From positions 1 through 64,000 of the forward strand of contig JAJEDY010000005.1 of assembly GCA_022821275.1 (NCBI GenBank): a DNA stretch of 64,000 bases, read 5' to 3'. Below the pieces are notes generated by a model that saw only the letters and a list, made by a program, of their open reading frames with translations, was not told the DNA's origin and ran no database searches. Numbering within the stretch: position 1 is the first letter of the stretch; each line of letters starts with the position of its first letter. The stretch is from Candidatus Latescibacterota bacterium (GTDB lineage: Bacteria > Latescibacterota > UBA2968). This document shows, in pieces, positions 1 through 64,000 of this stretch. Made by a program: the position numbers and the translations under genes.

Positions 1-41
1 ACTGTTTGGATCGCTTCGGCAATTTGAGGTATCTTATTCAT
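1..41 (-). CDS. 5' end of an unidentified gene, cut by the window edge
   Basis: An ATG on the minus strand at 41 opens a reading frame (MNKIPQIAEAIQT...) that runs off the left edge. A GGAG lies about 9 nt upstream. The short N-terminus would suit a transposase, but 13 residues cannot identify it. Just upstream (44-117) an imperfect inverted repeat (gaggcaa ... ttgcctc) could be an IS end or a hairpin. Only the start codon and ribosome binding site are supported. Confidence 0.35.
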   Translation of the reverse strand, partial: MNKIPQIAEAIQT

Positions 42-132
42 GAGAGGCAACTCCTGTGAAGTTCATAACTGTCCACTTAACAGCATGATACTTCACGGTT
101 TGCCTCTTCTCAACCCTTAACTTGATGCACAT

Positions 133-154
133 GGGGCGAAAGGTTTTTCGCCCC
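133..154. repeat. Short palindrome (ggggcgaa ... ttcgcccc)
   Basis: An inverted repeat of 8 bp arms with a short A/T loop, in the non-coding stretch 118-275 downstream of cas6. A related GC-rich palindrome (gggcgaggcatgcctcgccc) is at 37261-37280. Both are preceded or followed by gtag/ctac, so they look like members of one REP-like family. A terminator role is possible but there is no clear T run. Confidence 0.5.
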
Positions 155-275
155 TACGGTCACTTCACTCCGTTGCAGGCTACGCCTATGCGCTGAGCAC
201 TTGCAGCACAACGCCAGTAAAGCTGACCGCTACCTATTCGCCTTTTATCTGTGTCCATCTGCGTTCATATGCGGA

Positions 276-1220
276 TCATGCTTCTTCCTCCAAACCATAT
301 TGCCCCATCCCAAAACTGGTCAATTTGCCAACGTGCATCGGTACGCCCAGGGCCAGTAGCGGGTGGAATTTTGTCATGTCGCCTTCAAAGACGACATCTC
401 CTGTGAAACCGCTCACGCTCATGCGTCGGTTCTTGCGGTTTGAATACCGTTCCCATGTGCGCCAAGTCAAATTGTGGGATGTGGTTTGAACATGCTCTGC
501 CGCTGCGATATAGTCGGCATAATTTATATCTGGCGGTCCATCTGCGTGAAATGCGGCCAATGCCGAATACCGCCGCAATAGTCCGCGTACGAGTACGGGA
601 AAATCCAATCCCCGTTGCAACTGCCGGTCCGCTTTGAGTTGTGTGGGCGTTACAAAGGAGAGGCGAACTCGAGGGCCTATCTCTTTGTGCATCAGATCCT
701 GCGCTGTCAGATGGGGTACATCTTGTTGTAACATCTCGCTCGTCCCGTCGTACACTTCTTGCCATGTTCCATCCACATGCAAGGCTTCGCCTGAAATGAG
801 ATCGCATTTGCCGCGTCCGCGTCCAATACCCGTGTCTCCCATTCGCTGGAATGTGTAGATGAAATAGGGCATGTAATTCAATGCGCGGCCTATCAAAGTC
901 AAGCCAATGGCAAATTTATCGCCCGGCGCGTAATCGGTTTTGGTCTCCAGTGGTGGTTCGATCAGATATGGATGGGGTGCCTCGCTATACCCGCGAAAAA
1001 TGCCCTGTGCATTCTCCACGGGTGTGTCAAATATGTATGGGTACACGCATTGCGTCCGAACCAGACATCGCTCGCACTCGCCGTGTTGCACAATACAAAC
1101 CGCACGCTTAAATGACACACCAAAAGCCCCGCGAAATGTAGAGCCTTTATAGGGTGGCAGGTGTAGATTGCCTCGTGCTTTGAAGTGCAAGCGCATATAT
1201 GCGAATTCAAGTGTAAACAT
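276..1220 (-). CDS. cas6: Cas6-family CRISPR RNA processing endoribonuclease
   Basis: About 314 residues. Cas6 is the RAMP-fold nuclease that cuts pre-crRNA within repeats. The C-terminus has the glycine-rich RAMP loop (VGKLTSFGMGQYGL), and the N-terminal third has a Cys cluster (C-x2-C-x5-C, then PYIFDTP) typical of the large PF10040-type Cas6 group often found with type III systems. The ATG at 1220 follows AAAGGAG with ideal spacing, so it is preferred to the TTG one codon earlier. No other cas gene and no repeat-spacer array is visible in the window, so this is an orphan here. A sigma-54 type promoter lies 330 bp upstream, next to a CARF-containing sigma-54 activator gene on the same strand. 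The family call is strong; activity on a local array cannot be judged. Confidence 0.85.
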   Translation of the reverse strand: MFTLEFAYMRLHFKARGNLHLPPYKGSTFRGAFGVSFKRAVCIVQHGECERCLVRTQCVYPYIFDTPVENAQGIFRGYSEAPHPYLIEPPLETKTDYAPGDKFAIGLTLIGRALNYMPYFIYTFQRMGDTGIGRGRGKCDLISGEALHVDGTWQEVYDGTSEMLQQDVPHLTAQDLMHKEIGPRVRLSFVTPTQLKADRQLQRGLDFPVLVRGLLRRYSALAAFHADGPPDINYADYIAAAEHVQTTSHNLTWRTWERYSNRKNRRMSVSGFTGDVVFEGDMTKFHPLLALGVPMHVGKLTSFGMGQYGLEEEA

Positions 1221-1255
1221 CAATATCTCCTTTGTATGATGGAACTATAAAACTC

Positions 1256-1532
1256 TAAGCCATCACGCACAGCGCGCTATTCCGTCAACCGCTGTCCTCC
1301 TTGTTTGCATTCAACTTTGAAGGTCACTACATATCGTCTATTCACCTGAGCAATTTGCGCTGTGCCAGCCCCTCGGCGTTTGAGAGCGGCATTTTTTGCC
1401 TACTTTTTTTTGCTGAAAAAAAAAGTAGGTCGCCGCACGCCGCAGGCATGGCGCAGCCACATGCATAAAAAGAAAAATCTAAAAAAAGCTTGATACGTCG
1501 TTGTACCACAACACAAGAATTATGCACACTCC
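1256..1532 (-). repeat. Dispersed structured repeat, copy 1 (cas6 leader)
   Basis: This non-coding stretch shares blocks with 42386-42637: an outer block (aagccatc-cgcacagcgcg), a central block (ttgcgctgtgccagcccctc and following), a long hairpin (1399-1429), and a distal block ending gaattatgcacac. The hairpin stem is CCTAC/GTAGG plus an A/T run here and CCGAC/GTCGG in the other copy, which is a compensatory change. Short frames across it translate to junk such as KSRQKMPLSNAEG and are not genes. It would form most of the 5' leader of a cas6 transcript started at the sigma-54 promoter near 1534. Confidence 0.75.
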
Positions 1533-1543
1533 TCAATTATATA

Positions 1544-1560
1544 TGCAATCTGTGTGCCAA
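1544..1560 (-). promoter_or_regulatory. Sigma-54 (-24/-12) promoter for cas6
   Basis: The minus strand reads TTGGCACACAGATTGCA. It matches the sigma-54 consensus TGGCAC-N5-TTGCW with exact spacing (GG and GC separated by 10 nt). Transcription would start near 1534 and run toward cas6, giving a leader of about 310 nt. It sits just downstream of the regulator gene's terminator and 100-200 bp from three palindromes, the normal geometry for an activator that works through DNA looping. Confidence 0.75.
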
Positions 1561-1564
1561 ACAC

Positions 1565-1593
1565 AAAAAAATCTCCGATTTTTCCTCAGAGAT
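1565..1593 (-). terminator. Rho-independent terminator of the CARF-sigma-54 regulator gene
   Basis: Near-complementary arms 1571-1578 and 1586-1593 (ATCTCCGA with TCAGAGAT, 7 of 8 paired) are followed on the minus strand by a T run at 1570-1565. This separates the regulator transcript from the sigma-54 promoter that begins 5 nt further on. Confidence 0.6.
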
Positions 1594-1657
1594 CAAAAAA
1601 AACAACAGGTTGTGTGATATTTTTTGAAACAGGAAATGGACAGAAATATGTTCAACC

Positions 1658-1761
1658 GTGCAAATATACACACGTTTTTTATGCGAAAAAACAAAAAAAT
1701 AAATGCTATACCAGCATGTCGGGTCAATGTGCATTTTTGCACGCGGTGTGCAATTATACAC
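1658..1761. promoter_or_regulatory. Three palindromic candidate upstream activator sites
   Basis: Three 14-bp sites fit GTGCA-N4-TRCAC: 1658-1671 (GTGCAAATATACAC), 1729-1742 (GTGCATTTTTGCAC, a perfect palindrome) and 1748-1761 (GTGCAATTATACAC). The last two centres are 19 bp apart, close to two helical turns. All lie 100-200 bp upstream of the sigma-54 promoter, in the gap between the regulator stop codon and cas6. That the Fis-type HTH of the neighbouring regulator binds them is inference. Confidence 0.65.
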
Positions 1762-1779
1762 GCTTTTCTCACGCGATGC

Positions 1780-3453
1780 TTACGACGGCTTTCGAGTCAA
1801 GCCATATTCTTTGGCTCTTCTACTCAGCGTTGATCGGTCCATACTTAGCATCTTCGCGGCGTGTGCAATAATTCCCTGCTTTTGTGCCAGCGCGTCTTGA
1901 ATGATCTTTTTCTCAAATTGCGCCACCTGCTCGTCGAACGTACCGTTACCCGTGTCTAAATCTGTTGATTCAATGATCTGCCTGGATAAGTCTTCCTTGT
2001 GTACTCGAAACGCACTCTGAGGTGCGGCAATAACGATGCGCTCAACTACATTTTCAAGCTCGCGCACATTGCCCGGCCAGGTATAGTGACACAAGGCGTC
2101 TATGGCTGTGGCATCAAAGCCCACGACATTGCGTTTGTATTTCTGGTTAAACTGTTCACAAAATAAATCAATCAACTGGGGTATATCTTCACGTCGTTCT
2201 CGTAACGGTGGCATGTAAATGGTCAAAACATTGAGGCGATACAACAAGTCTTCTCGGAAAGTTCCTTCTTGAACCATGGTTTTCAAGTCGCGGTTGGTCG
2301 CTGCTACAATGCGTACATCAACATCTTCCTCTTGTTTATCACTACCAACAGCACGCACTTTATTTTCTTGTAATACGCGCAATAGTTTCGCCTGCCCTTC
2401 AGATGATAAGTCTCCGACTTCATCGAGGAAAAGAGTGCCGCCATTAGCTGCGCGAAAAGCACCCTTACGCGGCCCGGCTTGTCCGGTATAAGCACCTTTA
2501 ACTGCACCAAATAGTTCTACATCCAAAAGCTCACTCGGCATTGCACTGCAGTTAATCGGTATGAATGGTTGATCTTTTCTTATACTCTGCTCATGCAGTG
2601 CTTCAACTGCCCGTTCTTTACCTGTTCCCGTTTCACCCAAAATCAGCACGGTTGCACCATCTGCATCAGCAGCTTGTCGAATCTGATCTTTGACTTTCTG
2701 CATTGCAAAACCATTTCCGATCAAGCCACCAGCATTGCCCGATGTTTCTCTCAGTCGCTTGTTCTCTGCTCTTAGACGCGGAACACGCCTCACTTCTGCT
2801 TGTGTTTTCTGTAGAATTCGATCATAACTTTCATCGTCGAATACGGATATATCTCTTACGGATACATAGGGCAATTCAGCCAATTCAATACGCACATCAG
2901 CAGTAGAAATTTTTTGTCCGTCTGATGTACGAATTTGCGCTTCGCGGACTGGTGGAAAGAAAAAATCGCGATTCATTTCAATCTCTGGCGGCGTGACCAG
3001 CACATGATACAGGCGGTCTTGTGGGCGACCAAAAAATTGAATAGCAGCTCCGAGCAAATATCCCATTGACTTACGGCCGCCTGCAAGCGAGCAGTGTAAG
3101 GCGACATGGGCATCCTTAGTCCAATCCTCAATCCATCGGAAAAGTTGGTCCCTGGCCAGGCGATTATCTTCCGAGGTGCGGATATCGTCTAAGAAATCGC
3201 CTTCAGCATCTTCAAATACGCGGATATGATCGGCGTCGAAAGCGACTGTATTGGGATCGATATTGTAATCCGACAGCATTTTTTCAAATCGACCTTCGTC
3301 CAAAAGGCGTTTCTGACAGGTTTTTTGTCCTACTGTTGTCGTTATCACAAATACTTCATCAATGAGCACGCCGTGGTCGATACGCAATGCCCAGAAGGTT
3401 TCTGTCATAACTTGTGGTGTGTTGCCAACTACAGCGACCAATTTGTGTTGCAT
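1780..3453 (-). CDS. CARF-domain sigma-54 transcription activator (NE0113-type CARF / AAA+ / Fis HTH)
   Basis: About 557 residues in three parts. Residues 1-200 match the CRISPR-associated NE0113 family, a CARF Rossmann domain that senses cyclic oligonucleotides: VVGNTPQVMTETFWAL, a DIRTSEDN segment, SLAGGRKSMG and FFGRPQDRLYHVLV. A linker leads to a sigma-54 interaction AAA+ module: Walker A GETGTGKE (about 273-280), a GAYTGQ loop in place of GAFTGA (about 320-325), Walker B GGTLFLDEVGD, and an arginine-finger region FREDLLYRLNV. The C-terminus is a Fis-type HTH (AAKMLSMDRSTLSRRAKEYGL). The ATG at 3453 has AAGAGGA 7 nt upstream and is preferred to the ATG at 3474. RtcR has the same general architecture and controls RNA repair genes. 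Here the neighbour is cas6, with a -24/-12 promoter and palindromic sites between the genes. The architecture is clear; ligand and targets are inferred. Confidence 0.9.
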   Translation of the reverse strand: MQHKLVAVVGNTPQVMTETFWALRIDHGVLIDEVFVITTTVGQKTCQKRLLDEGRFEKMLSDYNIDPNTVAFDADHIRVFEDAEGDFLDDIRTSEDNRLARDQLFRWIEDWTKDAHVALHCSLAGGRKSMGYLLGAAIQFFGRPQDRLYHVLVTPPEIEMNRDFFFPPVREAQIRTSDGQKISTADVRIELAELPYVSVRDISVFDDESYDRILQKTQAEVRRVPRLRAENKRLRETSGNAGGLIGNGFAMQKVKDQIRQAADADGATVLILGETGTGKERAVEALHEQSIRKDQPFIPINCSAMPSELLDVELFGAVKGAYTGQAGPRKGAFRAANGGTLFLDEVGDLSSEGQAKLLRVLQENKVRAVGSDKQEEDVDVRIVAATNRDLKTMVQEGTFREDLLYRLNVLTIYMPPLRERREDIPQLIDLFCEQFNQKYKRNVVGFDATAIDALCHYTWPGNVRELENVVERIVIAAPQSAFRVHKEDLSRQIIESTDLDTGNGTFDEQVAQFEKKIIQDALAQKQGIIAHAAKMLSMDRSTLSRRAKEYGLTRKPS

Positions 3454-3516
3454 ATCGTTATCCTCTTGAGACATCTCATTGACTTTTGTAGTATAACACC
3501 GTACTCTTAAAATTTC

Positions 3517-3658
3517 GTAATTATTTAGGTTCTTGTGGTCGCGTAGGAGGGAAATCCTTTTCCCGACCTTGATCGCGGCAGGGATGCCGCTCCTACAGCA
3601 TCCTTTTGTGTTTTTTGTGCATTTTGTGGCTATTCATTCAAATGACCTAAACAGTTAC
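3517..3658. mobile_element. 142-bp MITE with 8-bp target site duplication
   Basis: The ends are 14-bp inverted repeats (3517-3530 and 3645-3658, 12 of 14 complementary). The element is flanked by direct repeats aaaatttc at 3509-3516 and 3659-3666. A second copy of the surrounding DNA at 12200-12230 has a single aaaatttc and no insert, so the empty site is preserved in the window. An internal inverted repeat (gtaggag ... ctcctac) occupies the middle. It encodes nothing and lies upstream of the CARF regulator gene. Confidence 0.8.
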
Positions 3659-3694
3659 AAAATTTCAATCTATGACTGTTTGTAATACGTACCA

Positions 3695-3931
3695 ATGGAA
3701 AGAGAAATGGAAACAACACTTGATGTGGCGGGATTGCCTGAAGAGCGAATACAATATCTCAAAATTCTCGTTGCGATTTGGAAAGCGCGGGGTGAGTATA
3801 ACGATGGACTACAGCCCATTATCAAGCGAAAGGTAGCTCCGTCGGAATTTATTGTGAAGGATTCTGATGTTGTTGGCGGTGAAGTGACCCGAGCAATGGC
3901 GTATTTGGACACTTTCTTTCTTACTGACTGA
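3695..3931 (+). CDS. Small acidic protein of unknown function, possibly antitoxin-like
   Basis: 78 residues from ATG 3695; a second ATG at 3707 (METTLDVAGLPEERIQYLKI...) is equally possible because purine-rich sequence lies before both. The N-terminus, beginning with a short beta-like segment and then LPEE plus a helix, recalls small antitoxins, but no family is recognised and no toxin gene follows. The region upstream is duplicated near 12230-12280, where the reading frame is destroyed. Confidence 0.4.
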   Translation: MEREMETTLDVAGLPEERIQYLKILVAIWKARGEYNDGLQPIIKRKVAPSEFIVKDSDVVGGEVTRAMAYLDTFFLTD

Positions 3932-3970
3932 CGTTACGCAGATACACAATATAGGCATAATATAATGCGC

Positions 3971-4081
3971 CTGTCATTCTGAGCGGAGCGCAGCGGAGTC
4001 GAAGAATCTACTACCACCTATTCTATTACCTTCGGGTGTAAAAGATGCTTCGTCAGCCTGACGGCTTCCTCAGCATGACAG
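3971..4081. repeat. 111-bp palindromic-ended repeat (ctgtcattctgag ends)
   Basis: Inverted ends ctgtcattctgag (3971-3983) and ctcagcatgacag (4069-4081) match at 12 of 13 positions. The element contains the agcggagtcgaagaatct motif seen in many dispersed bacterial repeats. It abuts the 3' end of a broken secreted-protein gene. Together with the pseudogene it accounts for most of the 465-bp gap 3932-4396; nothing else is evident there. Confidence 0.6.
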
Positions 4082-4086
4082 AAACG

Positions 4087-4306
4087 CGAAACATGCGTAA
4101 CATCAGATAGTAAGAATCACCAGGCTGATATTTTTCTTCGGGCGGCGGCACCGTGTAGTCCGGTCTGTCGTTGGCCATGTATTCAAAGGCGTTCTTCTCA
4201 TTGCTCCAGTGGGTGACAATGGGAAGTTCATGCTGGATGGGTTCTTGGGCTCTGACACTCGTGATCAGGTCAAAGCAACGATTGCGATAATGAAGATCTC
4301 ATTCAT
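4087..4306 (-). pseudogene. Frameshifted, truncated gene for a secreted protein
   Basis: ATG 4306 follows AGGAGATATTTC and opens a signal peptide (MNEIFIIAIVAL) that hits TGA after 13 codons. Shifting frame by one base near 4267 restores LITSVRAQEPIQHELPIVTH and a further 40 residues, including an Ala-x-Ala-like cleavage site before QEP. The frame then runs into the 111-bp repeat. The family is not recognised. Confidence 0.55.
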
Positions 4307-4396
4307 GAAATATCTCCTGTGTTCATGTTCGCCGAGATTGCCCATATGGTTGTTTTTTCTTTTTTGGTGCGCGGAAATTATTCCGCTGCTCGACCG

Positions 4397-5635
4397 CTAC
4401 TCAAGATGATCGCCAATGCCGTTCTTGTTTTTATCTGTAACGCCGGAGAGGGGATGCTCCACCACCGCTTTCCAGGCGATTTCGCGGAAAATTTCGTCAA
4501 GGTCGGCGCTTAGGAAACTCGGATTCCTATTGAACTTGATAGGCGCTGAAATGAGTTCGGGGGATTTGCCGTAGAGCGTGGCGTAGAAGACATAGCCCTC
4601 CAGGCGGTCGAAGCCGGGCCCCAAGTGGCCGCGTTGGTCTGCCCAGATAGAACTTTCTTTTCCGCCAATGACCTTATACAGGCCTTCTACGCCGGGAAGC
4701 TCTCCTCGGATGAAGCGTTTGGCCGCCTCCGTCATGGCGGCGCGCGTCGGCAAGATGTAGACTTCATCGGTTGATTCGCGCAGCGTTTTCACGAAGTCCG
4801 CAAAGCCAGTGTTTACAGGGGCGTTGAGCTGATCGAAGACCGCATCGGTGAAGAACGCTTCAGACTCCGGGTTTCCTTTCCGATTGAAGACTCTCTGGAC
4901 CTGAGATAGCGTGGGCCAGCCGTCGATGAGAAAAAACTTCATGCCGGGATTGTATTGTTCGCAGAAATCGATCCAGCACGTGTAAAATTCCGGACGATCA
5001 CCGACGTAGGGTCCCCAGATCATCGCCTCCCATTCCGCGTTGGAAATAGCAGACAGCAGTTTGGGCAGGGGCTTGCCGTCGAATTGGAAGATGCCATTTT
5101 CCTGCTCCCATTTGTAGCGAACGCTGCCCCTTTCCCCGCCGCCGTTATGCAGGCAAAAGGGCTGCTCGAACCCGGCGGCACGGGTGATGGCGAGTAAGGT
5201 TCTGTAGCCGGGCGCAGTGAAGCTGTGGCCCGTGCCCACGATGCGCATGATGCCGTCGGCAGGCTTGGGAAAGGAAAGGGCGTCGCCCGCATCCACATAA
5301 CTTCGACCCGCAGGGCCGCGCTTATAAATTGCCATAATCTCATCAGGCGTCTTAAAGCTTACCGCGTGCGGCGGGAATTCATCCTTCTCCCAGCCGGGAT
5401 GAAATCTCCCCTTCCATTGCGCTGCTGCGGCCTCAGCTTGCTCCTTGTGCGCGCGTGCGGCCTTGATCTCCTCTGCGGTCAGCTTGCCATCGCCATCCGC
5501 ATCCGCGCCGGGATGTTGCCTGAGGAATCGAGACAGTTCTTCTTCGGAGAACTGTTGCGCTTGCGCATTCGAGAAGGGTGCGGCCGCCACCAGGGCGAGG
5601 ATCGCTAAGAGTAGGATTGGGCGTTGTTTGTTCAT
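4397..5635 (-). CDS. Secreted protein with N-terminal EF-hand, SGNH-like features
   Basis: 412 residues, ATG preceded by AGGAGG. A signal peptide (MNKQRPILLLAILALVAAAP to NAQAQQ) is followed by a canonical calcium loop DADGDGKLTAEE and, at the C-terminus, a second Ca-type loop DKNKNGIGDHLE. The middle has GTGHSFTAPGYRTLL near residue 140, reminiscent of the first block of SGNH hydrolases, but the catalytic set is not confirmed. Such proteins are common in glycan-degrading Planctomycetes-like bacteria. It stands alone between a pseudogene and an IS. Export is supported; enzymatic function is not established. Confidence 0.6.
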   Translation of the reverse strand: MNKQRPILLLAILALVAAAPFSNAQAQQFSEEELSRFLRQHPGADADGDGKLTAEEIKAARAHKEQAEAAAAQWKGRFHPGWEKDEFPPHAVSFKTPDEIMAIYKRGPAGRSYVDAGDALSFPKPADGIMRIVGTGHSFTAPGYRTLLAITRAAGFEQPFCLHNGGGERGSVRYKWEQENGIFQFDGKPLPKLLSAISNAEWEAMIWGPYVGDRPEFYTCWIDFCEQYNPGMKFFLIDGWPTLSQVQRVFNRKGNPESEAFFTDAVFDQLNAPVNTGFADFVKTLRESTDEVYILPTRAAMTEAAKRFIRGELPGVEGLYKVIGGKESSIWADQRGHLGPGFDRLEGYVFYATLYGKSPELISAPIKFNRNPSFLSADLDEIFREIAWKAVVEHPLSGVTDKNKNGIGDHLE

Positions 5636-5774
5636 GGTTCCTCCTTATTCTCCAGCCCGTAAAACCCACAGCCTTTAGGTGTGGGATAAAAGGGCTTACG
5701 GTTTGGCGTGCTTTAGCACGGGTTGGGCGGCAAAAAACCTTGCTAAAGCACCGTAGGTTGAGTATATTTTTTCT

Positions 5775-5873
5775 GTCCTCTGAAAAGAAAACCGAAAGCA
5801 TTTTTTGTGTCTATAACAGCCCGTTTTGGTCTGATAGCTTTCGGCTTTCAGAGGACAACCAGAGCGGGCTGTT
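5775..5873 (+). ncRNA. Predicted H-type pseudoknot in the 5' region of tnpB
   Basis: Stem 1 pairs 5775-5785 with 5846-5856 (11 bp, perfect) and 5792-5799 with 5837-5844 (8 bp, perfect). Stem 2 pairs 5815-5823, in the loop of stem 1, with 5865-5873 after stem 1 (9 bp, perfect), plus 5827-5830 with 5858-5861. The crossing order makes a pseudoknot. It ends 16 nt before the tnpB ATG, where no Shine-Dalgarno sequence is seen, so it may control tnpB translation or be a separate RNA. Function is inference. Confidence 0.6.
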
Positions 5874-5889
5874 TCTTTAGTGGTTGTCC

Positions 5890-6990
5890 ATGTATCTGAC
5901 CTATAAATACAAGCTGTATAGTCGCTGTGATCGCAATAAGTATCTCCACCAAGATATAGACGCCTTTGCTGGTGTGTATAATCACTTCATTGCCCTGCAC
6001 AAGCGGTACTATCGCATGTTCGGCAAGTACCCGGGCAAGTTCACATTGATCAAGCATTTGACAAAGCTGAAAAAGACCGCCCGCTTTGCTCATTGGTGCT
6101 TGTTGCCGTCTCAGGCATTGCAGAATGTGATCGAGCGCATAGACTTTGGCTATCAGAAGTTCTTTGCCAAAGACAACAAGCGACCGCCCACATTTCGGTC
6201 TCGCTTTCGGTACCTGTCCTATACACTCAAACAGGCTGGATACAAATTCCTTGACGGCAACAAGGTGCGTATAGGCAAGCGAGTCTTCAGATACCACAAA
6301 AGCAGAGACTTCGATACAGACAACATTAAGACGGTCACAATCAAGCGTGACCGCGCAGGTGATTTGTGGCTGTGTGTTGTTGCTCTGGCAGAAGGTATCA
6401 AGCAGGACATTGCCAAGACGGGTAAAACCGCAGGCTTTGACTTCGGCTTGAAAACATACCTCTTTGCCAGTGACGGCACACAAATACAATCGCCTTTGTT
6501 CTTTTCTCGTAATTCTCGTAAGGTCAAGCAAGCCAGCCGTAACCTGTCTCGCAAGCAGAAGGGCAGCAACAACCGCCACAGAGCAAGATTAACTCTTGCC
6601 AGGGTGCATAGGCGTGTAGCCAACCAGAGGCGAGAATACCACTGGTGGCTTGCCCACCACCTTTGCAAGCAATATGACGTTATGTGCTTTGAAAAGCTCA
6701 ATATCAAAGCCATGCAAAGGCTATGGGGCAGGAAAATTAGTGACCTCGGCTTCTTTGACTTCTTGGCCACACTCAAGTATGTCGCACAAAAGACGGGCAA
6801 AAAGGTTGTGCAACTTAAACAATGGTTGCCTACTTCTAAGACCTGCTCCGCTTGTGGCGCGGTCAAAGAAGACCTTGAACTACGAGACAGAACATTCCGT
6901 TGCGATTGTGGTTTCGTCATAGACAGAGACCTCAACGCAGCAATAAACATTCACAGGTGGGGACATCCACCTTTGGAGAAGGCGACGTAA
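5890..6990 (+). CDS. tnpB: TnpB RNA-guided nuclease (IS605-type)
   Basis: 366 residues from ATG 5890 (a TTG at 5884 is also in frame). The RuvC triad is complete: Asp184 in GFDFGLKTY, Glu268 in CFEKLNIK and Asp347 in DRDLNAA. The four-Cys zinc finger CSACG ... CDCG lies between the last two. The length is usual for compact TnpB. TnpB proteins use an RNA from the element's right end to cut DNA next to a target motif and so retain the IS. The gene appears intact although tnpA is missing. Its 5' side carries a long pseudoknot and no clear ribosome binding site. Confidence 0.9.
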   Translation: MYLTYKYKLYSRCDRNKYLHQDIDAFAGVYNHFIALHKRYYRMFGKYPGKFTLIKHLTKLKKTARFAHWCLLPSQALQNVIERIDFGYQKFFAKDNKRPPTFRSRFRYLSYTLKQAGYKFLDGNKVRIGKRVFRYHKSRDFDTDNIKTVTIKRDRAGDLWLCVVALAEGIKQDIAKTGKTAGFDFGLKTYLFASDGTQIQSPLFFSRNSRKVKQASRNLSRKQKGSNNRHRARLTLARVHRRVANQRREYHWWLAHHLCKQYDVMCFEKLNIKAMQRLWGRKISDLGFFDFLATLKYVAQKTGKKVVQLKQWLPTSKTCSACGAVKEDLELRDRTFRCDCGFVIDRDLNAAINIHRWGHPPLEKAT

Positions 6991-7096
6991 GACCAGCCCC
7001 GTATTGAATCTATACGGGGTGGCTATCGCTGTTGATACCACAACCCCCGCTGAAGCACCGAGAATCCCACATGCTTTAGCTGTGGGAGTATGTCAA
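6991..7096 (+). ncRNA. Candidate omega/reRNA scaffold at the IS right end
   Basis: Directly after tnpB there is a hairpin (ccccgta ... tacgggg, about 6996-7020), then the terminal cccaca/tgtggg hairpin and TCAA. In this IS group the guide RNA covers the 3' part of tnpB and the right end, with the guide taken from the flanking DNA beyond 7096. Position and hairpins fit; transcription is not shown. Confidence 0.45.
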
Positions 7097-7154
7097 TAAC
7101 TGATATTTCCCACATACAACCGCTCGCGCCTATCGCGAACAGGTTTCAATTATA

Positions 7155-7268
7155 TTATCGACGTTTTCCTGCGTGCGAACCATCAAGGTACCTTTCCATG
7201 TCCCGGAGAATCACCATCTTGGCGTTCGGTATGGCCTCCTGGGTATCCCACTGGGCCTTGAGCACCAC
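7155..7268 (-). other. Possible small ORF or gene remnant
   Basis: A 37-codon frame starts with GTG (7268) after AAAAGGAG and contains TQEAIPNAKMVILRDMERYL. It lies just after the DmfA2-like gene on the same strand and next to the IS end. The composition looks protein-like, as in the tail of a longer gene, but no family is recognised. Confidence 0.25.
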
Positions 7269-7295
7269 ATCTCCTTTTTATTCAAATGATAGAGA

Positions 7296-8888
7296 TTACT
7301 TGACGAACCAATCAAACACATTTTTTGTTATACGTTGAACGCGCGGGTCCGGACCTTTCGGCTTGGCATGCCTATGTGCGGGCAATACGTGGCCGGGAGG
7401 CGACGACAAACCTTGCGCCCACCAGATCGTCCCGGCGTTGAATACGACATTATTCTTTGGCCCATCGTAGATCGTAGCGGCATGAGGACTGTACCTACGA
7501 TTCTTCGGTAGCATCGGTCCCTCGGCCAGAACTTCAAAGTTAGGCAGTTCGGGAAGAGGCGATCCATGCCATTCCCAGCCCACCAGGCCTGTGATCGTGT
7601 CGCCTTCTTTCATGCCCGTGTCTTCATACAGCCAGTGATCGGCATTGGCGCAGGTCCAATCGCCTCCGCCAACGCCGGCGGTGCGTCCCCCCATGAGCAA
7701 CGCCGCGTCCGGTCCCGCTGGATACTTGGCGGGGGTGCCGCGTCGCTTGTTCAACATCTTGCTGAGTTCCTCGCCAATGAACTTATCTTCGCGTCGCATG
7801 ATCCGGTGGAACTGCCTCTCGGCAGAGGGCAGCAAAGGCACCACCCCCCAAACCGAATTGCCACTCAGGAACGCAAGGTTGACACCGGCGTCCCGAGCCT
7901 CGATGACGTTGTCGTACATCTCTCGGGTCCAATACTCGTCATGGCCCACGGAGATAAAGCCTTTCGCGCGTTGTAATCTCGGACCGTGCCTGTGCGTATC
8001 CACATTTGAGATATACGACACATCGTAGTCCTGCTGCTCTATCCAATAAGACAAGGGAAACTCCCAAAGAAGAAATTCGCCCGTGCCCACAGACTTGGGG
8101 TTCTTGACCAGATGATCCTGGCAGAACTGCGCGTAGGGACGGTCAAAACTCACCCACCCGGTATCGTTCGCGTTGGTGCTCCACTTTTTTCTTTTCTTAT
8201 ATCCCGTGTAGCCATTTTTGTCGTTGTGGTAAAGAGACCACTCGTTGGTAGGCCAGCTGTTGTAGGCTTGCCAGGTCATGTCGCTGCACTGGAAGAGCAA
8301 ATCGCAGGGGCGATCATCGCGCACAATAAAGATGACGTAGCTTTGCACGCCCTCTTCTTTCGCGGTGAGTTTGCCGAGATAAACCCCACTCAGCCAATCG
8401 TCTGGAATCTCAAATTCTACGGTAGGTTCCCACTTGCATTCGCGCAGACGGTTCTCGCCGATTGGTGGATCCGGTTGGGTTTTACCCGGCAGCGAATCGA
8501 AACGCTTCATAAGCCGCCCGCCGGTGCCGCCGTAGTAACCCGTGCGGAAGATCTCCAGATCAAACTCCGAAACCGGATTCGTGCTCACCATGACCTTGAG
8601 CGTTTCGCCAGCAGCCACGCTCGTCTCGGAGCAGTAGCCCTCGATGCGCGGGGAACGCCACAACTCTACCGGTTCGATGTCGTTGATGTCGGTCTTAGTG
8701 AGCAACCAGTCGCGCGTTCCACGCTCGGCGTTTTCGAGTTCTATCATATTTTCCCCTACTGGCGTTTGGCCAAAGGCCTCAGGAATGCCAAGCGCGCCTG
8801 ATGCCAGCCCAAGGCTTACTGCAGCGGTGCCTTTGAGTGCATCACGGCGATTCATGCTGGATTCGTTCATGCTGTTTTCTTTGTTCAT
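7296..8888 (-). CDS. Tat-exported DmfA2-like protein (N,N-dimethylformamidase large-subunit family), copy 1
   Basis: About 530 residues. The start at 8888 has GAGGAG 7 nt upstream; earlier ATGs would overlap the preceding sulfatase gene. A twin-arginine signal (MNRRDALKGTAAVSLGLASG) opens the protein. The body matches the large subunit of N,N-dimethylformamidase: IEGYCSETSVAAGETLKVMV, EIFRTGYYGGTGGR, SYVIFIVRDDRPCDLLFQCSD and GFISVGHDEYWTREMYDNV. The family's small subunit is absent, so an amidase role on formamides is doubtful and another exported substrate is likely. It is 25 nt downstream of a sulfatase gene and paralogous to 10380-11996. Confidence 0.75.
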   Translation of the reverse strand: MNKENSMNESSMNRRDALKGTAAVSLGLASGALGIPEAFGQTPVGENMIELENAERGTRDWLLTKTDINDIEPVELWRSPRIEGYCSETSVAAGETLKVMVSTNPVSEFDLEIFRTGYYGGTGGRLMKRFDSLPGKTQPDPPIGENRLRECKWEPTVEFEIPDDWLSGVYLGKLTAKEEGVQSYVIFIVRDDRPCDLLFQCSDMTWQAYNSWPTNEWSLYHNDKNGYTGYKKRKKWSTNANDTGWVSFDRPYAQFCQDHLVKNPKSVGTGEFLLWEFPLSYWIEQQDYDVSYISNVDTHRHGPRLQRAKGFISVGHDEYWTREMYDNVIEARDAGVNLAFLSGNSVWGVVPLLPSAERQFHRIMRREDKFIGEELSKMLNKRRGTPAKYPAGPDAALLMGGRTAGVGGGDWTCANADHWLYEDTGMKEGDTITGLVGWEWHGSPLPELPNFEVLAEGPMLPKNRRYSPHAATIYDGPKNNVVFNAGTIWWAQGLSSPPGHVLPAHRHAKPKGPDPRVQRITKNVFDWFVK

Positions 8889-8913
8889 TCTGGCGCTCCT
8901 CTGGATATTGGAC

Positions 8914-10359
8914 CTATCGGTTGCGTCCAGATAGTTCGCCAGGTGGCTCATGATGAACAGGAATCCCTTTTTGCATCTCTTTTTTTACATTTGCATATTC
9001 AGGACTATCCGCGAGGTTATGCCATTCCCACTTATCTTTCTCGTGATCATACAACTCTTCACTTCCGTCAGCATATACGATATACCTGTATCGTTCGGAT
9101 CGAACGCCATAATTCTTGTACCCAAAAGTGGTTAAGGAAGTCTTATCCCATGGAGCCTCAGGGTTTTTCATCAAGACTGAGAGATCGTTTCCTTCCAGTT
9201 GTTTTTCAGGTGGTTTGCAGCCGGTCAGGGAGGCAAGTGTAGGATAAATATCCAGCAAATTCACGGGCTTGGCGCAGGTCGAACCAGGCTTTGTCACACC
9301 AGGCGCCACCCATACCAAATTCACCCTCGTGGCCCTTTCCCAGAGAGAGTATTTTGCCCAACGCTCTTTTTCGCCCAGCTGAAAACCATGGTCGCTCCAC
9401 AACACGATAATCGTATTGTCGGCGTACTTTGATTTCTCGAGCGCCCCTACAATCTGGCCGATCAGGTCATCCGTCATGGCAGTGGACGCCAGATAAGCCT
9501 GAATCGCAGGCTTCCACTGACCGGCAGCCCTAATCTTCTTAAGCCACGCAATATGCTGCTGCTTTGCACTCGCCTCGGGCACATCTTCCAAATCATCCTC
9601 TTTGTAACCCTCCGGAAGCTCTATTTCATCCAGAGGGAACCAATCAAAATACTTTTGGAGCGCATAATTGGGCAGATGCGGTTGGAAGATGCCGGCGCCT
9701 AAAAAGAAGGGTTCTTTCAGCTCTCCCCCGAGCAGTGTCTCTGCCGCCCATTTCGCGGTTTTCCCATCATTGATATCCTCCAGTTTAACGTCTGGGGCGT
9801 AAGGGCCCCAGTCGGCATATCTTGCTATATTCTTCATTCCGTTCATGGGCCTCGGGCTGGAGAATCTGTCTATCCAAGGGAACAGGTCCTGCGTTTTGCT
9901 CGGGTAATAGTCATCAAAGCCCCGCCCTTGTACTTCCTGTTTGAAATGAGCGCCGTGAAACAACTTTCCGGAGCCGCAGACATAGTATCCATTTTGTTGA
10001 AAAAACTCGGGCAATAGAACCGAGTTGTTCAGTATCGGATTGCGTGTAAGCGAGCTTCGGTTGACATAATTACCCGATGTCGAAGGACGGATCCCGGTCA
10101 TAATGGCAGCTCTTGAAGGACCGCAGGCGGGAGCTGTACAATGCGCATTTGTGAACACCACCCCACGAGAAGCCAGCTTGTCTATATGAGGCGTTCGGGC
10201 CTGAGGATTGCCTTTCAACATGCCAGTCCAGTCATTTAAATCATCAATAGCGATAAACAATATATTGGGCTTCTCGTCCTGCTGGTTTAAGTCCTTCCCT
10301 TCAATCTTTCCTACCATGCACAAGAGGCAAACCGCCAGAGACAGTATCATTATTTTCAT
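8914..10359 (-). CDS. Secreted type I sulfatase
   Basis: About 481 residues from ATG 10359 (MKIMILSLAVCLLCMVG signal, AGGGGAAA upstream). The N-terminal metal site NILFIAIDDLNDW and the formylglycine motif C-G-P-S-R in ACGPSRAAIMTG mark a formylglycine-dependent sulfatase; WSDHGFQLGEKERWAK is the second metal-binding block. It resembles iduronate-2-sulfatase-type enzymes. The gene lies between two DmfA2-like genes with gaps of 20-25 nt, indicating one operon and perhaps one substrate. Maturation needs a formylglycine-generating enzyme, and no convincing one is in the window. Confidence 0.85.
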   Translation of the reverse strand: MKIMILSLAVCLLCMVGKIEGKDLNQQDEKPNILFIAIDDLNDWTGMLKGNPQARTPHIDKLASRGVVFTNAHCTAPACGPSRAAIMTGIRPSTSGNYVNRSSLTRNPILNNSVLLPEFFQQNGYYVCGSGKLFHGAHFKQEVQGRGFDDYYPSKTQDLFPWIDRFSSPRPMNGMKNIARYADWGPYAPDVKLEDINDGKTAKWAAETLLGGELKEPFFLGAGIFQPHLPNYALQKYFDWFPLDEIELPEGYKEDDLEDVPEASAKQQHIAWLKKIRAAGQWKPAIQAYLASTAMTDDLIGQIVGALEKSKYADNTIIVLWSDHGFQLGEKERWAKYSLWERATRVNLVWVAPGVTKPGSTCAKPVNLLDIYPTLASLTGCKPPEKQLEGNDLSVLMKNPEAPWDKTSLTTFGYKNYGVRSERYRYIVYADGSEELYDHEKDKWEWHNLADSPEYANVKKEMQKGIPVHHEPPGELSGRNR

Positions 10360-10379
10360 TCTAGATTTCCCCTTTATTT

Positions 10380-11996
10380 TCACCCAATAAAGCGTTGAAA
10401 CAGATTGTGAGTAATTTGCTGGACGCGCTCGTCTGGGCCTTGTTGCGTTACCCCATGCCTTGATGGGTTGACGTGCCCCGGTGGGCTGGACAAACCATTG
10501 GCCCACCAGATGGTGGCGCAGTTGAACACGATGTTGCCTTTTGGCCCATCGTAAACGGTTGCGGTATAATGGCCCGGATTTTTGCCGTTGATCAGTGTTT
10601 CGCCTTCAGCAACGACTTGCATTCCGGGCAGGTCCATCGCGGGAGCACCGTGCCACTCCCAGCCAACGAGACCTTTGACCGAATCTCCCTTTTCCATCCC
10701 GGTCCCTTCAAAAAGCCAGTGTTCTGGCATGGCGCATGTCCAATCGCCGCTTCCTCTACCGGGGGGAGTCCACCGTGCCCCCATTAATTGTGCGCCATCG
10801 GGACCCATGTTGGGTTGAAAACCTTTCTGATTGTGCGTTCTTTGTTCGACCCTGCTGTGGTATTCGGATGGAAAGAACCAGCCTTCTCTGCGCGTGGCGC
10901 GGTTGGGCGTACCGTTTGCGGAAGGCAGCAGCGGTACTACACAGAGAACAGAATTGGCGCTTAGAAACGCCAGGTTCACGCCTTCGTCACGAGCTTTGAG
11001 CACATTGTCGTACATGTCCAAAGTCCAGTACTCGTCGTGCCCCACCGAAATGAACCCTTTGGTGCGCAGCAAACCCGCGGGGTCGGCGTGCGTGTCGATA
11101 TTGGAGATATAGGAAACATCGTACCCGTGTTGCTCCAGCCAAAAGGACAATGGGAATTCCCAGGGCAGGAATTCGCCGGAGCCACCGGAGGTCTTGTGCT
11201 TGTTGACGGGGTGGGTAAACAAGCCGTAGGGCCGATCGAAGCTCACTGTCCCGCTGGGCACACCGGTGCTGGAATACCCTTCATGTTTTGTGTAAATAGA
11301 GAAATCGGCTGGCCAGCGGTTGTAGGCAGACCAGGTCAGGTCACTGCATTGAAACAGCAGATCGCAAGGGCGATCATCGCGGACGATGAAGATGACGTAG
11401 CTCTGAATTCCGCTGGTCTCTTCCGTCAGTTTCCCCAGGTAGACGCCGCTCAGCCAATCTTCGGGAATCTCGAATTCCACAGAGGGCTTCCAACTGCATT
11501 CGCGCAGGTAGTTTTCATCGATGGGCGGGTCGGGCTGCTGGGTGCCTTCGAGCGCATCATAAGTACGAACAAGCCGCCCCCCATCCCCGTTGTAGTAACC
11601 GGTCCGAAAGATCTCCAACTTGAACGCGGATGCTGGAGCCGTGCTCACCATAATCTGCAACTTCTCGCCAGCTCGAATGCTGTTCGCCGAGCAATACCCT
11701 TCAATCCACGGGCAGCGCCCGTTGGTCAAGATGGGATTGATCTTCCCCGGGAGCTGGCGTGTCTTGGTGAGCATCCAGTCCCGCGTTCCACGCTCGGCGT
11801 TTTCGAGTTGGATGCGATTGCGTCGTTTTGATTTCGATGCGTTTGAATTTCCGTAGAGCGGTGGCGCGCCGAAGGTTCCGGCTGCGAGACCGAGACTTGT
11901 GGCGGCGACGCCTTTGATTAAATCACGGCGATTCAGGCCATTTTGACGTGCAAAACGCTTCCAAAAATGAAAAACTGCTTTCAAATCTTTGCTCAT
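10380..11996 (-). CDS. Tat-exported DmfA2-like protein, copy 2
   Basis: 538 residues from ATG 11996. A twin-arginine motif (LNRRDLIKGVAATSLGLAAG) is preceded by an unusually long 24-residue n-region. The body is colinear with copy 1: RGTRDWMLTKT, IEGYCSANSIRAGEKLQIMV, SYVIFIVRDDRPCDLLFQCSD and GFISVGHDEYWTLDMYDNV. It is the first gene of the three-gene run ending at 7296. Upstream, at 12086, begins a broken copy of the CARF regulator 5' end, so the cassette's 5' flank is a recombination junction. Substrate unknown. Confidence 0.75.
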   Translation of the reverse strand: MSKDLKAVFHFWKRFARQNGLNRRDLIKGVAATSLGLAAGTFGAPPLYGNSNASKSKRRNRIQLENAERGTRDWMLTKTRQLPGKINPILTNGRCPWIEGYCSANSIRAGEKLQIMVSTAPASAFKLEIFRTGYYNGDGGRLVRTYDALEGTQQPDPPIDENYLRECSWKPSVEFEIPEDWLSGVYLGKLTEETSGIQSYVIFIVRDDRPCDLLFQCSDLTWSAYNRWPADFSIYTKHEGYSSTGVPSGTVSFDRPYGLFTHPVNKHKTSGGSGEFLPWEFPLSFWLEQHGYDVSYISNIDTHADPAGLLRTKGFISVGHDEYWTLDMYDNVLKARDEGVNLAFLSANSVLCVVPLLPSANGTPNRATRREGWFFPSEYHSRVEQRTHNQKGFQPNMGPDGAQLMGARWTPPGRGSGDWTCAMPEHWLFEGTGMEKGDSVKGLVGWEWHGAPAMDLPGMQVVAEGETLINGKNPGHYTATVYDGPKGNIVFNCATIWWANGLSSPPGHVNPSRHGVTQQGPDERVQQITHNLFQRFIG

Positions 11997-12085
11997 AATA
12001 CACACTCTTGCAAAAGGTTAGAAATTTGCGACCCACCAAAACCTGAGGAAATGCCGCTAATCCTCACGATACTGTTCCCATAGAA

Positions 12086-12280
12086 CAATGCCCAGAAGGT
12101 TTCTGTCATAACTTGCGGTGTGTTGCCAATTACAGCGACCAGTTTGTGTTTCATATTGTTATCCTCTTGAGACATTCCATTGACTTTTATAGTATAACAC
12201 CGTACTCTTAAAATTTCAATCTATGACTGTGACTGTCTGAAATACGTCCCAGTGGAGAGAAAAACAGAAATCCGCTCGGC
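12086..12280 (-). pseudogene. Truncated second copy of the CARF-sigma-54 gene 5' end and its upstream region
   Basis: Start context and first codons (MKHKLVAVIGNTPQVMTETFWAL, ATG at 12154, aagagga upstream) repeat those of the intact gene, then homology stops at 12086. The non-coding side continues colinear with 3454-3700 to about 12280, but without the 142-bp MITE. About 70 nt of coding sequence is left, so it is non-functional. It marks a duplication of this locus. Confidence 0.8.
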
Positions 12281-12334
12281 ACGAAGTTGCCAGGTCTGGA
12301 AATTTACCCCGTTGACAGATGAGGCGCAAAATCC

Positions 12335-13544
12335 ATGAATGCAATGTATAGAAACACAATCGCCCATCTAATCGAGATGTCGCCCTTTGAGATTGAGCCT
12401 GATGTCCAAATAACCGGACGTGTGCCTACTATGGCGAGTTCTATGTTTCTTACGAACAAGGAGCAGGGCGACTGGGCAGAAGAGATTGTCCTCAATGCAA
12501 TCAACGAAAACTCTCAGGAATATTGTGCAATATGGGACTATTGTTAAGAAACGCCTTATCGAGAGTGGTCATCTTGTCGCTATTATCAATCTTAGATGCG
12601 AGAAAGATATCTTTCCCGATGCGATAACCTCAGTGGGGATAATTCTGTACGATGCCAGTCGGCAATATTCCCACGTCGATTTCCATATCGCTGATTCGAT
12701 TTCTTCACTGAAGAATATCCTTGAATGCCAACCAACAACCAGGGTCGCATTGGAGCGACTCAATCCCGAGTCGAAGTGGTTGTCATACTTCCAGAAAAAT
12801 ACATTCGACATCAATCATCGAATGGCTGTGCCGCTGAACTATTATGGTCATTTCAGCAGAGGCATTGCCACCGGCGCCAACGAATTTTTTGTTTTGAAAC
12901 CGTCTCGCGCCGAAACGCTGGGAATCAATGGCCCGGAGGTTGTTCCCTGCATTACGAAAAGCTCTCAAATTCGGCAACCGGTGTTTGGTCGCGCAGACTA
13001 CGATGATTTGGTCAGAAACGACGCGCCTGTTTTGCTATTCAGTGTTAGTAAGACACACTCGAAATACGCGGCGGATTATATTCGGAGTGGGGAGCAAAGG
13101 GGTTATAACACGCGGTTTTTAACGAAAAACCGAAATCCCTGGTACAAGACGGAAAGGAGAGCACCTGCACCACTTCTGCTTGGCGTCTTTTCTCGCGGAG
13201 GTTACAAGATTATTCGCAACAGAAGTGAGGTGTTGAACTTGACGTGTTTTCACGGCTTTCAGCCCAATATTATTGGTATGGCATATCTCGACCGCCTGTT
13301 TCTCTATCTGGCCTCTGCGCCGGGGCGAGATGTAGTTTCATTATGTGTTCGAAGATACGGTGACGCGCTGGATAAGTTCGAGCCTAATGATCTGAATCAG
13401 GCGCTTGTACCAGGCCAACAGGTGTTTGATGAACTTTCGAACAGGGAGGTCGCGAAAGCCGTTCGCTGTGCAGAAAGAACCGGAAAAACGCCCGGCTGGA
13501 TAGACGCTTTCTTTGAGCAATTGATGATACCCACCGACCATTAG
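12335..13544 (+). pseudogene. Remnant of a restriction-modification pair: AccI-like endonuclease start joined to an Eco57I-like methylase end
   Basis: Frame one (12335-12547) encodes an N-terminus with MASSMFLTNKEQGDWAEEIV, typical of AccI-type restriction enzymes as far as I recall, and ends at TAA after 70 codons. From about 12535 another frame runs to 13544 and gives the C-terminal half of an adenine methyltransferase: GTIVKKRLIESGHLVAIINL, CEKDIFPDAITSVGIILYD, ARGIATGANEFF-like text (SRGIATGANEFFVLK) and a target-recognition region. The catalytic NPPY block and SAM site are missing. A deletion fusing the R and M genes explains this. Upstream codons of the longer frame are read in a shadow frame. 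Confidence 0.65.
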
Positions 13545-13580
13545 CGCCCTCTGTCCTCTTCCCTCTAAATCCATACAACT

Positions 13581-14513
13581 CTACTTTTTGCCTTCGGTTT
13601 GTTTGCGATATTTTGAAGTCACCAGTTCTATCTCATCGAGAAGGGCCTCAACGGATACGTCTTTGGCGATGGTGGTATTTAGAGAACCATAATGGATCTC
13701 GAGACATTCCAGGAGTAATGCCTTGATCTTGTCTTCGTCTGGCTTGTGCGGTATCGGACTTTCCTTATCATCATAGAGCTTGTCGAGTTCCGCTTTTTTG
13801 CGATCAAAGAACTCTCTGAGTTGCTCCTTTGTCCATTCTCCCCGACGAATTGATTTGTAGATTTCTTTATACCGATCAAGCACAATATCGCCTTCTCGCA
13901 TAATCATTTCGCACTCATAAGCCAGGCGAACCAGATGATACCCGAATTTGGTATCATATCCAAACTGTTCGATATCTGATTGCCGGCGCGGGTTTGTGCG
14001 GCTTTCTGCATCGAGCTTCTTGAGCTGGGAATGGGCATAACCCAAAAACTTGTGGTATGCCCCCTTGTGCAAAAAGGCTTTTCGGCTTTGCCGCATGCGA
14101 TCATAAATCTGGGAGGTAGATAACAGGCATCTGGGAGGCAGGAATAGAACTTCTACCATATTTGGATTGTTCTCCATTGCAAGCTGGAAGAACTTCACGA
14201 TATTGTAGATCGTAATGTCATAAGTCTTCCTTTCATCCTTTGCTTCAATGCCGTGCGCCTGGAATTGATCGAACTTTGGGGGTTGTGTACCGAATCCCTG
14301 GATATGTCCTGCAAGGTGGGGGAAAATAACTGTCTTTGGGGGGATGGCGATTCCGACAATATCTCTATCAGCCTTTTTGGGGTCTTCGCATCCGTAGGCA
14401 AAAGATCCGGTTAGTCCTTCGAGCATCATGTTGTCTGGCAGCCAGGGTGGGGGATGAATGAGGTCCTTATTGGCAAGCCTCGCTGTGCGTGTGAGTTTCT
14501 TCGGTTTCGGCAT
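13581..14513 (-). CDS. RlaP-like predicted nucleotidyltransferase
   Basis: 310 residues, ATG after AGGAGG. The N-terminal third has a polymerase-beta-type site: LTGSFAYGCEDPKKADRDIVG, with Gly-Ser and an Asp-x-Asp pair. The rest is helical and charged (EWTKEQLREFFDRKKAELDKLYDD). This agrees with the RlaP group of nucleotidyltransferases, named for association with RNA ligases, and with phage-type relatives. No RNA ligase is adjacent. It is convergent with the R-M remnant and may belong to the same defence or mobile segment. Substrate unknown. Confidence 0.65.
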   Translation of the reverse strand: MPKPKKLTRTARLANKDLIHPPPWLPDNMMLEGLTGSFAYGCEDPKKADRDIVGIAIPPKTVIFPHLAGHIQGFGTQPPKFDQFQAHGIEAKDERKTYDITIYNIVKFFQLAMENNPNMVEVLFLPPRCLLSTSQIYDRMRQSRKAFLHKGAYHKFLGYAHSQLKKLDAESRTNPRRQSDIEQFGYDTKFGYHLVRLAYECEMIMREGDIVLDRYKEIYKSIRRGEWTKEQLREFFDRKKAELDKLYDDKESPIPHKPDEDKIKALLLECLEIHYGSLNTTIAKDVSVEALLDEIELVTSKYRKQTEGKK

Positions 14514-14527
14514 TCTCTACCTCCTTT

Positions 14528-14665
14528 CTATACAAGATTACATTCCTTTTTTTTTTGATCTTTTTTTTCGACCTTAAACTCCAGCCACATGCGTATCATC
14601 CGCAAGATAAATGTGGCAATCGCCAGATATAAGACCGCATTCCATATCACCTTCAAACAAATCAC
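14528..14665 (-). CDS. Possible small membrane protein
   Basis: A 45-residue frame starting with GTG 14665 reads VICLKVIWNAVLYLAIATFI, one hydrophobic segment, then a basic, Lys-rich tail. A G-rich stretch lies just upstream. It is too short to assign, but the pattern of one membrane span with a positive cytoplasmic tail is coherent. Confidence 0.3.
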   Translation of the reverse strand: MICLKVIWNAVLYLAIATFILRMIRMWLEFKVEKKDQKKKECNLV

Positions 14666-14711
14666 CCCCGAAGAGTGCATCTCTCCAGGGGTTTTAATTT
14701 TCCGATATAAC

Positions 14712-14746
14712 GGATGCCTGGGACGAGGTGTTTGAGAAATTTCAAC
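14712..14746 (+). pseudogene. 3' fragment of a rhamnulokinase gene
   Basis: This 35-bp stretch (ggatgcctgggacgagg ... aaatttcaa) matches the last codons of the intact rhaB at 17048-17082 (DAWDEAFEKFQ) with only a few changes. It is the leftover end of a second copy and abuts the 3' end of the selenoprotein gene, marking a duplication or deletion junction. Confidence 0.6.
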
Positions 14747-15374
14747 TGATGATGTGATCTATTGCCGCTTTGAGTTCTTTGGGGCTGAATCCATAAGGGC
14801 CGTGTTTGCCCGCATAGGCGATGCGGTTGTCCGTGCCGATTAAGTAGAGGCGTTCGGGCCAGGCGACATAGTCATTCATGACGGCGTCTTCCATGTCGTC
14901 AACATAAGTGCGAATGCCGTATTGCATGGCGTCTTCGCATGTTTTTGCAACTTTTCGGCGTTCCGCAAGGGTTTTTGGGTCGTAGATGCCCGTGTCTTTG
15001 AGTTTCCAGCCGTCTTCTGGATGGGCTTCGCGGATGTAGATTACGAGAAAGTGTACCTGTTTGTGATATGCTGCATAGAGGTCGCGGAGGCTAACTGCCT
15101 CGCGGACAAAGGGCGGTCATGTGAAACTGCCGAAGATGAGTGCGACGGGTTTGTCTTTGCAATGGTGTGAGAGGCGCACGGGATTTTCGCCGTTGATGTC
15201 CAATAGTTCAAAGTCCGGTGCGAGGTCTCCGGCTTTGGGCGCACGGGGGTCATTCTGGCTGAGCCAGGCAAAGGCTTCGGCGCGATTTTGGAAGGTTTTG
15301 GACATCCGGATTTCGGCCCCCTTGCGGTAAAATTTTCCTCTTTTGGCTTTGGAGAAGTCGTATTCTGGTTTCAT
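14742..15374 (-). CDS. Deiodinase-like selenoprotein (UGA = Sec)
   Basis: 210 residues when UGA at 15119-15117 is read as selenocysteine (codon 86). The context LIFGSFT-U-PPF is the active-site signature of iodothyronine deiodinase-like proteins (GSxTUPPF), with the thioredoxin-fold lead-in GDLAPDFELLDINGENPV and a colinear C-terminus: FLVIYIREAHPEDGW, ERLYLIGTDNRIAYAG and GPYGFSPKELKAAI. A SECIS-like hairpin lies 12 nt after the UGA. tRNA-Sec and SelD are in the same window, so recoding is expected. The first 23 residues (MKPEYDFSKAKRGKFYRKGA) look like a BrnA/CopG-type antitoxin start. The ATG at 15305, with AAGGGGG upstream, may be the true start. Bacterial members probably act in redox chemistry; substrate unknown. 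Confidence 0.85.
15083..15104 (-). promoter_or_regulatory. SECIS-like hairpin of the deiodinase-like gene
   Basis: On the mRNA strand, 12 nt after UGA, CGCGAGGC pairs with GCCTCCGCG (one bulged base) around a 5-nt loop AGUUA. Distance and size fit bacterial SECIS elements, which sit inside the coding region just after UGA and bind SelB. Confidence 0.65.
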
Positions 15375-15522
15375 TGGGTTAGTTACTTATTGTCCTATCA
15401 ATTTCCACCTATAATTCAATCAAAAAAATGAAATACTTGACACTTTACCACTGTGCCTTATAATAGCAAATGAGTGATGTAAACACAATGCGAAAAATCA
15501 GATTGCGGTGTTGCATTTGCTT

Positions 15523-15605
15523 TTCATCCTGTTCATCCTTTCATCCTGCACATCCTGATTCTGACTGTAGTTGCTTTTTTGCCTTTCATCTGCGTTTATC
15601 TGCGG
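15523..15605. repeat. Short tandem motifs (ttcatcctg, ttcatctgcg)
   Basis: The 5' region of rhaB holds about four copies of ttcatcct(g/t) with a period near 9, then two copies of ttcatctgcg/tttatctgcg. The second motif recurs at 39734-39773 and, degenerate, at 249-272 and 53890. No gene is seen between 15375 and 15626. Confidence 0.55.
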
Positions 15606-15626
15606 ATACTTTTTTTGGGAGTTTTT

Positions 15627-17096
15627 ATGGCATCGACAAATTATCTCGCTTATGATTTGGGTGCGTCCAGCGGTCGGGCTGTTTTGGGACGTTTTGATGG
15701 CGCGCGTCTGGATATTGAAGAGATTCACCGGTTTCCCAATCAGGGAATACCTGTTGGCAATCACTATTATTGGGATGCGCTGCGGCTGTTTGACGAGATG
15801 TGTACGGGGTTGCGTCTCGCTGTTCGGTCTGGGGAACCGCTCAATGGCATGGGCTGTGATACCTGGGGGGTCGATTATGGCTTGCTCGACGCGCAGGACA
15901 ATTTGCTCGGCAATCCCTTTTGTTACCGCGATGCGCGCACACAGGGGATGATGGAGGTGGCGTTTGAGCGCGTTTCTCGCGAGGAGATTTTCGAGCAGAC
16001 GGGTATTCAGTTTATGGAGCTTAACACGCTTTATCAGTTGCTCGCGCAGCGTCTGTCGCAGTCGCCTCAGCTCGATATTGCGCGTACGTTTCTCACGATG
16101 CCCGATTTGTTCAATTTCTGGTTTACGGGTATGAAGGTGTGTGAGTATTCCAATGCAACGACCACGCAGTTCTACAATCCGCGCGAGAATGCCTGGGCAA
16201 AATCAATGCTCAATGCGCTCGATATTCCCACGGATATGCTTCCGGATGTGGTGTCGCCGGGTACGGTGCTTGGTCCTGTTCGCAAGAGCATTGCGGATGA
16301 GATGGGTATTGCACCTGTTGACGTGATTGCTCCGGCTTGTCACGATACGGGGTCGGCGGTTGCGGCTGTGCCCCTTTCTTCACCCGATGCGGTTTATATC
16401 AGTTGTGGCACGTGGGCGTTGATGGGGGCGGAACTGCCTGAACCCGCGATTAATAAGCGCGCGCTCGCGCACAATTTTACCAATGAGGGCGGTGTTGATC
16501 ATACGATTCGGTTTTTGAAGAATATTTCGGGGCTGTGGATTGTGCAGGAGTGCCGCCGCGTGTGGGCTTTGGCGGGGAAAGAGTATTCGTGGGAAGAGTT
16601 GATGGGTCTGGCGATGGCGTCCGATAGGCTCGCGTCGTTTATCGATCCGGATCACGCTGATTTTGGTACGCCCGGGGATATGCCGTCTCGCATTCGGGAT
16701 TTTTGCAGGCGCACGGGTCAACGGCTGCCCGATAGCGAAGGGGATATTATTCGCACGGCACTGGAGAGTCTGGCGCTCAAATGTCGCTATGTTCTGGGTC
16801 AGCTCGAAGATGTATTGGGCAAGACGCTGGGGGATATTCACATTGTGGGTGGGGGCATTCACAATACGCTTTTGTGCCAGTTTATTGCTTCTGCAACAGG
16901 GCGCGCGGTGCTGTCGGGGCCGGCTGAGGCGACTGCTATGGGCAATCTTTTGATGCAGGCGATGGGCAAGGGGCAGATTGGTTCTCTGGATGAGCTTCGC
17001 GATATTGTGCGCGCTTCTACGGCGATTAAGACATACAGCCCGACGGATGCGGATGCCTGGGACGAGGCGTTTGAAAAATTTCAATGGGTGATTTAA
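15627..17096 (+). CDS. rhaB: Rhamnulokinase-like FGGY kinase
   Basis: 489 residues; the ATG at 15627 follows GGGAG, and earlier codons are read from the tandem repeat. FGGY-family features: NYLAYDLGASSGRAVLGRFD with EEIHRFPNQG as in RhaB, CDTWGVDYGLLD, and a C-terminal ATP-site segment HIVGGGIHNTLLCQFIA with ATAMGNLLMQA. It phosphorylates rhamnulose or a related ketose in the cytoplasm. It is followed after 13 nt by a Gfo/Idh/MocA dehydrogenase, so the two likely form an operon for deoxysugar use. A 35-bp piece of a second rhaB copy is at 14712. Confidence 0.85.
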   Translation: MASTNYLAYDLGASSGRAVLGRFDGARLDIEEIHRFPNQGIPVGNHYYWDALRLFDEMCTGLRLAVRSGEPLNGMGCDTWGVDYGLLDAQDNLLGNPFCYRDARTQGMMEVAFERVSREEIFEQTGIQFMELNTLYQLLAQRLSQSPQLDIARTFLTMPDLFNFWFTGMKVCEYSNATTTQFYNPRENAWAKSMLNALDIPTDMLPDVVSPGTVLGPVRKSIADEMGIAPVDVIAPACHDTGSAVAAVPLSSPDAVYISCGTWALMGAELPEPAINKRALAHNFTNEGGVDHTIRFLKNISGLWIVQECRRVWALAGKEYSWEELMGLAMASDRLASFIDPDHADFGTPGDMPSRIRDFCRRTGQRLPDSEGDIIRTALESLALKCRYVLGQLEDVLGKTLGDIHIVGGGIHNTLLCQFIASATGRAVLSGPAEATAMGNLLMQAMGKGQIGSLDELRDIVRASTAIKTYSPTDADAWDEAFEKFQWVI

Positions 17097-17109
17097 GGAG
17101 GAGAGCGTT

Positions 17110-18219
17110 ATGGTCAGGTTCGGTGTGGTCGGTTTGAAGGGTATGGGCGGGCAGCATGTACGGGAGATTTCAGGACTGGATCGGGCGGAGTTGGTGGCGG
17201 TGGCGGATTTGGATCTGGGTTATGCGCGACAGGTGGGAGAAGAACGGGGTGCGCGCGCCTGGGGCGATTATCGGGAGATGATTGCGTCCGAGGATCTGGA
17301 TGCGGTGGTGATTGCAACGCCGCACCATCTCCACGCGCCGATGGGTTTGGATTGTTTGGAGGCGGGGTTGCATACTTTTGTGGAGAAGCCGATTGCGAAT
17401 ACGGTTTCCGAAGCGGATAAGATGATCGAGGCGGCGCAGGCGCGGGATCTGAAGCTGGCGGTGGGGCACAATTATCGCACGTTTCCCGGCAATCGCGCGT
17501 TGAAGCGGCTGATTGATGAGGGGGCGTTGGGAGAGATTTACCGGGTGCTGTGGATGTGGATTGAGACGCGGCCAGAGGTGTATTACGACCGGGATATATG
17601 GCGGTGTACCTGGGAGCACGCAGGGGGTGGGGTGCTGATGAATCAGACGAGTCACGATCTGGATTTGCTTTGCTGGATGGTGGGCGATCCGGTTGCGGTT
17701 TCTGCGATGATGTGCAATTGGGGTCATCGGGTGGAGATTGAGGATACGGTTGTTGCCAATATCCGTTTTGCCTGCGGTGCCCATGCGAATGTGCAGTTGA
17801 GTACGTGTGATCGACGATTGAATTACAGGCAGATTTCAGGCGATCTGGGTACGATTGAGTTTCGGGATGAGAAGAATGCCAATTCAGTGGTGCCAGATGT
17901 GTTTCGGCTGGGGCGATACGAGGCGCCCATGCGGGCGTTTATAAAGGGGGCAAAGGGGCATCAGCCGGGTATTAGCTGGGAGGATGTGCCGTCCGATGAG
18001 GGCGGGCAAACACTGGTGGAGAGTTTTGTTTCCGCGATTCTGGATGGTGGCGAGGCGATTACAGATGGGGTGACGGCGCGGCGAACACTGGAGTTGATTA
18101 ACGCGATTGTGCTTTCGGCTATACGAAAAGAGGAAGTCGCGTTTCCGGTTGATCGGGATCAATACGATGAGCTTATGGAAGAGCTGAAGCACGGACAGAC
18201 TCAGGTGGATAGGTTGTAG
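17110..18219 (+). CDS. Gfo/Idh/MocA family oxidoreductase
   Basis: 369 residues, AGGAGG before the ATG. The N-terminal Rossmann domain begins FGVVGLKGMGGQHV, and the EKP motif with the conserved Lys (FVEKPIANTVSEAD) is present, then GHNYRTFPGNRALKRLI. The C-terminal dimer domain contains WEHAGGGVLMNQTSHDLDLL. These enzymes oxidise or reduce sugars or cyclitols with NAD(P). Linked to rhamnulokinase. Exact substrate unknown. Confidence 0.85.
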   Translation: MVRFGVVGLKGMGGQHVREISGLDRAELVAVADLDLGYARQVGEERGARAWGDYREMIASEDLDAVVIATPHHLHAPMGLDCLEAGLHTFVEKPIANTVSEADKMIEAAQARDLKLAVGHNYRTFPGNRALKRLIDEGALGEIYRVLWMWIETRPEVYYDRDIWRCTWEHAGGGVLMNQTSHDLDLLCWMVGDPVAVSAMMCNWGHRVEIEDTVVANIRFACGAHANVQLSTCDRRLNYRQISGDLGTIEFRDEKNANSVVPDVFRLGRYEAPMRAFIKGAKGHQPGISWEDVPSDEGGQTLVESFVSAILDGGEAITDGVTARRTLELINAIVLSAIRKEEVAFPVDRDQYDELMEELKHGQTQVDRL

Positions 18220-18290
18220 GATCTGTGGAATTAGATGGAAAGAAGTAGTAGAGGAAGTGCGTGACCTCATAAAATCAAAGGAGCGCGAGA

Positions 18291-18662
18291 ATGGGTAAAA
18301 AAGTTTTCCTTTCTTATGCATATGAGGACCGTGGTATTGCAGAACAGGTGTCCAGATTCTTGGAGGAGCATGGTCACGATACCGGCGACATGTCGTTTAT
18401 TGATCCTCGCGTAGATACCAGGATTGGTGACGATATTCGGGAGGCAATAAAGCAGAAGATGTGTAGCGCGAGTAACGTAGTAATTATTGTCACGCCAAAT
18501 AGTGCAAAATCACAATGGGTGAACTATGAGGCTGGAATGGCATCTGCCCTTGACAAACCAATTATCTTGATCAGAAGCAAGGACGCAAAAGATGTTGATT
18601 TTGTGACTTCGCTTGCAGACCCCCAGTTGATCGAGATAGGCAACGGGGCGGGTGAACAATAG
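18291..18662 (+). CDS. Stand-alone TIR-domain protein
   Basis: 123 residues, AAAGGAG upstream. The whole protein is one TIR domain: KVFLSYAYEDRGIAEQVSRF at the start, a DMSFIDPRVDTRIGDDI loop, VVIIVTPNSAKSQWVNYEAG with the Glu expected for NADase-type TIRs, then a short tail. Bacterial TIR proteins cleave NAD or bind nucleotide signals in anti-phage defence. It has no fused sensor. It is convergent with mcrC, with a bidirectional terminator between. Being one domain it could be a truncated effector, but ends and start look natural. Confidence 0.75.
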   Translation: MGKKVFLSYAYEDRGIAEQVSRFLEEHGHDTGDMSFIDPRVDTRIGDDIREAIKQKMCSASNVVIIVTPNSAKSQWVNYEAGMASALDKPIILIRSKDAKDVDFVTSLADPQLIEIGNGAGEQ

Positions 18663-18738
18663 GGTGCTACCTATCTGTGAAAATTCCCTGAGCAATTAGC
18701 GATACTATACGATTTTTGAAAACACCAAAGATAAACAT

Positions 18739-18771
18739 AAACGCCATCGGCAAATAGCTGATGGCGTTTTT
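18739..18771. terminator. Bidirectional terminator between the TIR gene and mcrC
   Basis: A perfect 10-bp stem aaacgccatc/gatggcgttt (18739-18748, 18760-18769) encloses ggcaaatagct and ends in T's. An almost identical terminator is at 26258-26290. Confidence 0.85.
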
Positions 18772-18774
18772 AAT

Positions 18775-19887
18775 TTATACCAGGGTGGGATCAATCAATT
18801 CAAGGAGCCTGCGCCGGATCTCTCTGGGAGTTGCGTCGAGATTTACGGTGGCGAATCGTATGTTGTGGCCCTGTATCTCAACCGATTCGTCAACTGAGCA
18901 ATTGACAGCAGGATGCAGAAGCATTCCTGATGCCGTGTTCGCCAAAGGATCATCCTCCCTGTCCTCCTGGGATCTCAAGTAGGCGTATATCTGGTATATA
19001 TGGCCTGAAGCCAATGTTTGGTCCCGGTGAAACCCTGGTTTAAGGATGGATGTAAATTTGGTATCTATAATGACACGATGACCCAAAACTACATCATCTA
19101 TAACGATGTCCGTGAGCATTACGGGGAGGATATTATCAATTCTCTTATTCTTCGTACCTTTGGGCCAATTGAGTTGCCGCCCGGGATGAACTCTCCACCT
19201 TCGTTGTGTAAGCGTAACATCATAGAATCCGGCGATGGCCTTCTCGTAAAGTTTCCATACCCATCGGGGTTCACGAGATGGTGAGGATAAATTTCTGGGA
19301 CCAGCGGTTTCGGTGGGGAGTGCCAAATCAAAGGCCAGTTGTGCCGCAGCCAGCATCTGCCGGTCGGCGATGTCTATCCTGCCAGTGAGATTTACCGATG
19401 AATCATGTCGGATAAGATGTTCCCCACTTACTCCCATTCGCACCAAACCTGTGGCAAGGGCGCGACATCGACGCGCTAAGTCAACGCGCCGCACCATCTT
19501 GGCCGACTTCTCCAATGCCGCTCGAACATAGCGGTTGCGTGGTGTATCTACTGTTAGTTCTTCAAACCGGCATGCGATCAGTCCTCTCTGCAGCAGTTGG
19601 CGGCGTTCTGTATGGATATGGTCAATTCTGCCGCGCACCCTGCTGAGGATAGCTTGCCGAGGTTGGTAGCCAAAGCTCAGGTTTCGCCTCAAGCGGCGTT
19701 CTACCGCCCGCGCCAGGATTTCTGCCACCAGATCGGGGATGTCGTCCGGGTTGTCTTCAACCTCTCGCTTTTGCAAATCGTTTATCTGTCGGAATAGTTG
19801 GGATGCATAAAGCATCAGCAGCCAGAGATTCCTGACTGGAATTTCTCCGATATACCCCAGTGTGTCGCTTTCTTGAGCGGTGGTCAT
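18775..19887 (-). CDS. mcrC: McrC-type nuclease subunit of an McrBC restriction system
   Basis: 370 residues, starting by ATGA overlap with mcrB. N-terminal IGEIPVRNLWLLMLYASQLF and LVAEILARAVERRLRR are McrC-like. The nuclease block IDDVVLGHRVIIDTKFTS has the PD-(D/E)xK pattern (Asp and DTK), followed by HIYQIYAYLRSQ. McrC cuts DNA when the McrB GTPase meets modified cytosine. Here the partner mcrB carries an in-frame UGA, so the system may be inactive unless the C-terminal McrB piece is made separately. Confidence 0.85.
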   Translation of the reverse strand: MTTAQESDTLGYIGEIPVRNLWLLMLYASQLFRQINDLQKREVEDNPDDIPDLVAEILARAVERRLRRNLSFGYQPRQAILSRVRGRIDHIHTERRQLLQRGLIACRFEELTVDTPRNRYVRAALEKSAKMVRRVDLARRCRALATGLVRMGVSGEHLIRHDSSVNLTGRIDIADRQMLAAAQLAFDLALPTETAGPRNLSSPSREPRWVWKLYEKAIAGFYDVTLTQRRWRVHPGRQLNWPKGTKNKRIDNILPVMLTDIVIDDVVLGHRVIIDTKFTSILKPGFHRDQTLASGHIYQIYAYLRSQEDREDDPLANTASGMLLHPAVNCSVDESVEIQGHNIRFATVNLDATPREIRRRLLELIDPTLV

Positions 19888-21632
19888 TAAAACCCTTCCA
19901 GTAGTTGTTCGCGAGCCTTTTGGGCTGTATCCGGCGCATCAAACCAGTATTCGTCCAGCAAGGGACCGATTTCGGTTTCGACTACTTGTTTGAACCATTC
20001 AGGGGAATCATCAATCTCCCCAGCGGAAGGCGTTACATAACTGTGTCCCACCCTGAATTGAGCACCGAGGTTAGAGTCCTCAGCTATTTGTTTGTTCAGC
20101 GTTTTCATTCTGTCTTCTACTTGTGACAGAAATTCCTCGTCTATTTTGCACTGATTATGTACCCAGTCCTGCCAGACATTGCCAAATATGGGTTCTAAAT
20201 CAACGAAGGCGAATCGTCTGCGAAGGGCGAAATCGACCATAGCGATTGAGCGGTCTGCGACGTTCATTGTGCCAAGGACATATAGGTTTTCGGGAATGTA
20301 AACCCGTTCGCCTTCGCGTTTTCGGTAAGAGAGTTCCAATGCCTCGGCCTTATTTCGCTTGTCCGATTCCAGTAGCGTAAGCATTTCGCCAAAAATTTGC
20401 GCGGGATTGCCGCGATTGATTTCCTCAATGATGATCGCATATTCTGACTCAGGATCGTCTTTTGCGGTGTTTATCATCTGAAGAAAGGGACCGTCAACCA
20501 GGTCCAGCTTGCCGTTGCCTGATGGCCGCCATCCCCTGACAAAATCCTCGTAAGAAAGATTGGGATGAAACTGCACAGGGCGTATTTTGTCTTCGTCGCG
20601 TTCACCTATCAAGGCGAAGGCCAGTTTTTTTGCCAGCCAGGTCTTGCCCGTACCCGGCGGTCCCTGTAAAATTAGATTTTTCTTATCTCGGAGGCGTTGA
20701 AGAATTGTCTCCAATTTTTCCCGTTCAAGAAAACAGCCTTCTGTCAGGATGCTGTCTATAGAATAGGAGGTAAAGAGAGGTGCTGTTTCCCTCACTTGCG
20801 ATAGAAGCGGTTGTGGACGAGGCTGCCTGGGTTGCCAAATATCCTTGAGTTGCGAACTGTAGAAGTCGACTTGCGTGTCGGAATGTTCGTCTTCAAGTCG
20901 TTTTCGTATCTCCAATAATGCCTTATCAAGGGTGACGTTGTCCTTATCGTTGATGGAGAAATCTTCGCCCCATTTTTTTGAGAAAGCGTTGACTATTTTT
21001 TCTTTATGGCCTTGACTCATAATTGCTTCAAACGCATCCGGAAACAGAAGGTACAGAAAAGCATGTCGAAATTGACGGCCTTGACAGTACTCCTGAGCGT
21101 CGAGCCATTCGGCAAAGTCCCAGGGATCGGTCAATAGCGATTTCCGATCCTCTGAGGAATGGGAAAACCAGCTAAGCATTGTGGTGATGAAGAAGCGGCA
21201 TTCACGCCAACGGGAAGTATGATAAGCATGGCCTGGATTTGTAACCCCTTTTGCTAAGACGTCGCCCAGTGCCCAATGATTATCCGGAAGTTTCGACCCC
21301 GATCATTCCCAGACTTGCCTGATCTGATCGCGTTTTGTCTCTGGTTTAAGTACGCCGCGATAGACGATTAAAAAAAGTACCCATGTCATCTCTGCCCATA
21401 GACGCTTCGCCTCTGGGGGAGCATGTTCCAGTTGTTGCGCCAGTTTCTCGTAGAATTTACCCGATCCTTCATCAGGATTCTGGACAAAGTGGATGCGGAG
21501 TTGTTCGAAGTTTCCTCGGGTCCAGAGTGATTCTTCCGAGAATAGCGATCCACCATCCAAAAGGCATTGCTGTTTCCATTTTTCGGCAGCGTCGAGAATG
21601 TCAATGTCTGCGGCACTTTTCGATCTGCTCAT
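19887..21632 (-). pseudogene. mcrB: McrB-type GTPase gene with an in-frame UGA
   Basis: A 581-codon frame from ATG 21632 (AAGGA upstream) to 19887, broken only by TGA at 21305-21303. Codons on both sides fit one protein: DQIRQVWE-stop-SGSKLPDNHW. Past the stop come GVTNPGHAYHTSRWRE, Walker A GPPGTGKTWLAKKL, IIIEEINRGNPAQIFGEML (Walker B and the McrB NR motif) and GTMNVADRSIAMVDFALRRRF. A Trp (TGG) at the stop position would suit. There is no Cys/Sec position here in the family and no evident SECIS, so a nonsense mutation is the best reading. A restart at ATG 21179 would give a 430-residue GTPase lacking the N-terminal domain. Confidence 0.75.
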
Positions 21633-21718
21633 AGATATATCCTTTGTTGAATTTCAAGTCCTTTTGTCGAAGATTTTGAGTATTTGATTAACCGCACAAT
21701 ATACTATATATTGATTTT

Positions 21719-21997
21719 ATGTCACTTGAAGATATTGTTTTGTCAATGAAGAATTACGATATGGACACATCCACTATTGACCTGACATTTGCGACCGAAA
21801 TATTGCGTTTGCCATATTCGCAAGTTTGGAGTGATTATGATGAAAGTGCTGATGTCTTGTATCTCAGTTTTGAAAAACCTCAGTGCGCCAATGACAGCGT
21901 GATGGAAGATGATGGGAATATTTACCACTATCGCGACAAGCGCCTTGTTGGTATTACGCTGCCCAATGCGCGAATGCGCTTTGGTTCGGATCGCTAA
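21719..21997 (+). CDS. DUF2283-like small protein
   Basis: 92 residues. The central block WSDYDESADVLYLSFEKPQ followed by YHYRDKRLVGITLPNA is the pattern of DUF2283 proteins (a short beta sheet, function unknown), which often sit with toxin-antitoxin genes. The first about 30 residues may not belong if a later start is used; no clear ribosome binding site is seen. It is followed by a HigA-type antitoxin gene and is divergent from mcrB. Confidence 0.6.
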   Translation: MSLEDIVLSMKNYDMDTSTIDLTFATEILRLPYSQVWSDYDESADVLYLSFEKPQCANDSVMEDDGNIYHYRDKRLVGITLPNARMRFGSDR

Positions 21998-22058
21998 AAT
22001 TCCTCAGCGAAAGAGTGCGAGAAGGAAAAATTTTCATAGCAATATCATTGAGGTGACA

Positions 22059-22376
22059 ATGGCTGAATATTCTGTCAAACGTCCGTTGAAGCGCGCGCCT
22101 GTTCATCCGGGTGAGATTCTGCGCGAAGATGTCTTGCCGTCGCTTGAGTTATCGGTTAGTGAAGTTGCTCGACGACTCGGTGTTTCGCGTCAACAATTGC
22201 ATCGGGTTCTGGCCTGTACGCATCCGGTTACGATAGAAATGGCACTCAGAATCGGTAAGCTTGTAGGCAACGGTCCCGGACTCTGGTTGCGCCTGCAACA
22301 AGCCTGTGATTTGTGGCGTGTAGAGCAATCTTTGAAAGACGAACTTGAAGAAATAAGGCCTGCGGGTATAAAATAA
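22059..22376 (+). CDS. higA: HigA-type XRE antitoxin
   Basis: 105 residues; ATG 22059 follows GAGGTGACA. HPGEILREDVLPSLELSVSEVARRLGVSRQQL is the HigA/VapI-type HTH with its usual HPGE start, and GNGPGLWLRLQQACDLWR follows. HigA binds and neutralises HigB and represses its operon. No HigB toxin is adjacent; upstream is a DUF2283 gene, so the pair may work differently or the antitoxin is an orphan. The first codons recur in a fragment at 25866. Confidence 0.8.
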   Translation: MAEYSVKRPLKRAPVHPGEILREDVLPSLELSVSEVARRLGVSRQQLHRVLACTHPVTIEMALRIGKLVGNGPGLWLRLQQACDLWRVEQSLKDELEEIRPAGIK

Positions 22377-22410
22377 CGGATATTACACCAATTTAGAAAA
22401 AGAATACATT

Positions 22411-23223
22411 ATGATCTATCGACTCAAAATTACGCTGACGGGTTCCAGGCCATCGATATGGCGGCGGGTTGAGGTTGATGGCAACATCTCACTTGGAGAA
22501 CTACATGAGGTGATTCAGATTGTGATGGGATGGGAAGATTCTCATCTTCACCAGTTCATCGTTAACGATACCTACTATAGCACCCCTTATCCAGGCATGG
22601 CAGACTGGGAAATAATGGAGTATATGCAAGATGCAAATGAAATCTCTCTTCAGCAGGTCGCTGTTGAGGTTGGGGTACGGTTTACATATAAATATGACTT
22701 TGGCGATAGCTGGGAACACATGATTCGGGTTGAACAAATCAAGGAGCCAGAAGCTGAGGTGCTTTATCCTATCTGTCTGACGGGAAAACGCGCATGTCCA
22801 CCAGAGGATGTGGGTGGCGTTTGGGGATACGAAGAATTTTTAAGCGCGCTTCAGAACAAACAACATCCAGAGCATGAAATGTATTCAGAGTGGATTGGGG
22901 GGACATTCGATCCTGAGAATTTTGATCTTGAAGAAAGCAATCGGATGCTATCTTACCTCGACTGCTACAAGATCTTCAAGCGCGAGAAGGCACTCTTATA
23001 TACCGATAGACAGGGACAATATCTGACATTTATCTATTATTATGCGAAGTTGTACGGTTATCCCCCGGCCCAGGCGGATATACAGAGGTATTTTGGCGTC
23101 ACAGGCCCTTCCGTCAACAGCATGCTCAAAACACTGGAAAAACGAGGTCTTATATCGAGAGTTCCCCGCCAAGCACGCTCAATCAAGCTGCTCCTGTCCC
23201 CCGAGGAACTCCCCGACCTGTAA
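22411..23223 (+). CDS. pRiA4b ORF-3-type protein fused to a LexA-like winged helix
   Basis: 270 residues. Residues 1-190 match the plasmid pRiA4b ORF-3 family: IYRLKITLTGSRPSIWRRVE, MGWEDSHLHQFIV, FTYKYDFGDSWEHMI and GKRACPPEDVGGVWGYEEFL. Residues about 195-265 form a DNA-binding domain like the LexA N-terminus: GQYLTFIYYYAKLYGYPPAQ, DIQRYFGVTGPSVNSMLKTL and GLISRVPRQARSIKLLL. The pRiA4b domain has unknown function and often travels with mobile DNA. The fusion suggests a transcription factor. Start ATG 22411 with a weak ribosome site. Confidence 0.75.
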   Translation: MIYRLKITLTGSRPSIWRRVEVDGNISLGELHEVIQIVMGWEDSHLHQFIVNDTYYSTPYPGMADWEIMEYMQDANEISLQQVAVEVGVRFTYKYDFGDSWEHMIRVEQIKEPEAEVLYPICLTGKRACPPEDVGGVWGYEEFLSALQNKQHPEHEMYSEWIGGTFDPENFDLEESNRMLSYLDCYKIFKREKALLYTDRQGQYLTFIYYYAKLYGYPPAQADIQRYFGVTGPSVNSMLKTLEKRGLISRVPRQARSIKLLLSPEELPDL

Positions 23224-23359
23224 TAAGCCGTAGCATCCTACCTTCAATTTCCAATCTTTTATATTGACGTATTGATCCGCCATTTTGAAAAAAATCAAAC
23301 ATCATTCATAAGGCCCCAAGAACCTCTCCCCATCAAAATGTATCATATGCGTCGGAGAT

Positions 23360-24919
23360 TCAGCGATCCAGACTTCTTTCTCCCATATCAAAGACCTCTT
23401 GCTCAATTAAATTATCTAACGCATCACCCTCCGGTAATCTGTCCTTAATTTTTGCCCCCAGAGATTCGAGTTTTGCTCTTGAAGGGTATTTTAGACTTCT
23501 CAAGTCCGTAGCATTTACCTGAGTATGGCCGTTGAACAATCTGAAGTAAGCATCAACCATCATTGAATTGAGAAAAACTGCCAGCCCTTTTGCAAGGCTT
23601 GCAGGCAGCCCTTTTCCATTGCAATGGAAATAATTCAGATGGTTTTCAAAGCCTACTGTTTCTGATTTTATTCGCTCTGGATCATAGATAGCAGCTACGA
23701 TCCTGCGCTTTTCTTCCTTTGAAGAGAAACGCCTTACTAAAACATACGTGCCAGAAGGGACCAATAAATTTTTGGATTCTTCTGAAAAAGTAATGGCCTG
23801 GGGTTTCTTGCTGTTTTTTGGGGGCCATTCAACAAAACCTTGCTGGAAATGCATGGGGTAAATTAAGGGTACGGTTTTTTTATTTGGAACATGTTTCAAA
23901 AATTTGTTCGCCCGGAAATCAACAACTCTTCCCGTTGATACCGAGATGCCGAGTTCCTCCAGAGTTGATTGAAAATGCTTCATCTTTTCGGCTACTTGAT
24001 GGTCCATCTCATCTGTTATGATGTGAATGAACTTATCGGGGTCCTCTGGGTGTATCACCTGGTCATATTCCACATCTCTCCAGAATAGAGGATCTCCTGG
24101 AGATGAATGAGATGAAATCGCTATCTCTGGTGGTTTTGACTTAGATTTGGTCGCTTGGAAAATGATGTTTTCTTGTAGCACACCATCATCGCTGAAGGCT
24201 CTTTTTCTGGATTCAAAAATGTGAATTCTTTTTAATGCCATTGCTTCGAGAAAGTCATTTCTAAATGCTTTGAAATAAGGTCCATTGCAGAAGCTTCTCG
24301 GTGTAATTGCAACGAGTTGTCCTTTGTCAGTTAGTAATTTTTTTATTATTGCAAGAAAGGCTGTATAAAGATTGCTTGTTTCAATCTCAAGGCGACGCAA
24401 TAATTTTCTGTGTTCAGAAGAACTCTGGATTTTTTTGTAGGGGGGATTGAGAATGGCATAATTAAACTTTTTGACATGGGGAGAGAACAGATCTCGTCTG
24501 AGTGCGGGTACAGCAGCTTTGATAAAATCTTCATTGATCACTGTGTAGCTAAAATGAATGCCCAGTTGCTCACATTTTGAGCGGCAAGCTTTCAGTGTAT
24601 TTTCTAAAAGTGGCGTCAGTGAAGCATCAATTTCATAGGCTGTGATTGTAAATTCCTTCGGGACCTGCTTCTGTGTGCATACATAATCGACAAAAGCAGC
24701 AGAAAGAGAACCTATTCCGGCACCAGCATCGAGCAAATGAACAGAGATTTCTGATACGCGAAACATCTGCGCCATGAACTCAGCTATCGGAGCAGGTGTA
24801 AAGAACTGGCCAAGGTGGTTTTTCTTTTTGCCATTTACAACCAGGTTATATCTAAGAAGATCAACCTGGTCCAGTATATTGCGTTGTTCATTGATATCTA
24901 TTTTTTGGGTTTGAACCAT
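23360..24919 (-). CDS. Class I N6-adenine DNA methyltransferase (BsuBI/PstI-like)
   Basis: 519 residues. Motif X/start [22 protein letters not shown]-binding [17 protein letters not shown], catalytic [10 protein letters not shown] and the region [17 protein letters not shown] define a gamma-type adenine methylase like those of BsuBI/PstI systems. The C-terminal half is a target-recognition domain with [13 protein letters not shown]. No restriction endonuclease is adjacent: the 136 bp after the stop hold only a short open stretch ([15 protein letters not shown]...). It appears to be an orphan methylase or the survivor of an R-M system. The AT-rich composition suggests transfer. Confidence 0.85.
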
Positions 24920-25068
24920 TTTACAAATTTCTCAGTGAGATTTTAGATGGTTTTGGATATGGAAAATCCACCAGGTTTCTACCCTTTCAGTATATTATAG
25001 ATCAAACAGGTCGCTTGTCAATATATCTGGTGGCACTTTTGCAATTTTAACTCAATAGGAGAATAAGC

Positions 25069-25854
25069 ATGAAACCTTCGTGGATGACGTATGGTGTTTT
25101 GAAGGCACTTTCCCGACGGGATTTGTTGCAGATGTTGAAGGATCACGGGTTTGAAGGGGTGGAGTTTCGCACGGATGCGGGACATGGTCACGGGGTGGAG
25201 GCGTCAATTGACGAGGCAGAGCGAGAGCAGGTGGTGGCAGATTGTGAGGCGATGGGGATTGATATTATGAGTGTTGCGACGGGCAATCGGTATCACGATA
25301 CGGATCCGGACGAGCTTCGGGATCATATTGAGCAGACGATGGTTCGGATGGATCTGGCATCGGATCTGGGCGCGCCGCGCGTACGCGTTTTTGGAAATAA
25401 TTTCCCCACAGAAGTGCCCAGGGAACAGACGATTGCCCAGGTGGCAGAGGCCCTGAAGCCGCTGTGTGATTACGGTGTGGAGAAGGGGGTAAAGCCGTGT
25501 CTGGAGTTGCACGGGGAGTTCGATTGGCAGGCGTGCAGGGCAGTGGCCGAGCAAGTGGATCACGAGAATTTTGGGTTGGTATGGAATTCAGTGCCACAGG
25601 ATGTGGTTGATGGGTCCGTGAAACAGGCGCTGGATACGGTATGGCCCTGGCTGGATCATGTGCATATGCACGATCTGGCGGGACAGGGCTATCCGTATCG
25701 CGAGTTGTTCCGGTTGCTGCACGAGAAGGGCTATGAGGGCTACATGTCGGCAGAGACAGAGCGACGCCCCGATAAGGGAGTGGGCGATCTGTGGATGTTT
25801 GTGGCTTATTATTCAGATCTGTTCAGGGCGTATCGCGATCTCGCACGGGGTTGA
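25069..25854 (+). CDS. Sugar phosphate isomerase/epimerase-like TIM-barrel enzyme
   Basis: 261 residues, AGGAG upstream. AP-endonuclease-2-type barrel: GFEGVEFRTDAGHG, MGIDIMSVATGNRYHD, GAPRVRVFGNN, CLELHGEFDWQA, WLDHVHMHDLAG and GYEGYMSAETERR supply the usual metal-binding His/Glu/Asp residues. Members isomerise or epimerise sugars or inositols in the cytoplasm. It stands alone, followed by a higA fragment and a lipoprotein gene. Confidence 0.8.
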   Translation: MKPSWMTYGVLKALSRRDLLQMLKDHGFEGVEFRTDAGHGHGVEASIDEAEREQVVADCEAMGIDIMSVATGNRYHDTDPDELRDHIEQTMVRMDLASDLGAPRVRVFGNNFPTEVPREQTIAQVAEALKPLCDYGVEKGVKPCLELHGEFDWQACRAVAEQVDHENFGLVWNSVPQDVVDGSVKQALDTVWPWLDHVHMHDLAGQGYPYRELFRLLHEKGYEGYMSAETERRPDKGVGDLWMFVAYYSDLFRAYRDLARG

Positions 25855-25865
25855 GAGAGGTTATA

Positions 25866-25898
25866 ATGGCTGAATATCCTGTCAACCGTCCGTTAAAT
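25866..25898 (+). pseudogene. 5' fragment of a higA-like gene
   Basis: ATG at 25866 and the next ten codons (MAEYPVNRPLN) repeat the start of higA at 22059 (MAEYSVKRPLK) at DNA level, then homology ends. It is a short leftover of a duplication. Confidence 0.55.
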
Positions 25899-25911
25899 AG
25901 CAGAGGTTGCC

Positions 25912-26253
25912 ATGACCCACTTTTGGTGCATTCTACTTGTATTTTTGATCCTGAGTTGTGGTCATAAAGGTACTGAACCAGAGATAGAACCAGAGCCAGA
26001 ACCGATAACAGAACCAGAACAAAAGCCAGAACCAGAGCCAGAACCAAGACCAGAACCCCAGTATAAAGAACTGAGTTATGAGAATCTCGCTGGTTCTTGG
26101 ATGGCGACATGGACGTTATTAACTTATTCCTTCGGCACCCGTGCTGATCATTTTTTTCGTTATACTGGTAATCCAATGTATAGACAGTTTGAGAGTTTCT
26201 CTGGAGAATATTTCGTCATCAGTTTCATGCAAAATATTACGGTGCGGAGATAA
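25912..26253 (+). CDS. Small lipoprotein with a Glu-Pro repeat
   Basis: 113 residues. A signal peptide ends in the lipobox LILSC (Cys16), followed by about 15 Glu-Pro-type dipeptide units (EPEIEPEPEPITEPE and so on), a periplasm-spanning style spacer, then a short domain beginning LSYENLAGSWMATWTL, as in lipocalin-like or outer lipoproteins. The C-terminal domain is only about 60 residues, so the gene may be truncated. A terminator follows at once. On the other strand the repeat gives an artefactual Val/Leu-rich frame. Confidence 0.6.
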   Translation: MTHFWCILLVFLILSCGHKGTEPEIEPEPEPITEPEQKPEPEPEPRPEPQYKELSYENLAGSWMATWTLLTYSFGTRADHFFRYTGNPMYRQFESFSGEYFVISFMQNITVRR

Positions 26254-26257
26254 TCAT

Positions 26258-26292
26258 AAACGCCATCGGCAAAATAGCTGATGGCGTTTTTT
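26258..26292. terminator. Bidirectional terminator, near-copy of 18739-18771
   Basis: The stem aaacgccatc/gatggcgttt (26258-26267, 26280-26289) has loop ggcaaaatagct and a T run. It lies between the lipoprotein gene and the converging PLP enzyme gene. Confidence 0.85.
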
Positions 26293-26316
26293 GTGTTGGG
26301 TTTCTGTGTCGTAAGT

Positions 26317-27444
26317 TTATCTGGTCAATACTTCGCGCAGGCGTGAGGTGACGATTTCCTGGTCGTCTTCGATGAAATTTGTTACGGCAACGCGGAAGGT
26401 GTTTGCACTGCCGCGTGTCCACACGGATGGATTGCCCTGTCGAAGTTCTTCGATTATTTGCACCGCGGTTTTGCCCAGTGCGGTTTCATCAACTGTGATG
26501 TGTACGCCATCGCTCAGGCCTCGTGAGTCGGCCGAGAATTTGGCTGCGATGTGGGGGATGTCTTTCAGGTCTGATAGTAGTGCTTCGGCTTTGCGTTTGT
26601 ATTCGGATAGGCGCGTTTCGTGGTCCATGCTGAACCATTCGCGCAGGGCAACGACGACGGCGATGACTTCTTGCCGATCTACTTTTAGCGGGCGGCCTAT
26701 GGTGTCGTAAGGGCAGGTTTCATAACCGATGAAGGAGTGGAGAAAGGCGGCGTCGATCAGGTCTTTGCGCCCGCACAAGATGCCTGTGGAGTGGCACGAG
26801 CCAATGTATTTTGCGCCGTAGCCGATTAGATCTGCGCCCATGTCGGGATATTTTAGCATGGTTTCGAGGGGATAGACCTGGCTCGCTGCATCGACGATGA
26901 CGGGTATCCCATTGGCGTGGGCGATGCGGACGACGTCTTCAGGGGATAGGACGCCTGCCTGGCCTCCGGGGGCGAAATAGTGGATGGCTGCGGTCTGGTC
27001 TGAGATGGCGGTTTCGAGCTGGGCTTCGGTTGTTCCGTTTTCATCGCCGACTTCGATGAGTTTGGCACCGAAAACAGTGAGTACCGGGTCGTAGTGATAA
27101 CGCTGTTTTTTTTGTATCAGAATGTGATTTTTCATGCCCGTTGTATCGGGCAGTTGTTCCATTTTTTCGGGGTCGCTGCCCGACATGCAGGCGGCTGAGC
27201 TGAGAGCTAATGCCGCCGCGCATCCGGGTGTGACCATTGCGGCTTCTGCGCCGAGGGTGTCGGCGATGATTGCGCCGGTTTTTTTTAGCAATTCTTCCAT
27301 GTCCGCAAAGTAGCGATTCGCTATGTCCATTGCGGCTTGTATTTCTGTGCCCACACGCGATCCGCCAATGACGGTCTGATATCCCGATGCGTTGATTACA
27401 GGGACAACGCCCAGGTCTTCGTAGATTTGACGCGCTTTGCTCAT
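26317..27444 (-). CDS. SelA/DgaE-like PLP-dependent enzyme
   Basis: 375 residues; GGAGG precedes the ATG, which overlaps the preceding stop as ATGA. The fold-type I start YEDLGVVPVINASGYQTVIG and the pyridoxal region ADLIGYGAKYIGSCHSTGIL (candidate Lys in GAK) match the selenocysteine-synthase-related family that includes glucosaminate-6-phosphate ammonia lyase. It lacks the N-terminal domain and length of true SelA (about 460 residues), so a sugar-amine or amino-acid lyase role is more likely. It heads toward a terminator at 26290 and is translationally coupled to two small genes upstream. Confidence 0.75.
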   Translation of the reverse strand: MSKARQIYEDLGVVPVINASGYQTVIGGSRVGTEIQAAMDIANRYFADMEELLKKTGAIIADTLGAEAAMVTPGCAAALALSSAACMSGSDPEKMEQLPDTTGMKNHILIQKKQRYHYDPVLTVFGAKLIEVGDENGTTEAQLETAISDQTAAIHYFAPGGQAGVLSPEDVVRIAHANGIPVIVDAASQVYPLETMLKYPDMGADLIGYGAKYIGSCHSTGILCGRKDLIDAAFLHSFIGYETCPYDTIGRPLKVDRQEVIAVVVALREWFSMDHETRLSEYKRKAEALLSDLKDIPHIAAKFSADSRGLSDGVHITVDETALGKTAVQIIEELRQGNPSVWTRGSANTFRVAVTNFIEDDQEIVTSRLREVLTR

Positions 27445-27815
27445 GATTTTCCTCCGAAAATGTTTTTTTTATGCCTGCTGGATAACGGCTCTGTTTCAAT
27501 GATATTTCCATCATCCAGAAACGCAACGGGCTCAGCTTCTTTGCCATTTTCCCACATCAAAGAATAAAACCAGATACCACTTTCACCGATGCAGAAATCT
27601 GCAGGGGTAAAGGTCATTTTTGAGTCCAGTGGCGGATCAGATTTTTCGGGATTGTATTCAGCTATCCAGCCAAATGCCTCGCCGCTCCAGGTCTGTCCTT
27701 TGGCATGAAGCTTTTTAGCAAACGCCATAATATCGTCAATATCCGGAATGACGATGGGTACAATGGGTGCGTGTTCTCCATTTCGCGCTTGTATTCTAAT
27801 TTTAACGGTTGTCAT
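27441..27815 (-). CDS. Conserved small protein of unknown function
   Basis: 124 residues from ATG 27815 (GGAG upstream). No family recognised. The text includes VPIVIPDIDDIMAFAKKLHA, GWIAEYNPEKSDPPLDS and FYSLMWENGKEAEPVAFLDD. It overlaps the DUF4160 gene by 14 nt and the PLP enzyme by 4 nt, so the three are cotranscribed. Confidence 0.5.
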   Translation of the reverse strand: MTTVKIRIQARNGEHAPIVPIVIPDIDDIMAFAKKLHAKGQTWSGEAFGWIAEYNPEKSDPPLDSKMTFTPADFCIGESGIWFYSLMWENGKEAEPVAFLDDGNIIETEPLSSRHKKNIFGGKS

Positions 27816-28050
27816 TTTTTCTCTGCTCCTTTTGCCAGGCGTCCATAATATTTTCACGATAGGCTATTAGAATCCTTTCGATTTCGTTTAATTCATGGGG
27901 ACGAAATCTTCCGGCTCGCGCCAACGCAATTGGATCAACCCAATATTTCGCTTCCTTTCCCTGTTTTCCCACATGAACATGGGGCGGTTCATTGAGGTCT
28001 GCTTGATAAAACCAGAATCGATAGCCTCGTATTCTTAAAATGACAGGCAA
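27802..28050 (-). CDS. DUF4160 domain protein
   Basis: 82 residues if the TTG at 28050 (after GGAAAGGA) is the start: LPVILRIRGYRFWFYQADLN, EPPHVHVGKQGKEAKYW and ARAGRFRPHELNEIERIL. This is the complete DUF4160 pattern, a small family often found as one half of a TA-like pair, commonly with a DUF2442 partner. The partner here is a different small protein. Confidence 0.75.
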   Translation of the reverse strand: MPVILRIRGYRFWFYQADLNEPPHVHVGKQGKEAKYWVDPIALARAGRFRPHELNEIERILIAYRENIMDAWQKEQRKNDNR

Positions 28051-28132
28051 AATGGTCCTTTCCAAAAATATACATTCAAAACAGAAAGAGGCAAGAGAGG
28101 TCCGCATTCAATAATTGTGTAAAATTAGACAT

Positions 28133-29380
28133 TTATTCCTCTCGTGAGGTTGCATAAGCTGAGTTTTTCCACACCTCTCGTGCTACGCGAAGAATATTGC
28201 CGCCGATGATTTTTGCGATGTCGTCGTCGCTGTAACCCCGTTGTACAAGGCCGACGGTGAAGAGGGGCCAGTTGGTCCAGGTGAGGCTTTGTTCCTGGTG
28301 GGGTTGTCGCCATTCGGAGGAATGGAGAGGGTCTCTGGGCGGCCAGAGTGCCTCCCAGCGGTTGCGCTGTTTGGGGCGGGGGTTGAGTTTGCGGTTGGCT
28401 TCGGCGATGTATTGAGAGGGGTAGCCTCGGTCTGTGCCGATGGTGACGGCGTCGGTGCCAAAGGTTTTGGCGACGTAGTCAATGTGGTCGAGGAAGGCAC
28501 TGATGTCGCCGTTGCCGCCGAGGAATGCGGGTACATTGGTGATGCCCATGGTGCCCCCGGTGTCGAGTACTGCGCGGATGATGTTGTCGGGTTTGCTTCG
28601 GATGTGTTCGTTGAGGGTGCAGGCGACGGAGTGGCTGACGACGACGGGTTGTGCGGAGGCTTTTGCTGTGTCGAGGCAGGTTTGCCAGCCGGTGTGGGAG
28701 AGGTCAATGATGATGCCGAGGCGGTTCATTTCGGCGACTGTGGCGTGTCCAAAGTCGCTCAAGCCCGCGTCGTTGGGTTCGCCGCAGCCATCTCCGATGG
28801 GGTTGCGGCGGTTGTACGTGAGGTGCATCATGCGCGCGCCGAGTTGTGCAAAGACGCGGATGTAGCGCAGTTCTTCTTCCGGGTTGGTCTGGTCGCCGGC
28901 GAGTGGAATGCCGTTGCAGGTGAGATAGGTGCAGCGTTTGCCCGCTTTGTGGGCTGCGACGATGTCGTCTGGTGTTGTGACGCGCTGGAGGAAGTCGGGC
29001 ATGGCGTCGGTGTTGTACGTGTGTCGGGCAAGGCGTTTGATGATGCGCAGAGGGTCGTTGCATTCTTCGCCTGCGTTTTGAAAGGTGCAGGTGACGCCAG
29101 AGGCATGCCAGATTTCCCGGTATTCTCGACGGAGTTCGGGTGTGAGCGCCCAGCGGGTCATGCCCATGTCTTCGGTGAGGTCTTGCAATTCGCGGTCAGA
29201 CGCGCCTGCTTCGATGGCTGCGTTGACGGGATCGGGATCGACGGGTGAGCGCAGGCCAAGGCCGTAGGATTCGATGACGAGGGCGTGTTCGTGGAGTTCC
29301 AGGCCGTGTTCTATGTCGCGCTGTGACGGTTTGAGGATGCCGAGTGCGACATCGCGGGCGTGTTGCATTTGGTCGTTCAT
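28133..29380 (-). CDS. Membrane-dipeptidase-like peptidase (M19)
   Basis: 415 residues. M19 blocks: a GARMMHLTYNRRNPIGDGC segment, GIIIDLSHTGWQTCLDTA, PVVVSHSVACTLNEHIR and a late VTIGTDRGYPSQ in place of the usual GSDFDG. These supply the His/Asp/Glu ligands of the zinc site. No signal peptide is seen, so it is cytoplasmic. It is 16 nt downstream of an alpha/beta-hydrolase gene. Substrates may be dipeptides or related amides. Confidence 0.8.
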   Translation of the reverse strand: MNDQMQHARDVALGILKPSQRDIEHGLELHEHALVIESYGLGLRSPVDPDPVNAAIEAGASDRELQDLTEDMGMTRWALTPELRREYREIWHASGVTCTFQNAGEECNDPLRIIKRLARHTYNTDAMPDFLQRVTTPDDIVAAHKAGKRCTYLTCNGIPLAGDQTNPEEELRYIRVFAQLGARMMHLTYNRRNPIGDGCGEPNDAGLSDFGHATVAEMNRLGIIIDLSHTGWQTCLDTAKASAQPVVVSHSVACTLNEHIRSKPDNIIRAVLDTGGTMGITNVPAFLGGNGDISAFLDHIDYVAKTFGTDAVTIGTDRGYPSQYIAEANRKLNPRPKQRNRWEALWPPRDPLHSSEWRQPHQEQSLTWTNWPLFTVGLVQRGYSDDDIAKIIGGNILRVAREVWKNSAYATSREE

Positions 29381-29396
29381 GGTTGTTTTCCTGTTT

Positions 29397-31325
29397 TTAT
29401 TTTTCGCATAGAAAATTGATTAAATCCTCGTTTTTTGCAAGGTCATTTTTTACTGTCAGGGTTGCTTCGGGATAATGTGCGTAGGCCGCTTCTGCCCAGG
29501 ATGTGTCGAAGGTATCGCCTGTGTTGTGTAAGAGCAAGTTATTTGGGGTGATGAGCGCGGCAGCATTGGGCAAGCCTCCCGCTTTGAGTATGCCGGGGAT
29601 GGGCAGGCGTTTGAGGTAGTCGTTCTCGGTTTTGGTGTTGAATGCGCCGATGTCGGATGCGATTTGCAGGTCGGTGCGTTCCGAGATTGCACCTGCGATG
29701 ATGGTCCAGAGTCCGGCATTGCCAAAGCCGACGATGTTTACCGGGCCATCGGGTATGTGGCGCAATGCGAGTGCGATGTCGTATATGCGTTCGGCGTCGT
29801 CGGTGCGGTTAAAGGTGTTGAAGAAGTTCCCGCCCCCGCGCGGTTCTTCGGGGTTTTCTTCGCCGATGCTTTGGCCCGTGCCAAAGGGGTCTATGGCATA
29901 GACAGTGTGACCTTTGTCGAGGAGGGCCTGGATGAGAGGTGAGTACAGGGCGTTCATGCCTTGTGGGTGAATTAAGAGGGTGGATGTGTCGGACGGGGAT
30001 TCGGGTGTGAAGGTGCGGATGGGGACGCGCACATTGCGGCGGTTGCCGATGAGTGTTCCGTTTTCTCTGGTGTTGTGTTGATATGTAACAGTACTGTCGT
30101 CGTAGCCGACGGTTAGACGCAGTGCTTCGCCCAGGATGCGTCGATTTTCGGCAAGTGCGTCGGGTGTGTTTGGGCGATAGGTTTCCAGTGTTGTTCTGGA
30201 TGCGGCGATGTACTGACGGATGAGGTCTTCGTGTTGGGTGATCGCGCCGTCGGGCAGGCCATCGAAAAAGGCGAGCATGTCTTTGTGTTCTTCAACTTCA
30301 AAGGGCGGTTCGCGAAAGTCGTCGCCAAAGGGCAGGTCGAGCCAGCGGGCGAACCAGCGGTACACGGCTTCTCGCATTTCGAGGTTGTAGCCGTGGGGCG
30401 CGTCAATCTGGATTTGAGAGATGTGGTCGTCGGCGTCGTAGAGGTCGTATATGCGTTTGATGGCGGGGTATTCGACGTCGGGGGTGTGCTGCGTCCAGTC
30501 CTGTGAGGAACTGACGAGGATGAGGGGTTTGGGCGCGAAGGTGGCGCCGATATCGACGTTGTTAGTGTCGATGCGCAGGAGGGGCGCGTTTTCACAGACA
30601 CAGCCGCCTTGCATGTAGGCAGAGACCATGCAGACGGGTGCGGCGACGTGCAGGCGGTCGTCAACGGCATAGAGGTTATAGGTTTGGGTGCCTCCGCCCG
30701 ATTCGCCCGTGCAGCCCAGGCGGTTGGTATCGACTTCGGGGAGTTCGCAGAGGAAGTCGAGTGCGCGGATGCTATTCCAGAGTTGAAAACCGAGGATGCC
30801 GATGTTCCAGAGCATGCGGTCATCTTGTTTGTGGGGCCAGGGTGCGCGGTGTACAACACTGTAGGTTTCTTCTTGGTATGCGCCGGAGAGATGTCGGGCG
30901 CTGTCGTTGTAATCGACCATGTCCCACATGAAGGCTGTGCAGCCCATTCGGGCAAAGGTGATGCCCCGGCCCGGGTAGGATGTGTCTCCGTGTTGTATGC
31001 GGCCGAGTGGTGCATGTCCGTGTGGGCTTAAGATGCCGGGGTGGCTTTTGGGTTGTGGGTTGAGGGGACGAAAGAGGCTGCCGCCCACGTAGAAGTTGGG
31101 CAAGCTCTGGAAATAGGCTTTTTCAATGGTGTACCCGTCTCTTTCAATGCGGTCGTAGATGTGGATGTCGAGCGGGGGCTTTTCGGGCATTGGCCAGAGT
31201 CCAGCGGCAAAGAGGATTTGTTTTTTGAGTCTCGTCTTTTCTCGTTCCCAGGTTTCGCGGTCGGGATATGTTGCGGGCGCGAATTCGGTGTGGGTGTGCG
31301 GGAGGTTTTGCCATCGGGGGTCCAT
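29397..31325 (-). CDS. Large alpha/beta-hydrolase, acetyl-xylan-esterase-like
   Basis: 642 residues, AGGAG upstream. The N-terminal half has an esterase core: HPGILSPHGHAPLGR, MGCTAFMWDMVDYND and the nucleophile elbow RLGCTGESGGGTQTYN (Ser in GESGG). FAPKPLILVSSSQDWTQHTP carries the Asp and DAPHGYNLEMREAVYRW the His. The C-terminal 250 residues contain a second, weaker hydrolase-like region (GPVNIVGFGNAGLWTIIAGA). Likely a sugar-ester esterase or similar in the same run as a GH2 enzyme and a sulfatase. No signal peptide. Confidence 0.75.
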   Translation of the reverse strand: MDPRWQNLPHTHTEFAPATYPDRETWEREKTRLKKQILFAAGLWPMPEKPPLDIHIYDRIERDGYTIEKAYFQSLPNFYVGGSLFRPLNPQPKSHPGILSPHGHAPLGRIQHGDTSYPGRGITFARMGCTAFMWDMVDYNDSARHLSGAYQEETYSVVHRAPWPHKQDDRMLWNIGILGFQLWNSIRALDFLCELPEVDTNRLGCTGESGGGTQTYNLYAVDDRLHVAAPVCMVSAYMQGGCVCENAPLLRIDTNNVDIGATFAPKPLILVSSSQDWTQHTPDVEYPAIKRIYDLYDADDHISQIQIDAPHGYNLEMREAVYRWFARWLDLPFGDDFREPPFEVEEHKDMLAFFDGLPDGAITQHEDLIRQYIAASRTTLETYRPNTPDALAENRRILGEALRLTVGYDDSTVTYQHNTRENGTLIGNRRNVRVPIRTFTPESPSDTSTLLIHPQGMNALYSPLIQALLDKGHTVYAIDPFGTGQSIGEENPEEPRGGGNFFNTFNRTDDAERIYDIALALRHIPDGPVNIVGFGNAGLWTIIAGAISERTDLQIASDIGAFNTKTENDYLKRLPIPGILKAGGLPNAAALITPNNLLLHNTGDTFDTSWAEAAYAHYPEATLTVKNDLAKNEDLINFLCEK

Positions 31326-31393
31326 GGGGTCTCCTGTAAAAGCGCGAATCTACGAATCAACGGCGGAGTTTATAATAACTCTGGGTGGTGGGG

Positions 31394-31445
31394 TTCGTCT
31401 ATTCGTCTATTCGTCTATTCGTCTATTCGTCTATTCGTCTATTCG
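31394..31445. repeat. 8-bp tandem repeat (ttcgtcta, 6 copies)
   Basis: Six perfect units of ttcgtcta and a partial seventh run from just outside into the last codons of the GH2 gene. The gene's stop codon (31433-31431) is inside the array, so copy number changes could alter the C-terminus. Confidence 0.9.
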
Positions 31446-33215
31446 TTCAATCGCCGCGGGGGTGCCGAAGTATTTTTTCAGGCGTTTTGCGTCGAATTTT
31501 TCCCGGCGGTCGTAGGTGTAGATGCCGTTTTGTTCTTGTTCGATGTCGGTGAGTTGGGTGTAGCAATACCCCGCGATGTTGGGGTGGTTGAGGAGTATGG
31601 CTGTGAGTTTTTCGATGCGGTGATACACTTCTTCGATGTCGGTGGGGCGTTTGCCATAGCCCCAACTGCTTTTGCGGTCTGCGGCTTGTTCTGTTTCGAC
31701 GGCATTGGGATCCCACCAGGTGCCGCCGTATTCATCGACGACATAGGGCTGGCCCTGATAGGGCACGCACAGTTCGGGGAAGCGGATGGGTGTGTTTTCC
31801 CAGTTGTCGGGGGATACGGGGGCGTAGGTCGCTTTGAATTTGACGGGGTCCTGTTCGTAGTCGTGTACGGTGTAGATGTCCGTGCAGACGTGTACGTAGC
31901 CGCTGGTGTCGTGGCAGGGGCGAGAAGGGTCGAGTGCTCTGGTGAGGTCGTAGGTTTCCTGTACGGCCCGGCGGTGCGCTTCAAAGTGGTTGGTTGCGCC
32001 GCCCCGGGTTTCGTTGTAGGGGGTCCACGCGAGGATAGAGGGATGGTTGAGGTCGCGCTGGACAATTTCCCGCCATTCGCGCTGCTGGTTGTGTATGGAT
32101 TGGGGTGAGCCGAAGTTCATGCCCCAGTCGCAGTATTCGCCCCAGGTGAGATAGCCGAGTTTGTCCGCCCAGTAGTGAAAGCGTTCTTCGAATACTTTCT
32201 GGTGGAGGCGCGCGCCATTGAAACCGACGGCGAGCGATTTTTCGATGTCGGCTTTGAGCATGTCGTCGGACGGGGCGGTCCATATTCCGTCGGGATAGAA
32301 TCCCTGATCCAGTACAAGGCGCAGGAAGATGGGGGTGTTGTTGAGGTAGAATTTGTGGCCTTCGATGTGAAATTTTCGCAGTCCGGCATAGCTGTTGACT
32401 GTGTCGATGGTGGTGTCGCCATCGCGGAGTTCAAAGCGGAGGTCGTAGAGGTGGGGGTTGTCTGGCGACCAGGGTTGCGGGTTTTTGATGCGCAAGGACA
32501 TGGCTGTACCACTCGTGGCGGGCATTGTGGAGACCGCGACTTCTTCTTTGCCGTTGAGGAGGACAGCGCGGAAGGTGTGCCCGCGGTGTGCGTTTTTGAA
32601 TGTGGGGGTGAGTACAAAGCGGCTGCTGTCGAGGTCGGGTACGATACGCACAGTTTCGATACGTGATGTGGGGACGGCTTCGAGCCAGACGGTTTGCCAT
32701 ATTCCCGTGACGCGCGTGTAGTGGCAGCCGCGGGAATAGAGGTCGGGACATTGTTTGCCCGATGGCTGATCGCCAGAGCGCGTGTCGTCATTGGCGCAGA
32801 CGACGAGGTGGTTTGCGTCAGATGTGAGTGCGTCTGTGATGTCGAATGTGAAGGATGAACTGCCGCCGTAATGTTGCCCGATGAGCCGACCATTGACCCA
32901 GGCTTTGCAGTGGTAATCGATCGCGCCGAAGTGCAGGAGTACGCGCTTGTCCGTCCATTCGTCGGGGATGTCGAGGGTGCGATGATACCAGACCGAGGGC
33001 ATAAAGTCCGTGTTTTGTATGCCCGAGAGGCTGGATTCCGGGCAGAAAGGCACGGTGATGGCGCGGTTTAACTCAGCGGGATTTTGGGGCCAGCCTTTGG
33101 CTTCGCCGGATTGTCCAGTGTCAATGGCGAAGTTCCAGGTGCCGTTGAGGTTTAGCCATGTGGTGCGCTGAAATTGCGGACGGGGGTGTTCGGGTCGCGG
33201 TTGTGTTTCGGGCAT
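31431..33215 (-). CDS. Glycoside hydrolase family 2 enzyme
   Basis: 594 residues from ATG 33215 (AAGGAG upstream). GH2 order: sugar-binding domain (WLNLNGTWNFAIDTG, WYHRTLDIPDEWTDKRVLLH, GAIDYHCKAWVNGRLIGQHY), an Ig-like middle, then a barrel with NGARLHQKVFEERFHYWADK and SILAWTPYNETRGGATN, where the acid/base region reads NET rather than NEP/NES. A nucleophile Glu in the stretch QPYVVDEYGGTWWD fits. No signal peptide. Likely a beta-galactosidase or glucuronidase-like enzyme acting with the adjacent sulfatase (13 nt upstream) and esterase. Confidence 0.85.
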   Translation of the reverse strand: MPETQPRPEHPRPQFQRTTWLNLNGTWNFAIDTGQSGEAKGWPQNPAELNRAITVPFCPESSLSGIQNTDFMPSVWYHRTLDIPDEWTDKRVLLHFGAIDYHCKAWVNGRLIGQHYGGSSSFTFDITDALTSDANHLVVCANDDTRSGDQPSGKQCPDLYSRGCHYTRVTGIWQTVWLEAVPTSRIETVRIVPDLDSSRFVLTPTFKNAHRGHTFRAVLLNGKEEVAVSTMPATSGTAMSLRIKNPQPWSPDNPHLYDLRFELRDGDTTIDTVNSYAGLRKFHIEGHKFYLNNTPIFLRLVLDQGFYPDGIWTAPSDDMLKADIEKSLAVGFNGARLHQKVFEERFHYWADKLGYLTWGEYCDWGMNFGSPQSIHNQQREWREIVQRDLNHPSILAWTPYNETRGGATNHFEAHRRAVQETYDLTRALDPSRPCHDTSGYVHVCTDIYTVHDYEQDPVKFKATYAPVSPDNWENTPIRFPELCVPYQGQPYVVDEYGGTWWDPNAVETEQAADRKSSWGYGKRPTDIEEVYHRIEKLTAILLNHPNIAGYCYTQLTDIEQEQNGIYTYDRREKFDAKRLKKYFGTPAAIERIDE

Positions 33216-33228
33216 GAAATTCTCCTTC

Positions 33229-34674
33229 TTAAAACCCTGCTTCTCTCGGGGGCAGGGGATCGACGGTCCAGGCCATGCGGTCGGCAAGGCGGGTCATGAG
33301 GTCGAGTCTTACGGTGGTGTAGTTGGGGTTGTTCCACTGGTTGTGCGTTTCCGTGGGGTCGGTTTCGAGGTCGTAGAGTTCTCCGCCGCCCGTGCCGTGT
33401 GCAGCGACGAGTTTGTAACGGTCGGTGCGGACCATGGTGGCATGGGCTGGCGGATTTTTATGGCCGGGCATGGCGTTGTAATATTCGCAGTAGATGTCGT
33501 CGCGGTGCTGGTCAAGGGGCACGTCGCCTTTCAGGAGTGGTTGGAGGGTGCGGCCCTGCATGGCGGGATGGCGGTCGAGGCCGACCCATTCGAGGATGGT
33601 GGGGGCGAGGTCAACGAGTTCGACGAGTGCAGATGACCGCGAGCCGTCGTTGCGAAGGTTGGGTCCTGAGATGAGGAGGGGGACGCGCACAGCGGGTTCG
33701 TAGAAGAAGGGGCCTTTGAGGTAGATGCCGTGGTCGCCGAGCATTTCGCCGTGGTCAGAGGTGAAGATGATATAGGTGTTGTCGCGCTGTCCGGTTTCTT
33801 CGAGGCAGTCGAGCAGGTGGCCGATCTGGCGGTCGATGACATCGACCATGGCCCAGTACGCCGCGGTGACCCAGCGGTGATCGGTGTCGGTCATTTGGTC
33901 GTAGGCAAATTGGCCTTTGCCGCCGTAGGAGCCGCCGTGATCGATGCGTTGCCAGAGGGGTTTGTCGTGGAGTTCGCCTTCGATGTAGTTGGGCAGGGGT
34001 ATGTCGTCGATTATATCGCGGTAGCGTTCGAGGTCTTCGCGCGGGGGATCAAAGGCGTGATGCGGGTCAAAGGGGTTGAGGGAGAAGGTCCAGGGCATGT
34101 TTTCTTCAGCGCATCGGCGGATGAAGGTGATGGCGCGCTGGATGCAGTAGGTGGTCTGGCTGTGTTCTTCAGAGGGGAGTGTTTGTACGTATCGGGAGTC
34201 GGGGAAGGGTTGGACATCGCGCTTCAGGCCCTTGTCGCGCAACCACTGGTGATAGTCATTGGTGGGCCATCTGGGGGCCGGGTCGTGTGACCAGAAGAAT
34301 TGGTCATAGCCGTCGTCTATGCGGCGTTCTGTGCCGTGACACGCGCTGGGGTTGCAGACCGAGATGTGGAGTTTGCCGGATAGGCCGCATACGTATCCGG
34401 CGTCGTGAAGTAGTTTGGTGACGGGGATTTCGTCGCTGGGGATGGATTGGCCGTTTTGCCGGCAGCGCGTGGTGCGCGGATAGCGTCCGGTGAGAAAGCT
34501 GGATCGGCTGGGCGTGCAGACGGGACTTTGCGAGAAGGCGTATTCAAAGAGGATACTTTGTTCGGCGAGGCGGTCCAGATTAGGGGTGTGTACATAGGGG
34601 TTGCCATAACAGCCGAGGGTGTCAAAGCGCTGCTGGTCGGTGCAGATCCAGAGGATGTTTGGTTTGTTGGGCAT
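33229..34674 (-). CDS. Type I sulfatase (cytoplasmic form)
   Basis: 481 residues, GAGG upstream. NILWICTDQQRFDTLGCYG, the formylglycine motif C-T-P-S-R (PVCTPSRSSFLTGRYPR), LSGKLHI and IIFTSDHGEMLGDHG define a sulfatase. No signal peptide is visible, unlike the one at 8914. It is the head of the run sulfatase, GH2, esterase, dipeptidase. Substrate probably a sulfated glycoside. Confidence 0.85.
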   Translation of the reverse strand: MPNKPNILWICTDQQRFDTLGCYGNPYVHTPNLDRLAEQSILFEYAFSQSPVCTPSRSSFLTGRYPRTTRCRQNGQSIPSDEIPVTKLLHDAGYVCGLSGKLHISVCNPSACHGTERRIDDGYDQFFWSHDPAPRWPTNDYHQWLRDKGLKRDVQPFPDSRYVQTLPSEEHSQTTYCIQRAITFIRRCAEENMPWTFSLNPFDPHHAFDPPREDLERYRDIIDDIPLPNYIEGELHDKPLWQRIDHGGSYGGKGQFAYDQMTDTDHRWVTAAYWAMVDVIDRQIGHLLDCLEETGQRDNTYIIFTSDHGEMLGDHGIYLKGPFFYEPAVRVPLLISGPNLRNDGSRSSALVELVDLAPTILEWVGLDRHPAMQGRTLQPLLKGDVPLDQHRDDIYCEYYNAMPGHKNPPAHATMVRTDRYKLVAAHGTGGGELYDLETDPTETHNQWNNPNYTTVRLDLMTRLADRMAWTVDPLPPREAGF

Positions 34675-34725
34675 GAATACCTCGTGTTATACAATCAATA
34701 AAAGAAATGATGTTCTTGCGTTCAA

Positions 34726-35763
34726 TCACGCGCTGATAGCCAGTCCAATGCCTTTTTCTCCGCCACCGGCGTAATAGAGATAGAGTTTTTTATCGTGAAA
34801 TACGGGAAAGGGGTCGCGCACATTTCGCTTTTCCCATTCTCCCTGAGGTGTTAAAATTGTACCGTGTTTTTGAATGAGGCGTACCGCCTGGCCGTTGATT
34901 TGCAATGTGGCAGCGAAGATGCTTTCAAAGGTTGCATCGGTGTTGGCAAAGCAAGAATAGGTCGCCAGGATGTGTGTGTCGTCAATGCGCGTGCATCCAA
35001 TATGGCGAATGCGCTGGTGTTCCCCATATATTTCTTCGGCGGTGAGGATAGCACCGGTTTCATCAATTGTCCAATCTAATCCGTCGGGCGAATAGGCGTG
35101 TCCAATGCTTGTGGGATGGGGACGACCTTTCCGTTGTTCTTTGGGAAGTTTTTTGGTTTCACCATTGTAATTCGCTTCTTCGCGGCTCATGGTCATGAAG
35201 AAGCCGTGGCATCCGTTTTCTGTGGGCACGACGCGCAGATACATGTTGGTGGCCGCACGCCAATGATCGGGTGTGGTGATGGGCAAGAGGAGGGTGTTGG
35301 GATGTACTTCAAAGTGGATGCCATCGGTTGAAGTGGCTGCGCCTGAGTTTTGAATGCGGCGATAATAGTGGGTGGGCATTCGGCGGTTTTGTTCTTTGAG
35401 CACTTCTGCCGGACAGCCGCCGTGGTAGTAGAGGATGAAGCGGTTGTTGTAATAAATGATTTCGGGCGAACTGAGGTGGCCCTTGACGGCAGGGCAATTG
35501 TCGAGGTGGAGGACGGCTTCTTTTTGCATTGTCCAGGGGCCTTCGAGCGTTGGCGCGGTTGCAAAGCCGATTTCTCTGCCGCCGTGTGAGGCGAGATACA
35601 TGTAGTAGCGATCAATGGGGCTGTTGAGTTTGTCGCTCATGTCGATGACGCTGGGAAACATGATGGATCGCCTTTTTTTATAATCCCAGGTGATGTCGTC
35701 GATGGTTAAGAGGGGGTTGGATTTAGAGCGCTGGAGTGTTTGGAGAAAATGAGGTTGTGTCAT
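34726..35763 (-). CDS. GH43/GH32-like five-bladed propeller protein
   Basis: 345 residues. Propeller-type repeats: YYMYLASHGGREIGFATAPT, EGPWTMQKEAVLH, VKGHLSSPEIIYYNNRFILY, SIGHAYSPDGLDWTI and RNVRDPFPVFHDKKLYLYYA. These are typical of the GH43/GH32 clan and its non-catalytic relatives; RDP near the C-terminus and SPE fit. No signal peptide. It is divergently oriented from the next sulfatase. Confidence 0.65.
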   Translation of the reverse strand: MTQPHFLQTLQRSKSNPLLTIDDITWDYKKRRSIMFPSVIDMSDKLNSPIDRYYMYLASHGGREIGFATAPTLEGPWTMQKEAVLHLDNCPAVKGHLSSPEIIYYNNRFILYYHGGCPAEVLKEQNRRMPTHYYRRIQNSGAATSTDGIHFEVHPNTLLLPITTPDHWRAATNMYLRVVPTENGCHGFFMTMSREEANYNGETKKLPKEQRKGRPHPTSIGHAYSPDGLDWTIDETGAILTAEEIYGEHQRIRHIGCTRIDDTHILATYSCFANTDATFESIFAATLQINGQAVRLIQKHGTILTPQGEWEKRNVRDPFPVFHDKKLYLYYAGGGEKGIGLAISA

Positions 35764-35826
35764 AGGAGTCTCTGGGTTTATTTATAAGGTGAGGAAGAGA
35801 CGAACTTTATTATGAAGGGAGTTTGC

Positions 35827-37236
35827 ATGAGAAGCAAGCCAAATATTATTTACCTGTTGGCCGATGACTGGGGGTATGGAGATGTGAGTTGTTTGAATCC
35901 CGATTCGAAGATTCCAACGCCGCATACGGATCAACTCGCGTCTGAGGGGATGATTTTTACGGATGCACATAGCAATTCTGCGGTGTGTACGCCCACGCGG
36001 TATGGGGTGATGACGGGGCGCTATTGCTGGCGGTCGCGGTTGAAGCGCGGGGTTTTGAATGGGTATTCTGAGCCGTTGATTGAAGAGGGGCGGATGACTG
36101 TGCCATCGCTGTTGCGCGATGAGGGTTATACGACGGCGTGTGTGGGCAAGTGGCATCTGGGGTTGGGCTGGCAGGTGAGAGATGGGACGGAGAGGGCGAA
36201 TGGGGCGTCGGTGGATTTTTCTGCGGCGTTGTCAGATGGTCCCCATACGGTGGGTTTTGATTATTCGTTTATTATTCCGGCGTCGCTGGATATGGCTCCG
36301 TATTGTTATATTGAGGATGGGGTGGTGGTGGAGCAGCCGGTTGAGGAGACTGCGGATTCGCCGAGGCCAGAATTTTGGCGCGGGGGTGCGTGTGCGCCCG
36401 GGTTTATGCATGATACGTGTTTGCTGGAGTTGACAATTCGCGCCGAGGGGTTTATCAATCAGCATGCGAAGGAGAATGGAGATAAGCCGTTCTTTTTGTA
36501 TTTTCCCGCGCCTTCGCCGCATACGCCGCATTTTGCGCGCGGGCGATTTGCAGGGCGAAGTCAGGCAGGGGAATACGGGGATTATGTGACGGAGCACGAT
36601 TGGAGTGTTGGGCGCATTTTGGCGGCGGTGAAGCGCAATGGGTTGGCGGATGATACGCTGATTATTGTGACGAGTGATAATGGCTGTCACGAAGAGCCGA
36701 TAGGGCTGAAGGAGAAGTACGATCATTTGGGGAATTATATTTTTCGGGGGCAGAAGTCCGATGCGTGGGATGGCGGGCATCGCATTCCGTTTATCGCTTC
36801 GTGGCCCGGGGTGATTGAGCCGGGGTCGCATTGTGATAAGACGGTGTGTTTGACGGATTTGCTGGCGACTGTTGCCGGGATTTGCGATGCGGATTTGCCG
36901 AGGGATGCAGGGGAGGATAGTTATGATATTTTGCCGTATATGCAGGGCGATCAGGAGGATACGATTCGGGAGGCGACAGTGCATCATTCGATTAGCGGGG
37001 AGTTTGCGATTCGCAAAGATGAGTGGAAGCTGGTGACATGCCGAGGGTCGGGTGGCTGGAGTTTGAGAGAGGCAGATGTGCCTGCAGATGCGCCGCCGAT
37101 GCAGCTTTACGATATGGCTTCCGATCCGGAGGAGCAGAATAATTTGTTCTGTGAAAAGCCAGAGGTGGCAGAGGAATTGATGGGGATTTTGGATCGGTAT
37201 CTGGAAGGGGATAGGAGTGTGAAGTGTGAAGTGTGA
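35827..37236 (+). CDS. Arylsulfatase-like type I sulfatase
   Basis: 469 residues from ATG 35827 (AGGGAG upstream; an earlier ATG at 35812 is less well placed). NIIYLLADDWGYGDVSCLNP, C-T-P-T-R (AVCTPTRYGVMTGRYCW), VGKWHLGLGW and LIIVTSDNGCHEEP are the arylsulfatase A-type motifs. No signal peptide. It probably shares substrate with the neighbouring propeller and GH2 genes. Confidence 0.85.
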   Translation: MRSKPNIIYLLADDWGYGDVSCLNPDSKIPTPHTDQLASEGMIFTDAHSNSAVCTPTRYGVMTGRYCWRSRLKRGVLNGYSEPLIEEGRMTVPSLLRDEGYTTACVGKWHLGLGWQVRDGTERANGASVDFSAALSDGPHTVGFDYSFIIPASLDMAPYCYIEDGVVVEQPVEETADSPRPEFWRGGACAPGFMHDTCLLELTIRAEGFINQHAKENGDKPFFLYFPAPSPHTPHFARGRFAGRSQAGEYGDYVTEHDWSVGRILAAVKRNGLADDTLIIVTSDNGCHEEPIGLKEKYDHLGNYIFRGQKSDAWDGGHRIPFIASWPGVIEPGSHCDKTVCLTDLLATVAGICDADLPRDAGEDSYDILPYMQGDQEDTIREATVHHSISGEFAIRKDEWKLVTCRGSGGWSLREADVPADAPPMQLYDMASDPEEQNNLFCEKPEVAEELMGILDRYLEGDRSVKCEV

Positions 37237-37260
37237 AGGAGGAAGTGGGAACAACCGTAG

Positions 37261-37345
37261 GGGCGAGGCATGCCTCGCCCGTCGTTGCGGCATGATCCCC
37301 TGCTTAAAGCATGCAGGGGCATGCTTGAGCCGCGATCCAGAGGGG
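37261..37345. repeat. REP-like palindromic unit
   Basis: A perfect 20-bp palindrome gggcgaggcatgcctcgccc (37261-37280) is followed by a second hairpin (cccctgc ... gcagggg) and gccgcgatccagagg. The words gcggcatg, gcagggg and gccgcgatccaga recur at 53815-53885, so this is a dispersed non-coding repeat. It fills most of 37237-37386. Confidence 0.6.
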
Positions 37346-37386
37346 GGCTGGGGATTGGGAGAACTATCACTATCGGGAGAGGCGTT

Positions 37387-37506
37387 ATGGAACAGAAAGA
37401 TGTGTTGCGGTTGAAGGTGATTGAGATTTTGCGCCGTTATCACAAGGTGCAGCAGCATTTTCACATGATGCGGGAGTGGAAAAGACGCTGGATTTTTCCG
37501 AATTGA
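37387..37506 (+). CDS. Possible 39-residue small protein
   Basis: ATG 37387 follows GGGAGAGGCGTT. The peptide MEQKDVLRLKVIEILRRYHK... is basic and helical. No family is recognised; it could be a remnant. Confidence 0.3.
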   Translation: MEQKDVLRLKVIEILRRYHKVQQHFHMMREWKRRWIFPN

Positions 37507-37516
37507 CTTGTGTTTT

Positions 37517-38380
37517 TTATATTATCGGAACACCAGCGCGGGTGGCGATGGCGCGGGTGTTGGATGCAGCTTCGGGGATGAGGTCGGGTTTGAGGTGTTC
37601 GATGAGGCCGTAGTTGTTGGGGTGGTGTTTCTGGAAATGCTGGAAGCAGTGGGCGAGGTCGAGTTCGCCATTGCCGGGTACGGTTTCGTCGAGGTGGATG
37701 ACGAGTCCTTTGCCAATGGATATGTCTTTGATGTGCATGACCGGGGAATAGGCGCCCATTTCGGAAAATATGTGGTCCAGGCGGTCGGTGCTATCATAGA
37801 CCTGGCTTAAGGTTTCAAAGTGGTTGACGTAGTCCATGACCAGGCGCAGGTTGGGCGATCCGACATTTTCGACCATTTTGCGGCAGGTTTCCGGGTTTTT
37901 GAGGATGGAGACGAGGTGGGTTTCCATGACGACTGTGACGCCGTGTTGTTCGAGGGTGGGGGCGATTTCTCGCAGGGTTTCGATGAGGCGGTCCCATGCT
38001 TCTGGCGTGTGGTTGTCGCGATGGGGCGTCCAGCTTCCGGCGGGGTTGCGGCTGCCGGGGCGCAGGAGATAGGCTTGTGCAGATAGACCCGCGGCGATTT
38101 CTGCTCCTTTTTTCATTTTGCGGATGATTGCGTTTCGGATTTCTGAGTCGGGATCAAAGAGGCATTCGGGGTATGTGATGGAGAATTGTGCGAGGTCGAG
38201 GTTGTGTTCGGCAAAGCGTGCGCGACACCGGTCTGTGTCGGCGGTTGTGATTTCTTCGCAGAGTTCTGCGGGGAAGTGAAAGGCTCCGCCGGTGAATCCG
38301 AGGTCCTGGATGGTTTGAAGATGTGAGGATTCAAGGGTGCGAAAATCTCGGGGTAAAAGGCCAACGACACCTAAGCGCAT
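37517..38380 (-). CDS. Sugar phosphate isomerase/epimerase-like TIM-barrel enzyme
   Basis: 287 residues, GGAG upstream. The barrel starts MRLGVVGLLPRDFRTLESSH, with GFTGGAFHFPAELCEE, VTVVMETHLVSILKNP, NLRLVMDYVNHFETL, SPVMHIKDISIGKG and YGLIEHLKPDLIPEA supplying metal ligands. It is 11 nt downstream of an SDR gene, so the two form an operon, possibly oxidising and isomerising a sugar or polyol. Confidence 0.8.
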   Translation of the reverse strand: MRLGVVGLLPRDFRTLESSHLQTIQDLGFTGGAFHFPAELCEEITTADTDRCRARFAEHNLDLAQFSITYPECLFDPDSEIRNAIIRKMKKGAEIAAGLSAQAYLLRPGSRNPAGSWTPHRDNHTPEAWDRLIETLREIAPTLEQHGVTVVMETHLVSILKNPETCRKMVENVGSPNLRLVMDYVNHFETLSQVYDSTDRLDHIFSEMGAYSPVMHIKDISIGKGLVIHLDETVPGNGELDLAHCFQHFQKHHPNNYGLIEHLKPDLIPEAASNTRAIATRAGVPII

Positions 38381-38391
38381 GGTCTGGTCTC

Positions 38392-39126
38392 CTATCGCGT
38401 GAAGATGCTGCCGCGAAGATAATCGGCTTCGTCAGATACGAGGAAGGATAGTATTTTACCCACGCCTTCGGGATCGCCGAGTCCGGCTGCCATGCGTGAG
38501 ACGTCGCGCCCTGAGGCGTCGGCTTGTTTTTGTACAACGCGCATTTTGAGCGGTGTTTCAATGCCGCCCGGGCATACGCCGTGGACGCGGATGTTGCGGT
38601 TGGATAGTTGTGCTGCCAATACGAGGGAGAGGCCGTGGGCGCCGCCTTTGCTGGAGCCATAGGCGACAGATGAGCTGCCACCTTTGACGCCCGCGCCAGA
38701 GGCGATGAGTACGATGACGCCTTTGCCGGTTTTTTCCATTAGTGGCACGGTGTATTTTGAGACGAGAAAACTTCCTTTTAGATTGATGTCTATGACTCTG
38801 TCCCAGGTGAATTCGTCAAATTCATCGATGGGTACTAATGCGCCTTCGAGGATGCCGGCGGCGTTGATTAAGCCATCGATGTGCCCAAAGGCATTGCCGA
38901 TGTTTTCAAAGAGTGCGCGTACCTGGTTTTCCTCTTTTATGTCTGCCTGAAATCCCGCTGTATTCCCACCCGCGTTTTCGATTTCTCGAACTGTGCGTTC
39001 CACGCCCGCTCCATCCAGATCTACGACGGCTACGCGCGCGCCTTCCCGGGCACAGCATCGCGCTGCCGCCTGTCCTATGCCCGATGCACCGCCCGTTACG
39101 ACGATGTTTTTGTTTTGTAGTCTCAT
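38392..39126 (-). CDS. Short-chain dehydrogenase/reductase
   Basis: 244 residues from ATG 39126 (GGAG upstream). NAD-binding IVVTGGASGIGQAAA, VVDLDGAG, a GLINAAGILEGALVP block (NAG replaced by NAA) and catalytic Ser...Tyr-x3-Lys in SSSVAYGSSKGGAHGLS. The C-terminus VSDEADYLRGSIFTR is classical. Substrate unknown. Confidence 0.85.
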   Translation of the reverse strand: MRLQNKNIVVTGGASGIGQAAARCCAREGARVAVVDLDGAGVERTVREIENAGGNTAGFQADIKEENQVRALFENIGNAFGHIDGLINAAGILEGALVPIDEFDEFTWDRVIDINLKGSFLVSKYTVPLMEKTGKGVIVLIASGAGVKGGSSSVAYGSSKGGAHGLSLVLAAQLSNRNIRVHGVCPGGIETPLKMRVVQKQADASGRDVSRMAAGLGDPEGVGKILSFLVSDEADYLRGSIFTR

Positions 39127-39149
39127 GGGTTCTCCTTTTTCAAAGACCA

Positions 39150-39653
39150 TTAAGGCTCATGGTCATCAGTCTCCACGCGATAGACTTCCATGCCCCGTGA
39201 TTTGTAATTTTGTAGTGCATGCGGATGGTCAAGGGTGCAGGTATGCACCCATACTCTTTTTGTTTTTCCCCACGCCCATGCCGATTTTATTGCATGGGAT
39301 AAGAGATACCCCCCAAAGCCCTGTCCAATGAATTTGGTAGCCAGACCAAAATAGAGGATTTCGACATTGCCATTGTCTTGCTTTTGGAGTTCGTAGTATC
39401 CAGCAGGCGCGCCTTTGTACTGCGCAAGCCATGTTCTCAGGTTGTCGTTTTCTACATGTGCTTTCCATTGTTCATCTGACAATGAGAGTTTGTTTGTCCA
39501 TTCCCAGGGTCCGCCTATGAATTGATATAGGAATTTGTTAAATTGATATTGTTTGATTTCGCATTCATGTACTTGCAATCCGTTCGATTCTGTTTTTTCT
39601 TTGAGAGAAGATGGCGATTTCATTTCGAGGTAGTATGTGGTGACTTTGTTCAT
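39150..39653 (-). CDS. GNAT-family acetyltransferase
   Basis: 167 residues. The acyl-CoA site is ATKFIGQGFGGYLLSHAIKS (Q/R-x2-G-x-G/A pattern), preceded by GYYELQKQDNGNVEILYFGL and followed by VWVHTCTLDHPHALQNYKSR. Acetylates an amine of unknown identity. Confidence 0.85.
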   Translation of the reverse strand: MNKVTTYYLEMKSPSSLKEKTESNGLQVHECEIKQYQFNKFLYQFIGGPWEWTNKLSLSDEQWKAHVENDNLRTWLAQYKGAPAGYYELQKQDNGNVEILYFGLATKFIGQGFGGYLLSHAIKSAWAWGKTKRVWVHTCTLDHPHALQNYKSRGMEVYRVETDDHEP

Positions 39654-39733
39654 TGGTTTTTCTGTCCAGATGGGATAGAGATGAATGAGGATGGTTTATA
39701 TGTGACTGATAACTCGTTTTCTTGTTTTTGTTC

Positions 39734-39773
39734 TTTATCTGCCTTTATCTGCGTTCATCTGCGTTCATCTGCG
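39734..39773. repeat. 10-bp tandem repeat (tttatctgcc/ttcatctgcg, 4 copies)
   Basis: Four units with period 10: two tttatctgc(c/g), then two ttcatctgcg. The same motif occurs at 15585-15605 and elsewhere. It lies in the gap 39654-39852, which otherwise holds only the FGE-like gene's 5' region. Confidence 0.7.
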
Positions 39774-39852
39774 GATAAAAATACACGCGATATTGAGAAC
39801 AAACAACCTCTTTCGGATGCCGCTGTTTTAGCGGTGTCATCAGGAGGCTACA

Positions 39853-40614
39853 ATGGGCGATATTCTAAAATTTTTGTGCGTGCTCATTGGGATGGGATTG
39901 ATAGCTAATTGTGGCGATGATTATCCCGTTCAGCCAGAATCAGAGGATGAGTTGGTTGAAGAGATGGTGCAGATTCCAGCGGGCGAATTTGCGATGGGTA
40001 CCAATGAATTTGGGCGAGATGAAGGTCCCGAGCATGTGGTGTTTTTAGATGCTTTCTGGATTGATCGCTTTGAGGTGGTGAACGCGGATTACAGGTTGTT
40101 TGTTGCGACTACAGGACGCGATCCTTCAGCCTGTGCCGATTCTGTGGGGTTTAATGCCGCGCGGCAACCCGTCGTTGGTGTGACATGGTTTGATGCACAG
40201 GATTTTTGCGCGTGGGCAGGCAAGCGGTTGTGTTCCGAGGCGGAGTGGGAAAAGGCCGCGGGTGGCGATGGGCGTATTTATCCCTGGGGCAATGAGGATC
40301 CCGATCCGACGCGGTTGAATTTTAATGGGCATGTGGGCAAGCCCGCGACTGTGGGTAGTTTTCCCAATGGTGTGAGTTCTTTTGAGGTGTCGGATTTGTC
40401 GGGTAATGTGTGGGAGTGGGTGTCGGATTGGTATCGCGTGGATTATTATCGCAATAGTCCGCGGGAAAATCCTCCGGGTCCAGAGAGTGGGAGCTTGCGC
40501 GTGATGCGCGGTGGCGGTTGGGTGAATGGCGCACCAGCCGTGCGGGTGCAAGAGCGCGGACGTCTCAGTCCTATATGGCAGGGGAAAGGGATCGGGTTCC
40601 GCTGTTGTCGGTAG
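39853..40614 (+). CDS. FGE-sulfatase-fold lipoprotein, probably not a catalytic FGE
   Basis: 253 residues, AGGAGG upstream. A lipoprotein signal ends IANC (Cys20). The formylglycine-generating-enzyme fold is clear: MVQIPAGEFAMGTNEFGRDE, FWIDRFEVVNADYRLFV, PVVGVTWFDAQDFCAWAGKR, LCSEAEWEKAA, DLSGNVWEWVSDW and VMRGGGWVNGAPAVRVQERG. The two catalytic cysteines normally found after RGGSW are Asn and Ala here. It is therefore likely a structural or binding relative rather than the sulfatase-activating enzyme. Confidence 0.75.
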   Translation: MGDILKFLCVLIGMGLIANCGDDYPVQPESEDELVEEMVQIPAGEFAMGTNEFGRDEGPEHVVFLDAFWIDRFEVVNADYRLFVATTGRDPSACADSVGFNAARQPVVGVTWFDAQDFCAWAGKRLCSEAEWEKAAGGDGRIYPWGNEDPDPTRLNFNGHVGKPATVGSFPNGVSSFEVSDLSGNVWEWVSDWYRVDYYRNSPRENPPGPESGSLRVMRGGGWVNGAPAVRVQERGRLSPIWQGKGIGFRCCR

Positions 40615-40638
40615 CAGTTTAAGGATGGTCGTCAGAGG

Positions 40639-41016
40639 TCAAGGACGAAAGATTTTTAGATTGAGTTCGTTGATTTCGCGGTAGTGTTTTACGTTGGCTG
40701 TACAAAGGGTTACATGATGTTCAATAGCTGTTGCTGCAATTAAGGCATCTGCCAGATACAGTGCTGTCTTAAGGGTATATTCTTCCATATATACAGATGC
40801 TCTGTGTCCGATATTTTCAGTGAGAGGTAGGGTCTGAAAGGCGTGATCAGTGAGAAAATTTTTGATCTTTTTTAGTTCCTGCCGATTTCTCGCACCCTGG
40901 ATAAATTCCATATACGTAACAATTGATATTTGGCGATCATCGATACTTTCAACGAGTTTTGCAGCCCCTTCATGGCCCCTGAAAACCCATATCACAACAT
41001 CGGTATCAAAAATCAT
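40639..41016 (-). CDS. vapC: VapC-like PIN-domain toxin
   Basis: 125 residues. PIN acidic residues: Asp4 and Asp6 in MIFDTDVVIW, Glu in YMEFIQGARN, Asp in YLADALIAATAIEH. PIN toxins are RNases that cut tRNA or rRNA. The start overlaps the antitoxin gene by 11 nt. Confidence 0.85.
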   Translation of the reverse strand: MIFDTDVVIWVFRGHEGAAKLVESIDDRQISIVTYMEFIQGARNRQELKKIKNFLTDHAFQTLPLTENIGHRASVYMEEYTLKTALYLADALIAATAIEHHVTLCTANVKHYREINELNLKIFRP

Positions 41017-41251
41017 TCAAGCGGCCTTTTCTCAAATTGCGGACGTAAGCATCGACATCTGCCATATCTTTTCTGTCTCGCCACATCCCAAAAGCTTCAT
41101 GGCCTTTTACAGATTTGTTTGTTTGCTGTCGGGTGGGAGAGAGGATGGCTTTTTCCTTGCCTCGATAAAAAATAGTGACCGTTTCGTTGCGGTCAAGTGC
41201 GAGCAAGACATCTTTCATGCGTCGTCTTAAGTCGAGAATAGATGCTTTCAT
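41006..41251 (-). CDS. vapB: VapB/Phd-type antitoxin
   Basis: 81 residues: MKASILDLRRRMKDVLLALD, ETVTIFYRGKEKAILSP is the small DNA-binding Phd/VapB-like start; the charged C-terminus would wrap the PIN toxin. Overlaps vapC. It is AT-richer than the surrounding catabolic genes. Confidence 0.8.
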   Translation of the reverse strand: MKASILDLRRRMKDVLLALDRNETVTIFYRGKEKAILSPTRQQTNKSVKGHEAFGMWRDRKDMADVDAYVRNLRKGRLNDF

Positions 41252-41400
41252 AATTCCTCCTTAAAGTGTACACATAATGTGTGCATTTTGAGTTAAAATG
41301 TCAAATAGTTTCCATTCTCTCGTCGAAGGAGGCGAGTTTTTCGCCTATTGCCAGGATTTTTGGTATTATGTATAATTCGGTTACGGATAGGAGCTTTATC

Positions 41401-41601
41401 ATGAATATGAGCATCCGATTGCCCGACTCGCTGCATAATCGGCTCAAGCAGATGGCGGAGGCGGAGGGGATTTCTATGAACCAGTTTATCAACCTTTTTA
41501 AGGATTTGGCGGACGAAACGGGTATTCCATATAAAAGTTTGATCAATCTGTATCTCCGTGATTGCGTCCAGACGAAGAAAAAGCTCAAGTGGGCATCATG
41601 A
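41401..41601 (+). CDS. Ribbon-helix-helix antitoxin-like chimera
   Basis: 66 residues, TAGGAG upstream of ATG 41401. Residues 1-32 (MNMSIRLPDSLHNRLKQMAE, GISMNQFINL) look like a HicB C-terminal RHH. Residues 33-66 (FKDLADETGIPYKSLINLYL) look like the end of a CopG/BrnA-type antitoxin. The two halves repeat the same helix, so it appears to be two antitoxin ends joined. No toxin gene is adjacent; a strong terminator follows. Confidence 0.6.
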   Translation: MNMSIRLPDSLHNRLKQMAEAEGISMNQFINLFKDLADETGIPYKSLINLYLRDCVQTKKKLKWAS

Positions 41602-41629
41602 CCTGAAAAACAGTCTCATTTTAATACAA

Positions 41630-41670
41630 AAGGGCGTGCGATTCGATTTCGCACGCCCTTATTTTGTCTT
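41630..41670 (+). terminator. Rho-independent terminator
   Basis: A perfect 11-bp stem aagggcgtgcg/cgcacgccctt (41630-41640, 41650-41660) with a 9-nt loop is followed by attttgtctt. Confidence 0.85.
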
Positions 41671-41722
41671 ATGTGCTCAGGAACTTTTTATGATCAGTAC
41701 ACCCAGTTTTAGACTATGAACC

Positions 41723-42298
41723 TCATTTAACCGAGACTGCGAGGTACCGGAATCGTGAGTAATCAATGGGATGATATTCCCAACTATCGGAAGGTGATTG
41801 GTCGGGGAATAAGGGCATCCACCACTTAAGAGATGAGTAATTCTTCCAGTGTAAGTGATATGAACCCTTTAGCCGAATCGGTCCTTCTCTTCCTTTCGTT
41901 GTTCCAGAGCTAGCCTGTTCCGCCCACGCTAACTCGCCCTTTATTATCTGGCCTTTATGGATGCGAAATTTGGCATCGTTAGTAGTTTTCCATCCTCCTT
42001 GCTTAGGTGGTTTCCATAAGGATGGATCATTTGTTAGTAGAATCGCAAACCCCAATTTAGCCTTTCTATCTGCTACCACCCGTTCAAGTCTCTGAATGTC
42101 TTTAAGGAAATCATACCGCCTAGTATCTTGTGCTCCTTGAGCACGGAGAGAAAAATGTTCATTGTTCTGTTTCGCCTCTAAATTTTGGGTAGGGAACTTC
42201 AGTTCAATGGCAATCTCCTCAGTCTGGATCCAGATGTCCAAATACATATTTACACTCGGATAGGGCTTGTACTCCAGGCGAATCTCACAATCTGACAT
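41723..42298 (-). CDS. Putative PD-(D/E)xK nuclease-like protein
   Basis: 191 residues. NMYLDIWIQTEEIAIELKFP has the spacing of a restriction-type site (Asp ... Glu-x-Lys), followed by a helix-rich part with RRYDFLKDIQRLERVVADRK and GFAILLTNDPSLWKP. It resembles restriction-like endonucleases of defence islands, but no named family is certain. A TGA just before the ATG fixes the start. No partner gene lies next to it. Confidence 0.5.
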   Translation of the reverse strand: MSDCEIRLEYKPYPSVNMYLDIWIQTEEIAIELKFPTQNLEAKQNNEHFSLRAQGAQDTRRYDFLKDIQRLERVVADRKAKLGFAILLTNDPSLWKPPKQGGWKTTNDAKFRIHKGQIIKGELAWAEQASSGTTKGREGPIRLKGSYHLHWKNYSSLKWWMPLFPDQSPSDSWEYHPIDYSRFRYLAVSVK

Positions 42299-42385
42299 TC
42301 ATAAGGTTGTGAATATCAAGCATATCATTTTTTTTTCAGGGTGTGCATAAATCAAAAGAATAAGTCATCAGCATCTTTATCGACT

Positions 42386-42637
42386 CAAGCCATCGCGCAC
42401 AGCGCGTGAGTCCGTCTCGCAGCAGACATCTTTATGGCATTGTAATCTGAAGGCCATTTCAGGTAGTATTTCCATAGAAGCGATTTGCGCTGTGCCAGCC
42501 CCTCGGCGTTTGAGAGCGGCATTTTTTGCCGACTTTTTGTTGCTGCTGACAAAAAGTCGGTCGCCGAAGGCATAGAAAGAAAAATTTTAAAAAAATTTAT
42601 AGGTCGTTTCACCAAAAAAAATGAATTATGCACACCC
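42386..42637 (-). repeat. Dispersed structured repeat, copy 2
   Basis: Same blocks as 1256-1532. The hairpin ccgactttttgt/acaaaaagtcgg (42529-42540, 42549-42560) is a perfect 12 bp and has the compensatory C-G change relative to copy 1. It fills the 348-bp gap between two minus-strand genes and ends next to the stop codon of the phosphodiesterase gene. Confidence 0.75.
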
Positions 42638-42646
42638 CTCTTTTCT

Positions 42647-44599
42647 TTACTCAGGCCGTTCCCGCACCATCTCATGCCCTTCGAGAATGTCATAGGCAAC
42701 CGCGCCCTGGCTCTGGTCGGGTGGGGCGATGTCGAAGATGTGGCAAAGTGTGGGGACGACGTCGGCGGCGTGGATGTAGCCGAGTTTGTCGGTGGGGCGT
42801 TCGTAGCCTTTTTTGATGCCGGGACCTGAGAGGAAGAAAGAACCGAAGCTCGATGAGATGTCGCTGCGCGTGGGGATAAAGCCGCCGTGGTGTGCGCCGA
42901 AGACTTCGGGTGCGCCCACGCAGCCACCGCCTACAATGCCTTTCCACTGGCCGTAGTATCCGCTGACGAATCCGTGATCCCAGGCGAAGATGACGTCGCC
43001 GCACTGGTCGCCCCATTGTCCGAGTATGTACGCGTCGCGTCTGGGCAGGGCGATGGCAACGACATTGCGACCGATTTCTTCATCTACCCAGGTGCGAAGG
43101 GCGAGGAGGAGGTCGCGTTCGATTTCGTCGAATACGGGACCGGGCTCGGCGTTGATCCAGATGTCGAATCCCTTGTCGTCTTTGAGGTAGGCGCGGGTTT
43201 TTTCAAAGTCGATTTCTCTTTCGAGGACTTCATCGCGCTCGACGCCGTCGCCGGCGTCTTCTTTCAGGACGGTGAATCCACTGTCGTGCAGGAATTTTCG
43301 GATATTGGCGATGCGCACATCTGGCGATGCGCCGTGATCGGAAAGCACGCCGACATAAGTGGTATCATCGGCGGCGTCCCACATGCGTTTTAAAATTCTG
43401 TCGCCAACGATGTAGGCTTTGCGGAAGAGGTGCATGACGTCGTCGGCTTTGTCGGGGTCGTAAGCCGGACAAACCGGATCGACGCCATCGAGGTGGATGT
43501 GGTTGATGTAGTCGTAGAGATGCCAGTGACAGATAAAGAAATTGGCATCTTTTTTATGGAGCATATAATTGGCGACGTCGGCAAACCAGAGGCCCTGATA
43601 TTCGCATTCTTCAAGGGCGGTGTCAAAGTCGGTCATGCCAGACGTGTAGGGAGTCATTGAGGCGTGTTCTTGATAGGGACCAAATCGCTGGATGAGTTCG
43701 TCGGCGAGATCATCTGGATATGTAAAACCATCGCTATACGTGATCTGAGAGCGGTAGAGCTTGAGATGGGAACCGTCGGGTTCGAGTTCGAGGAGTTTGA
43801 AGCGCACAGACGCGCATTGTTCGCGGCTTTCAATGCAGAAGGGTTCGATGGCCCAGTTGCTCCACGATCCCGTGCTGGTTTCGGCGATGTGGTCGTTGCC
43901 GTTTTGGGAGCGACAGACGCGCAGTGTGTCGTATCCACTGTTGGTACTGGAGAAGACGAGCAGGTGATAGCGGTTGATGTCGCCGCCGAGACGCGCGTGG
44001 ATTTCAATGGTGGAAGCGAGGGGTGGGGCTGCGCTTTGTGGCAGATTGGTCCAGCCCTCCGCAGGCGATAGGGCGGGGATGGGTTCTATGCTTCGCTGTC
44101 TTCTGCGTACGGCTGTGCCGTCGTGGTCCATTTCCACGATTTCTTCGACGTGTTCGGCAGTGGTATAAGCCTGTGCTGCGGCGATTTCATAGTCGGTGCT
44201 GGCGTGTCCGGGATGGCCAAATCCGTCGATTACATACCCTTTTTCCACGCCTGAAGGATACGCTGCCGGATAGTGCAGGGCAACGCCTTTGAGGCCTTCG
44301 CGCTCGAGGGCGTTCCACAGGCGCTGGGCATTGTTGGCGCGGCCATGAAAAGAGTTGATGCGTTCTCCGGGACCTACTTCGACGCGCCAGCGCGTGACGC
44401 TGTGGGTGCCGGTGTGCGCGCCAGTGGAGAGGGTTGCCCAGTTGGTGGGCGTCCAGACCGGGAAGGAGGGGAAGGTTTCGTTGACTGCACCTTCGTCGAG
44501 CAGACGTTTGAAGGTTGGGATAACGCCTTCGTCGGCAAAGTATTTCATCATGGGGGTGATGAAGCCGTCCATGCCATAGGCGATGATTTTTTTTGACAT
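42647..44599 (-). CDS. Alkaline-phosphatase-superfamily phosphodiesterase/pyrophosphatase-like protein
   Basis: 650 residues, AAGGAAC upstream. The start KKIIAYGMDGFITPMMKYFA and TFPSFPVWTPTNWATLSTGA (Thr nucleophile region), with VGVLSDHGASPDV and AHHGGFIPTRSD downstream, give the type I phosphodiesterase/nucleotide pyrophosphatase metal site. No signal peptide. It may hydrolyse phosphodiesters or sulfate esters. It leads a run of catabolic genes but is separated from the next one upstream by 115 bp. Confidence 0.75.
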   Translation of the reverse strand: MSKKIIAYGMDGFITPMMKYFADEGVIPTFKRLLDEGAVNETFPSFPVWTPTNWATLSTGAHTGTHSVTRWRVEVGPGERINSFHGRANNAQRLWNALEREGLKGVALHYPAAYPSGVEKGYVIDGFGHPGHASTDYEIAAAQAYTTAEHVEEIVEMDHDGTAVRRRQRSIEPIPALSPAEGWTNLPQSAAPPLASTIEIHARLGGDINRYHLLVFSSTNSGYDTLRVCRSQNGNDHIAETSTGSWSNWAIEPFCIESREQCASVRFKLLELEPDGSHLKLYRSQITYSDGFTYPDDLADELIQRFGPYQEHASMTPYTSGMTDFDTALEECEYQGLWFADVANYMLHKKDANFFICHWHLYDYINHIHLDGVDPVCPAYDPDKADDVMHLFRKAYIVGDRILKRMWDAADDTTYVGVLSDHGASPDVRIANIRKFLHDSGFTVLKEDAGDGVERDEVLEREIDFEKTRAYLKDDKGFDIWINAEPGPVFDEIERDLLLALRTWVDEEIGRNVVAIALPRRDAYILGQWGDQCGDVIFAWDHGFVSGYYGQWKGIVGGGCVGAPEVFGAHHGGFIPTRSDISSSFGSFFLSGPGIKKGYERPTDKLGYIHAADVVPTLCHIFDIAPPDQSQGAVAYDILEGHEMVRERPE

Positions 44600-44680
44600 A
44601 GTTGTTCCTTTTGTAGAAAAGTTAAGATCAATACTATGATCTGATGACTATTTGAGTTGATTTTTTGGTTTAGCTTCAAT

Positions 44681-44711
44681 CCGTTTAATCTGTTTAATCC
44701 GTTTAATCCGC
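44681..44711. repeat. 9-bp tandem repeat (ccgtttaat, about 3.5 copies)
   Basis: Units ccgtttaat, ctgtttaat, ccgtttaat and a partial fourth occupy the gap between the SDR stop and the phosphodiesterase gene. It is one of several short tandem arrays in intergenic DNA here. Confidence 0.7.
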
Positions 44712-44714
44712 GTT

Positions 44715-45452
44715 CTAAATCGGGCGACGGGTCAGGCTGAAGGTTTGAGCGGTCGGTCCCCCGTCGGGTTGGGTGGCTAAAAAGAGCGCGAGGGGGGCGA
44801 CGTCTTCGGGTGCTTTGACGACTTCGCTGGGCGCGAAGGGCGGTGGACCGCCCACTCTCATGCGATCGCCAGTAAGACGTGTGGCTACCGGGCCGGGGAT
44901 GAGTTCGTTGACTGTGATGTTGTTTTCCCAGAGTTCTTCTGATAGGCATTGGGTGAACATCCACATGCCGGCTTTGCCAACGTGATACGCAGAACCGCCC
45001 GCTCTGGGGCGATGGCCCATGCCCGATCCCACGTTGATGACTCTGCCACCGCCGGAGTCAATCATGAGGGGTAGCAGGGCGTGGGAGACGAGGTAGGCGC
45101 TGATGCAGTTTACCGTGACGTCTTTGATCCAGAGATCGGGATCGCTGTCGAGGATGTTGCTGCGCTCTATGCCGCCGCCCGCGTTGTTGACCAGGATGTC
45201 CAGGCGGTCAAATTCTCCGCGAACTTTTTCTGCCAGTGCATCTACGCTCTGGCGGTTGGTGACGTCGGTGGGTACGGACAGGACTTTGCGACCGAGGGCG
45301 CGAATTTCTTCGGCAACGGCCTCGAGTTGTTCGCCGGTGCGTGCGGCGAGTATGAGGTCGGCTCCTTCTTTGGCAAAGGCAATGGCAATGGCGCGACCAA
45401 TACCCCGCCCACTGCCTGTGACGAGTGCGACTTTTCCAGCGAGTTGTGACAT
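44715..45452 (-). CDS. Short-chain dehydrogenase/reductase
   Basis: 245 residues from ATG 45452 (AAGGAG upstream). KVALVTGSGRGIGRAIAIAF, DILVNNAGGGIERS, VINVGSGMGHRPRAGGSAYH (catalytic Ser and Tyr, with Lys in YHVGKAG). The C-terminus QTFSLTRRPI lacks the usual GG...DGG block ending, so binding differs slightly. It is 22 nt downstream of the enolase-superfamily gene on the same strand. Confidence 0.85.
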   Translation of the reverse strand: MSQLAGKVALVTGSGRGIGRAIAIAFAKEGADLILAARTGEQLEAVAEEIRALGRKVLSVPTDVTNRQSVDALAEKVRGEFDRLDILVNNAGGGIERSNILDSDPDLWIKDVTVNCISAYLVSHALLPLMIDSGGGRVINVGSGMGHRPRAGGSAYHVGKAGMWMFTQCLSEELWENNITVNELIPGPVATRLTGDRMRVGGPPPFAPSEVVKAPEDVAPLALFLATQPDGGPTAQTFSLTRRPI

Positions 45453-45474
45453 GTGGTCTCCTTGAGAAACTATT

Positions 45475-46599
45475 TTACCAATCGACGACCGATCCGTCGT
45501 CGGGGTGAAGGGATCTTTGATTGGTCCAGTCGTGGCCAATTTTGTCTTCCATTTTGTCGTCGTCGAGTTCAATGCCAAGGCCGGGTCCTTTGGGCAATTC
45601 GACGTAGCCGTCTTTGAATTGGAACGGTTCTTTGAGGTAGTCTTCGCCAAACATGGTGTGTTCTTGCGCGAGGAAGTTGGGTATGCTGGCGTCGAGCTGG
45701 ATACAGGCGGCTAATGAAATGGGGCCGAGCGGACAGTGCGGGGCAACGGCTGCGTAATAGGATTCGGCCATGCCTGCGATCAAACGGGTTTCGAAGATGC
45801 CGCCGGCGTGTGATAGGTCGGGTTGTATGATGGAACAGGCGCGTTTTTCGAGGAGCTCGCGGAAACCCCATTTGGTGAAGATGCGTTCGCCTGTTGCGAT
45901 GGGCAAGTGGGTTTTGCGCGCGAGTTCTGCCATGCCTTCTATGTCTTGACACTGGATGGGTTCTTCGACAAACATCGGCTGATAGGGTTCGAGTGCTTTG
46001 ATGAGGATGGCGGCGGTTTGCGGTGATATGGCGCCGTGAAAGTCGATGGCGATGTCAAAGTCCGGTCCGCCCGCTTCGCGCATGGCGGCAAATGTTTCGA
46101 TGGCGTGATCGATAAAAGCCGGGGTTTCGACGATGCGCGCCGGGCGAATTTTAGCAGGACCGGTCTTTATGGCGATAAATCCCTGTTTTTTGCGCTCTTT
46201 TACTGCGGCAGCAGCCTGTTCGGGTGTGCCGCCTCCTCCCGTGCCTTTGTACATTTTGATGCGGTCGCGCAGCGGTCCGCCGAGCATTTCATAGACGGGC
46301 ATGTCTGCGGCTTTTCCGGCGAGGTCCCAAAGTGCTTGTTCAACACCGGATAGGGCGCTGGTGAGAATGGGTCCGCCGCGATAAAATGCATGGCGATACA
46401 TGGCCTGCCAGTGATGGACTACGCGACGGGGGTCTTTGCCGATGAGATAGGGTTCGAGTTCTGCCACGGCCTGGGCACATGTAAGGGCGCGTCCTTCGAG
46501 GATGGGTTCGCCAAGACCAACGAGGCCCTCGTCTGTGTGCATTTTGAGAAAGAGCCAGCGCGGTTTGACGAGAAAGGTTTCGAGTTTGGTGATTTTCAT
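45475..46599 (-). CDS. dgoD: Mandelate racemase/galactonate dehydratase-like enzyme
   Basis: 374 residues from ATG 46599 (AAAGGAG upstream). Enolase superfamily: FLKMHTDEGLVGLGEPILEG, KTGPAKIRPA, the metal ligands in FDIAIDFHGAIS, MFVEEPIQCQD and IATGERIFTKWG, and HCPLGPISLAACIQLDASIP. Order and His/Glu placement fit D-galactonate dehydratase (DgoD) best. It dehydrates a sugar acid in the cytoplasm and is coupled to a HAD phosphatase and an SDR. Confidence 0.8.
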   Translation of the reverse strand: MKITKLETFLVKPRWLFLKMHTDEGLVGLGEPILEGRALTCAQAVAELEPYLIGKDPRRVVHHWQAMYRHAFYRGGPILTSALSGVEQALWDLAGKAADMPVYEMLGGPLRDRIKMYKGTGGGGTPEQAAAAVKERKKQGFIAIKTGPAKIRPARIVETPAFIDHAIETFAAMREAGGPDFDIAIDFHGAISPQTAAILIKALEPYQPMFVEEPIQCQDIEGMAELARKTHLPIATGERIFTKWGFRELLEKRACSIIQPDLSHAGGIFETRLIAGMAESYYAAVAPHCPLGPISLAACIQLDASIPNFLAQEHTMFGEDYLKEPFQFKDGYVELPKGPGLGIELDDDKMEDKIGHDWTNQRSLHPDDGSVVDW

Positions 46600-46609
46600 G
46601 GTAACTCCT

Positions 46610-47437
46610 TTAGAGTGGTTCACACAAATATGCGATGAGGGTTTCTTGCTCGCGGTATTCCGGGATGATGATGTCTGCACCGACTTCGATGAGGCGGTTT
46701 CGCTTCCAGGCGTTGATGCCTTCGCGTTTGACCTCGTCTGATGCGACGCCGACTGCGGTGCCGCCCACGGCTTTTACGTTTTCGATTTCGACGTACCCAT
46801 CGCCAAATCCGAGGAGTTCAGAGCCGTCTATGGCGTGGGTTTCGAGCATGTTTTGAATGACCATGGCTTTGGAGAAGTTTTCGTGCTGGTCCAGCGCGCC
46901 AAAGACGCGGTCTTCAAAGTAGGGTGTAAGGCCGAGTAATTCGACTTCGCGGCGGACAAAGACGAGGTCGGTGCCGCTGGCCAAATAAAGTACCAGGCCG
47001 CGGTTAGACAGGTTGTCGAGCAGTGCGCGGGTGTGGGGTAGCATGAGGTCGTGGGGGGCGATATCGCCTGTTTCGAGGCCGAGAATGCGATGGGCTATGT
47101 GGGCGTTGAGGAGGTCGTGAAAACGCTGTTTGTAGGTCAGGGGATCTTCTGGTGTGCCACCGCGTTTTTGGATTTCTCGACACAACTGAATCATCTGGTA
47201 GATGGTTTGCCTGCCGGTGAGGCGGTCGATGAATTCGGTGACCAGAGTGCGATGTTCCGCTTCGGTTTCGCCAGTGTTGAGTTCGGAGAGTACCTCGACC
47301 ATCATGGGGATCATGATTTCGCGCCAGCCCTGGCGGATGAGCGACAATGTGCCGTCAAAATCAAAGAGTACTGAGCGATAGTGCCCGCGGGGGATATGTG
47401 TTGCTATGATTTCAATGTTGCCGATGTGTTGACTCAT
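46610..47437 (-). CDS. HAD-family hydrolase
   Basis: 275 residues from ATG 47437. Motif I SVLFDFDGTLSLIRQGW, a GLVLYLASGTDLVFVRREVE middle (motif II Ser/Thr), a Lys in NFSKAMVIQ and motif IV LLGFGDGYVEIENVKA. A phosphatase for a sugar phosphate or similar metabolite. It is 10 nt upstream of the dehydratase gene. Confidence 0.8.
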   Translation of the reverse strand: MSQHIGNIEIIATHIPRGHYRSVLFDFDGTLSLIRQGWREIMIPMMVEVLSELNTGETEAEHRTLVTEFIDRLTGRQTIYQMIQLCREIQKRGGTPEDPLTYKQRFHDLLNAHIAHRILGLETGDIAPHDLMLPHTRALLDNLSNRGLVLYLASGTDLVFVRREVELLGLTPYFEDRVFGALDQHENFSKAMVIQNMLETHAIDGSELLGFGDGYVEIENVKAVGGTAVGVASDEVKREGINAWKRNRLIEVGADIIIPEYREQETLIAYLCEPL

Positions 47438-47600
47438 AAGTGTATTCCTGTTGAACAGTGCGTCAATAAAGGGATTCGCGTTTGAAAAATCAAGTGCGTA
47501 ATGATAGCTGTTTCCGACCAAATGTGTTTGAAAATTTTGGAATCTCATATATATTGTAATACTTGTCCAAATTGGATTTTTAGTGAAAAAGGCGCGATGA

Positions 47601-48263
47601 ATGCAGAGCGATAGCACGCTGAGTCATGTGGCATCGGTCAAGACGCAAAATGGAAATTTTCGGCTTGATGAGGCCATGGTTGACGGGCAGTGGTATCATG
47701 TGCTTTCTATAAATGGATGTGCGATTGCAAGCACCAGCTCCAATTTGGAGATCGCTCTTGCCGATCTCGCACTATCTGGCATTTCTCCAGATCAGAGATA
47801 TGCCGATGTGTTGATCGGTGGGCTTGGATTGGGCGTGACGCTGAGGCAGGTGCTGAAGCACAGGGCTGTGCAGTCCGTTTGTGTGGTGGAAATTGAGCCG
47901 CAAATTGTAGAATGGAATCGCACGTATTTGACCAATGCCGATTTGCTGAATGACGCACGGGTTGAGCTTATTGTGGGCGATTTTTGTTCTTATGTGCAGG
48001 GTTCACCGCGCAATTATCACGGTATTGCGATGCATATTGATGTTGGGCCAGATCAGATGGTGCGAGCAGAGAATCGCCAGGCTTACAGTTTGTCGATGTT
48101 GCGCGTTTTGCAAATGCGACTTCGGGCGGGTGGGGCACTTGCGATTTATGCGGGTGGGACGTCTTATGAACGGGCATTGCGGCGGGTTTTTGATGCGGTT
48201 TCTGTGCAGTCCGATCCTGCAGATCAAAGCAGATCGCGTAGAATTTATCAAGTTATAGCGTAA
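47601..48263 (+). CDS. Spermidine-synthase-like methyltransferase-fold protein
   Basis: 220 residues. SAM-type fold: YADVLIGGLGLGVTLRQVLK, VCVVEIEPQIVEWNRTYLTN, VELIVGDFCSYV and GGALAIYAGGTSYERALRRV. Similar to the spermine/spermidine synthase superfamily but without the catalytic Asp block of real synthases clearly visible. Function unknown. It precedes citrate synthase on the same strand. Confidence 0.65.
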   Translation: MQSDSTLSHVASVKTQNGNFRLDEAMVDGQWYHVLSINGCAIASTSSNLEIALADLALSGISPDQRYADVLIGGLGLGVTLRQVLKHRAVQSVCVVEIEPQIVEWNRTYLTNADLLNDARVELIVGDFCSYVQGSPRNYHGIAMHIDVGPDQMVRAENRQAYSLSMLRVLQMRLRAGGALAIYAGGTSYERALRRVFDAVSVQSDPADQSRSRRIYQVIA

Positions 48264-48314
48264 TAGCAGAACAATTCTCCTCCAAATGGGTGGATTATGA
48301 GAAAGGGGCTTGTG

Positions 48315-49622
48315 ATGAGCAAGGATTCACTTACAGTAACTGATAATCGAAATGGAAATACGTATGACTTACCTATTGCTTATGGCACGTATTCTGAGGA
48401 CGGCGCTCATGTGCATACAGGAGAGTTGAACCAAATCAAGGGTTCGGAAAATGACTTTGGCCTGTTGGGATACGACCCGTCGTATGTCAATACGGCATCT
48501 TGTAGCAGTGCGGTTACGTATATCGATGGGGCAAAGGGGATTTTGCGCTATCGCGGATATCCCATTGAGCAGTTGGTGGCGTCTTCTTCTTATCTCGAAG
48601 TGGCTTATTTGCTGGTTTATGGCGAGTTGCCCAGCCGCGATCAATTGGATGGGTTTTCCGATCAGGTAAATTCTCAAACGGTGATTTCAGACGATATTTT
48701 GTCTTTTATCGATGGTTTTCCCAAAGGGTCTCATACGATGGGGATGCTGGTGGGTGCGTTGGGGGCACTGTCGGTTTTTTACGACGATGAGGGAGATTTT
48801 GGAACCGAAGAGGCACAACTTCGTCATATTTGTCGTCTGGTTGGCAATGTCGTGACCATAGGTGCTGCGGTACATCGTAGCAGTGCGGGTCTGCCTTATG
48901 TGTCGTCAGATCCCGGGTTGGGGCTTTACGGCAATTTTTTGAATATGCTGTTTGGGACAGAGGGCGAGGCCTATCGGGCTGATCCTGTGCTCGAGCGCGC
49001 GCTGGAAGTGTTGCTTATTTTGCACGCCGATCACGGTCAGAATTTATCTACCAGTATTATGCGGGGCATTGCCAGTGGGGGCGCAGATCCGTATTCATCG
49101 ATGGCCGGTGCAGCAGCAGCGCTTTACGGTCCGGCACACGGGGGCGCGAATGAGGCGGTGCTGAATATGCTCAATGAGATCGGCTCGGTGGATAAGGTGC
49201 CGGCTTATATTGAGCGGGTAGAAAACAAAGAAGTGGTTTTGCAGGGGTTTGGGCATCGGGTTTACAAGAATTACGATCCGAGGGCGGCGATTGTCAAAGA
49301 GACCGCATATAGTGTGTTTGAGGTGACGGGTAAGAATCCCCTGATTGATATTGCGCTGGAACTGGAGCGGATTGCGCTTCAGGAGGATTATTTTATTTCG
49401 CGGCAATTGTATCCCAATGTGGATTTTTATTCGGGTATTATCTATCAGGCGATTGGGTTGCCCACGCGGATGATGACGGTGTTATTCGCGGTGGGGCGGT
49501 CGTGCGGCTGGCTGGCGCAGTGGAAAGAGATGCTGGGGGATAGCGAACAGAAGATCGCCCGCCCGCGCCAGATTTATACCGGGGCAGATAAGCGCGATTA
49601 CGTGGGGATAGATCAGCGGTAA
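48315..49622 (+). CDS. gltA: Citrate synthase
   Basis: 435 residues from ATG 48315 (GAAAGGGG upstream). It condenses acetyl-CoA and oxaloacetate. TYIDGAKGILRYRGYPIEQL, LLVYGELPSRDQL, HADHGQNLSTSIMRGIASGG, AALYGPAHGGANEAVLNML, GFGHRVYKNYDPRAAI and YPNVDFYSGIIYQAIG carry the active-site His, His and Asp residues. Length and order are those of type II citrate synthase. The first steps of a TCA cycle are thus linked to the KorAB enzyme encoded later. Confidence 0.95.
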   Translation: MSKDSLTVTDNRNGNTYDLPIAYGTYSEDGAHVHTGELNQIKGSENDFGLLGYDPSYVNTASCSSAVTYIDGAKGILRYRGYPIEQLVASSSYLEVAYLLVYGELPSRDQLDGFSDQVNSQTVISDDILSFIDGFPKGSHTMGMLVGALGALSVFYDDEGDFGTEEAQLRHICRLVGNVVTIGAAVHRSSAGLPYVSSDPGLGLYGNFLNMLFGTEGEAYRADPVLERALEVLLILHADHGQNLSTSIMRGIASGGADPYSSMAGAAAALYGPAHGGANEAVLNMLNEIGSVDKVPAYIERVENKEVVLQGFGHRVYKNYDPRAAIVKETAYSVFEVTGKNPLIDIALELERIALQEDYFISRQLYPNVDFYSGIIYQAIGLPTRMMTVLFAVGRSCGWLAQWKEMLGDSEQKIARPRQIYTGADKRDYVGIDQR

Positions 49623-49641
49623 TTCAAATTGGAGGCATGCA

Positions 49642-50601
49642 ATGGCTTTTATCCATATTCCCAAAGGCTGGCAGTTGCCCGAAGGCGAGGTTACACCCGA
49701 ACATATTTACTTGAATCGTCGGCGCTTTATGCAGGCTATAGGTGTTGCAGGCGCAAGCGCAGTGATTGGTGCTGGTTGCGCGACAGCAGAAGATGAGTTC
49801 GAGGTAGAAGTTCCCCCATCGCTACCGGGTTTGTATCCGGCAAAGCGCAATGAAAATTATACCGTGGAGCGGGAAATGACGCGGGAGAAGGTTGCCGCGC
49901 GGTACAATAATTTTTACGAGTTTACCACGAATAAGGGCAAGGTTCACGAGTTGACGGATAAGTTTGAGGTGCGTCCCTGGGAGGTGGAGATTTCGGGTTT
50001 TGTGGAGAAGGCCGGAACGTATGATTTGGATGATTTGCTCAAGCGATTCGCACTGGAAGAGCGCGTGTATCGGTTTCGGTGCGTGGAAGCGTGGGCGATG
50101 ACGGTGCCGTGGACGGGATTTCCGATGAAGGCGTTGATCGATTATGTGCAGCCCCAGTCGTCGGCAAAATACGTGCGGATGGTGACGTTCAATCGTCCGG
50201 ATCAGGCGCCGGGCATCAAGTCGCAGTCCTGGTATCCGTGGCCTTATTTTGAGGGTCTGACAATGGAAGAGGCGACGAATGAATTGACGCTGCTCACGAC
50301 GGGTATTTACGGTCATGCATTGCCCAAGCAGCACGGGGCGCCCATTCGGTTGGTCGCGCCGTGGAAATACGGGTATAAGAGCATTAAGTCTATTGTGAAG
50401 ATCGAGTTCACGAAACGGCAACCGCCGACGTTCTGGAATAAGATAGCTCCTTCAGAGTACGATTTTTGGTCTAATGTTAATCCCAATGTGCCACACCCGC
50501 GCTGGTCTCAGGCAACGGAGCGGTTGATCGGGACGATGGATCGCGTGCCTACCCGGATGTACAATGGGTATGGCGATTATGTGGCGCATCTGTACGGTTA
50601 G
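49642..50601 (+). CDS. msrP: Tat-exported molybdopterin sulfoxide reductase, MsrP/YedY-like
   Basis: 319 residues, GGAGG upstream. A twin-arginine-like signal (RRRFMQAIGVAGASAVIGAG) leads to the mature domain. YRFRCVEAWAMTVPWTGFPM holds the molybdenum-ligand Cys, and KQHGAPIRLVAPWKYGYKSI is the rest of the pterin site. MsrP repairs oxidised methionine in the periplasm using electrons from the membrane subunit MsrQ, which is absent here. It follows citrate synthase by 19 nt. Confidence 0.9.
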   Translation: MAFIHIPKGWQLPEGEVTPEHIYLNRRRFMQAIGVAGASAVIGAGCATAEDEFEVEVPPSLPGLYPAKRNENYTVEREMTREKVAARYNNFYEFTTNKGKVHELTDKFEVRPWEVEISGFVEKAGTYDLDDLLKRFALEERVYRFRCVEAWAMTVPWTGFPMKALIDYVQPQSSAKYVRMVTFNRPDQAPGIKSQSWYPWPYFEGLTMEEATNELTLLTTGIYGHALPKQHGAPIRLVAPWKYGYKSIKSIVKIEFTKRQPPTFWNKIAPSEYDFWSNVNPNVPHPRWSQATERLIGTMDRVPTRMYNGYGDYVAHLYG

Positions 50602-50627
50602 GGAATAGCAGTACCTGTTGCATTTCA

Positions 50628-50658
50628 AACCGCTCGGTGAGATGATTGCCGAGCGGTT
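50628..50658 (+). terminator. Hairpin after msrP, possible terminator
   Basis: A perfect 10-bp stem aaccgctcgg/ccgagcggtt with an 11-nt loop. There is no long T run after it, so termination would be weak or Rho-linked. Confidence 0.5.
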
Positions 50659-50782
50659 CGGTGTTCATGGGGTCCAGGTGCGTTGTTCAAAAGCAGGTGT
50701 GATGTTGACATTCTTCTCTATTCTCGTAGATTTAGAATACTCGCGGATATAATCGCAGGTGTGCTTTTTAAGAGGAGTCTTC

Positions 50783-51334
50783 ATGGGAATCAGAGGCGGT
50801 CGAGGATTTGTGGGTGAGACTCTATGGCGACCTATCGCGAAGGCAATGGCACTGTTTGTTGGTCTCGTTTCAGTCTCGGCTGCAATTGGCGTGGGTGGAT
50901 CTTGGACATTTGGGATAAAAGTGCTTGTAGCAGTCTCGCTCCTGCTCTTAACCTTGCTTATCTCTATTATCTACGTAGCCTATCTCTTGTATAAGAAGGT
51001 TGATCGGCCATTGAGTGTGCGTAAGGTGTCTCGGGGCACGCACTACTTCAAGGACGAAGTAATGGTACTCCTGGAGCAAAGCGATACTGTTCTTGACGGC
51101 GATATTCTTACCTTATTTGTGCGTGAAGGAGATGTGGAGGTACCTGTTTGTCTAATATCGGTTGAGACGATTACCAATCTGGGTTTTCCACAAAGTGTGG
51201 TATTTTTTTCGTTTACTGATGAACCATTGTTAGATTATCTCAGTGATGAGAGCAGACTGGAACAACTACAGGCAAAGCGTGGCGTAACAAAGGAGCATTT
51301 AGAATGGCTGATAAAAGAGCAGGCATTGCGGTAA
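50783..51334 (+). CDS. Membrane protein of unknown function
   Basis: 183 residues from ATG 50783 (AGAGGAG upstream). Two hydrophobic helices (PIAKAMALFVGLVSVSAAIG and VLVAVSLLLLTLLISIIYVA) are followed by a soluble domain, including YFKDEVMVLLEQSDTVLDGD and a C-terminal helix EHLEWLIKEQAL. It overlaps the next gene by 31 nt, so the two are coupled. Family not recognised. Confidence 0.55.
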   Translation: MGIRGGRGFVGETLWRPIAKAMALFVGLVSVSAAIGVGGSWTFGIKVLVAVSLLLLTLLISIIYVAYLLYKKVDRPLSVRKVSRGTHYFKDEVMVLLEQSDTVLDGDILTLFVREGDVEVPVCLISVETITNLGFPQSVVFFSFTDEPLLDYLSDESRLEQLQAKRGVTKEHLEWLIKEQALR

Positions 51335-51702
51335 AACACGATGGTCTCGTTGCCGAAATTCTCAGCGAACGAAGGGTTGTTCTCAACAAGGGATTGCACG
51401 ATGGTATCTCGGATGGTGACAAGTTCGTCGTGTTCAGTCTCGGAGAAGAGGTACACGATCCTAAGACAGGCGAGAGTCTTGGCATACTGGAAGAGATCAA
51501 GGGTAAGGGAGAGGTCATCCACGTTCAGGATCACATGTGTACGATTCAAACTTATGAGTTCGATATGGTACCGATGCGCAGAACAATATCCCCTGCCCAG
51601 TCCATGGCTACTCTCTTCTATCTGGAGCCGGAAAAGAAAAAAGACTATCGGGAATTCGTAGGTGTGCAGTGCGAAGACTATGCACGCAAGATCAGGTCGT
51701 AG
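51304..51702 (+). CDS. Small FlgT-C-like protein
   Basis: 132 residues. The central stretch VVLNKGLHDGISDGDKFVVF, EVHDPKTGESLGILEEIKGK and VIHVQDHMCTI matches the beta-rich C-terminal domain of FlgT-type proteins ("iNkGs.dGv..Gd" with DP.TGe.LG). No signal peptide. Probably acts with the membrane protein encoded just before; role unknown. Confidence 0.6.
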   Translation: MADKRAGIAVKHDGLVAEILSERRVVLNKGLHDGISDGDKFVVFSLGEEVHDPKTGESLGILEEIKGKGEVIHVQDHMCTIQTYEFDMVPMRRTISPAQSMATLFYLEPEKKKDYREFVGVQCEDYARKIRS

Positions 51703-51758
51703 GGAGAATGATCACGGTTAGTGAAAAGCACCTGCCCGGTTTTTAGATTGGATATAAT

Positions 51759-52586
51759 ATGAAAAAAATAGTATTTGTGTTGCTCTTGTTGATAAATGGG
51801 TCGGCTCATACCCTGTCAGGGGAGGAATCTGTGAAGACTTTGGAACCTGAACTGAATGATGTTGGCCTGAGTATTGGTCACATGCCTCCTGCGTTTACAC
51901 TGCCGGATTTGTTCACTGGAGAGATGATTTCTTCGGGTGATTTTCGCGGGAAAAAGGCGGCGTTTTTTATGTGGGCGTCCTGGTGAGGGTGCCGCGCTCA
52001 GTTGCCTGGATGGCAAGCGTTTTATCAGGAGTACGGTGAACAGGTTGAGGTGGTGGTTATTGCTCAGGATGCTCAGGGTGCCGAGGTTGCCAGACCCTGG
52101 GTTGAAAAAGCCGGTGGCACATATCGCGCATTGCTGGATCAGCACAATGCGATTGGCAAGGCGTATAATGTCAAATTCGTGCCGGTTGGGATTTTTGTGG
52201 ATGAAGAAGGGCGACTTGTCCGCGCTGTTGGTAGCGTGAGTATTGATAATGAGACCCTGCGCGGAGAACTGGTTGAATGGATAACGACGGGGGATATCCC
52301 TGGAGCCTGGCGCGATGCAGATAAAGGGGAAAAACCCCGCGTGCTGACTGCGGATGAGCAGGAGGCCGATGCACTATTTCAGCACGCTATTGCGTTGCTA
52401 AAACAGGGCAAGCGCGAAGACGCGATTGCAGAATTAAAGCGCGCGTATGTCCTGGATCCCAAGAATTGGTTGATTCGAAAGCAGTTGTGGGCGATAGAGA
52501 ATCCCGGGATGTTTTACGATGGCAAGGTCGATTATCGCTGGCAAAAGGAACAGATGGCGAGAGAAGATGAGGAATTGAAAAAATGA
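51759..52586 (+). CDS. Thioredoxin-like selenoprotein (UGA = Sec, U-G-C active site)
   Basis: 275 residues when UGA at 51984-51986 (codon 76) is read as Sec. A signal peptide (MKKIVFVLLLLINGSAHTLS) exports it. The TlpA-type context is PAFTLPDLFTGEM, AAFFMWASW-U-GCRAQLPGWQ, where family members have W-C-x-x-C; FVPVGIFVDEEGRLV supplies the cis-Pro region. The C-terminal 80 residues contain a tetratricopeptide-like helix pair (DALFQHAIALLKQGKREDAI). A small hairpin (52002-52016) lies 15 nt after the UGA. The stop codon overlaps the selD start as ATGA. Likely a periplasmic redox protein. Confidence 0.85.
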
Positions 52587-53626
52587 AGTATCCTGCCAAA
52601 AGGTTGACCCAGCTCGTCAGTTGCGGTGGTTGAGCATCGAAACTCGATCCAGCGGTGCTGGATGTGATTTTGAAGAAGTTGCCGCCGGTGGCGCATCCCG
52701 ATTTGATGGTGGGGATGAATACGGCGGATGATGCTGGCGTGTTTCGGATTTCTGAGGATGTGGCTCTTATTCAGACGGTGGATTTTTTTACGCCTATTGT
52801 CGATGACCCGCATGCGTATGGGCAGATTGCCGCTGCCAATTCGCTGAGCGATGTGTATGCGATGGGAGGGCATCCGATTACTGCGCTGAATATTTGCGGG
52901 TTTCCAAGTGATGATGTCGCGCCAGAGGTGATTGCCGAGGTTTTAAGAGGGGGACAGGAGAAGGTGGCGGAGTCCGGCGCGGTTCTGGTCGGTGGGCATT
53001 CTGTGGAGGATGTGGAACCCAAGTACGGTTTGTCGGTTACGGGGGTTGTGCATCCAGATGATGTGAAGACCAATGCGGGGGCGCGAGTGGGAGATCGTCT
53101 GATTTTGACCAAGCCGCTGGGTACGGGTTTGATGTCGGATGCCTATCAGAATGGCGAGATCGATGAAGGGTCTTTGCAGATTGCAGTGGATTCTATGGTG
53201 CAGTTGAATCGCATCGCAGCCGAGGAGATGGTTGCATATAAAGCGCATGGGTGTACGGATATTACCGGGTTTGGGTTGCTGGGGCATGGGTTGGAGATGG
53301 CGCAGGCGAGTGGCGTTGGGTTTCGCATTCGCGCTTCTGATATGCCGTGTTTTGATCTGGCTTTGCAGATTGCAGAGGAGCGCGAGGGCGGTGGTTTGCG
53401 ACGCAATCGGGCGGCGCGAGGGCATGCGGTGAGGTTTGCCGATGATGTTGACGAGGCTTTGAGGCGTTTGTTTTTTGATCCGCAGACTTCTGGTGGTCTG
53501 CTGATTGCACTTGCGTCCGATGCGGCTGATGCTTTTCTTGAGTCGTTGGACGATCGCGGTGTGATGGCGCGAGATATTGGCGAGGTGGTTGCAGAACATT
53601 CCGGTGAAATTGAGGTACGAGCGTGA
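52583..53626 (+). CDS. selD: Selenide,water dikinase with selenocysteine
   Basis: 347 residues from ATG 52583 if UGA at 52631-52633 (codon 17) is Sec. The context LVSCGG-U-ASKLDPAVL is the catalytic loop of SelD, which has Cys or Sec there. Downstream are NTADDAGVFRISEDVALIQT, DPHAYGQIAAANSLSDVYAM, GGHSVEDVEPKYGLSVTGVV and CTDITGFGLLGHGLEMAQAS. SelD makes selenophosphate, the Se donor for tRNA-Sec. The ATGA overlap with the selenoprotein gene and tRNA-Sec 2 nt after the stop make one selenium operon. A reading frame that begins after the UGA (52655) would lose the active site. selA and selB are not in the window. Confidence 0.95.
52647..52663 (+). promoter_or_regulatory. SECIS-like hairpin of selD
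   Basis: ATCCAGC and GCTGGAT pair perfectly (7 bp) around GGT, starting 13 nt after the UGA. The G-rich loop and distance fit bacterial SECIS elements. Confidence 0.7.
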
Positions 53627-53628
53627 TT

Positions 53629-53726
53629 GGGAGTGGATGGGGAACTGGTGTCCCCCGCGGGCTTCAAACCCGTTGTTGCGTGCTAACCCCACGCTTGGTG
53701 GGTTCGATTCCCACACATTCCCGCCA
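53629..53726 (+). tRNA. selC: tRNA-Sec (anticodon TCA)
   Basis: 98 nt. Anticodon stem CGGG-CTTCAAA-CCCG with TCA at 53664-53666, an extended variable arm (GCGTG ... CACGC), T arm GTGGG-TTCGATT-CCCAC, an 8-nt acceptor strand ACATTCCC paired to GGGAGTGG at 53629 (the last pair is poor) and encoded GCCA end. The long acceptor and variable arm are diagnostic. It decodes UGA with SelB. A strong terminator follows. Confidence 0.95.
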
Positions 53727-53734
53727 TTTTTGAT

Positions 53735-53771
53735 AGCGGAGAAACTTTTTGAGTTTCTCCGCTGTCTTTAT
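53735..53771 (+). terminator. Terminator after tRNA-Sec
   Basis: A perfect 12-bp stem agcggagaaact/agtttctccgct (53735-53746, 53752-53763) with loop ttttg and gtcttta after. Confidence 0.85.
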
Positions 53772-53814
53772 GTGTGAATAAGCAGTCAGCGGTCTATGCA
53801 GTACATAAAAGCCG

Positions 53815-53885
53815 TCATCGCGGCATGCTGTTAGCCGCGATCCAGAAGGTTTTGCCCCCTGTTCAAAACCATGCAGGGGCAGGCT
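53815..53885. repeat. REP-like palindromic unit
   Basis: Contains cgcggcatgctgttagccgcg (hairpin), gatccagaagg and cccctg ... gcaggggcagg, the same words as at 37283-37345. It lies in the gap between tRNA-Sec and the phospholipase-like gene. Confidence 0.55.
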
Positions 53886-53943
53886 TTCCTCTGTGTTCAT
53901 CAGTGTCCATCTGTGGTTGCTTATGCATTTACAGGAGGTATTA

Positions 53944-54837
53944 ATGATCAAACGATTTGCTATTTCTGTTTTGCTCCTCGCAGGGTTGTGTTCCCCCGCT
54001 CGGGGCTGGTTGCTGGAAGGGCATCATATTCTGACTTTGTCCGCTGTGGCGGCTTTGCCCGATGAGGTTCCCGCGTTTTTCAGACAGGGGGCAAAGACGG
54101 TGGCGCATTTGAGTATTGATCCCGATATGGGCAAGAACCGGGGTACGCCGCAGGTGCGAGGGGCAGAATATCCCGAACATTTTTTGGATCGCGAGATGCT
54201 CGATGTGGAGACGCTGCCCGCGAGTCGATACGCATTTGTCAAGTTGTGTTATGAGCACGGGGTGTCGCCCGAGAAGATGGGTTTTGTGCCTTATGCGGTG
54301 CATGAGTGGACAGAGCGGCTGGCGGTGGCGTTTGCCGAGTTTCGCAAGTGGCCCGATAATCCCCATATTCAGAGTAAGTGCCTGATTTATGCGGGTTTTC
54401 TCGCGCATTATGCCGAGGATATGTGCCAGCCTTTGCATTTGACGATTCACTATGATGGGCGCGTGCAAGAAGGGGGCGAAAAGTTGCAGAGGGGTATTCA
54501 CCAGAAGGTGGATGGTCTGGTGCAGTTTTTGAAGATGGAGCCAGGGGATTTGTCGCGCGATCAGGATGTGACCCCTTTTGATGATGTGATGTCTGAGATT
54601 ATGCGGGAGTTTGAGGAGGGGTTTGCACTGGTTGATCGGGTTTATGAAATGGGGCCGTATATTCCCAGATATGATGAGGAGAATTGGGTACCGAATGCCG
54701 AGGTGATCGCTTTTGCAAAAGATCGTGCCCGCGCTGCAACGCGGTTTACTGCGCGGCTTTATTTGACTGCCTGGCGATTGTCCGAGCGTTTGGAGATTGC
54801 AGATTATGTGAAGCGAGAGGTTTGGGACGGGGAGTAA
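53944..54837 (+). CDS. Secreted zinc phospholipase C / S1-P1 nuclease-like protein, copy 1
   Basis: 297 residues; GGAGG precedes ATG 53944. After the signal peptide (IKRFAISVLLLAGLCSPARG) the mature protein begins WLLEGHHILT, with an N-terminal Trp and nearby His like the three-zinc PLC/S1-P1 fold. Further His/Asp residues (KTVAHLSIDPDMG, PEHFLD, YAGFLAHYAEDMCQPLHLTI, KVDGLVQFL) match the family metal ligands. Acts outside the cytoplasm on phospholipids or nucleic acids. A paralog follows 19 nt later. Confidence 0.7.
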   Translation: MIKRFAISVLLLAGLCSPARGWLLEGHHILTLSAVAALPDEVPAFFRQGAKTVAHLSIDPDMGKNRGTPQVRGAEYPEHFLDREMLDVETLPASRYAFVKLCYEHGVSPEKMGFVPYAVHEWTERLAVAFAEFRKWPDNPHIQSKCLIYAGFLAHYAEDMCQPLHLTIHYDGRVQEGGEKLQRGIHQKVDGLVQFLKMEPGDLSRDQDVTPFDDVMSEIMREFEEGFALVDRVYEMGPYIPRYDEENWVPNAEVIAFAKDRARAATRFTARLYLTAWRLSERLEIADYVKREVWDGE

Positions 54838-54856
54838 AAAAGAAAGGAGATTATCG

Positions 54857-55756
54857 ATGCGTCGATTGGGTATGGTTTTATTGGTATTGTTTGTATTTGG
54901 ATCTTCAGCCTGGGGCTGGTGGCCGCGAGGGCATGGCATTTTGACAAGGGCGGCTGTTCAGGCTCTTCCGGCAGATGCGCCTGCTTTTCTCAGAGCTGGC
55001 GCGGGTATGGTGGCTCATGCGGCGGTTGATCCGGATGTTGCAAAGAATCGCGGTACGCTTCATCTGGAGAAGGCAGGTCATCCAGTTCATTATTTTAATA
55101 TGGAATTGTTTGACGTGGGGGATTTGCCCGCGTCGCGGTACGAGTTTGGCAGGCTGTGTGCGGGGTTGGGGAAGAAGCCAGAGCAGGTGGGGTTGTTGCC
55201 GTACGCGACAGCGGAATATACGGAGCAACTGGCTCTGGCATTTGCGGAGTTTCGCAAGTGGCCCGATAGTCCGTTTGTTCAGAATAAGTGTTTGATATAC
55301 GCCGGGTATGTGGCGCATTTTGCTCAGGAAGTTTGTCAACCTCTGAATCTGACGATTCACTGGAATGGTCGCGTTGTGGATGGCAAGTCGTCGAGGACGC
55401 GTATTCACGAAAAGATTGATGGGTTGCTTCAGAATTTGGACCTGGAGCCTGAGGCGATTGCCGAGGGCTTGACTGCCGCGCCTGTGGATAGTTTGATGAC
55501 AGGTATTGTGGCGCAGATGCACAGGAGTTTCGGAGAGGTTGAGTCCGCGCTGTCTATGGAGCAGTATCTCGTTCCAAAAGATGTGGATTGGAAGAATGAG
55601 CCTGCGGTGCGCGCTTTTGCGGAGAAGCATGCAAAGAGGGCTGCGGGTTTTACGGTTTCGCTTTATTTGACGGCGTGGAAGATGTCGGAGACAATCAGAT
55701 TACCGGGTTGGATTGATCGCGGCGAGATGGATCATTTTGGCGTAGAAAAGAAATAG
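54857..55756 (+). CDS. Secreted zinc phospholipase C / S1-P1 nuclease-like protein, copy 2
   Basis: 299 residues, AAGGAG upstream. Signal MRRLGMVLLVLFVFGSSAWG, then GWWPRGHGILTRAAVQAL and the same metal pattern as copy 1: MVAHAAVDPDVAKNRG, PVHYFNMELFDVGDL, YAGYVAHFAQEVCQPLNLTI, RIHEKIDGLLQ. It arose by tandem duplication; the signal region and the last third have diverged most. Confidence 0.7.
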   Translation: MRRLGMVLLVLFVFGSSAWGWWPRGHGILTRAAVQALPADAPAFLRAGAGMVAHAAVDPDVAKNRGTLHLEKAGHPVHYFNMELFDVGDLPASRYEFGRLCAGLGKKPEQVGLLPYATAEYTEQLALAFAEFRKWPDSPFVQNKCLIYAGYVAHFAQEVCQPLNLTIHWNGRVVDGKSSRTRIHEKIDGLLQNLDLEPEAIAEGLTAAPVDSLMTGIVAQMHRSFGEVESALSMEQYLVPKDVDWKNEPAVRAFAEKHAKRAAGFTVSLYLTAWKMSETIRLPGWIDRGEMDHFGVEKK

Positions 55757-55764
55757 GGGTGTTT

Positions 55765-56724
55765 ATGGGATATGATCGAGAGCGCGAGGTCGCTGTTGAG
55801 GCTGTGCGTGAGGCGGCTCGGCTTTGTGTGGATGTGCGCAAATCACTTGTTGGGGCGATGGAGAAGGAGGATCGCAGTCCGGTGACGGTTGCGGATTTTG
55901 GCTCGCAAGCGCTTGTGTGCCGGCGATTAAAGTCGGTTTTTTCCGAGGATCCGATTGTAGCGGAGGAAGATGCGTCGGTTCTTAGAGGTGCGGAGCAGAG
56001 TGCGATGCGGAAGACTGTGTGCGAATTTGTTCGAGCGTATGCACAGGCGGATGAGGACGCGGTTTGCGATTGGATTGATGCGGGTAATGGAGATGTTGCA
56101 GCGCGTTTCTGGACGCTGGATCCCATTGATGGGACAAAGGGTTTTTTGCGCGGAGATCAATATGCGGTGGCGCTGGCGCTCGTCGATCGCGGAGAGGTGA
56201 AGGTTGCCGCGCTGGCGTGTCCAGCTCTGCCGGTGGATATGGAGGAGATGGAGGGCGATTGTGGGGTGTTATTTGTGGCGGTGCGAGGAGAGGGTACGCT
56301 GGCGATGTCCCTTGCGGGTGGCGATGGTGTTGATGTTCGGATTGATGACCCTGCGTGGCGGTTTGCGGAGAGCGTGGAGTCGTCACACTGCGATTTCGAT
56401 GCACAGCAAGCGGTGGCGCGTGCGGTTGGTATTGTTTCGCCGTCGCTCAGGATGGATAGTCAGGTGAAATACGGCGCGGTGGCTCGCGGCGATGCGGCGA
56501 TGTATTTGAGGCTGCCGTCGCCAGAATATCCCGATTATCGCGAGAATATCTGGGATCACGCTGCGGGTGCTTTAATTGTTGAGGAAGCCGGTGGAGAGGT
56601 GAGCGATATGTTTGGCAGGCCGCTCGATTTTGTGTCTGCTGATCAGATGGAAGACAATCGCGGGGTGGTGGTGAGTGCCCGCGAGATTCACGCGCGGGTG
56701 ATTGACGCGCTTCGAGATATGTGA
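55765..56724 (+). CDS. CysQ/inositol-monophosphatase-like phosphatase
   Basis: 319 residues from ATG 55765. The lithium-sensitive phosphatase motifs are present: DRSPVTVADFGSQALV, PIVAEEDAS, WTLDPIDGTKGFLRGDQYAV (DPIDGTKGF) and NIWDHAAGALIVEEAGG. The placement of the motifs fits 3'-phosphoadenosine (PAP) phosphatases, which clear products of sulfate metabolism. It overlaps the next gene by one base (TGATG). Confidence 0.85.
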   Translation: MGYDREREVAVEAVREAARLCVDVRKSLVGAMEKEDRSPVTVADFGSQALVCRRLKSVFSEDPIVAEEDASVLRGAEQSAMRKTVCEFVRAYAQADEDAVCDWIDAGNGDVAARFWTLDPIDGTKGFLRGDQYAVALALVDRGEVKVAALACPALPVDMEEMEGDCGVLFVAVRGEGTLAMSLAGGDGVDVRIDDPAWRFAESVESSHCDFDAQQAVARAVGIVSPSLRMDSQVKYGAVARGDAAMYLRLPSPEYPDYRENIWDHAAGALIVEEAGGEVSDMFGRPLDFVSADQMEDNRGVVVSAREIHARVIDALRDM

Positions 56725-57452
56725 TGGGTCAACGAGATTACGATGCTTTTGTTAAGCGAGTGGAAGCGGTGTCTGGTGTTGATGTGTATGAGTTGGGGGA
56801 GGTTGAAGGGTTGCCGGTTTTGCGTGTGTCTGCTGGTAAGGGCGACGCGCCTGTTGTGTATATCAATGGGGGGACGCACGGGGATGAACCGGCTAGCGTG
56901 GAGGCTGCACTGGCTTTTTTGGAGGGTGGATGGGAGCGCTGGGTGGATGGGGTGCGTTTTGAAGTTATTCCGTGTTTGTGCCCGTGGAGCTATGTTCACA
57001 ATGCGCGACTCAATGCACAGGAGGTGGATGTGAATTGGGCGTTTTTGCGCGATGATGTGCCCGAGATTGAGATTTTGAAGGGGTTTGTGGAAGGGCGGGT
57101 TTTTGCGGGGGTGATCGATTTGCACGAGGATTGGGAGAGTCCGGGGTTTTATTTGTACGAGATGTTTGGAGACCGGGGACCTCTGGGGCGGGAGATGGTG
57201 ACGCGGGTGGCACAGGTGTGTCCGATTAACAAAGAGGCTGAGATTGAGGGCGAGATTGCAGTTGATGGGGTGATTCATCCCAATATGGAGGTGTCGAGGC
57301 GGAAGTACGGGGAGGGCATACCAATCGCTTTGTATCAGAGAGGACATACGGAGCATCTGGTGACGTCAGAAAGCCCGACTACACAGCCGATGGATGTGCG
57401 CGTTGCAGCGCATCTGGCGGCTGTTGAGGTGATGGTGGAGGCGCAGGTTTAG
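56724..57452 (+). CDS. Succinylglutamate desuccinylase/aspartoacylase-like zinc hydrolase
   Basis: 242 residues from ATG 56724 (TGATG overlap). VVYINGGTHGDEPASVEAAL carries the His and Glu ligands, LNAQEVDVNWAF follows, and GVIDLHEDWESPGFY supplies His and the catalytic Glu in the M14-like aspartoacylase order. It may hydrolyse an N-acyl amino acid. Followed by a bidirectional terminator. Confidence 0.75.
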   Translation: MGQRDYDAFVKRVEAVSGVDVYELGEVEGLPVLRVSAGKGDAPVVYINGGTHGDEPASVEAALAFLEGGWERWVDGVRFEVIPCLCPWSYVHNARLNAQEVDVNWAFLRDDVPEIEILKGFVEGRVFAGVIDLHEDWESPGFYLYEMFGDRGPLGREMVTRVAQVCPINKEAEIEGEIAVDGVIHPNMEVSRRKYGEGIPIALYQRGHTEHLVTSESPTTQPMDVRVAAHLAAVEVMVEAQV

Positions 57453-57476
57453 GGAAGCCCAGAATACTAATTATTG

Positions 57477-57511
57477 AAAAAAAGCGTGGGATCGCATCCC
57501 GCGCTTTTTTT
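57477..57511. terminator. Bidirectional terminator
   Basis: A stem of gcgtgggat with atcccgcgc (one G-T pair; 57484-57492, 57496-57504) and triloop cgc is flanked by an A run and a T run. It serves the aspartoacylase gene and the converging PhyH gene. Confidence 0.85.
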
Positions 57512-58376
57512 AATATGGGCGAAATCCGCGTACCATGAATCCATTGTCTTTTTTTTCTTCTACCGGACGCTTTGACGATTCTGCGCGGTTTTTTGTGGTG
57601 GTGCCGCGTATGACGACGTAATCATCGGCTCTGCGGTAGCGGTGTATGAAGACGGGGCGGGGTTTGTCCGAGTGGTTTTGTTTGGAGCCGTGAACGGTTT
57701 TGACGTGGAAGAAGATGGCGTCACCGGGTTGACCGGGTATTGGGAGGGCGCGCTCCCAGGGCCATTCGTCGTCTGCGAGTCCCAGGTGCGAGAAGGTGTC
57801 GATGTGGTCGAGTTGCCCCAGTTTGTGAGAGCCGGGTACGACGTGGAGGGCGCCGTTTTTGAGGTCGGTGGGGACGACGTAGGTGAGGATGCCAACGGGT
57901 CCTTCGTATCGGTGTTCAAAATACGCCGAGTCCTGGTGCAGGTTTTTGGGATGGCCTCCAACGGGTTCTTTGTAGAGGCATTGGCCGTTGCCGTAGAGTT
58001 CGATGTTGGGGCCGAGGATGGCTTCGACGATGTCGAGGGTGGGCGCGTGAAATGCCGAGCGAAAGAAGGTGGCACTGGTGTTGTAGTTGATGCCCAGGAC
58101 CATGATTTGTCGGTCGCGTTCGTAATTTTCTGGCGCGGGTATAAAGAGGGTGCTGTTGGGCGTGCGCCATCCTTCGGGGATTGCCGTAGCTTGATTGAGG
58201 AGAGCGAGGGATTGCCTGGCTGTGGCTTCGATGTCGCGGTGAAGTGCGTCGATGTATTCGCGGAGTAATCCCCGCACGACTATCGCGCCATGCGTTTTGA
58301 ATGCTTCGGCTGCGCGTTGAAGGTCGATGTCTTTGGACTGGAAGTCCAGATCGCCTATAGAAATAGTTTGGGTCAT
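57510..58376 (-). CDS. Phytanoyl-CoA dioxygenase-like Fe(II)/2-oxoglutarate enzyme
   Basis: 288 residues. The jelly-roll iron site is HQD in KNLHQDSAYF with the distal His in FHVKTVHGSKQNHSDKPRPV, whose Arg binds 2-oxoglutarate. N-terminal FKTHGAIVVRGLL is typical of PhyH. Hydroxylates a small molecule or lipid; substrate unknown. Such genes are very numerous in Latescibacterota/Poribacteria-like genomes. Confidence 0.85.
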   Translation of the reverse strand: MTQTISIGDLDFQSKDIDLQRAAEAFKTHGAIVVRGLLREYIDALHRDIEATARQSLALLNQATAIPEGWRTPNSTLFIPAPENYERDRQIMVLGINYNTSATFFRSAFHAPTLDIVEAILGPNIELYGNGQCLYKEPVGGHPKNLHQDSAYFEHRYEGPVGILTYVVPTDLKNGALHVVPGSHKLGQLDHIDTFSHLGLADDEWPWERALPIPGQPGDAIFFHVKTVHGSKQNHSDKPRPVFIHRYRRADDYVVIRGTTTKNRAESSKRPVEEKKDNGFMVRGFRPY

Positions 58377-58401
58377 GATTTTTAAAAGTTATGGGAATGA
58401 A

Positions 58402-58770
58402 TCATTCGTCAGGTGATTTATTTTTTTCCTCTGCTTCCTCCAATAATTTTACCACATCTGTATAAAGATTGTCCAAATTTTCTTCTATGATTCCCCATAC
58501 AATTGTGTGATCAACACTATTGTAATCATGCGCGAGAATATTTCTGAATGAGATGATACTGCGATGATCTCGTATTTTGTCGAGTATTTGTAGATTGTTT
58601 CGTTTTATTCTGTTCAGGGCTTCACCAATAATTTCAAATTTTCGTTCAACACCACTCTTGAGCAAGTCGTCTTCTCGATAATCGTCATAGGTTTTGTCCT
58701 GGACAAACTTGAGGATTGCCGAGGTCGCATCTTTGATATCGTAGAGATATTTGAGTATCTCAGTCTCCAT
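58402..58770 (-). CDS. hepT: HepT-like HEPN toxin
   Basis: 122 residues. The HEPN signature R-x4-H is intact in SFRNILAHDYNSVD, with LYDIKDATSAILKFVQ helix upstream. HepT is an RNase controlled by the adjacent MntA nucleotidyltransferase. It overlaps mntA by 11 nt. The pair is AT-rich compared with the flanking catabolic genes, which suggests transfer. Confidence 0.85.
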   Translation of the reverse strand: METEILKYLYDIKDATSAILKFVQDKTYDDYREDDLLKSGVERKFEIIGEALNRIKRNNLQILDKIRDHRSIISFRNILAHDYNSVDHTIVWGIIEENLDNLYTDVVKLLEEAEEKNKSPDE

Positions 58771-59056
58771 AGATATTTACTCTCTCTTTAAGGATGCTAC
58801 GACGAAAGTAAGGGTTCTTGAGTCCGTTGAACGTAAGGAGATCAACTTTACATTTTAATTCATCTTCAAGAAGGTGAAGAAGTCCAAAAAATCTTTTTGA
58901 AGGGTGTATAGTAGGATTTTCAAATTCCACTATTAAATCCACATCGCTGTTAGTAGTTCCTTTGCCTCGGCTCAGAGATCCAAAAAGGTCCAATCTTTTC
59001 ACCCCAAATTCTCGACACGCTGGACTGGCGATTTTTTTTATTTTGTTTATTGTCAT
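58760..59056 (-). CDS. mntA: MntA-like nucleotidyltransferase antitoxin
   Basis: 98 residues from ATG 59056 (AGAGG upstream). The minimal nucleotidyltransferase site is LDLFGSLSRGKGTTNSDVDL (GS ... D-x-D) with KVDLLTFNGL supplying the third Asp. MntA adenylylates HepT to neutralise it. Forms a classic HepT/MntA pair with the next gene. Confidence 0.85.
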   Translation of the reverse strand: MTINKIKKIASPACREFGVKRLDLFGSLSRGKGTTNSDVDLIVEFENPTIHPSKRFFGLLHLLEDELKCKVDLLTFNGLKNPYFRRSILKERVNIYGD

Positions 59057-59144
59057 TGTCAAGCCTCTTTGAATTTTATAATAAAGATATTTTGACCTTC
59101 ATGATACACGAAGTAAGTCAAACTGTCACGCATATTTTGTGCTT

Positions 59145-60119
59145 TTACAGAAGTTCCGAGAGGGTTATGCGGCGGTTTTCTTCGATTGATCGTTCGGCTG
59201 CGAGACCGATTAGCGCGGCGTTGATGGCGGTGCGGGCGTCGGTTTGCCAGTTGCCATTGTGGATGTCGTTGAGGAATTGGGTTTGGATTGTGATGTCCGA
59301 TGGTTCGGTTGCGGGCAGGTCGTGTTCGCCCGATTTTGTCGATAGGTGCCAGCCATCGCCTCTGTTTATGAGTGTCCCGCCTGTCATGACAACACGACGA
59401 TATTCTTCGGCATTGGAAATTTCAATGCCTCCGGCCCAGTTCCATTGCCCAATGCCGCCGTTTTCAAAACCGACTGTGACGGAATTTGCAAAGCTGTCGT
59501 AGGTGCTGTCATCGCGCAGATTTTCGTAGTGGGCTGCAGCTTCAACCCAGGTGGCGGGACCAAAACAATCGACGAGTGGATAAATATTATAGATAAAAAA
59601 GAGGGCTGGTGGACCCGATAGGAAAATATTAAAGAGGATTTCAGGGCGTTGACCTCGGCCCGGGGTGAGGCGAGTGAATAGTGCGGTTATGAGATTTCCC
59701 GTTTGGGCTGTTTGTCGTTTGAGTGCCCGGTGAGATGGCGAGAGTACTTCGTTGTGGCCTACGCGGAGGACGCAAGATGAGTGGTCGATTCTGGAAAGCA
59801 ATTGTCGCGCTTCATCGATATTGCGCGCCGCGGGATATTCGGTAAAAACGTGTTTGTTTGCATCGAGCGCGGCAAGGGCGATTTCACTGTGGGTATTGTT
59901 GTAGGTGCATATTGCGATGGCGTCGATGTCGTCGCGTTTGAGTATATCCCGATAGGTCGGCCAGTAATCTACGGCGTGCTTGTTGGCAAGTGCTGGACCG
60001 GTTTCTGGATTTCGCGCTGCAATGGCAATGAGTTCAAAGCCGTCTGTTTGAGAGAAACTCTGGGCATGGCGACTCGCCATACCGCCTGAGCCGATGATGC
60101 CAATGCGAATGTCGCTCAT
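59145..60119 (-). CDS. Gfo/Idh/MocA family oxidoreductase
   Basis: 324 residues from ATG 60119 (TGGAG upstream; upstream in-frame codons cross a terminator). Rossmann start RIGIIGSGGMASRHAQSF. The EKP-type position reads HVFTEYPAARNIDEARQ, so the usual Lys of EKP is replaced (EYP), which is uncommon and may change catalysis. The C-terminal sheet contains GFENGGIGQWNWAGGIEISN. Substrate unknown. Confidence 0.8.
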   Translation of the reverse strand: MSDIRIGIIGSGGMASRHAQSFSQTDGFELIAIAARNPETGPALANKHAVDYWPTYRDILKRDDIDAIAICTYNNTHSEIALAALDANKHVFTEYPAARNIDEARQLLSRIDHSSCVLRVGHNEVLSPSHRALKRQTAQTGNLITALFTRLTPGRGQRPEILFNIFLSGPPALFFIYNIYPLVDCFGPATWVEAAAHYENLRDDSTYDSFANSVTVGFENGGIGQWNWAGGIEISNAEEYRRVVMTGGTLINRGDGWHLSTKSGEHDLPATEPSDITIQTQFLNDIHNGNWQTDARTAINAALIGLAAERSIEENRRITLSELL

Positions 60120-60132
60120 TTTTTCTCCATTA

Positions 60133-60168
60133 AAAAAGAGTCCGCGAGGTTGCTTGCGGACTCTTTTT
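60133..60168. terminator. Bidirectional terminator between the oxidoreductase gene and korB
   Basis: Perfect stem aaaagagtccgc/gcggactctttt (about 60134-60145 and 60156-60167) with a 10-nt loop, A run on one side and T run on the other. It follows korB and precedes the oxidoreductase start. Confidence 0.85.
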
Positions 60169-60189
60169 GCGCTGTGATGTTGACGCGCG

Positions 60190-61731
60190 TTAGTTGGGCG
60201 ATATGTCGTCTGAGAAGAGTCCGCCAGTGAACTTGAGCATGACTTTGAAGGACGCCAGGCCCACGGGACGCCCATCGGGATCTACGATGGGAATATGGCG
60301 GAAGCCGTGTAGAGACATCAGGTGCAGGAGGTGCCCGATGGGATCAGATGTTTTCAATGCGGTGGGGTCTTTGGTCATCAGGCTATCGACCGTTATTTTT
60401 GTCAGGTCTATATCGCGCCCGGCAACTTTTTCAAAGAGATCTCCCTGTGCGAATATGCCGCGCAATAAGCCCTGTTTGTCAACGACCAGCAAACACCCCA
60501 GATTTTTGCTGCGCATGGTCTCGACGGCATCGGCTACCGAGGTCTCGGCGGATACGCATTCGGGCGCTGGCAGATCGAGCGATGAGATCGGGTCGTAGAG
60601 CAGTTGCTGAAGCGCCGTGCGCGGTGCCATGGGGTCTTCTTGTTCGATATCGGGAATGATATTCGATGTGGGCAATTCTTCGTGGACTTCTTGCACGGTT
60701 TCGGCGTCGGGACCTTCGGGAACAATCCAGGTGTCTGTCGCGTGATACAGGGCATTGAGATCGCCTGCGCCGCGTTCTTCAACCGCCTGGCGGCCCTGTG
60801 CGATGATTTGGTCTTCGTAAATTGGACGTTCGACACAGCGAAATACGCCGAATGGTACAGGATATTCCGGATGTGTGAGGCGACTGAGCAAATACGCATG
60901 GGCTGGATTGTCCAGGGTTTCGTCGTGTGTGAGCAAGTCGCTTTCCGACACGCCATTACCCAGGGTTACGACTTCGGGCGCAAGCCCATTGACGCGGATG
61001 CCTTTGTCGCGATCTTTGCCAAAAATGATGGGTTGGCCGTGTTCCAGAATGACGGTCTGATCGTCTTTGACATCCGCTTCGGTGGCAAAAAACCAGGCAC
61101 CGTCGTTGTAGATGTTGCAGTTCTGGTAAATTTCGACAAAGGACGTGCCGCGGTGTTCGGTGGCGCGTTTGAGAATCTCGGCCATGTGCTTGGTGTTGCG
61201 GTCAACACTGCGGGCGACAAAGGTGGCTTCGGCTGCCAGGGCAACGGATATGGCATTGAAGTCCTGTTCCACAGAGCCCATGGGCGACGAATAGGTGCGC
61301 GTGCCCGGTGGCGATGTGGGCGAATATTGTCCTTTGGTGAGGCCGTAGATCGCATTGTTGAAGAGTATGATGTTGAGATCGACATTGCGACGCAGCACAT
61401 GCAACAGGTGATTGCCACCTATGGATAGGCTGTCGCCATCGCCGGTGATTACCCACACGTGCAGGTCGGGATTGGCCACTTTGAGGCCGGTCGCCACGGT
61501 TGCCGCACGACCGTGAATGGTGTGCAAACCGTACGTGTTCATGTAATAGGGGAAGCGGCTGGAGCAACCAATGCCCGATATAAAGACCATGTCTTCTCGC
61601 GCAATGCCCATTTCGGGCAACACGCGTTGCATCTGTGCAAGGATGGCGTAATCGCCACAACCGGGGCACCAGCGCACTTCCTGGTCGGATACGAAGTCTT
61701 TTCGCGTCAGTGTTTCAATAGCGTCTGCCAT
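60190..61731 (-). CDS. korB: 2-oxoacid:ferredoxin oxidoreductase beta subunit fused to paired CBS domains
   Basis: 513 residues. The thiamine-diphosphate beta subunit spans about 1-330: VRWCPGCGDYAILAQMQRVL, FISGIGCSSRFPYYMNTYGL, GRAATVATGLKVANP and VITGDGDSLSIGGNHLLHVL (GDG motif), NNAIYGLTKGQ. From about 385 two CBS motifs follow: VADAVETMRSKNLGCLLVVD, GIFAQGDLF, VDSLMTKDPTALKTSDPIGH and HGFRHIPIVDPDGRPVGLAS. CBS pairs bind adenosine nucleotides, so the enzyme may be energy-regulated. Lies 13 nt downstream of korAG. Confidence 0.9.
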   Translation of the reverse strand: MADAIETLTRKDFVSDQEVRWCPGCGDYAILAQMQRVLPEMGIAREDMVFISGIGCSSRFPYYMNTYGLHTIHGRAATVATGLKVANPDLHVWVITGDGDSLSIGGNHLLHVLRRNVDLNIILFNNAIYGLTKGQYSPTSPPGTRTYSSPMGSVEQDFNAISVALAAEATFVARSVDRNTKHMAEILKRATEHRGTSFVEIYQNCNIYNDGAWFFATEADVKDDQTVILEHGQPIIFGKDRDKGIRVNGLAPEVVTLGNGVSESDLLTHDETLDNPAHAYLLSRLTHPEYPVPFGVFRCVERPIYEDQIIAQGRQAVEERGAGDLNALYHATDTWIVPEGPDAETVQEVHEELPTSNIIPDIEQEDPMAPRTALQQLLYDPISSLDLPAPECVSAETSVADAVETMRSKNLGCLLVVDKQGLLRGIFAQGDLFEKVAGRDIDLTKITVDSLMTKDPTALKTSDPIGHLLHLMSLHGFRHIPIVDPDGRPVGLASFKVMLKFTGGLFSDDISPN

Positions 61732-61743
61732 GTTTGGATTCCT

Positions 61744-63636
61744 CTATAACGATGCGCTCTTTGGAGCACCCAGTATTTCGGCAATTTTGCCGGAGAGTTC
61801 TGTAATTTTGAAGGGCAATCCCTGAACTTTATTGAAGGGAACGATAACCTGTGAGGGATACTTGGCCTGGAGCAGCAAAGACAACTGTCCCATGTTGAGT
61901 TCGGGCACGAGTATGGTTTTGTAACTCGATAGTATCGCGCCCAGATTTTTGGGGAATGGGTTGAGGTAGCGCAGATGCGCTGCGGCAACCGAATAGCCTT
62001 GCTGTCGCATTCGGCGCACTGCCGAACGGATCGCACCATAAGTACATCCCCAGCCCAGGACGAGCAAATCGCCCGATTTGGGGCCCATGACGTGCTGGAG
62101 TGGAATGCGGTCGGCGATGCGCGCCAGGCGTTCGGCGCGTATGTTCGCCATGTGCTGGTTGTCATCCGGGTCGTAGGATACATTGCCCGTGCCGTCTTCT
62201 TTGCCCAGTCCACCAAGCCTGTGTTCAAGGCCCGGTGTGCCCGGCAATACCCAGGGACGAGATAGCGTTTTTGGATCGCGCAGATAGGGCAAGAAGCCCT
62301 CGGGGTCGGTTCTGTGCTCGGTCTGAATGGTCGGAATATCATCCGGATCGGGAATTTTCCACGGCTCAGCGCTGGTGTTGAGGTATCCATCGGAGAGGAA
62401 AATGACCGGGCTCATGGTTTCAACGGCGATGCGAAACGCTTCGATGACCATGTCAAAGCAGTCTGAAGGCGTGGCCGGTGAGACAATGGGGATGGGGCTG
62501 TCGCCATTGCGACCAAACATGCATTGGAGCAGGTCCGATTGTTCTGTTTTGGTGGGCATGCCCGTGCTGGGACCACCGCGCTGAAAATCGCAGATAACGA
62601 GGGGCAATTCCATCATCAGAGCGAGGTTCATGGCTTCGCTTTTCAGTGCGATGCCGGGGCCACTGGTGCCCGTGGCGGCAAATGCGCCTCCAAAAGCAGC
62701 GCCAATGACTGAGCCCAATGCGGAAATTTCATCTTCTGCCTGGAAGGTTCGCACGTCAAAATTTTTCAATGCGGCCAGTTCTTCGAGCACTGCGCTGGCC
62801 GGCGTGATGGGGTAGCTGCCGTAAAAGAGGGTTTTGCCCGCTTTGTGAGCCGCTGTGACCATGCCTATTGCCGTGGCCTGTGTACCCGTGACAGCGCGAT
62901 AAGTGCCCGGTGCGACGACGGCTTTTTTGACCTGGTACTGAACCTGAAATTCTTCGACTGTTTCTCCAAAGTTGTAGCCGGCTTTCAGGGTGCTGACGTT
63001 GCCGTCGATGATTTCGTCTTTGCCCTGAAATTTCTTTTCGAGCATGCGAATGGTCGGCTCTATCGGGCGGTCGAAGATCCAGTAGGACAGGCCCAATGCG
63101 AAGAAGTTTTTCATCATGTCAATCTGGCGATTGCTCAGGCCCTCAACGTGTGCGACAGCTTCTTTGTGCAGCGTGGTGAGGGGTACTTTGACCACGCGAT
63201 AATTGGAGAGTCCATTGCCTTCGAGGGGATCGCCGTCGTATCCGGCTTTGCGCAGGTTGTTGCGCGTGAAGTTGTCCGTGTTGGCAATGACGATGCCGCC
63301 GTCTGGAAGGTCGTTGATATTGGCTTTGAGTGCTGCCGGGTTCATCGCTACGAGGACTTGGGGTTCATCTCCGGGCGTGTATATTTCTTCGCTGGATATG
63401 TGGATTTGAAACCCGCTAACGCCGGGCAATGTGCCGGCAGGTGCGCGGATTTCAGCGGGAAAGTCCGGCAGGGTACTGATGTCATTGCCGACGATTGCCG
63501 AGGTGTTGGCAAATTCTTTGCCGATGAGCTGACTGCCATCGCCGGAATCACCTGCAAAGCGAATGGCAATCGATTCGATTTCGGACAGTTCGAAAAGTGT
63601 CGATTCGGCCGTTTCTTCGATGTCTATTTCGGCCAT
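61744..63636 (-). CDS. korA: 2-oxoacid:ferredoxin oxidoreductase, fused gamma-alpha subunit
   Basis: 630 residues, GGAGG upstream. The first 190 residues form the gamma domain (AIRFAGDSGDGSQLIGKEFA, PEIRAPAGTLPGVSGFQIHI with minor variants). The rest is the alpha subunit with its thiamine site (GSYPITPASAVLEELAAL, FQAEDEISALGSVIGAAFGG, ATGTSGPGIALKSEAMNLAL) and a C-terminal domain LVLGWGCTYGAIRSAVRRMR. With KorB it oxidises 2-oxoglutarate or a similar acid, reducing ferredoxin in the TCA route with citrate synthase. Confidence 0.9.
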   Translation of the reverse strand: MAEIDIEETAESTLFELSEIESIAIRFAGDSGDGSQLIGKEFANTSAIVGNDISTLPDFPAEIRAPAGTLPGVSGFQIHISSEEIYTPGDEPQVLVAMNPAALKANINDLPDGGIVIANTDNFTRNNLRKAGYDGDPLEGNGLSNYRVVKVPLTTLHKEAVAHVEGLSNRQIDMMKNFFALGLSYWIFDRPIEPTIRMLEKKFQGKDEIIDGNVSTLKAGYNFGETVEEFQVQYQVKKAVVAPGTYRAVTGTQATAIGMVTAAHKAGKTLFYGSYPITPASAVLEELAALKNFDVRTFQAEDEISALGSVIGAAFGGAFAATGTSGPGIALKSEAMNLALMMELPLVICDFQRGGPSTGMPTKTEQSDLLQCMFGRNGDSPIPIVSPATPSDCFDMVIEAFRIAVETMSPVIFLSDGYLNTSAEPWKIPDPDDIPTIQTEHRTDPEGFLPYLRDPKTLSRPWVLPGTPGLEHRLGGLGKEDGTGNVSYDPDDNQHMANIRAERLARIADRIPLQHVMGPKSGDLLVLGWGCTYGAIRSAVRRMRQQGYSVAAAHLRYLNPFPKNLGAILSSYKTILVPELNMGQLSLLLQAKYPSQVIVPFNKVQGLPFKITELSGKIAEILGAPKSASL

Positions 63637-63654
63637 AAATCCTCCTGAAGTATT

Positions 63655-64000
63655 TTAGGCACCAGCCCGAGCGCTGGCAAAGTGGTCGGGGGTTGGCGGT
63701 AAGTTGTAGATTTCTTCTGGGAAATGATCGCTCATGTATTTGATGATGGCATAGTGTGTCAGTGTGCCCAATACGCGCCTGTCTGCATCTACAACGGGCA
63801 TGTATCGGTGGGGCTTGTCGCTCATAAATCGGATGGCTTCGATTAGTGTGGTATCCGATTGCAGGGTGAGCGGATCGGGGGTCATGATCGTTTCTATAGG
63901 CTCGTTGATTACTTCGGATTGGTCGATTACACGGCGGGCAATGTCGTGTGCTGTAAAGATGCCGATCAGTTTGCCCTGGTCCATGACCAGCGCGCATTTG
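63655..64000 (-). CDS. CBS-domain protein, N-terminus outside the window
   Basis: At least 115 residues visible, cut at the right edge (…KCALVMDQGKLIGIFTAHDI). It contains the end of one CBS motif and a second, complete one: IETIMTPDPLTLQSDTTLIE and RYMPVVDADRRVLGTLTHYA. It precedes korAG by 18 nt and probably regulates it, like the CBS pair fused to KorB. What lies N-terminal is not known. Confidence 0.8.
   Translation of the reverse strand, partial: KCALVMDQGKLIGIFTAHDIARRVIDQSEVINEPIETIMTPDPLTLQSDTTLIEAIRFMSDKPHRYMPVVDADRRVLGTLTHYAIIKYMSDHFPEEIYNLPPTPDHFASARAGA

What the first reader, a model, noticed from the sequence alone, without database searches (positions are those of the whole stretch)
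1544..1761. Complete sigma-54 control region for cas6: terminator, -24/-12 promoter and three palindromic enhancer sites
Seen: TGGCAC-N5-TTGCA with exact spacing facing cas6, a terminator for the regulator 5 nt away, and three GTGCA-N4-TRCAC palindromes 100-200 bp upstream, two of them 19 bp apart. This is the textbook geometry for a bacterial enhancer-binding protein, and the gene for one lies directly beside it. It predicts that cas6 is switched on by the CARF activator.
Basis: partly seen in the sequence, partly recalled or inferred. Interest (0 to 1): 0.9.

Follow-up and report, generated by a model that had tools for sequence, protein, structure and literature searches.

The report
CRISPR alarm wired to sigma-54 switch
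A protein that looks able to sense the chemical alarm of one CRISPR immune system appears to switch on CRISPR genes through a tightly controlled (sigma-54) promoter; the same wiring recurs in related bacteria and in a second bacterial group, including in front of the genes that record new infections.

Summary
A consensus sigma-54 promoter (1559-1544, minus strand), a terminator-like hairpin 5 nt upstream (1594-1570) and three GTGYA-N4-TGCAC dyads (1658-1671, 1729-1742, 1748-1761) lie between a CARF(NE0113)-AAA+(sigma-54 activator)-Fis regulator and cas6 in a Latescibacterota MAG. Shuffles never reproduce the dyad set (0/2000); none of 30 other sigma-54 promoters scanned in the genome has one.
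Promoter and terminator recur in two relatives, all three dyads in one. A third relative lost both the regulator's AAA+ core and the whole control region.
It goes further. The same dyad pair plus a -24/-12 element precedes CAPP-cas1-cas2 in two relatives and a DUF1232/cmr operon in another. In five Kryptonia genomes a CARF-bEBP sits between type III-A and I-B operons with its own paired dyads and a sigma-54-like promoter; in one, both dyads and the HTH changed together.
Best reading: a cyclic-oligoadenylate-sensing enhancer-binding protein that induces cas operons (ligand and activation inferred, not shown).
Caveats: no Cas10 or array found in the window's genome; loop 1 is GAYTGQ, not GAFTGA; G031 has altered cas6 dyads.

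The parts
276..1223 (-). cas6 (315 aa)
   Evidence: PF10040 E=6.6e-19; 91-93% identical in G030, G031, G037; dN/dS about 0.09-0.13 from the values
1224..1533 (-). Predicted untranslated leader of cas6, about 310 nt; not conserved in relatives, carries a hairpin CCTACTTTTTTTTTCAGCAAAAAAAAGTAGG at about 1399-1430
   Evidence: Sequence; in G037 promoter and cas6 ATG (L025:16639) are only about 50 nt apart; no Rfam match
1544..1559 (-). Sigma-54 promoter TGGCACACAGATTGCA; predicted transcription start about 1533-1534
   Evidence: Unique in window; TGGCACGCAACTTGCA at the same place in G031 and G037
1570..1594 (-). Terminator-like hairpin between dyads and promoter
   Evidence: conserved in G031 and G037
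1658..1671 (.). Dyad (predicted enhancer site) GTGCAAATATACAC
   Evidence: same site in G037
1729..1742 (.). Dyad (predicted enhancer site) GTGCATTTTTGCAC
   Evidence: same site in G037 with one change
1748..1761 (.). Dyad (predicted enhancer site) GTGCAATTATACAC, 19 bp from its neighbour
   Evidence: same site in G037
1780..3474 (-). CARF(NE0113)-AAA+(sigma-54 activator)-Fis HTH regulator, 564 aa
   Evidence: PF09623, PF00158, PF02954 over cut-off; TIGR02584 over cut-off
2851..3420 (-). CARF domain
   Evidence: PF09623 E=6.9e-39; predicted fold closest to cOA-binding CARF domains
2218..2721 (-). Sigma-54 interaction AAA+ domain, loop 1 GAYTGQ
   Evidence: PF00158 E=2.6e-63; motif
1804..1926 (-). 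Fis-type HTH
   Evidence: PF02954 E=6.2e-11

Best explanation
The region is an inducible sigma-54 control module. The neighbouring CARF-AAA+-HTH protein binds the GTGYA-N4-TGCAC dyads as a bacterial enhancer-binding protein (bEBP). When its CARF domain is occupied by a cyclic oligoadenylate made by an activated Cas10, it hydrolyses ATP and opens sigma-54 polymerase at the -24/-12 promoter. That raises cas6 and whatever shares its operon: in relatives a type III effector operon and, through further copies of the module, a DUF1232/cmr operon and CAPP-cas1-cas2. The terminator keeps regulator read-through out of the target operon. Shown by sequence and comparison: promoter, dyads, regulator architecture, conservation, co-loss, and that the dyad pair plus promoter occurs only at cas loci in the genus. 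Inferred: binding, activation rather than repression, and cOA as the ligand.
For: Consensus promoter and dyads beyond chance; rpoN present and sigma-54 promoters enriched 40 to 4 over a reversed control; at least 7 of 19 other bEBP genes of the genome have such a promoter within 500 bp downstream on the same strand (searches compared); conservation in G031 and G037; joint loss of AAA+ core and control region in G030; same module before CAPP-cas1-cas2 in G031 and G036 and before DUF1232/cmr in G037; CARF-bEBP, paired dyads and sigma-54-like promoter between III-A and I-B operons in five Kryptonia genomes, with compensatory dyad change and HTH change in G102; CARF closest to cOA-binding CARFs; no sigma-70-like promoter found on the cas6 strand.
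Against: No Cas10, Csm3 or CRISPR repeat found in the window's own genome. Loop 1 is GAYTGQ in G000/G031 and NAFTNA in G037 instead of GAFTGA. G031's cas6 dyads differ and are not significant on their own, while its adaptation dyads are of the G000 type. -12 GC is intact in only two of five Kryptonia promoters. Two other CARF-bEBPs (G077, G176) show no clear sigma-54 target. All evidence is sequence-based.
Confidence: 0.75

Rival explanations
1. Same wiring, different signal: the regulator activates cas operons through sigma-54, but its CARF senses something other than cyclic oligoadenylate (RNA ends as in RtcR, or a protein), or mainly cleaves cOA as a ring nuclease so that the response is limited in time.
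For: The only studied CARF-bEBP, RtcR, is not activated by cOA (PMC9650030). NCBIfam names the NE0113 family a ring nuclease and the nearest folds include ring nucleases. The window genome shows no Cas10.
Against: The S-AGGRK motif is conserved, whereas RtcR mostly lacks the positive residue there (PMC4012209); the complete loci in G031, G037 and Kryptonia hold Cas10 beside the regulator.
Confidence: 0.15
2. A real sigma-54 promoter, but driven by another of the genome's bEBPs; the CARF protein no longer activates (its loop 1 is altered) or acts as a repressor bound at the dyads.
For: G000 has about 20 other bEBP genes; loop 1 GAYTGQ / NAFTNA is atypical while the other bEBPs sampled in this genome have GAFTGA or GAFTDA.
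Against: The dyads are absent at 30 other sigma-54 promoters of the genome; AAA+ core and control region were lost together in G030; in Kryptonia G102 dyads changed together with the HTH of the neighbouring CARF-bEBP.
Confidence: 0.07
3. In the window's genome the locus is a relic: the control region is still readable, but the effector operon and array are gone and cas6 induction no longer matters.
For: No Cas10, Csm3 or CRISPR repeat in the assembly; the CAPP match begins at residue 262 near the end of contig C14; unrelated sequence follows cas6.
Against: Both breaks lie at contig ends, so a gap is possible; cas6 and the regulator show purifying selection against G031 (dN/dS about 0.13 and 0.25), though this averages over both lineages; promoter and dyads are intact.
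Confidence: 0.4

Closest known systems
RtcR (CARF-AAA+-HTH activator of rtcBA; PMC9650030, PMC4012209), including RtcR homologues beside R-M systems and CoCoNuTs (PMC4012209, PMC11090510)
   Same: CARF domain in front of an NtrC-type AAA+ and HTH; sigma-54 target promoter with upstream activator sites
   Different: CARF is of the NE0113 CRISPR family, no RtcR N-terminal family match and RtcR model far below cut-off; neighbours are cas6 and type III or I-B operons; S-AGGRK motif kept; cOA plausible as ligand, whereas RtcR does not respond to cOA
Csa3 (archaeal CARF-wHTH regulators of cas1/cas2 and interference genes; PMC8844856, PMC8699464, PMC10013973)
   Same: CARF-controlled transcription regulation of CRISPR genes, adaptation genes included
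   Different: Csa3 has a winged HTH without AAA+; here control goes through a bacterial sigma-54 promoter and ATP hydrolysis
CalpL-CalpT-CalpS (cA4-triggered release of a sigma factor; described in PMC11229360)
   Same: Type III second messenger coupled to a bacterial sigma factor
   Different: Calp frees an anti-sigma-bound sigma factor by proteolysis; here the sensor would itself be the sigma-54 activator and the targets are cas operons
Type I-B/III-A 'fusion' loci of Ca. Kryptonia (PMC4737851)
   Same: The same loci; a CARF-bEBP with dyads and a sigma-54-like promoter lies at the III-A/I-B junction
   Different: The passages searched in that paper mention no sigma factor or CRISPR regulator
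NE0113-family CARF proteins beside cas6 in many phyla
   Same: Homologous CARF domain, same place next to cas6
   Different: Those have an unrelated C-terminal part of about 170 residues instead of AAA+ and Fis HTH

Membership tests
Sigma-54 (-24/-12) promoter | GG-N10-GC within the TGGCAC-N5-TTGCW consensus | tested here: met
   1559-1544, 11 of 12 consensus bases
Sigma-54 (-24/-12) promoter | rpoN in the genome | tested here: met
   PF04552 E=8.8e-56
Sigma-54 (-24/-12) promoter | Transcription depends on sigma-54 | not testable with these tools
   Needs transcript mapping or in vitro transcription
Bacterial enhancer-binding protein | Sigma-54 interaction AAA+ domain with Walker motifs and C-terminal Fis HTH | tested here: met
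   PF00158 and PF02954; GETGTGKE and FLDE motifs
Bacterial enhancer-binding protein | GAFTGA loop contacting sigma-54 | tested here: inconclusive
   GAYTGQ in G000 and G031, NAFTNA in G037, GAFTGA or GAYTGA in Kryptonia; effect of the changes unknown
RtcR | RtcR-family N-terminal domain / full-length RtcR model over cut-off | tested here: not met
   No RtcR-domain hit in Pfam; NF038308 295.5 bits against cut-off 650, aligned only over residues 230-528
RtcR | Beside rtcBA | tested here: not met
   Neighbours are cas6, csm, cmr or type I-B genes
NE0113 CARF family | TIGR02584 / PF09623 over curated cut-off | tested here: met
   181.3 bits against 80.65; 134.2 against 23
cOA-responsive CARF protein | CARF fold with the S-AGGRK-type motif of cOA-binding relatives | tested here: met
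   Conserved motif; top fold matches are Cad1 and ring-nuclease CARFs
cOA-responsive CARF protein | Binding of or response to cyclic oligoadenylate | not testable with these tools
   Needs binding or transcription assay
Type III CRISPR-Cas locus (window genome) | Cas10 present | tested here: not met
   No Cas10 by protein or PF22335 search; it is present in G031 and the other complete loci

The most novel reading that the evidence does not exclude
A cyclic-oligoadenylate-gated sigma-54 enhancer-binding protein is the induction switch of whole CRISPR-Cas programmes: recognition of phage RNA by type III turns on crRNA processing, effector genes, the CAPP-cas1-cas2 adaptation operon and, in Kryptonia, a separate type I-B system, so spacer acquisition would be induced by an infection that is already recognised.
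Probability: 0.5. Interest if true: 0.85.

Novelty: new variant of a known kind. Interest (0 to 1): 0.77.

Why it matters
If right, bacteria have a tight on/off switch for CRISPR (sigma-54 promoters have very little basal activity, general knowledge) driven by CRISPR's own second messenger. It would tie interference to adaptation, give a reason for the joined type III-A and I-B loci of Kryptonia, and be a CARF-bEBP that answers cOA where RtcR does not. The operator sites and promoters are defined well enough to test in vitro at once.

Tried and rejected
Among 30 other canonical sigma-54 promoters of G000 no second dyad-bearing one was found. HTH/dyad covariation in G031 looked neat at cas6 (AGGCA-N4-TGCCT), but its adaptation promoter keeps GTGCA dyads, so I do not count it. 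Independent origin of the Latescibacterota and Kryptonia CARF-bEBPs was tested and is not established (AU test of one clade p=0.19). CARF-bEBPs in G077 and G176 gave no clear sigma-54 target. A perfect -24/-12 match inside a spacer of the G031 array (L023:16254, minus strand) is treated as chance. No Rfam family in the leader. The 2020 CARF classification paper is not in the library, so a mention of such fusions there cannot be excluded.

Full report
What is there. The window begins at the left edge of contig C84 of a genome with 101 contigs, 97.5% complete; related records are Latescibacterota MAGs. On the minus strand lie a 564-aa regulator (3474-1780), a 556-bp intergenic region and cas6 (1223-276). 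The regulator has a CARF domain of the CRISPR NE0113 family (PF09623; TIGR02584 over its cut-off), a sigma-54 activator AAA+ domain and a Fis-type HTH. In order of transcription the intergenic region holds dyads at 1761-1748, 1742-1729 and 1671-1658, a terminator-like hairpin (1594-1570) and TGGCACACAGATTGCA (1559-1544).

Chance. The promoter pattern is expected 0.04 times in 64 kb and GTGCA-N4-TRCAC 0.20 times. A test that does not presuppose the sequence, the largest set of mutually similar 5-N4-5 dyads, reached the observed three in 0 of 2000 shuffles for G000 and for G037. The genome uses sigma-54: rpoN is present and the canonical pattern occurs 40 times against 4 for the reversed control. 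Comparing, at least seven of 19 other bEBP genes have such a promoter within 500 bp downstream on the same strand (on C97, C46, C81, C73, C63, C78 and C67), so 'regulator followed by a sigma-54 promoter' is a usual layout here. Of 30 other canonical sigma-54 promoters examined, none has a comparable dyad set.

Relatives with the same regulator. G031 (L023) has regulator, control region, cas6, cas10, csm2-5, a second CARF protein and a CRISPR array in one run. G037 (L025, L026, L176; one contig) has regulator, control region, cas6, a second control region, DUF1232, a cmr-type operon, a csm operon and an array. In both the promoter is TGGCACGCAACTTGCA, and terminator and flanks are nearly identical to G000, while the rest of the leader is unrelated. 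G037 has three dyads at -201, -182 and -111 (G000: -202, -183, -112). G031 has altered dyads (GTGCATTTCTGCCT at -133, AGGCAAAAATGCCT at -112) and an altered, shorter HTH. In G030 (L024) one deletion removed the AAA+ core of the regulator in frame and a second removed dyads, terminator and promoter, leaving CARF stub, cas6 and csm as a run. Joint loss of the sigma-54 engine and the sigma-54 promoter is what one expects if they work together; it is a single case in a MAG.

Other targets. A pattern for two adjacent dyads gives seven hits in 15 genomes of the family, against two for the reversed control. Two (G031:C275, G025) look like coding sequence without a sigma-54 promoter. The other five are cas-linked: G000 cas6; G037 cas6; G037 before DUF1232/cmr (promoter TGGCACGCGGATTGCA, dyads at -133 and -113); and G031 and G036 just behind the CRISPR array, before a TPR-AEP primase (CAPP-like, PF22548), cas1 and cas2 (promoters TGGCACGCTTCTTGCT and TGGCACGCTTTTTGCA, dyads at -141/-121 and -139/-119, again with a hairpin between dyads and promoter). 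So the module stands before crRNA-processing and effector genes and before adaptation genes. The G037 copy of CAPP lacks it, and G036 has the adaptation module but no PF09623 hit.

A second group. In Ca. Kryptonium thompsonii (L072) a CARF-bEBP with an intact GAFTGA loop follows a csm operon and precedes a type I-B operon; four more genomes of that group (G149, G156, G112, G102) show a CARF-bEBP in the same kind of place, with the neighbouring operons as far as their contigs reach. Between regulator and the next operon lie two dyads (consensus GCCGA-N4-TCGGC) 31 bp apart, 32 in G102, and a conserved TTGGCAYA...TTTG promoter whose -12 GC is intact in two of five. In G102 the recognition helix differs (IPRTTLYDKIKK for LKRSTLQ-KMKK) and both dyads have changed to GTYGG-N4-CCGAC, which keeps the palindrome. 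That is the strongest sign that the dyads are the HTH's sites. PMC4737851 described these loci as a I-B/III-A fusion; the passages searched mention no CRISPR regulator. Whether the two groups of CARF-bEBPs arose once or twice is open (AU p=0.19).

Ligand. The CARF model (pLDDT 89.5) best matches CARF domains of Cad1 and the ring nucleases Sis0455 and Sso2081, several solved with cyclic oligoadenylates; sequence profiles agree. The S-AGGRK motif is conserved. PMC4012209 notes that RtcR mostly lacks the positive residue there, and PMC9650030 shows that RtcR is not activated by cOA. With Cas10 beside the regulator in complete loci, cOA is the likely signal; this is inference.

How it most likely works. 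At rest the regulator is made at some low level, its transcript is stopped by the terminator, and the target operon is silent for lack of an activated bEBP (general property of sigma-54, established knowledge). On target recognition Cas10 makes cOA, cOA binds the CARF, the AAA+ ring assembles at the dyads, and looping brings it to sigma-54 polymerase 110-200 bp away. Some basal amount of effector is needed to start this loop; a sigma-70-like TTGACA box in front of CAPP in G031, G036 and G037 would give basal expression of the adaptation genes.

What weakens it. The window's genome shows no Cas10, Csm3 or array, and its CAPP match starts at residue 262 near a contig end: relic or assembly gap. 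Loop 1 is GAYTGQ, and NAFTNA in G037, which may alter sigma-54 contact. The G031 cas6 dyads are not significant alone. Nothing here measures binding or transcription.

Placement. It works like RtcR but fails RtcR membership. It is an NE0113-family CARF-bEBP wired to cas operons, which I did not find described in the searchable literature (the 2020 CARF survey was not held). I rate it a new variant of a known kind.

Noticed in passing
window 12068-12217 and 3385-3516: The first 36 codons of the regulator plus upstream sequence are duplicated (132 nt, 94% identical) 8.7 kb away, beside genes whose G031 relative (L023:1010-1942) lies a few kb upstream of the regulator; looks like an insertion or rearrangement at the regulator's start.
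   Followed up: partly
window 1-275: Downstream of cas6 the sequence is unrelated to the csm operons of relatives and the contig ends within the start of another reading frame (MNKIPQIAEAIQT...).
   Followed up: partly
window 5884-6990: A 368-aa frame with two CxxC pairs that looks like a TnpB-type protein (judged from the sequence only).
   Followed up: no
L025:14470-16356: The G037 regulator is a mosaic: CARF and HTH close to G000, AAA+ part strongly diverged with loop 1 NAFTNA; modules appear to be exchanged.
   Followed up: partly
L027:19305-19967: G046, from another family of the class, has cas6 (45%) followed by a CARF frame 81% identical to the window's CARF but without AAA+; suggests transfer between families, though the contig ends there.
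   Followed up: partly
L025:17800-18149 and L176:8045-8554: Two DUF1232-like proteins lie at the type III locus of G037, the first right behind a dyad-plus-sigma-54 promoter; role unknown.
   Followed up: no
L212:9308-11164 and L213:8526-10334: Two further NE0113 CARF-bEBP fusions (G176 beside a type III locus and array, G077 outside any recognised cas locus) without a clear sigma-54 target promoter nearby.
   Followed up: partly
L023:16239-16254: A perfect -24/-12 sigma-54 sequence inside a spacer of the G031 CRISPR array, minus strand; probably chance.
   Followed up: no
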